Source: a virus. From it: 20,381 nucleotides of DNA. Made by a program: the position numbers and the translations under genes. Positions 1 through 20,381 of this stretch are shown one piece after another (within the stretch, counting starts at the first letter, position 1; every line of letters starts with the position of its first letter). The stretch is taken from IMG/VR virus record IMGVR_UViG_3300025601_001585, positions 1 to 20,381 of that record; one strand, 5' to 3'. Below the pieces are notes generated by a model. That model was not told the DNA's origin. It ran no database searches and was given only the letters and a program-made list of their open reading frames with translations.

Positions 1-10030: not shown

Positions 10031-10276
10031 GTGCTAGCGTTGAAGATATTAACAGACTCAGAGGATTGGACGCTCACCAATAACGATAGATGTGACTTCG
10101 ATTGCACATCCCAGGCTTACGTAAAAGCTGTAGGTAATACGGGCGAGCTACTGTTCTGCTCTCACCACTACAACAAGACTTCAAATGACGCAGATGCGTA
10201 CGAGAAACTAATGAACTTTGCTTACCAAGTAATAGACGAGCGTGAACGTCTCATTGTGAACAGGCTTCAAGGCTAA
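10031..10276 (+). CDS. DUF7455-like small zinc-binding protein
   Basis: An 81-residue protein with L-T-N-N-D-R-C-D-F-D-C, then A-Y-V-K-A-V, G-E-L-L-F-C-S-H-H-Y-N-K, and a C-terminal helix with V-I-D-E-R-E-R-L. This matches the common actinobacterial layout D-R-C-D-x-C ... L-x-F-C-x-H-H; here the first pair is C-x-x-x-C, one residue wider than usual. The likely ligands are the two cysteines, the third Cys and the H-H pair. GTG at 10031 (with AGATAG upstream) or TTG at 10040 could be the start. The family name is from memory and function is unknown. It lies four bases before the first oxygenase. Confidence 0.7.
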   Translation: MLALKILTDSEDWTLTNNDRCDFDCTSQAYVKAVGNTGELLFCSHHYNKTSNDADAYEKLMNFAYQVIDERERLIVNRLQG

Positions 10277-10280
10277 CCTA

Positions 10281-10844
10281 ATGGCATTAAAGGAACTAGT
10301 TCCCGGAGAGCTCTGGGAGTATGAGAACTTTATAACTGATTCAGAGCTTGGGCTCTTGCTCGATAAGGCTAGGTTCGCCAGAGAAGAAGATTGGTTTGCC
10401 GAAGACTTACCTGACTATGATAAGCATCATGCTGGAAAAACTTTTGAGTTCCAAGATACTCCTGGGGGAAGCTACCTGTCAAAGGCAATTGACCTTAGAG
10501 TTGCTGCCCTGTTCAAAGACGTAGCATACATGAATGAAATAGGTAGTATATGCAGAGCTACATCCCATCTAGAACCTGTAGGGATGCACAGAGATAATGC
10601 TGACCAAGACATAGTCGGGGAACATAGAAACACTCATGTGAAGTATGGAGTCCTTATGTACTTAAACGATGACTATATTGGGGGCGAGATATGCTATCCA
10701 GAGTTAGGAATAGAGTACAAACCTAAACCAGGTGTCCTGTTGATCCATCACGCTGGCAACTTACATGGTGTCAACCCAGTGACAGAAGGGGTCCGCTTCT
10801 CTATGACATCCTTTGTCTATGGCCTAGACGCCCTTATTGTTTAA
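10281..10844 (+). CDS. 2-oxoglutarate/Fe(II) oxygenase 1 (prolyl-4-hydroxylase-like)
   Basis: A 187-residue single-domain dioxygenase. The facial triad is H103-R-D105 (G-M-H-R-D-N) and H162 (L-H-G-V-N-P-V), with R172 (V-T-E-G-V-R) to bind 2-oxoglutarate. The middle strand Y-L-N-D-D-Y-I-G-G-E-I-C-Y-P-E-L is the family hallmark. All residues required for activity are present. It follows the DUF7455-like gene by four bases. Its last 21 bases, including the repeated word GACGCCCTTATT, overlap the 3' end of the convergent oxygenase 2. The substrate may be a peptidyl proline, another residue or a nucleotide. Confidence 0.88.
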   Translation: MALKELVPGELWEYENFITDSELGLLLDKARFAREEDWFAEDLPDYDKHHAGKTFEFQDTPGGSYLSKAIDLRVAALFKDVAYMNEIGSICRATSHLEPVGMHRDNADQDIVGEHRNTHVKYGVLMYLNDDYIGGEICYPELGIEYKPKPGVLLIHHAGNLHGVNPVTEGVRFSMTSFVYGLDALIV

Positions 10845-11387
10845 TGTCTCGTGGAAGACAATAATTACGTTGACGCGGACGCCCTTAGTCACATAGTCAA
10901 CCCCGTGGATAGTGTCATGGCCAGTAAAGAGAACTAGAGTTCCGGCCTTGGGATGTAAGCTAATTTTTAAGTCTGGGAAGTGTAGTTCCCCACCTTCGTA
11001 ATCGTCGGTGAGAAAAAGCGCGGCTATGTATGGTTTCTGATCTGCAGCGTCGCCGTTAGAGTCTGGCTCCCAGTCGGCATGACCTGCCAGCCAAGCCCCT
11101 TCGCGCATCATGTTCCCATAACATCTATGGAGAGTGAACTCTCCCTTGATCTCGTAATTGTCCCTAAAAACTGAGTGAGCATGCTTCACTGCAAGTTTTA
11201 TCTTGCCTTCGGCATCCCAATCGTAGGTTATAGCATTATCTTCTAAAACTTCGGGGCCGAACAGGCTGAAAGTGCTATACATCTCACGGTCGTCATCTTG
11301 CGGAGACAACTGCATAGCTGCCGCTGCTCGGCTGGCCTCCTCCTGTGTGAGAAAGTCTTCAAAGATGAGGTAGTCTTTCGAGATCAT
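10824..11387 (-). CDS. 2-oxoglutarate/Fe(II) oxygenase 2
   Basis: A 187-residue protein with H103-A-D105 (A-G-H-A-D-W), H161 (T-I-H-G-V-D) and R171 (V-T-K-G-V-R), plus L-F-L-T-D-D-Y-E-G-G-E-L-H-F-P-D-L. It is complete and probably active. It is translated from an ATGA overlap with oxygenase 3, so the two minus-strand genes form one operon. It differs strongly from oxygenase 1 outside the core motifs, so the copies are old paralogues or separate acquisitions rather than fresh duplicates. Its 3' end is interlocked with that of oxygenase 1. Confidence 0.87.
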   Translation of the reverse strand: MISKDYLIFEDFLTQEEASRAAAAMQLSPQDDDREMYSTFSLFGPEVLEDNAITYDWDAEGKIKLAVKHAHSVFRDNYEIKGEFTLHRCYGNMMREGAWLAGHADWEPDSNGDAADQKPYIAALFLTDDYEGGELHFPDLKISLHPKAGTLVLFTGHDTIHGVDYVTKGVRVNVIIVFHETLNNKGV

Positions 11388-11935
11388 GTTGCTAAAGGGA
11401 TGTGGTCGCGGAAAAAGAATATAAAGTTATAACGTTTCCCCGAAAGAACCTTACGAACTCCATGGAGATTGGCCTCGTTACCTCTAAACATTATCAAGTC
11501 GCCTTGCTCTAGCTTTATATCTATGTTGTGATGCTGGAAGTACAGTTCTCCACCTTCATAGTCGCTGTTTAGCATTAAAATACAAGAATAGTGCAGCTCC
11601 ACCTCGGGTTTACCGTCGTAGTGGTCCCCGTCGTCGTCGTGAGCGTAATTTTCCGCGCCAGTGTCCATAATGTTCCCGTAAAGGCGCTTCATGCCAAAAG
11701 TGTACTTCATGTCGTAATTGTCCTGAAAAAACGCTTTAACCTTAGTAAGCATCAATCTCACTGGTTGTAGGAAAGGTAGCTCCTCATTCTCCAAGTCTGT
11801 TAGGGGGACTCTTTGTAGTCGATATCCCGGTCTGAATTGGTCTTTCATCGCGTACTCTTCAATCCATTGTGAGTAAGTCTCGCACTGCGAGGGCGTGAGC
11901 GCGTTTTTAATGAGCTTGTATGGAAGGTCTGTCAT
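11384..11935 (-). CDS. 2-oxoglutarate/Fe(II) oxygenase 3
   Basis: A 183-residue protein with H99-D-D101 (Y-A-H-D-D-D-G), H158 (N-L-H-G-V-R) and R168 (L-S-G-K-R-Y-N-F). The hallmark strand is M-L-N-S-D-Y-E-G-G-E-L-Y-F. It is the first gene of the minus-strand pair. The start is leaderless: TAGAAT ends six bases before the ATG. It diverges from the carbamoyltransferase gene with only 36 bases between the two start codons, so the two promoters are interleaved and may be co-regulated. Confidence 0.87.
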   Translation of the reverse strand: MTDLPYKLIKNALTPSQCETYSQWIEEYAMKDQFRPGYRLQRVPLTDLENEELPFLQPVRLMLTKVKAFFQDNYDMKYTFGMKRLYGNIMDTGAENYAHDDDGDHYDGKPEVELHYSCILMLNSDYEGGELYFQHHNIDIKLEQGDLIMFRGNEANLHGVRKVLSGKRYNFIFFFRDHIPLAT

Positions 11936-11941
11936 AAGAAC

Positions 11942-11965
11942 ATTCTATCATTATTAGATTAGACT
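11942..11965. promoter_or_regulatory. Back-to-back divergent leaderless promoters
   Basis: Minus strand: TAGAAT (11947-11942), GTTCTT, ATG at 11935. Plus strand: TAGACT (11960-11965), ATTAGG, ATG at 11972. The two -10 boxes are 12 bases apart, so polymerases on the two strands would exclude each other. Neither has a clear -35. Confidence 0.6.
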
Positions 11966-11971
11966 ATTAGG

Positions 11972-13405
11972 ATGAAGATCATAGGTATCAATGAGACTAC
12001 ACACGATGCTGCAATGGCCGTCATTGAGGACGGTGAGATCCTATTCGCTGGACACGCCGAGCGCTACAGTAAGCAGAAGAACGATTGGTATAACAACGAC
12101 CTTATTCTGATGGACGCCCTTAAGCACGGATCACCAGACAAGGTCGCCTACTATGAGAAGTCTTGGCTAAAGAAAATTAGGATTGCACGGCACGGTGGGT
12201 TCGGGGGTGGACGTCCCTACTACAAAGACACTCTTCTCGGTGGCCTACCAACCATTAACTTCACCCATCACTATTCGCATGCTGCTGCTGGATACTTTAC
12301 CTCTAGTTTTGTGGACGCCGCTATTGTTGTGCTAGACGCAATTGGAGAGTTTGAGACGTCTACAGTTTGGAAGGGGGAAGGTGAGAAGATAACGCAGGTG
12401 AGAAGGGACAAGTACCCCTTCAGCTTTGGACTCTTCTACTCTGCCTTTACGCAGCTAGTTGGGTTGAAGCCAAACGAGGAAGAGTACATCATGATGGGCA
12501 TGGCTGCCTATGGTGACAAAGATAGATATTACGAGAGAGTACGCAGTTACTTCCCTATCTATTACGCCCAAGAGGGTAACTTTCATAGGGGTATCCAAGA
12601 CTGGGGAGAAGAAGTAGAGGGCCAAGCAAGATTTGACCTAGCAGCTGCAGTCCAACAGGTTTTTGAGGACCGACTGGTTGAGTACATAACCATGGTTAAA
12701 CAAACTACTGGCAAGAAAAATCTAGTCTTTATGGGCGGCTGTGCCCTAAACAGTAAGGCCAATACCCTTCTTCACGGCATCTTCAAGAATGTCTGGATCA
12801 TGCCTAACCCTGGAGATGCGGGGTCAGCACTTGGCGCTGCAGCCGCCCTCTATGGAAAACACCTGAACTGGACTGGACCATACTTGGGTACCAATATCCC
12901 TGGGGAGTATCCAGTAAAGAAAATCGTAGACGCCCTTATTAACGACAAAGTAGCGCCAGTAGCTTCAGGTAGGGCTGAGTATGGGCCAAGGGCGTTGGGC
13001 AATAGGAGTATTTTGGCCGACCCTAGGGATCCAGACATAAAGAATAAAGTAAATCTAATAAAGAAACGTGAGCTATTTAGACCATTCGCTCCAATTGTTA
13101 TGGAGGAGTATGCAACCAGGTGGTTCGATATGGACTACTACTCTCCTTATATGCAGTACACACCAAGATGCCTTAAGCCTTGGTTGATCCCTAGCGTGGT
13201 GCACGCAGACGGTACTTCTAGGGTTCAGACAGTAAATAAGCGTCAACACCCGGGGCTTTATGAAGTACTAGAGAATTGGCATGCCTACAGCGGTGTGCCA
13301 GTTCTATTGAATACAAGTCTCAATATAAAAGGACAGCCTATGCTTAATGATCAAAATGATGTACTAGAATGGGAAGCACACTACAACACTAAAATCATCA
13401 GCTAG
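11972..13405 (+). CDS. NodU/CmcH/TobZ-family carbamoyltransferase
   Basis: A 477-residue two-domain enzyme. The Kae1-like N-terminal domain begins I-I-G-I-N-E-T-T-H-D-A-A and carries the metal-binding H99-H-Y-S-H103 and a phosphate loop at G-G-C-A-L-N-S. The C-terminal domain contains G333-R-A-E-Y-G-P-R-A-L-G-N344, the carbamoyl-adenylate signature, and ends with a L-L-N-T-S-L-N region. The family makes carbamoyl-AMP from carbamoyl phosphate and ATP and transfers the carbamoyl group to a hydroxyl. Known acceptors include antibiotics, Nod factor and, in some phages, hydroxymethylated DNA bases. It sits among oxygenases that could create the hydroxyl. The start is leaderless. Confidence 0.9.
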   Translation: MKIIGINETTHDAAMAVIEDGEILFAGHAERYSKQKNDWYNNDLILMDALKHGSPDKVAYYEKSWLKKIRIARHGGFGGGRPYYKDTLLGGLPTINFTHHYSHAAAGYFTSSFVDAAIVVLDAIGEFETSTVWKGEGEKITQVRRDKYPFSFGLFYSAFTQLVGLKPNEEEYIMMGMAAYGDKDRYYERVRSYFPIYYAQEGNFHRGIQDWGEEVEGQARFDLAAAVQQVFEDRLVEYITMVKQTTGKKNLVFMGGCALNSKANTLLHGIFKNVWIMPNPGDAGSALGAAAALYGKHLNWTGPYLGTNIPGEYPVKKIVDALINDKVAPVASGRAEYGPRALGNRSILADPRDPDIKNKVNLIKKRELFRPFAPIVMEEYATRWFDMDYYSPYMQYTPRCLKPWLIPSVVHADGTSRVQTVNKRQHPGLYEVLENWHAYSGVPVLLNTSLNIKGQPMLNDQNDVLEWEAHYNTKIIS

Positions 13406-13415
13406 AGGACTAACA

Positions 13416-14114
13416 ATGACAGAACTTACATTTAGATCAGACATGACCGTGGAGCTAGTCCAGTCAATGGGCGACGATGCTTCGGTAGTAAAAGCTGCTC
13501 GTGTCTCTACTGGCGGTAGCACTACTACTCCTGAGAAGGATGCTGGTTTAATTAACTACCTTATGCGTGATCGCCACGGCACCCCTTTTGAGCACAACGC
13601 TTTTACGTTCTATGTAGAGGCACCTATCTTTGTGTTCCGCGAGTTTATGCGTCACAGGGTTGCGTCCTACAACGAAGAGTCAGGCCGATACAAAGAGCTT
13701 GCTCCAGTGTTTTACATTCCTAGCGAAGATCGTAAGCTAATTCAAGTTGGTAAGCCAGGTGCTTACACTTTTGAAGAGGGAACTTATGACCAGAAAAAGA
13801 TTGTTCCGGCAGACATCAAGATGGCAGCTAAAGAGTCATACGCTGCTTATCAGCGGATGCTAGAAAAAGGTGTTGCCCGAGAGGTCGCAAGGAGTGTTCT
13901 ACCAGTTGGACTCTACTCTTCTATGTTCGTTACGATGAACGCCCGTACACTGATGAACTTCCTATCACTTCGAACTATGCGTGAAGGAACAATGTTTCCT
14001 TCTTTTCCGCAGAGGGAGATAGAGATGTGTGCCGAAAAGATGGAAGACTTCTTTGCAGAGGTCATGCCAGTTACTTACGCAACGTTCAATAAGAATGGTC
14101 GAGTAGCTCCATAA
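13416..14114 (+). CDS. thyX: FAD-dependent thymidylate synthase ThyX
   Basis: A 232-residue flavin-dependent thymidylate synthase that makes dTMP from dUMP with methylenetetrahydrofolate and NADPH. The ThyX signature R79-H-R-V-A-S-Y-N-E-E-S-G-R-Y92 is complete, and R-T-L-M-N-F-L-S-L-R supplies the usual substrate-contact helix. Length is typical. AGAGGA lies about nine bases before the ATG and the gene starts 10 bases after the carbamoyltransferase, so it is cotranscribed with it. Together with nrdHIEF and dUTPase it completes a dTTP supply route. Confidence 0.95.
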   Translation: MTELTFRSDMTVELVQSMGDDASVVKAARVSTGGSTTTPEKDAGLINYLMRDRHGTPFEHNAFTFYVEAPIFVFREFMRHRVASYNEESGRYKELAPVFYIPSEDRKLIQVGKPGAYTFEEGTYDQKKIVPADIKMAAKESYAAYQRMLEKGVAREVARSVLPVGLYSSMFVTMNARTLMNFLSLRTMREGTMFPSFPQREIEMCAEKMEDFFAEVMPVTYATFNKNGRVAP

Positions 14115-14147
14115 GCAAGCACTATTATAGTCAACCTGCACAGCTAG

Positions 14148-14153
14148 TACACT
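14148..14153 (+). promoter_or_regulatory. -10 box TACACT of a leaderless promoter
   Basis: TACACT, then GATACCT (seven bases), then ATG at 14161. TTATAG at 14125-14130 is at the right distance for a weak -35. Confidence 0.55.
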
Positions 14154-14160
14154 GATACCT

Positions 14161-14778
14161 ATGGATATTAAATTTATTGGCGAGACTCAGATTGCTATAG
14201 TAGATGACTTAGTTGACGTTACCGTCTGTGACGCTCTCTCTGAAATGTCTAAGTGGTGCAAAGCTCAAGGCTTAGTGTTCAGAGGTGAGCTAGACACTGA
14301 TGACCACATAGTTGTAGAAGATGGTACGAACTCCCCTCCCCGCGAGGAGGATGACACCTTCTGGCTAGACAAGAATACTCCCATATCGGAGCTCCCGCAG
14401 TACTACCAAGACCTTGCTCGAATAGTGTCCGACCGCTCAACTGAAGCTGTGGATGCCTACTTCGCTCTTATCGGGCAGACACTTCCTTACAGGGAGATTA
14501 ACTTAGACGTTATACACATATTCTTTGCAGGCGAAGAGCTCGAATGGCACATGGACTGCTTTGACTACTCGCTAGTCTTCTACCTAAATGACCGGACAGA
14601 GTGGGAGGGTGGAGACCTCTACTATCCCGAATTGGACATAAAGCTGTCACCAGTTAAGAATAGACTGGTAATCCAGCCCTCGCGGATTCCTCACTTGGTC
14701 ACTAAGATCACTGGGGGCCTTAGGACTACAATGACAACTTTCATCCCCATCGGGGACCCACCGTACCCATCCGACTAA
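14161..14778 (+). CDS. 2-oxoglutarate/Fe(II) oxygenase 4
   Basis: A 205-residue protein with H130-M-D132 (E-W-H-M-D-C), H178 (I-P-H-L-V) and R188 (T-G-G-L-R). The hallmark strand is F-Y-L-N-D-R-T-E-W-E-G-G-D-L-Y-Y-P-E-L. All catalytic residues are present. The N-terminal region is longer than in oxygenases 1-3. It follows thyX but has its own leaderless start. A 30-codon ORF and the degenerate paralogue follow on the same strand. Confidence 0.85.
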   Translation: MDIKFIGETQIAIVDDLVDVTVCDALSEMSKWCKAQGLVFRGELDTDDHIVVEDGTNSPPREEDDTFWLDKNTPISELPQYYQDLARIVSDRSTEAVDAYFALIGQTLPYREINLDVIHIFFAGEELEWHMDCFDYSLVFYLNDRTEWEGGDLYYPELDIKLSPVKNRLVIQPSRIPHLVTKITGGLRTTMTTFIPIGDPPYPSD

Positions 14779-14791
14779 AGGCGTAATTATA

Positions 14792-14884
14792 ATGATGATT
14801 CTGTACTATATGGAACGTGCCTACCGCAAGATTAAGTACATCCTCTTTCCGAAGAAGAGGCCAAAGAAGGACTTTATCTACTAA
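14792..14884 (+). CDS. Short basic ORF (30 residues) coupled to the next gene
   Basis: ATGATG at 14792 opens a frame ending at TAA 14882-14884, which overlaps the ATG of the next gene (TAATG). The peptide starts M-M-I-L-Y-Y-M-E-R-A-Y-R-K and is rich in Lys, Arg and Tyr. A perfect TATAAT at 14788-14793 overlaps the first ATG, so transcripts from it would instead use the in-frame ATG at 14810 (24 residues). The coupling and the lack of any other content here support real translation. Function is unknown. Confidence 0.5.
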   Translation: MMILYYMERAYRKIKYILFPKKRPKKDFIY

Positions 14885-15507
14885 TGTATGCTGGCGTAAC
14901 TACGATAACTCGAGAGACTAGGCATCTACCTATACCCTTTGCGACACTTAACGATGTTCTGACGCTTGTCGAAGTCGACCTCTTGCGTGATTTTGCTCTA
15001 AACTTTTCGTCTGACGCTACTGGGGATGACTTCAGTGTGAAGCACGAACTACCTAACCGGCCTACCGAATGGGACCCTCACGGGTTGGTGATGAAGCTGC
15101 AGGATCAGTTTAGAGACTACATACAAAGAAACTTCTTCATACTGGGGTCTGTGGAGCCTAGATACTTTACAATCCTCAGGACCGACGAGCTGCAATCATA
15201 TGTGGACAAGTATAGCTACTTTGAAAATGGTGGATACGTCTTATATACTGCGATCATACCGCTCTCACACCAGGGTACTGACTATACAGGTGGAGATCTT
15301 ACTTATATGCAAACCGGCGAGGGCGGATCTGGGAAACCAGGGCAGATGCTAGTCCACCGAAACGAGACACTGAACTCTTGGGCGTTAAATAAGGTGGAGT
15401 CCGGAATCCGAATAGACTTAGTCCTTGTGCAACACGAAATAGAGAACAGAACAAGCTACACCGAGTTTGAGATGGAACAAACTATAGACGATGGAATGTC
15501 TTACTAA
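14884..15507 (+). CDS. Degenerate 2-oxoglutarate/Fe(II) oxygenase-fold protein (paralogue 5)
   Basis: A 207-residue protein that keeps the fold hallmarks (I-P-L-S-H-Q-G-T-D-Y-T-G-G-D-L-T-Y) and the 2-oxoglutarate arginine R176 (E-S-G-I-R). The H-x-D position reads Y106-V-D108 and the distal histidine position, ten residues before the Arg, reads W166. Both iron-binding histidines are therefore replaced, so it should not bind Fe(II) normally. It could be a binding or regulatory pseudoenzyme. The frame is intact at normal length, so it is not a decaying pseudogene. It is coupled to the 30-codon ORF and overlaps the convergent oxygenase 6 by four bases. Confidence 0.75.
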   Translation: MYAGVTTITRETRHLPIPFATLNDVLTLVEVDLLRDFALNFSSDATGDDFSVKHELPNRPTEWDPHGLVMKLQDQFRDYIQRNFFILGSVEPRYFTILRTDELQSYVDKYSYFENGGYVLYTAIIPLSHQGTDYTGGDLTYMQTGEGGSGKPGQMLVHRNETLNSWALNKVESGIRIDLVLVQHEIENRTSYTEFEMEQTIDDGMSY

Positions 15508-16112
15508 ATATAGCTCGGAGCATTAGCTGCGTCGTACTGAAAACCTGTCATGCTGTATCTAACTCCGTCAGTAACTGGCGGTACTCCGTGAAGAATATCA
15601 CTGGAATGCACAACTATCATGCCGGACTCTGCTTCTAGCTCTAGGTCGAGATCCGGATAGTAGAGACTGCCTCCTGAGTAACTACTGCCACTATTTAAAT
15701 AGCAGATTACCCCATATTTTATCCCTGTATCTCCTTCTTCTCCCTCGAAGGAGTCGGTATGATCTGCTAGATAATCACCGTTGGTCCACCGGTGAACTAT
15801 GTTCAGTGGCATTCCGATATACGCTCCGGCGAGCCCCCCTAGGGCAGATATGCACGCAAGTATGGCAGTGTCTGCAAACTCATTGAGTTCGTTGTAGTGC
15901 CGCACGTTCGCGTCCCCTTTAAGTGTATTGAGGTAGACATTTCGTGCATCCCATCTAGTTACGGGGGTGCCGTCACTCGTTAGAGTCCCTATCTTGGTCA
16001 GCCCACTGTCGATTAAGAGCTCCGTATAGCCGGTAAGGGCTTTGCATAGCCCATCAGGTATTGCATTCCGGGCTATAGCAATATCAGCACCAGGCACTTT
16101 GATTATCTCCAT
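15504..16112 (-). CDS. 2-oxoglutarate/Fe(II) oxygenase 6
   Basis: A 202-residue protein with H118-T-D120 (L-A-D-H-T-D-S-F), H175 (I-L-H-G-V-P-P-V) and R185 (T-D-G-V-R-Y-S-M-T). The hallmark is Y-L-N-S-G-S-S-Y-S-G-G-S-L-Y-Y-P-D-L. It appears active and its C-terminal motifs most resemble oxygenase 1 (H-G-V-x-P-V-T-x-G-V-R-x-S-M-T). The start is leaderless with TAGGCT six bases before the ATG. It is divergent from the serine recombinase gene. Confidence 0.87.
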   Translation of the reverse strand: MEIIKVPGADIAIARNAIPDGLCKALTGYTELLIDSGLTKIGTLTSDGTPVTRWDARNVYLNTLKGDANVRHYNELNEFADTAILACISALGGLAGAYIGMPLNIVHRWTNGDYLADHTDSFEGEEGDTGIKYGVICYLNSGSSYSGGSLYYPDLDLELEAESGMIVVHSSDILHGVPPVTDGVRYSMTGFQYDAANAPSYI

Positions 16113-16118
16113 GGGAAG

Positions 16119-16124
16119 AGCCTA
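16119..16124 (-). promoter_or_regulatory. -10 box TAGGCT of a leaderless promoter (minus strand)
   Basis: On the minus strand TAGGCT is followed by CTTCCC and ATG at 16112. The -35 position (GCAACA) is poor. Confidence 0.5.
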
Positions 16125-16191
16125 CTTTACTTTTTAACTAGTGTTGCGGGAGATGCGTTAGAGTTGTTGGTACATAGACGAAAGACTACCC

Positions 16192-16899
16192 TTGAGCGAG
16201 CTGGACGCCCCTATTACTAAAGCAATTCTGTACGCACGCGTATCTACAATGATACAAGTAGAGGATGGTGTGTCGCTGGATGTGCAAGAGAGAACCCTTG
16301 TGCAGGCTAGGGAGATGTACGGATTCTCCGAAGGTGAGTTGGTCCGCGAAGAGGGCCGCTCCGGTAAGAACGTTACCGGCAGGCCCAAACTAATAGACGC
16401 CCTTAAGCGTCTAGACCGTGGCGAGGCAGACGCCCTTATTGTGACCAGGATAGATAGACTGGCCAGGAGTACAAAGGACTTCTTGGACATAGTGGATAGG
16501 GCCAACAAGAATGAGTGGAGGCTGATCCTCCTTGATCTAAACCTAGACACCTCTACATACCAAGGAAGATTTGTCGTCACAATAATGAGCGCCTTGGCCG
16601 AGATGGAACGTGGAATTATTGCAGAGCGCTCAAAGGATATCCATAAAGATCGCAGAGATAGAGGTATCGTCTGGGGCGAAGATATGGGACCGAAGATGTT
16701 TATCCCACCGCAGGTAAGGGAGCAAGTTTTGACTCATAGGGGCAGGGGAATGTCTTATCAGGCAATAGCCGACACGCTGAATATTCAGGGGTTAGTTGCT
16801 TCTAGGGGTGGAACTTGGTATGGTTCAAGTGTGAAGAATGTAATAGACGCACTTACGAAAAATGAAAAGGGACTCAATGGCGAGAAAAAAGAAGCTTAG
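16192..16899 (+). CDS. Serine recombinase (resolvase/invertase or short integrase)
   Basis: A 235-residue protein. The N-terminal resolvase domain has the nucleophile S18 in L-Y-A-R-V-S-T, then E-G-R-S-G-K-N, D-R-L-A-R-S, and the E-helix M-S-A-L-A-E-M-E-R. The C-terminal part (I-A-D-T-L-N-I-Q-G-L-V-A-S-R-G-G-T-W) matches the start of the Recombinase domain found in larger serine integrases, but the zinc and coiled-coil regions are absent. It could integrate, invert or resolve DNA. The start is a TTG, needed because the next in-frame ATG lies after S18. The gene carries two exact and two one-mismatch copies of the dispersed word GACGCCCTTA. Confidence 0.88.
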   Translation: MSELDAPITKAILYARVSTMIQVEDGVSLDVQERTLVQAREMYGFSEGELVREEGRSGKNVTGRPKLIDALKRLDRGEADALIVTRIDRLARSTKDFLDIVDRANKNEWRLILLDLNLDTSTYQGRFVVTIMSALAEMERGIIAERSKDIHKDRRDRGIVWGEDMGPKMFIPPQVREQVLTHRGRGMSYQAIADTLNIQGLVASRGGTWYGSSVKNVIDALTKNEKGLNGEKKEA

Positions 16900-17233
16900 A
16901 GAAGAAGAGATAACTGGTCCAATTAAAGATTGGACAGTATCTACTGAGATTCAGATTAACGGCAGAAACGTTACCGTCGGCACAGAGATGAAAATAAAAG
17001 GTGAGCGTGGAAGATTCAGGTTCATGAAGCACGTCACTAATGCTGACGGAGTTGAGTGGATAGACGTTTGGGGGGGACCAAAAAAGTCTGAGCACACTAG
17101 GAGTTTTAGGTTGGATAGAGTGCAGAGAGTTCACTATAGGAACACTACTGACCAAGCTCTAGCGGCAGAGTATAAGGCTAAGAAGATTGCCATAAAAGCT
17201 GAACTAGAGGAGAGTAATGAAGATCAGGATTGA
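16877..17233 (+). CDS. DUF7246-like actinophage protein
   Basis: A 118-residue basic protein starting M-A-R-K-K-K-L-R-E-E-E-I-T-G. It has W-x-V-S-T-E-I-Q-I-N-G-R, G-T-E-M-K-I-K-G-E-R-G-R-F-R-F, V-E-W-I-D-V-W-G-G-P-K, and R-S-F-R-L-D-R-V-Q-R-V-H. This pattern is common in actinophage early regions and corresponds, from memory, to DUF7246. The ATG at 16877 is preferred over 16862 because AAAAGGGA lies just before it and M-A-R-K-K-K is the usual start. It overlaps the recombinase end by 23 bases. Function is unknown; the basic beta-rich body suggests nucleic-acid binding. Confidence 0.78.
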   Translation: MARKKKLREEEITGPIKDWTVSTEIQINGRNVTVGTEMKIKGERGRFRFMKHVTNADGVEWIDVWGGPKKSEHTRSFRLDRVQRVHYRNTTDQALAAEYKAKKIAIKAELEESNEDQD

Positions 17234-17648
17234 GACCACTAACGGAGCAGTTGTACCTATCTATGCTCAGGATGGCGACGCGGGGGCTGACCTTTGCGCC
17301 AACGAGAACGTAGAGATTAGAGCTGGAGCGCGGAAACTTGTTAAGACTGGTATAAAGATTGCCATCCCAGACGGATACGTAGGATTGATCCACCCGCGAA
17401 GTGGCCTCGCGCTGAAGCAAGGCCTAACAGTTCTAAATGCTCCTGGAACTATTGACTCTGGATATCGTGGTGATGTTGGCGTTATCCTGTACAACACTGA
17501 GTTTAGTAAGACGGCAGTAATCAGTAAGGGTGACCGAATCGCTCAGTTGGTAATCCAAAAGGTTGAAAGAGCAAAGTTTGAAATCGTAGACGCCCTTGAT
17601 GATACTGACAGAGGCGAAGGTGGATTTGGCTCCACAGGAGTTAACTAA
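17217..17648 (+). CDS. dut: dUTP diphosphatase (trimeric dUTPase)
   Basis: A 143-residue enzyme hydrolysing dUTP to dUMP and pyrophosphate. All five motifs are present: D-A-G-A-D-L (I), P-R-S-G-L-A (II), G-T-I-D-S-G-Y-R-G-D (III), G-D-R-I-A-Q-L-V-I (IV) and R-G-E-G-G-F-G-S-T-G (V). Length is typical. GAGGAG lies eight bases before the ATG and the gene overlaps the previous one by 17 bases. It feeds dUMP to ThyX. Near its end it carries a 17-base word identical to one in the carbamoyltransferase gene. Confidence 0.96.
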   Translation: MKIRIETTNGAVVPIYAQDGDAGADLCANENVEIRAGARKLVKTGIKIAIPDGYVGLIHPRSGLALKQGLTVLNAPGTIDSGYRGDVGVILYNTEFSKTAVISKGDRIAQLVIQKVERAKFEIVDALDDTDRGEGGFGSTGVN

Positions 17649-17650
17649 AG

Positions 17651-17764
17651 ATGAAAGCCCTCACCGATAAAGAGAAGAAGGCCGTAAAGCTAATCTTGTC
17701 TGCTCGGCAAGTACAACGTGCGACTGAATTTAAGATTGCTCAGAAAAAGAATAGCTCCTCTTAG
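17651..17764 (+). CDS. Short basic ORF (37 residues)
   Basis: An ATG two bases after the dUTPase stop opens a 37-residue frame (start M-K-A-L-T-D-K-E-K-K), rich in Lys and Gln, predicted helical, ending in three serines. GGAG at 17638-17641 is a possible ribosome site. Tight spacing supports a real cistron. No family is recognised. Its last codons contain TAGCTCCT, complementary to the phoH ribosome site. Confidence 0.55.
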   Translation: MKALTDKEKKAVKLILSARQVQRATEFKIAQKKNSSS

Positions 17765-17819
17765 CCCAACGTGATTTGCTGGGTGTAGACTTAGGGAAGA
17801 TGTACCAACAAAGGAGCTA
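17752..17819 (+). promoter_or_regulatory. phoH leader: promoter, mini-ORF and sequestering repeat
   Basis: TAGCTCCT (17752-17759) is a perfect complement of AGGAGCTA (17812-17819), which contains the phoH Shine-Dalgarno. TAGACT (17786-17791) is a likely -10 between them. A six-codon frame (ATG 17800 to TAA 17818-17820, peptide MYQQRS) ends one base before the phoH TTG. A CCCA/TGGG hairpin lies at about 17765-17783. Confidence 0.45.
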
Positions 17820-17821
17820 AA

Positions 17822-19132
17822 TTGTCAGATACCTCAGGGTCACAGACCACCTCAAATAAGGTAAGGACCTTTGTTTTAGACACATCTGTTCTCCTCTCTG
17901 ACCCAAAGGCAATCTTTCGCTTTGCGGAACACGAAGTTGTTCTGCCCATCGTGGTGATAAATGAGCTTGAGAAAAAGCGAAATGACGGAGAGATAGGCTA
18001 TCTTTCACGTAAAGCGCTTCGACTACTAGACGACCTCAGAGATGAGCACGGGGGACTAGACTTCCCTATTCCGGTCGGGGACGGCGGAACCTTAAGAGTC
18101 GAGCTTGGTAACATTGAGCCGGGCATCCTTCCTGCAGGTTTTCAGCTGGGAGATAACGACTCTCGTATCTTGGCCGTAGCGGCGAATCTTAAGAACGCAG
18201 GGTATGACGTAACCCTCGTCTCCAAAGATCTTCCGATGCGCGTAAAGGCTGCATCGATTGGGCTAAACGCTGAGCAGTACCTGCACGAACTTGCCAACGA
18301 AGAGTGGCACGGTATCTCGGAGATTTCGGTTTCAGGGGCGGACATAACTAATCTCTACGACAACGGTGAACTCGCACATGAATCCATCAAGGGTATGCCC
18401 GTCAATACTGGACTAGTACTATCTTCAGAATCTGGTGGTGCACTAGGTCGAGTCACAGACAGTGGGACCATTCGTTTGGTCAAGGGTGACCGTGAAGTCT
18501 TCGGACTACATGGACGCTCTGCTGAGCAGCGACTTGCTATCGACTCGTTGTTGGATCCGGGTATGGGCATCGTCTCGCTCGGTGGAAAAGCCGGAACAGG
18601 AAAGAGCGCCTTGGCTCTATGCGCTGGGCTCGAAGCGGTCCTTGAAAGGAAAGAGCACAAGAAGATTATGGTGTTCCGACCATTGCATGCAGTAGGCGGT
18701 CAAGAACTTGGATACCTCCCTGGAACCGAAGCCGAGAAAATGAACCCTTGGGCGCAGGCCGTCTTTGACACGCTCGGATCGCTGGTCTCTAAAGAGGTAA
18801 TTGAAGAGGTAATAGCTCGTGGCATTCTTGAAGTCCTGCCACTAACGCACATTCGTGGGCGCTCACTTCATGACACTTTTGTAATTGTGGATGAAGCTCA
18901 GTCGCTAGAGAAGAATGTGTTGCTGACTGTTCTATCTCGTATCGGTCAAAAGTCTAGAGTGATCCTGACGCACGACGTTGCTCAGAGAGACAATCTTCGA
19001 GTCGGTCGTCACGATGGAGTTGCCTCTGTTGTAGAAAGACTGAAGGGTCAACCTATATTTAGCCACATTACTTTGATGCGCTCCGAGCGAAGCGAGATTG
19101 CTGCGCTGGTTACTGACCTTCTAGATTACTAG
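17822..19132 (+). CDS. PIN-PhoH protein (PhoH2-type ATPase/RNase)
   Basis: A 436-residue two-domain protein. The N-terminal PIN domain (residues about 14-165) starts [11 protein letters not shown] and has acidic residues at E48 (I-N-E-L-E-K-K) and at [10 protein letters not shown], consistent with an active RNase site. The C-terminal PhoH domain has Walker A G254-G-K-A-G-T-G-K-S262 and Walker B V-I-V-D357-E358-A-Q. This architecture is the PhoH2 toxin-like RNA helicase/RNase of actinobacteria; many phages carry only the ATPase half. The start is TTG with AAGGAG five bases upstream. It lies in the nucleotide-metabolism region and may help degrade host RNA. Confidence 0.92.
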
Positions 19133-19291
19133 ATGGCCAAACGCGAAGTAAAAAACGCCACTATTGACTACAGCGGAGACGCTAGGGAAACTATCTTTGG
19201 GTGGTGTTCAACTGAGCAGCACGAAGAGTGCATCCTGGAGTTTCCTGGGCACACTTGTGTCTGCAAGTGCCATAGTATTAAAAAAGATTAA
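19133..19291 (+). CDS. Small Cys/His-rich zinc-binding protein
   Basis: A 52-residue protein starting right after the phoH stop. Cysteines at 25, 33, 42, 44 and 46 and histidines at 30, 40 and 47 form the pattern W-C-x4-H-x-x-C ... H-T-C-V-C-K-C-H, seen in small proteins of actinophages. It probably binds one or two zinc ions. No ribosome site is evident, so it depends on coupling to phoH. Function is unknown. Confidence 0.65.
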   Translation: MAKREVKNATIDYSGDARETIFGWCSTEQHEECILEFPGHTCVCKCHSIKKD

Positions 19292-19321
19292 AAACAGCGG
19301 ACTCTGGACGGGCCTGCTGAT

Positions 19322-19350
19322 TTGAAAAAGGGGACTTTAGCTGTTACTAT
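19322..19350 (+). promoter_or_regulatory. Strong promoter, leaderless
   Basis: TTGAAA (19322-19327), a 17-base spacer, TACTAT (19345-19350), TGTCAT, then ATG at 19357. This is the clearest promoter in the right half. Confidence 0.78.
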
Positions 19351-19356
19351 TGTCAT

Positions 19357-19659
19357 ATGGAAAACTCTAATATAAAAATACAAGTCACTGGCGATTACGA
19401 AAAAGTAAACGCCGCTACTACAGAAGCAATAAAATCACGAGCTGAGTTGAGGGTGGCGTCTGACAAAGCCTTTGACAATGCGGTAACAGTTGGTTGGGAA
19501 CTAGGGGCCGCCGATGAGAGAGCTAATTCTCTTGAAATAGTGGACGCCCTTATTAATGGACTAATAGAAACCGAAGTAGATGCAAGGATGACGCTTAACA
19601 TCTTAAGAAAGATGCTGGTAGAATCTAATCCTAACACCGAGGGAGAAAAAAGTGAGTGA
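19357..19659 (+). CDS. Hypothetical helical protein
   Basis: A 100-residue protein with no recognised domain. It is rich in Ala, Glu and Lys, contains no Cys, and is probably mostly helical (E-A-I-K-S-R-A-E-L-R-V-A-S-D-K-A). The segment I-V-D-A-L-I-N-G is encoded by a copy of the dispersed word GACGCCCTTATT. It is the first gene of a run of overlapping small cistrons driven by the promoter at 19322-19350. Confidence 0.7.
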   Translation: MENSNIKIQVTGDYEKVNAATTEAIKSRAELRVASDKAFDNAVTVGWELGAADERANSLEIVDALINGLIETEVDARMTLNILRKMLVESNPNTEGEKSE

Positions 19660-19810
19660 ACCTGAGTACGAATATAACGAAGATCAGATGGCAGCCATTT
19701 TCGCAAAGCTAGAGGTCTCAAAACTTCTAATAAGTATGGGCACGGAGATAGCCAAGCAAGTTCAAACTGATGTTAAATTTTATAGGATAACCAATGACTC
19801 AAGCAAATAG
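19652..19810 (+). CDS. Hypothetical small protein
   Basis: A 52-residue frame from GTG at 19652, preceded by GGGAG at 19641-19645. It overlaps the upstream gene by eight bases and the downstream HTH gene by 17. The sequence is acidic at the start (S-E-P-E-Y-E-Y-N-E-D-Q) and then helical (A-A-I-F-A-K-L-E-V-S-K-L-L). No family is recognised. The overlaps and ribosome site support translation. Confidence 0.6.
   Translation: MSEPEYEYNEDQMAAIFAKLEVSKLLISMGTEIAKQVQTDVKFYRITNDSSK
19783..19788 (+). promoter_or_regulatory. Possible -10 box before the HTH gene
   Basis: TAGGAT followed by AACCA and ATG at 19794 (or TATAGG at 19781-19786 with seven bases). TTCAAA at 19761-19766 is a possible -35 with a 16-base spacer. 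Confidence 0.45.
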
Positions 19811-20033
19811 GGCTAAAGGTCCCCTGGTTACGATCAGTGATGCTGCAAGGATGGCCGATATTAGTACAGAAACTATAAGAAAATACGTTAATCAAGGCAT
19901 ACTGAAGACAGAGTTTGACGGAGGCATGGTCTACTATCGTGAACTACTTAGAGCATCCTGGGAGACGAAACAACGCCACCTGACTAGTAATGCTGGTGAC
20001 AATAATTACAGAAGGCAACAAAATGATGGGTGA
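19794..20033 (+). CDS. MerR/excisionase-like HTH DNA-binding protein
   Basis: A 79-residue protein. Residues about 11-56 (V-T-I-S-D-A-A-R-M-A-D-I-S-T-E-T-I-R-K-Y, then G-I-L-K-T-E-F-D-G-G-M-V-Y-Y) form the winged-helix pattern of MerR-like or HTH_17 excisionase proteins. The tail is basic and polar. It could be a repressor, a recombination directionality factor for the serine recombinase, or a reader of the dispersed repeated word; none of these is shown. It overlaps both neighbours. Confidence 0.78.
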   Translation: MTQANRAKGPLVTISDAARMADISTETIRKYVNQGILKTEFDGGMVYYRELLRASWETKQRHLTSNAGDNNYRRQQNDG

Positions 20034-20232
20034 GTGCGATCTACACGACTGGTACTTTGATAAAGATGATGATATAGGGTGCCCCGTATGTTACGGGGTC
20101 TCTATAGAGCGTCAACGAATTATCAATGTCATGTATACAAAAGCTGCTAATCGTAATATCTTTGAGGCCTTAGAGCACCCTTACTCTGCGAAAGAGCTAG
20201 AGGATATGATCAGGGAGGGACAAGATGACTAA
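20023..20232 (+). CDS. Small zinc-ribbon actinophage protein
   Basis: A 69-residue protein starting M-M-G-E-C-D-L-H-D-W, then D-D-I-G-C-P-V-C-Y-G-V and E-R-Q-R-I-I. C5, H8, C20 and C23 look like one zinc site. The pattern G-C-P-V-C-x-G ... E-R-x-R is frequent in actinophages. ATG at 20023 is chosen because GAAGG (20011-20015) precedes it; an upstream in-frame ATG at 19990 lies deep in the HTH gene. It overlaps the HTH gene by 11 bases. Function is unknown. Confidence 0.68.
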   Translation: MMGECDLHDWYFDKDDDIGCPVCYGVSIERQRIINVMYTKAANRNIFEALEHPYSAKELEDMIREGQDD

Positions 20233-20381
20233 CCAAAACGATTATTTAGGCTCACTTGACCCTGACGAGCTACAAGCAGAGCAAGAGTTCTTTGAAAATC
20301 ACTGGGCTAACGATTTACTAGACGCACCCCACGCACTAATTGCGGTTATAGAAACCAAGATAGCTAGGGCGGTGCTTGCAG
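20225..20381 (+). CDS. Hypothetical protein (partial, runs off right edge)
   Basis: An ATG at 20225 preceded by GGAGGGA opens a frame to the window end (52 residues seen). It starts M-T-N-Q-N-D-Y-L-G-S-L-D-P-D-E-L and is acidic and helical. It overlaps the previous gene by eight bases, continuing the overlapping gene string. No family is recognised. Confidence 0.6.
   Translation, partial: MTNQNDYLGSLDPDELQAEQEFFENHWANDLLDAPHALIAVIETKIARAVLA

Follow-up and report, generated by a model that had tools for sequence, protein, structure and literature searches.

This locus raises the question of whether a short DNA word that recurs in one orientation inside unrelated genes is a signal in the DNA or a by-product of the encoded proteins and, if it is a signal, what reads it. 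In the window (the whole stretch of viral DNA analysed here, 20,381 nt), GACGCCCTTA occurs seven times on the plus strand and never on the minus strand, with exact copies starting at 10827, 10878, 12113, 12929, 16396, 16429 and 19543, all at positions reported in a preliminary description of this DNA (Table 1). The 17-mer that it found in common at 12921 and 17581 is also correct. The one-mismatch copies that it listed are present on the plus strand, but its statement that all copies lie on that strand missed a further one-mismatch match to GACGCCCTTA at 6052, on the minus strand. The match at 2662 (nrdE), previously counted in the family, is outside the cluster and probably arose by chance. 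The copy at 16204 had been regarded as a mere one-mismatch variant; however, GACGCCCCTATT is a full member of the broader motif GACGCC-NN-TATT, as is GACGCCGCTATT at 12314, which had not been listed. This broader motif has six forward and no reverse occurrences in the window.

With dinucleotide shuffles of the window, matches averaged 1.06 and never exceeded 5, compared with 12 observed. The codon-preserving shuffle, which had been named earlier as a check, gave 0.52 copies (maximum 4) when performed within genes and 0.32 copies (maximum 3) when pooled; that is, 0.3-0.5 copies against 8 counted in genes, one site being entered twice in this count owing to an overlapping gene pair. The excess at the DNA level thus holds. 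GAC GCC CTT spells 7 of the 9 D-A-L tripeptides of the window, where about 3% is expected from the codon usage of the window, and GACGCCCTTA is its top 10-mer once two low-complexity genes are set aside.

Table 1. Copies of the word and landmark genes in the window
Feature	Position	Strand	Context
Word copy GACGCCCTTATT	10827..10838	+	Final codons of 2OG-oxygenase-like gene 10281-10844; overlaps end of minus-strand gene 10824-11387
Word copy GACGCCCTTA	10878..10887	+	Within minus-strand 2OG-Fe(II) oxygenase gene, read there as T-K-G-V
Word copy	12113..12122	+	Carbamoyltransferase codon 48
General-motif member GACGCCGCTATT	12314..12325	+	Carbamoyltransferase
Word copy GACGCCCTTATT	12929..12940	+	Carbamoyltransferase codon 320
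Word copy GACGCCCCTATT	16204..16215	+	Serine recombinase codon 5; homology with contig G002 begins at 16204
Word copy	16396..16405	+	Recombinase codon 69
Word copy GACGCCCTTATT	16429..16440	+	Recombinase codon 80
Degenerate copy GACGCACTTA	16846..16855	+	Recombinase C-terminus; relatives have the full word there
Degenerate copy GACGCCCTTGAT	17589..17600	+	Close to dUTPase C-terminus; relatives have the full word (VDALTESDR)
Word copy GACGCCCTTATT	19543..19554	+	In 100-aa gene 19357-19659
Small serine recombinase, Resolvase PF00239	16192..16899	+	Within the word cluster of some clades, elsewhere in others
DUF7246 gene	16862..17233	+	Usually adjoins the recombinase
whiB (5679-5999) and gene 6064-6327	5679..6327	+	Conserved landmark upstream of the word-cluster start in relatives

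Polarity and position of the word in related viruses

Relatives of the window were retrieved from IMG/VR via the recombinase, and they share the word, mostly on the recombinase strand. The signal, approximately TNGACG(C/T)C-NN-TA(TT/AG), is present in dozens of related viral contigs, of which the window is one slice; in this family of actinophages (of aquatic actinobacteria), the word of 12-14 letters has about ten copies, mostly inside unrelated genes. The motif derived from 80 non-homologous sites is roughly TRGACGCC-NN-TATTG, the middle two bases being free, with CT or CC as the commonest pairs. Over 15 contigs, every copy of GACGCCNNTATT is forward, and the copies are densest within 5 kb of where the recombinase gene begins. 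Other clades have the word types TCGACGTC-NN-TAAG or GTCGACGCC-NN-TAAG. These IMG/VR contigs are metagenomic fragments in which genes were called by a simple longest-ORF rule, and the relatives are not independent of one another. A search among isolate phage genomes found no close DNA relatives, and our literature searches turned up no account of such a word set in these viruses, nor of DUF7246.

In 20 clusters, 121 forward copies and 1 reverse copy were counted. The earlier view of asymmetric, oriented and dispersed sites is supported, as is selection at the DNA level. The strand of the genome is constant, whether the word is in one of the unrelated genes, in an intergenic space or in a minus-strand gene. 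Among 94 distinct sites, 8 lie between called genes and the remainder are coding. Forward-word density per 10 kb in the 20 clusters is 6.5 in plus-strand genes, 3.9 where there is no called gene of at least 100 aa, and 4.2 in minus-strand genes; the last figure covers four genes with forward words in which real domains were confirmed (two 2OG oxygenases, an M23 peptidase and DUF5824) and some other minus-strand ORFs that are unchecked calls. Near the recombinase, D-A-x-I tetrapeptides are spelled as the word in 48 of 80 cases in plus-strand genes and in 0 of 8 in minus-strand genes. Because forward words are found in plus- and minus-strand genes alike, and because of this contrast in D-A-x-I spelling, selection acts on the DNA, and the polarity is that of the genome and not of transcripts, codons or peptides. 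Direction is the sole safe inference about function. Of the same-strand copies, 78 of 80 share the D-A-x-I frame, which puts both free bases into one freely variable codon; this explains the frame bias only in part, and the bias is greater than we would expect if amino-acid frequencies alone were at work. Of 81 same-strand copies, 10 are in codons 1-6, where 2.5 would be expected.

The words cluster at a single conserved locus, over a length of 5-20 kb that begins 3-6 kb downstream of whiB and the 6064 gene. Among 81 recombinase-bearing regions compared, 37 are word-rich and 33 are without words. Long contigs that have the recombinase but no words near it carry a variant word as a polar cluster elsewhere, in the same position with respect to whiB and the 6064 gene. 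The idea that the recombinase alone anchors the words suited the contigs examined first and was dropped when these variant clusters were found away from it, downstream of whiB. Relatives with nrdF, and without the recombinase in the available piece, are mostly word-free. Four contigs of 94-125 kb (G039-G042) that lack both the recombinase and the gene for the protein HTH166 described below contain no word, and DSL-LC01, a complete metagenome-assembled relative, has no word cluster. DUF7246 is present in 27 of 30 word-rich loci versus 6 of 78 word-free loci.

The HTH166 gene and candidate readers

Two contigs (G003 and G012) have further words on a 166-codon gene with two helix-turn-helix (HTH) regions. 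The protein, HTH166 (about 165-170 aa), and its paralog HTH193 belong to the packaging module with terL, and its homologs in Microbacterium phages are annotated as HTH DNA-binding proteins adjoining the terminase. The interdomain linker of HTH166 holds the word in 30 of 34 loci, in one homolog (L355) in a different reading frame, and codon 25, the stretch after the stop codon and the following gene often carry further words. The helices and the word change together: the helix type RPRSTVRSW/VTYRAMYKR pairs with GACGCC..TATT, GRSTVKAW/VTHRAI with GACGTC..TATT, and RSTVQYWT/VTSRAIARR with GACGCY..TATG, a covariation judged by eye over few independent clades. Such a word is absent from the HTH166 genes of several other helix types. 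The main word cluster is about 35-50 kb from the HTH166 gene. The contig of the window is too short to reach this gene.

A structure model of HTH166 (mean pLDDT 85) shows a linker between two HTH units. A Foldseek search with the model gave no repressor match and only weak sigma-factor and HTH matches, structure and sequence searches gave no informative PDB match, and the nearest viral models are unnamed or uncharacterised. In bacterial genomes, HTH166 had one match, in an Aquiluna metagenome bin, and the forward word is absent near it. When the first 50 kb of Microbacterium phage Cece were searched de novo for a word of this kind, nothing convincing emerged.

One possible explanation is that a protein binds the word as an asymmetric site in two parts, of about 14 bp (TNGACGYC-NN-TAWK), present in about ten one-strand copies at a fixed locus. 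The likeliest reader would be the phage's own HTH166, with one HTH on GACGYC and the other on TA(TT/AG). The words in and beside the HTH166 gene would be autoregulatory, and HTH166, presumably made together with the packaging genes, would at the words downstream of nrd and whiB, including those in the recombinase gene, halt a machine that travels in one direction. RNA polymerase would be the first choice for this machine, as at stoperators: a transcription roadblock is consistent with asymmetric sites in many copies, with two domains in the reader and with copies in the gene that encodes it. We infer both the binding of the word by HTH166 and the effect of the binding, and we tentatively favour such a one-way block at the words downstream of nrd and whiB, with a chance that we would place somewhat short of even. 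Alternatively, the word may be read by HTH193 or DUF7246. The MerR-like HTH protein encoded at 19794, which had been suggested earlier, is a poor candidate and was set aside as too rare (3 of the 30 word-rich loci of at least 9 kb).

Other explanations of the polar cluster

The strand-independent polarity fits a transcription roadblock poorly, as does the lack of clear clustering of words in minus-strand genes near the ends of plus-strand genes (4 of 20 are within 300 bases of such an end; for random positions, 14%). Read-through terminators ahead of minus-strand genes were also considered and are unsupported by the placement of the words. A coding-embedded polar array of asymmetric sites on one strand, at a fixed locus and coevolving with the dual-HTH protein of the packaging module, may act genome-wide, in packaging, end handling, entry or recombination, and not on the transcription of single genes; we regard this as possible, if on the unlikely side. 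A related possibility, to which we give slightly less credence, is a polar signal of the replicon apart from transcription, used in packaging, in protection or handling of genome ends, or in control of the replication fork or of DNA entry, and read by HTH166, HTH193 or another phage protein. The polarity of the word disregards gene strand, the genes for HTH166 and HTH193 are near terL and the portal gene, and redundant, one-way, coding-embedded sites resemble Chi-like or KOPS-like signals. Furthermore, the record of phage Cece begins with terS, and terS homologs are 13-32 kb downstream of the recombinase in the contigs examined; thus, the cluster is possibly near a genome end, which may also favour a replicon signal. 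However, about ten sites spread across 5-20 kb are unlike a pac or cos site.

The word might also be the crossover site of the serine recombinase, serving in-frame gene shuffling around it. Up to four copies are inside the recombinase gene, and the boundaries of some homology blocks coincide exactly with words (at 16204 and 16846 between the window and G002, and at 2094/6532 between G005 and G007). In G020, a 463-bp insertion parts the two halves of a word that is intact in G015, and the recombinase tail is replaced; the tail together with the next gene falls into several classes, which switch at the C-terminal word. Insertion points coincide with words in 11 of 223 cases, about fourfold the roughly 1.3% expected. 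However, breakpoints at gene ends are common anyway, the general test of homology breakpoints on words was weak, and a half-homology test came out in favour of words, though mainly through the ends of the recombinase gene. In addition, the word has no inverted half-sites and no reverse copies around the recombinase, words are in conserved gene cores, where deletions would be damaging, and other clades keep the cluster without a recombinase nearby. The earlier suggestion that the recombinase reads the word is weakened by these clades, and we consider a crossover site doubtful.

Still less probable is a signal read by the host, such as a Chi-like site of a host recombination nuclease or the site of a host regulator; a short, polar, redundant, coding-embedded and clade-specific word would suit it, but the words are clustered at one locus and at HTH166 instead of being spread, and the word type tracks a phage gene. 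Finally, a codon or peptide preference (D-A-L-I) or chance, without a function of the DNA, would agree with the common frame of the same-strand copies, but this frame also accommodates the free bases, and such an explanation is already contradicted by codon shuffles giving counts far below that observed, by the L355 word kept in another frame, by the polarity counts and by copies that are intergenic or antisense to real genes, and is hardly credible.

Significance and comparison with known systems

Environmental actinophages hold strong one-way information at the DNA level inside coding genes, and the type of site shifts together with a phage DNA-binding protein, a candidate reader that is small and specific. 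If confirmed, this would open a way to study how large actinophages, few of which are cultured, control their genes or package their genomes. It would also be a caution that recurrent D-A-L-I motifs in actinophage proteins can be driven by DNA.

As with the sites of serine resolvases and integrases, the cluster of some clades contains a recombinase gene, and words coincide with some of the rearrangements; in contrast to them, the word lacks inverted half-sites and its cluster persists where the recombinase is missing. The pac and cosB sites are bound by the small terminase. The words in and around an HTH gene near terL are reminiscent of these, although the main cluster is remote from that gene and extends over many kilobases. 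Chi, KOPS and uptake sequences are short, polar, over-represented and coding-embedded, with a strong frame bias, all of which applies to the word; unlike them, it forms a local phage cluster, varies by phage clade and has about 10 specified bases.

The stoperators of cluster A mycobacteriophages (L5, TipsytheTRex) are many asymmetric sites of about 13 bp in one orientation (PMC9283540). They lie in promoters and short intergenic spaces, their orientation tracks transcription, and the repressor that binds them is a monomer carrying two DNA-binding domains, which represses transcription and confers immunity (PMC9283540). The likeness to stoperators proposed in the preliminary description is reasonable in that the word, too, is a site of about 13 bp that is asymmetric, multi-copy and uniformly oriented, and that the phage protein proposed to read it is small, with two DNA-binding domains and with helix types that vary along with the word. 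It does not extend to the location of the words, which are mostly intragenic and clustered at one locus, to their independence of gene strand (known here from the genes and not from transcripts), or to the candidate reader gene, which is in the packaging module. The best reading of the word may be asymmetric, coding-embedded, gene-strand-independent sites, comparable to stoperators, for the phage HTH166 protein.

Recombinase tail and an end of homology

In the related viral contig G020, the word at the C-terminus of the small serine recombinase, intact in the related contig G015, is split by a 463-bp insertion, which also makes an in-frame swap of the recombinase tail; positions in these contigs are given in recombinase orientation. 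At many loci, the C-terminal sequence past N-I-V-D-A tracks the identity of the next gene, not that of the recombinase itself. Homology between the window and the related contig G002 ends at the 3' end of a tRNA-like gene, for which ARAGORN predicted a four-base anticodon (ttta).

Other genes and repeats

The oxygenase-like genes of the window lie within six kb on both strands, are diverged from one another, and flank the carbamoyltransferase and ThyX genes. The one-strand motifs in the small-gene region of DSL-LC01, a complete metagenome-assembled relative without the word cluster, are probably promoters or another repeat.

Positions of the features discussed
Record	Position	Feature
Window	2-889	G-P-T repeats, collagen-like
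Window	6641-6717	tRNA-like gene
Window	8202-9599	Subtilase-like protease with (EP)n stretch
Window	10281-16112	Six small oxygenase-like genes
G015 (locus L136)	13346	Word at recombinase C-terminus
G020	9186-9650	Word split by insertion
DSL-LC01 (L369, OQ999401.1)	30848-41524	CTAAAG..GTTA, n=27
DSL-LC01 (L369, OQ999401.1)	30848-41524	TATAAT..AATC, n=18

Dual helix-turn-helix paralogs

The packaging module (loci L317-L364) carries two dual helix-turn-helix paralogs, HTH166, the candidate reader of the word, and HTH193, located upstream of or near terL. The pair is also present in Microbacterium phages (Cece gp60 and gp45).

Follow-up and report, generated by a model that had tools for sequence, protein, structure and literature searches.

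Expanded sets of 2-oxoglutarate (2OG)/Fe(II)-dependent oxygenases have been on record in aquatic phages for years without an established substrate. The question raised by the locus studied here is what six genes with this fold, grouped around one carbamoyltransferase at positions 10,281–16,112, may do together. The window, i.e., the whole stretch of viral DNA analyzed, comprises 20,381 nucleotides; the phage is aquatic and its host probably an actinobacterium, a cyanobacterial host being improbable because a WhiB gene is present. What is new here is a conserved core of three genes, a pseudo-oxygenase maintained within it, the separation of this set from a second one beside collagen-like genes, and a link of the carbamoyltransferase to a Streptomyces locus.

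Gene Content of the Locus

The carbamoyltransferase gene (CT; 11,972–13,405, plus strand, 477 aa) encodes an O-carbamoyltransferase of the NodU/TobZ type, matching PF16861 (1.9e-51, 174 bits against a cut-off of 27) and PF02543 (6.3e-40, 138 bits against a cut-off of 24), with novobiocin carbamoyltransferase, GdmN, and TobZ as its matches in the PDB. On one side of it lie O1 (10,281–10,844, plus strand, 187 aa), O2 (10,824–11,387, minus strand, 187 aa), and O3 (11,384–11,935, minus strand, 183 aa). On the other side, a gene for the flavin-dependent thymidylate synthase ThyX (13,416–14,114, plus strand; PF02511, 9.8e-52) is followed by O4 (14,161–14,778, plus strand, 205 aa), O5 (14,884–15,507, plus strand, 207 aa), and O6 (15,504–16,112, minus strand, 202 aa). 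The six oxygenase-fold reading frames listed in an earlier note on this DNA were all found again, with the same coordinates and strands. O2 and O3 overlap head-to-tail by 4 bp, a 36-bp gap separates the divergent O3 and CT, and the convergent O5 and O6 overlap by 4 bp; since the genes lie on both strands, they do not form a single operon. The nrd, ThyX, and dUTPase genes near the block leave room for nucleotide chemistry.

Upstream, at 4–5 kb from CT and on the plus strand, are genes for a GT61-family glycosyltransferase (6755–7738; PF04577, 1.5e-12) and a cytidylyltransferase-like protein suggestive of a nucleotide-activated precursor (7738–8163; PF01467, 2.3e-17; PHROG 7878, 1.5e-29). They are followed by a subtilase-like gene with a signal-peptide-like start (8202–9599, plus strand; PF00082, 1.7e-35), which recurs just 5' of the block in relatives. 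The first collagen-like gene (2–889, minus strand), recognized in the sequence by its GPT/GAD repeat, is truncated by the window edge and is syntenic with the collagen-like genes of relatives.

Fold, Active-Site Residues, and Kinship of the Oxygenases

Membership of the double-stranded beta-helix family was established by several routes. In the Pfam profile search, O2 (3.1e-7), O3 (1.4e-9), O4 (2.6e-7), and O6 (5e-10) passed the curated cut-off of PF13640, and O1 was recognized by PHROG 61 (3.9e-13) and by the PDB structures of PiuC (2.4e-5) and P4H (8.7e-3). Only O5 had no match in Pfam or PHROGs; it aligned with O1 in a six-sequence BLASTP comparison (E = 8e-6), and a Foldseek search with its AF2 model (pLDDT 80, pTM 0.78) gave viral collagen prolyl hydroxylase as the best PDB match (E = 2e-10), with PHD2 ranking lower. 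The AF2 model of O3 (pLDDT 96) has the same best match (1.8e-11), followed by the sugar-acting enzyme HygX. The shared fold proposed in the earlier note is thus upheld, as is its count of five intact triads: O1 (H103-x-D105...H...R), O2, O3, O4, and O6 carry the HxD...H iron ligands and an Arg as the basic 2OG anchor, and O5 has Y, D, W, and R at these positions (Y-x-D...W, Arg retained). Collagen prolyl-4-hydroxylases anchor the C5-carboxylate of 2OG with a Lys, which is not found in the window, where all six genes have Arg. Among the oxygenase reading frames of CT regions, 145 of 154 keep H, D, H and an Arg or Lys, and the degenerate class is essentially O5.

The best profile neighbours of the oxygenases are PiuC, prolyl 3-hydroxylase 1 (P3H1), and the P4H of Bacillus anthracis, and TET-like structures rank below all three. 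The TET/JBP profile PF12851 gave 18, 21.1, and 14.6 bits for O1, O2, and O3, respectively, all below its cut-off of 34.9.

The genes had been described as very diverged, which is correct, the best BLASTP pairs being O2–O3 (37% over 124 aa), O4–O6 (26% over 208 aa), and O1–O6 (43–49% over 70 aa); they are not, however, unrelated arrivals. In a tree with homologues, O2, O3, and O5 form one supported clade and O1, O4, and O6 another, both consisting almost wholly of CT-region genes, and the nearest kin are CT-region oxygenases of other phages. Two supported clades of this kind suggest that the six genes derive from old duplications within one phage gene pool. Against phage isolates, the O3 query gave only short matches, in cyanophages. 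The O6 query found only near-identical contigs of this same phage.

A set of six is not exceptional, contrary to what had been supposed, large sets being common in such phages. Oxygenases of PHROG 61 occur in 43 of 48 related CT-bearing viral contigs, in 0 to 17 copies, with at least six in 20 of the 48, and for the cyanophage S-SCSM1 as many as 24 2OG oxygenases have been reported (PMC9602691).

A Conserved Core Around the Carbamoyltransferase

The arrangement O3 (minus), CT (plus), O5 (plus) recurs in about eight phages beyond that of the window, with near-identical contigs counted once, so that the homologues share a CT context and are not scattered singly. Orthologues of O3 adjoin CT directly or across one SGNH-like gene, as in several relatives, with the exception of one group of near-identical contigs. 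A minus-strand O4-like gene usually comes after O5, the relatives of O4 directly at this place being distant (29–34%). Only O3, CT, and O5 are constant; the membership of O1, O2, O4, and O6 varies strongly among close relatives. The shared CT context is thus upheld along with the shared fold, and the multi-step modification system that the earlier note had proposed is a plausible one.

Two other candidate members were considered and rejected. ThyX lies outside the block in the relatives L018, L021, and L024 and inside it in the window alone, and the pairing of CT with ThyX for base modification was dropped on this ground. A PF11397 glycosyltransferase is absent from G002, a near-identical longer contig, and is not counted as part of the CT block.

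All recovered orthologues of O5 lie directly 3' of CT, and all lack the HxD motif and the distal His. For this reason, we regard O5, judging by its sequence, as a conserved pseudo-oxygenase, in which the fold is kept and the iron-binding residues are lost across related phages. A recently broken gene is rejected as an explanation, the orthologues being degenerate at the same positions at 25–39% identity. The six enzymes of the earlier note therefore remain six oxygenase folds, of which five are presumed enzymes and one is a conserved pseudo-oxygenase.

In relatives, a survey of 132 proteins encoded no more than 3 kb from CT (25 families listed of 41) includes GlcNAc-type and GT8 glycosyltransferases, epimerases, and methyltransferases. 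The sole cellular CT relative recovered, at 46% identity, is from Streptomyces, in a locus that also holds 2OG oxygenase, radical SAM, aminotransferase, phosphatase, EPSP-type, and SGNH/DUF6071 genes. This is the gene set described for malayamycin biosynthesis, a pathway in which carbamoylation by MalD comes after the 2OG oxygenase steps (PMC8724604).

Proposed Function and Alternatives

The reading that we tentatively place first is that the island tailors a sugar- or nucleoside-type metabolite or a surface glycan by hydroxylation plus carbamoylation, with O5 as a non-catalytic partner. CT would carbamoylate a hydroxyl or amine of a sugar- or nucleoside-type acceptor, for which a surface glycan, a glycan precursor, and a small metabolite are candidates. 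The 2OG oxygenases, O3 above all, would install or adjust hydroxyls on the same kind of acceptor, and O5, inherited together with CT, may serve CT or O3 as a scaffold or as a subunit that presents the substrate. O1, O2, O4, and O6 would make up an exchangeable outer layer, drawn from the same two clades and differing from phage to phage. In this model, the activities, the acceptor, the sequence of reactions, and what O5 does are inferred. The model is favoured by the recurrent core, the degenerate O5 orthologues, the kinship of O1–O6 with CT-region rather than collagen-side oxygenases, the sugar-type neighbours of CT (in relatives, in S-SCSM1, and, as GT61 and cytidylyltransferase genes, in the window), the Streptomyces locus, and the fold match of O3 to HygX. 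Counting against it, the best fold and sequence neighbours are mixed, with peptide hydroxylases and the PiuC family scoring highest, and the Streptomyces comparison is built on a single locus at 46% identity; furthermore, O1, O2, O4, and O6 are inconstant and so need not share one pathway, the genes do not form a single operon, and the nearby nrd, ThyX, and dUTPase genes leave nucleotide chemistry open.

A possible but rather doubtful alternative is that the oxygenases hydroxylate proteins of virion fibres, including collagen-like ones, the hydroxylated residues then being glycosylated and the glycan carbamoylated. The profile matches to P3H1, PiuC, and the B. anthracis P4H, the fold match to viral collagen prolyl hydroxylase, and the collagen-like gene of the window itself agree with this. 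Related phages, among them the close relative G049, also carry a second set, arrays of 7–10 detected oxygenases adjoining giant collagen-like genes; two of these arrays are bounded on their far side by a PF11397 glycosyltransferase gene. The fibres are an obvious candidate substrate of these arrays, which are a matter apart from the CT-region set: O1–O6 separate from the array enzymes on the tree, and the 2OG-anchoring Lys, present in 44 of 75 array genes, is found after dereplication in 14 of 28 array and 10 of 80 CT-region enzymes (Fisher p = 1e-4). In addition, 9 kb separate the block from the collagen gene, and S-SCSM1 combines many 2OG genes and a carbamoyltransferase with no collagen (PF01391) match. 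The assignment of O1–O6 as collagen hydroxylases, seriously weighed because of these arrays, was set aside on the differences in clade and anchor residue. The larger collagen-side array had escaped the earlier note.

We consider it unlikely that the region is a hypervariable island that has gathered separately acquired oxygenases and in which only CT, O3, and O5 share a pathway. The shifting membership of the outer four genes, the insertion of ThyX in the window alone, and the range of copy numbers would fit such an island; the restriction of O1–O6 to two nearly all-CT-region clades and the tracking of CT by O3 and O5 argue against it.

A bolder version of the preferred tailoring model, which we regard as quite unlikely, is a three-part phage carbamoylation machine in which the NodU-type CT, an active O3, and a dedicated, dead, acceptor-presenting O5 yield a hydroxylated, carbamoylated sugar or nucleoside so far unrecorded in phages, with a separate array in this phage group hydroxylating collagen-like fibres. 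If true, both the machine and the fibre-hydroxylating array would be new to phage biology.

DNA hypermodification, with a pyrimidine hydroxylated by the oxygenases and carbamoylated by CT as in 5-carbamoyloxymethylcytosine, is disfavoured for this island and appears improbable. CT has the same Pfam families as the 5hmC carbamoyltransferase (PMC8670742), its nearest cellular relative is in a nucleoside-antibiotic cluster, and the region lies amid nucleotide-metabolism genes (nrd, ThyX, dUTPase). Against this, the Tet_JBP matches, weakly present in O1 and O2, stay under the cut-off, TET-like structures are outranked, ThyX is outside the block in relatives, and neither a PF00303 homologue nor dCMP deaminase is among the 25 listed CT-neighbour families (of 41). 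A drain on 2OG that shifts host carbon/nitrogen signalling, published as a proposal for cyanophages with multi-copy 2OG oxygenases (PMC3037559), is very improbable here, as it leaves the sequence diversity, the dead O5, and the fixed CT partnership unexplained and the host is probably no cyanobacterium.

The analysis narrows the substrate question to a testable core of CT, O3, and O5, for which O5 offers a pull-down handle.

Comparison with Known Systems

S-SCSM1 and other T4-like cyanophages likewise combine many diverged 2OG-Fe(II) oxygenases per genome with a Nol-like carbamoyltransferase; in S-SCSM1, the genes flanking it comprise four for 2OG oxygenases as well as GDP-mannose/fucose genes. 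Their enzyme is only distantly related to CT (about 30%), and none of the O5-like pseudo-oxygenases recovered, in searches not aimed at cyanophages, comes from a cyanophage.

The fold and the HxD...H...R/K layout of five window genes are common to the PiuC family, P3H/P4H, and vCPH of PBCV-1; identity to these is about 15–22%, and the window has Arg where collagen P4H has Lys. For O5, the fifth-ranked structure match is the N-terminal domain of vaccinia C16, an oxygenase-like fold in a viral protein, although of an unrelated virus and at 16% identity. The fold of C16 resembles that of PHD2 and binds this enzyme, which sets a precedent for a viral oxygenase fold serving in binding.

The 5hmC carbamoyltransferase of a sewage phage (MetaGPA) shares the pair PF02543/PF16861 with CT. 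Its companions, a PF00303 thymidylate synthase homologue and dCMP deaminase (PMC8670742), differ from those of the window, which has ThyX (PF02511); the dCMP-hydroxymethylase-type PF00303 is absent from the 25 listed CT-neighbour families (of 41).

The malayamycin-type cluster of Streptomyces, with the 2OG oxygenases MalM/MalI and the carbamoyltransferase MalD, lends itself to the same comparison. The phage block has no enolpyruvyl transferase, radical SAM, or phosphatase of that cluster, and the Streptomyces 2OG protein is only weakly similar to the phage ones; genes for a 2OG oxygenase and an SGNH-like protein nevertheless accompany the carbamoyltransferase there as well, and the phage CT is thereby tied to a nucleoside-antibiotic-type cluster.

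Residues and Structure of the Oxygenase-Fold Genes

The sequence check showed that the six oxygenase-fold ORFs of the window (10281–16112; O1–O6 in order) are genuine at the coordinates claimed in the earlier note, and that the H-x-D...H...R set is complete in five of the six, as that note had also stated; in the pseudo-oxygenase O5, whose metal ligands are lost, it reads Y-x-D...W...R. O5 has no match in Pfam or PHROGs; among known structures, its model matched 2OG oxygenases (E from 2e-10 to 1e-6), and models of viral 2OG oxygenases match it as well. The O3 model (pLDDT 96) is closest to a viral collagen prolyl hydroxylase and to the sugar-acting HygX. A profile of 27 oxygenases from the surroundings of the carbamoyltransferase CT (11972..13405, plus strand) matched PiuC (1e-14), prolyl 3-hydroxylase 1 (4e-13), and B. 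anthracis P4H (3e-10), with TET-like enzymes far lower (2e-6).

A phylogeny of 121 oxygenase domains, built with FastTree, has many long branches and weak deep forks and was read for its local groupings alone. O2, O3, and O5 share a clade (support 96) with no members from outside the CT region; O1, O4, and O6 belong to a second group (support 92), in which nearly every gene is from the CT region.

Conserved Core and Number of Oxygenases

When the same cluster was sought in related phages, the CT-O3-O5 core was found to recur with variable oxygenases around it. The block in relatives runs subtilase, variable oxygenases, O3 (−), often an SGNH-like gene, CT (+), O5 (+), and an O4-like gene (−), followed by a resolvase-type recombinase and/or dUTPase; ThyX stands apart from it in L018, L021, and L024. 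Profile searches gave ten loci for O5, with CT directly upstream in each, and fourteen for O3. At the O3 loci, CT is the adjacent gene or is separated from O3 by a single SGNH-like gene; the exceptions are L160, L164, and L166, which are nearly identical to one another and come from contigs where CT lies at another position. Of the two peptide patterns in the O5 search, one spans the degenerate distal site, so that the search leans to degenerate copies; O5 relatives from a scan of loci chosen solely for CT, independent of that search, are degenerate too. CT, O3, and O5 form a conserved core, of which O5 is the dedicated dead oxygenase; the oxygenase island around it is variable.

The view that six such genes are exceptional does not hold: six or more matches to the phage oxygenase family phrog_61 occur in 20 of 48 contigs (some near-duplicates, most fragments) drawn from the first 80 loci at which a CT relative is encoded. 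Matches are present in 43 of the 48, and the richest contig has 17. Six to seven oxygenases per 5,832 bp are also reached in related phages, in arrays beside collagen-like genes; around CT, the highest densities after the window's are five (L021) and four (L010). For S-SCSM1, 24 oxygenases are reported; across 16 marine cyanophages, the number per phage ranges from 0 to 5. The window's set is ordinary in number but not in structure.

Oxygenase Arrays Beside Collagen-Like Genes

Collagen-side arrays in the same phage group comprise about 7–10 HMM-detected oxygenases and a few similarly sized genes that went unrecognised. Gene order was read in G007, G015, G017, G018, G023, G024, G025, G041, and G049, of which G023 and G024 are apparently one phage. 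Tail-fibre-like genes flank the array on one side; on the other, a small gene with a relative at window 889–1251 is followed by giant collagen-like genes. Arrays abut these genes, with one small gene between, in L088–L089, L090, L092, L093, L095, L097, L098, L100, and L167. H, D, and H are kept in all 75 HMM-detected array oxygenases. The 2OG anchor is Lys in 44 and Arg in 31 of them, and Lys in 11 and Arg in 134 in the CT region; after dereplication, Lys/Arg is 14/14 in arrays versus 10/70 in the CT region (p = 1e-4). The Lys anchor of many array oxygenases is typical of collagen P4H.

In the collagen triplets, Pro occupies X in 35% and Thr Y in 58%, with Pro almost never at Y; B. anthracis P4H hydroxylates both X and Y prolines (PMC8968730). 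The arrays also contain two conserved non-2OG families (e.g., L167:8997-10482): DUF6065 (PF19541) and one that is unrecognised and begins with NRPWL. A PF11397 GlcNAc-type transferase closes the far end in G041 and G049 (L089:5072-6079 and L167:12576-13580). The GlcNAc transferase that acts on hydroxyproline of Dictyostelium Skp1 belongs to this family, whose position in the two arrays suggests that hydroxylation may be followed by glycosylation.

Collagen-bearing phages outside the group are mostly without oxygenases; therefore, the array–collagen link is lineage-specific. We found no paper describing it, and these arrays, a by-product here, in our judgement merit their own follow-up.

The Window's Phage

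The 20,381-bp IMG/VR fragment carries nrdH/I/E/F, a WhiB-like gene, ThyX, dUTPase, PhoH, and a collagen-like gene, names lacking a Pfam call being read from the sequence. Since WhiB genes are taken to mark actinophages (PMC10202952), the host is likely an actinobacterium. The near-identical contig G002 (55,465 bp; contig = window − 236) extends the window rightwards. By eye, it has more oxygenase or cupin-like genes at 22147-25118 and 44584-45767 (L086, L087), three to four small and one fused to a Gfo/Idh-type oxidoreductase; that at 44584-45303 was confirmed by HMM. At G002:19021-20001, 28990-29913, and 31948-34093 lie several genes that are SGNH-like, with a G-C-S-x-x-x-G motif and a late H-x-x-x-H. 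They are of the type that separates O3 from CT in related phages, and Pfam recognised neither of two relatives tested.

At window 2–889, a collagen-like gene with repeats ending in (F/L)VT runs off the edge. Every contig of this phage breaks in the collagen gene, and so do the contigs of L105 and L106, the two nearest among its short relatives; G049 reads through. Because G049, which is the closest (nrdE 98%) of the relatives sequenced through this region, has an array, the window's phage may well have one left of the window.

Function of the CT Region

The two NodU/TobZ-type domains are both present in CT, whose neighbours in relatives include glycosyltransferases, JmjC-type oxygenases, methyltransferases, and epimerases. 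Marker companions of the 5hmC carbamoyltransferase were not found among the 25 most frequent of 41 CT-neighbour families. For the mechanism of the CT region, our best estimate is hydroxylation and carbamoylation of an acceptor of sugar or nucleoside type, to which we give a little less than an even chance.

The single match to CT in GTDB genomes is a Streptomyces samsunensis contig (L143) whose carbamoyltransferase is 46% identical to the phage enzyme, within a malayamycin-type set of EPSP-type, radical SAM, aminotransferase, tyrosine-phosphatase-type, SDR, DUF6071, and 2OG genes. This gene content supports a role for the CT lineage, alongside 2OG oxygenases, in tailoring molecules of sugar or nucleoside type. 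A review of the malayamycin pathway gives MalO, MalJ, MalK, MalL, MalM/MalI, and MalD (PMC8724604); the Streptomyces locus matches it in gene content at the family level, which makes it a candidate for malayamycin production.
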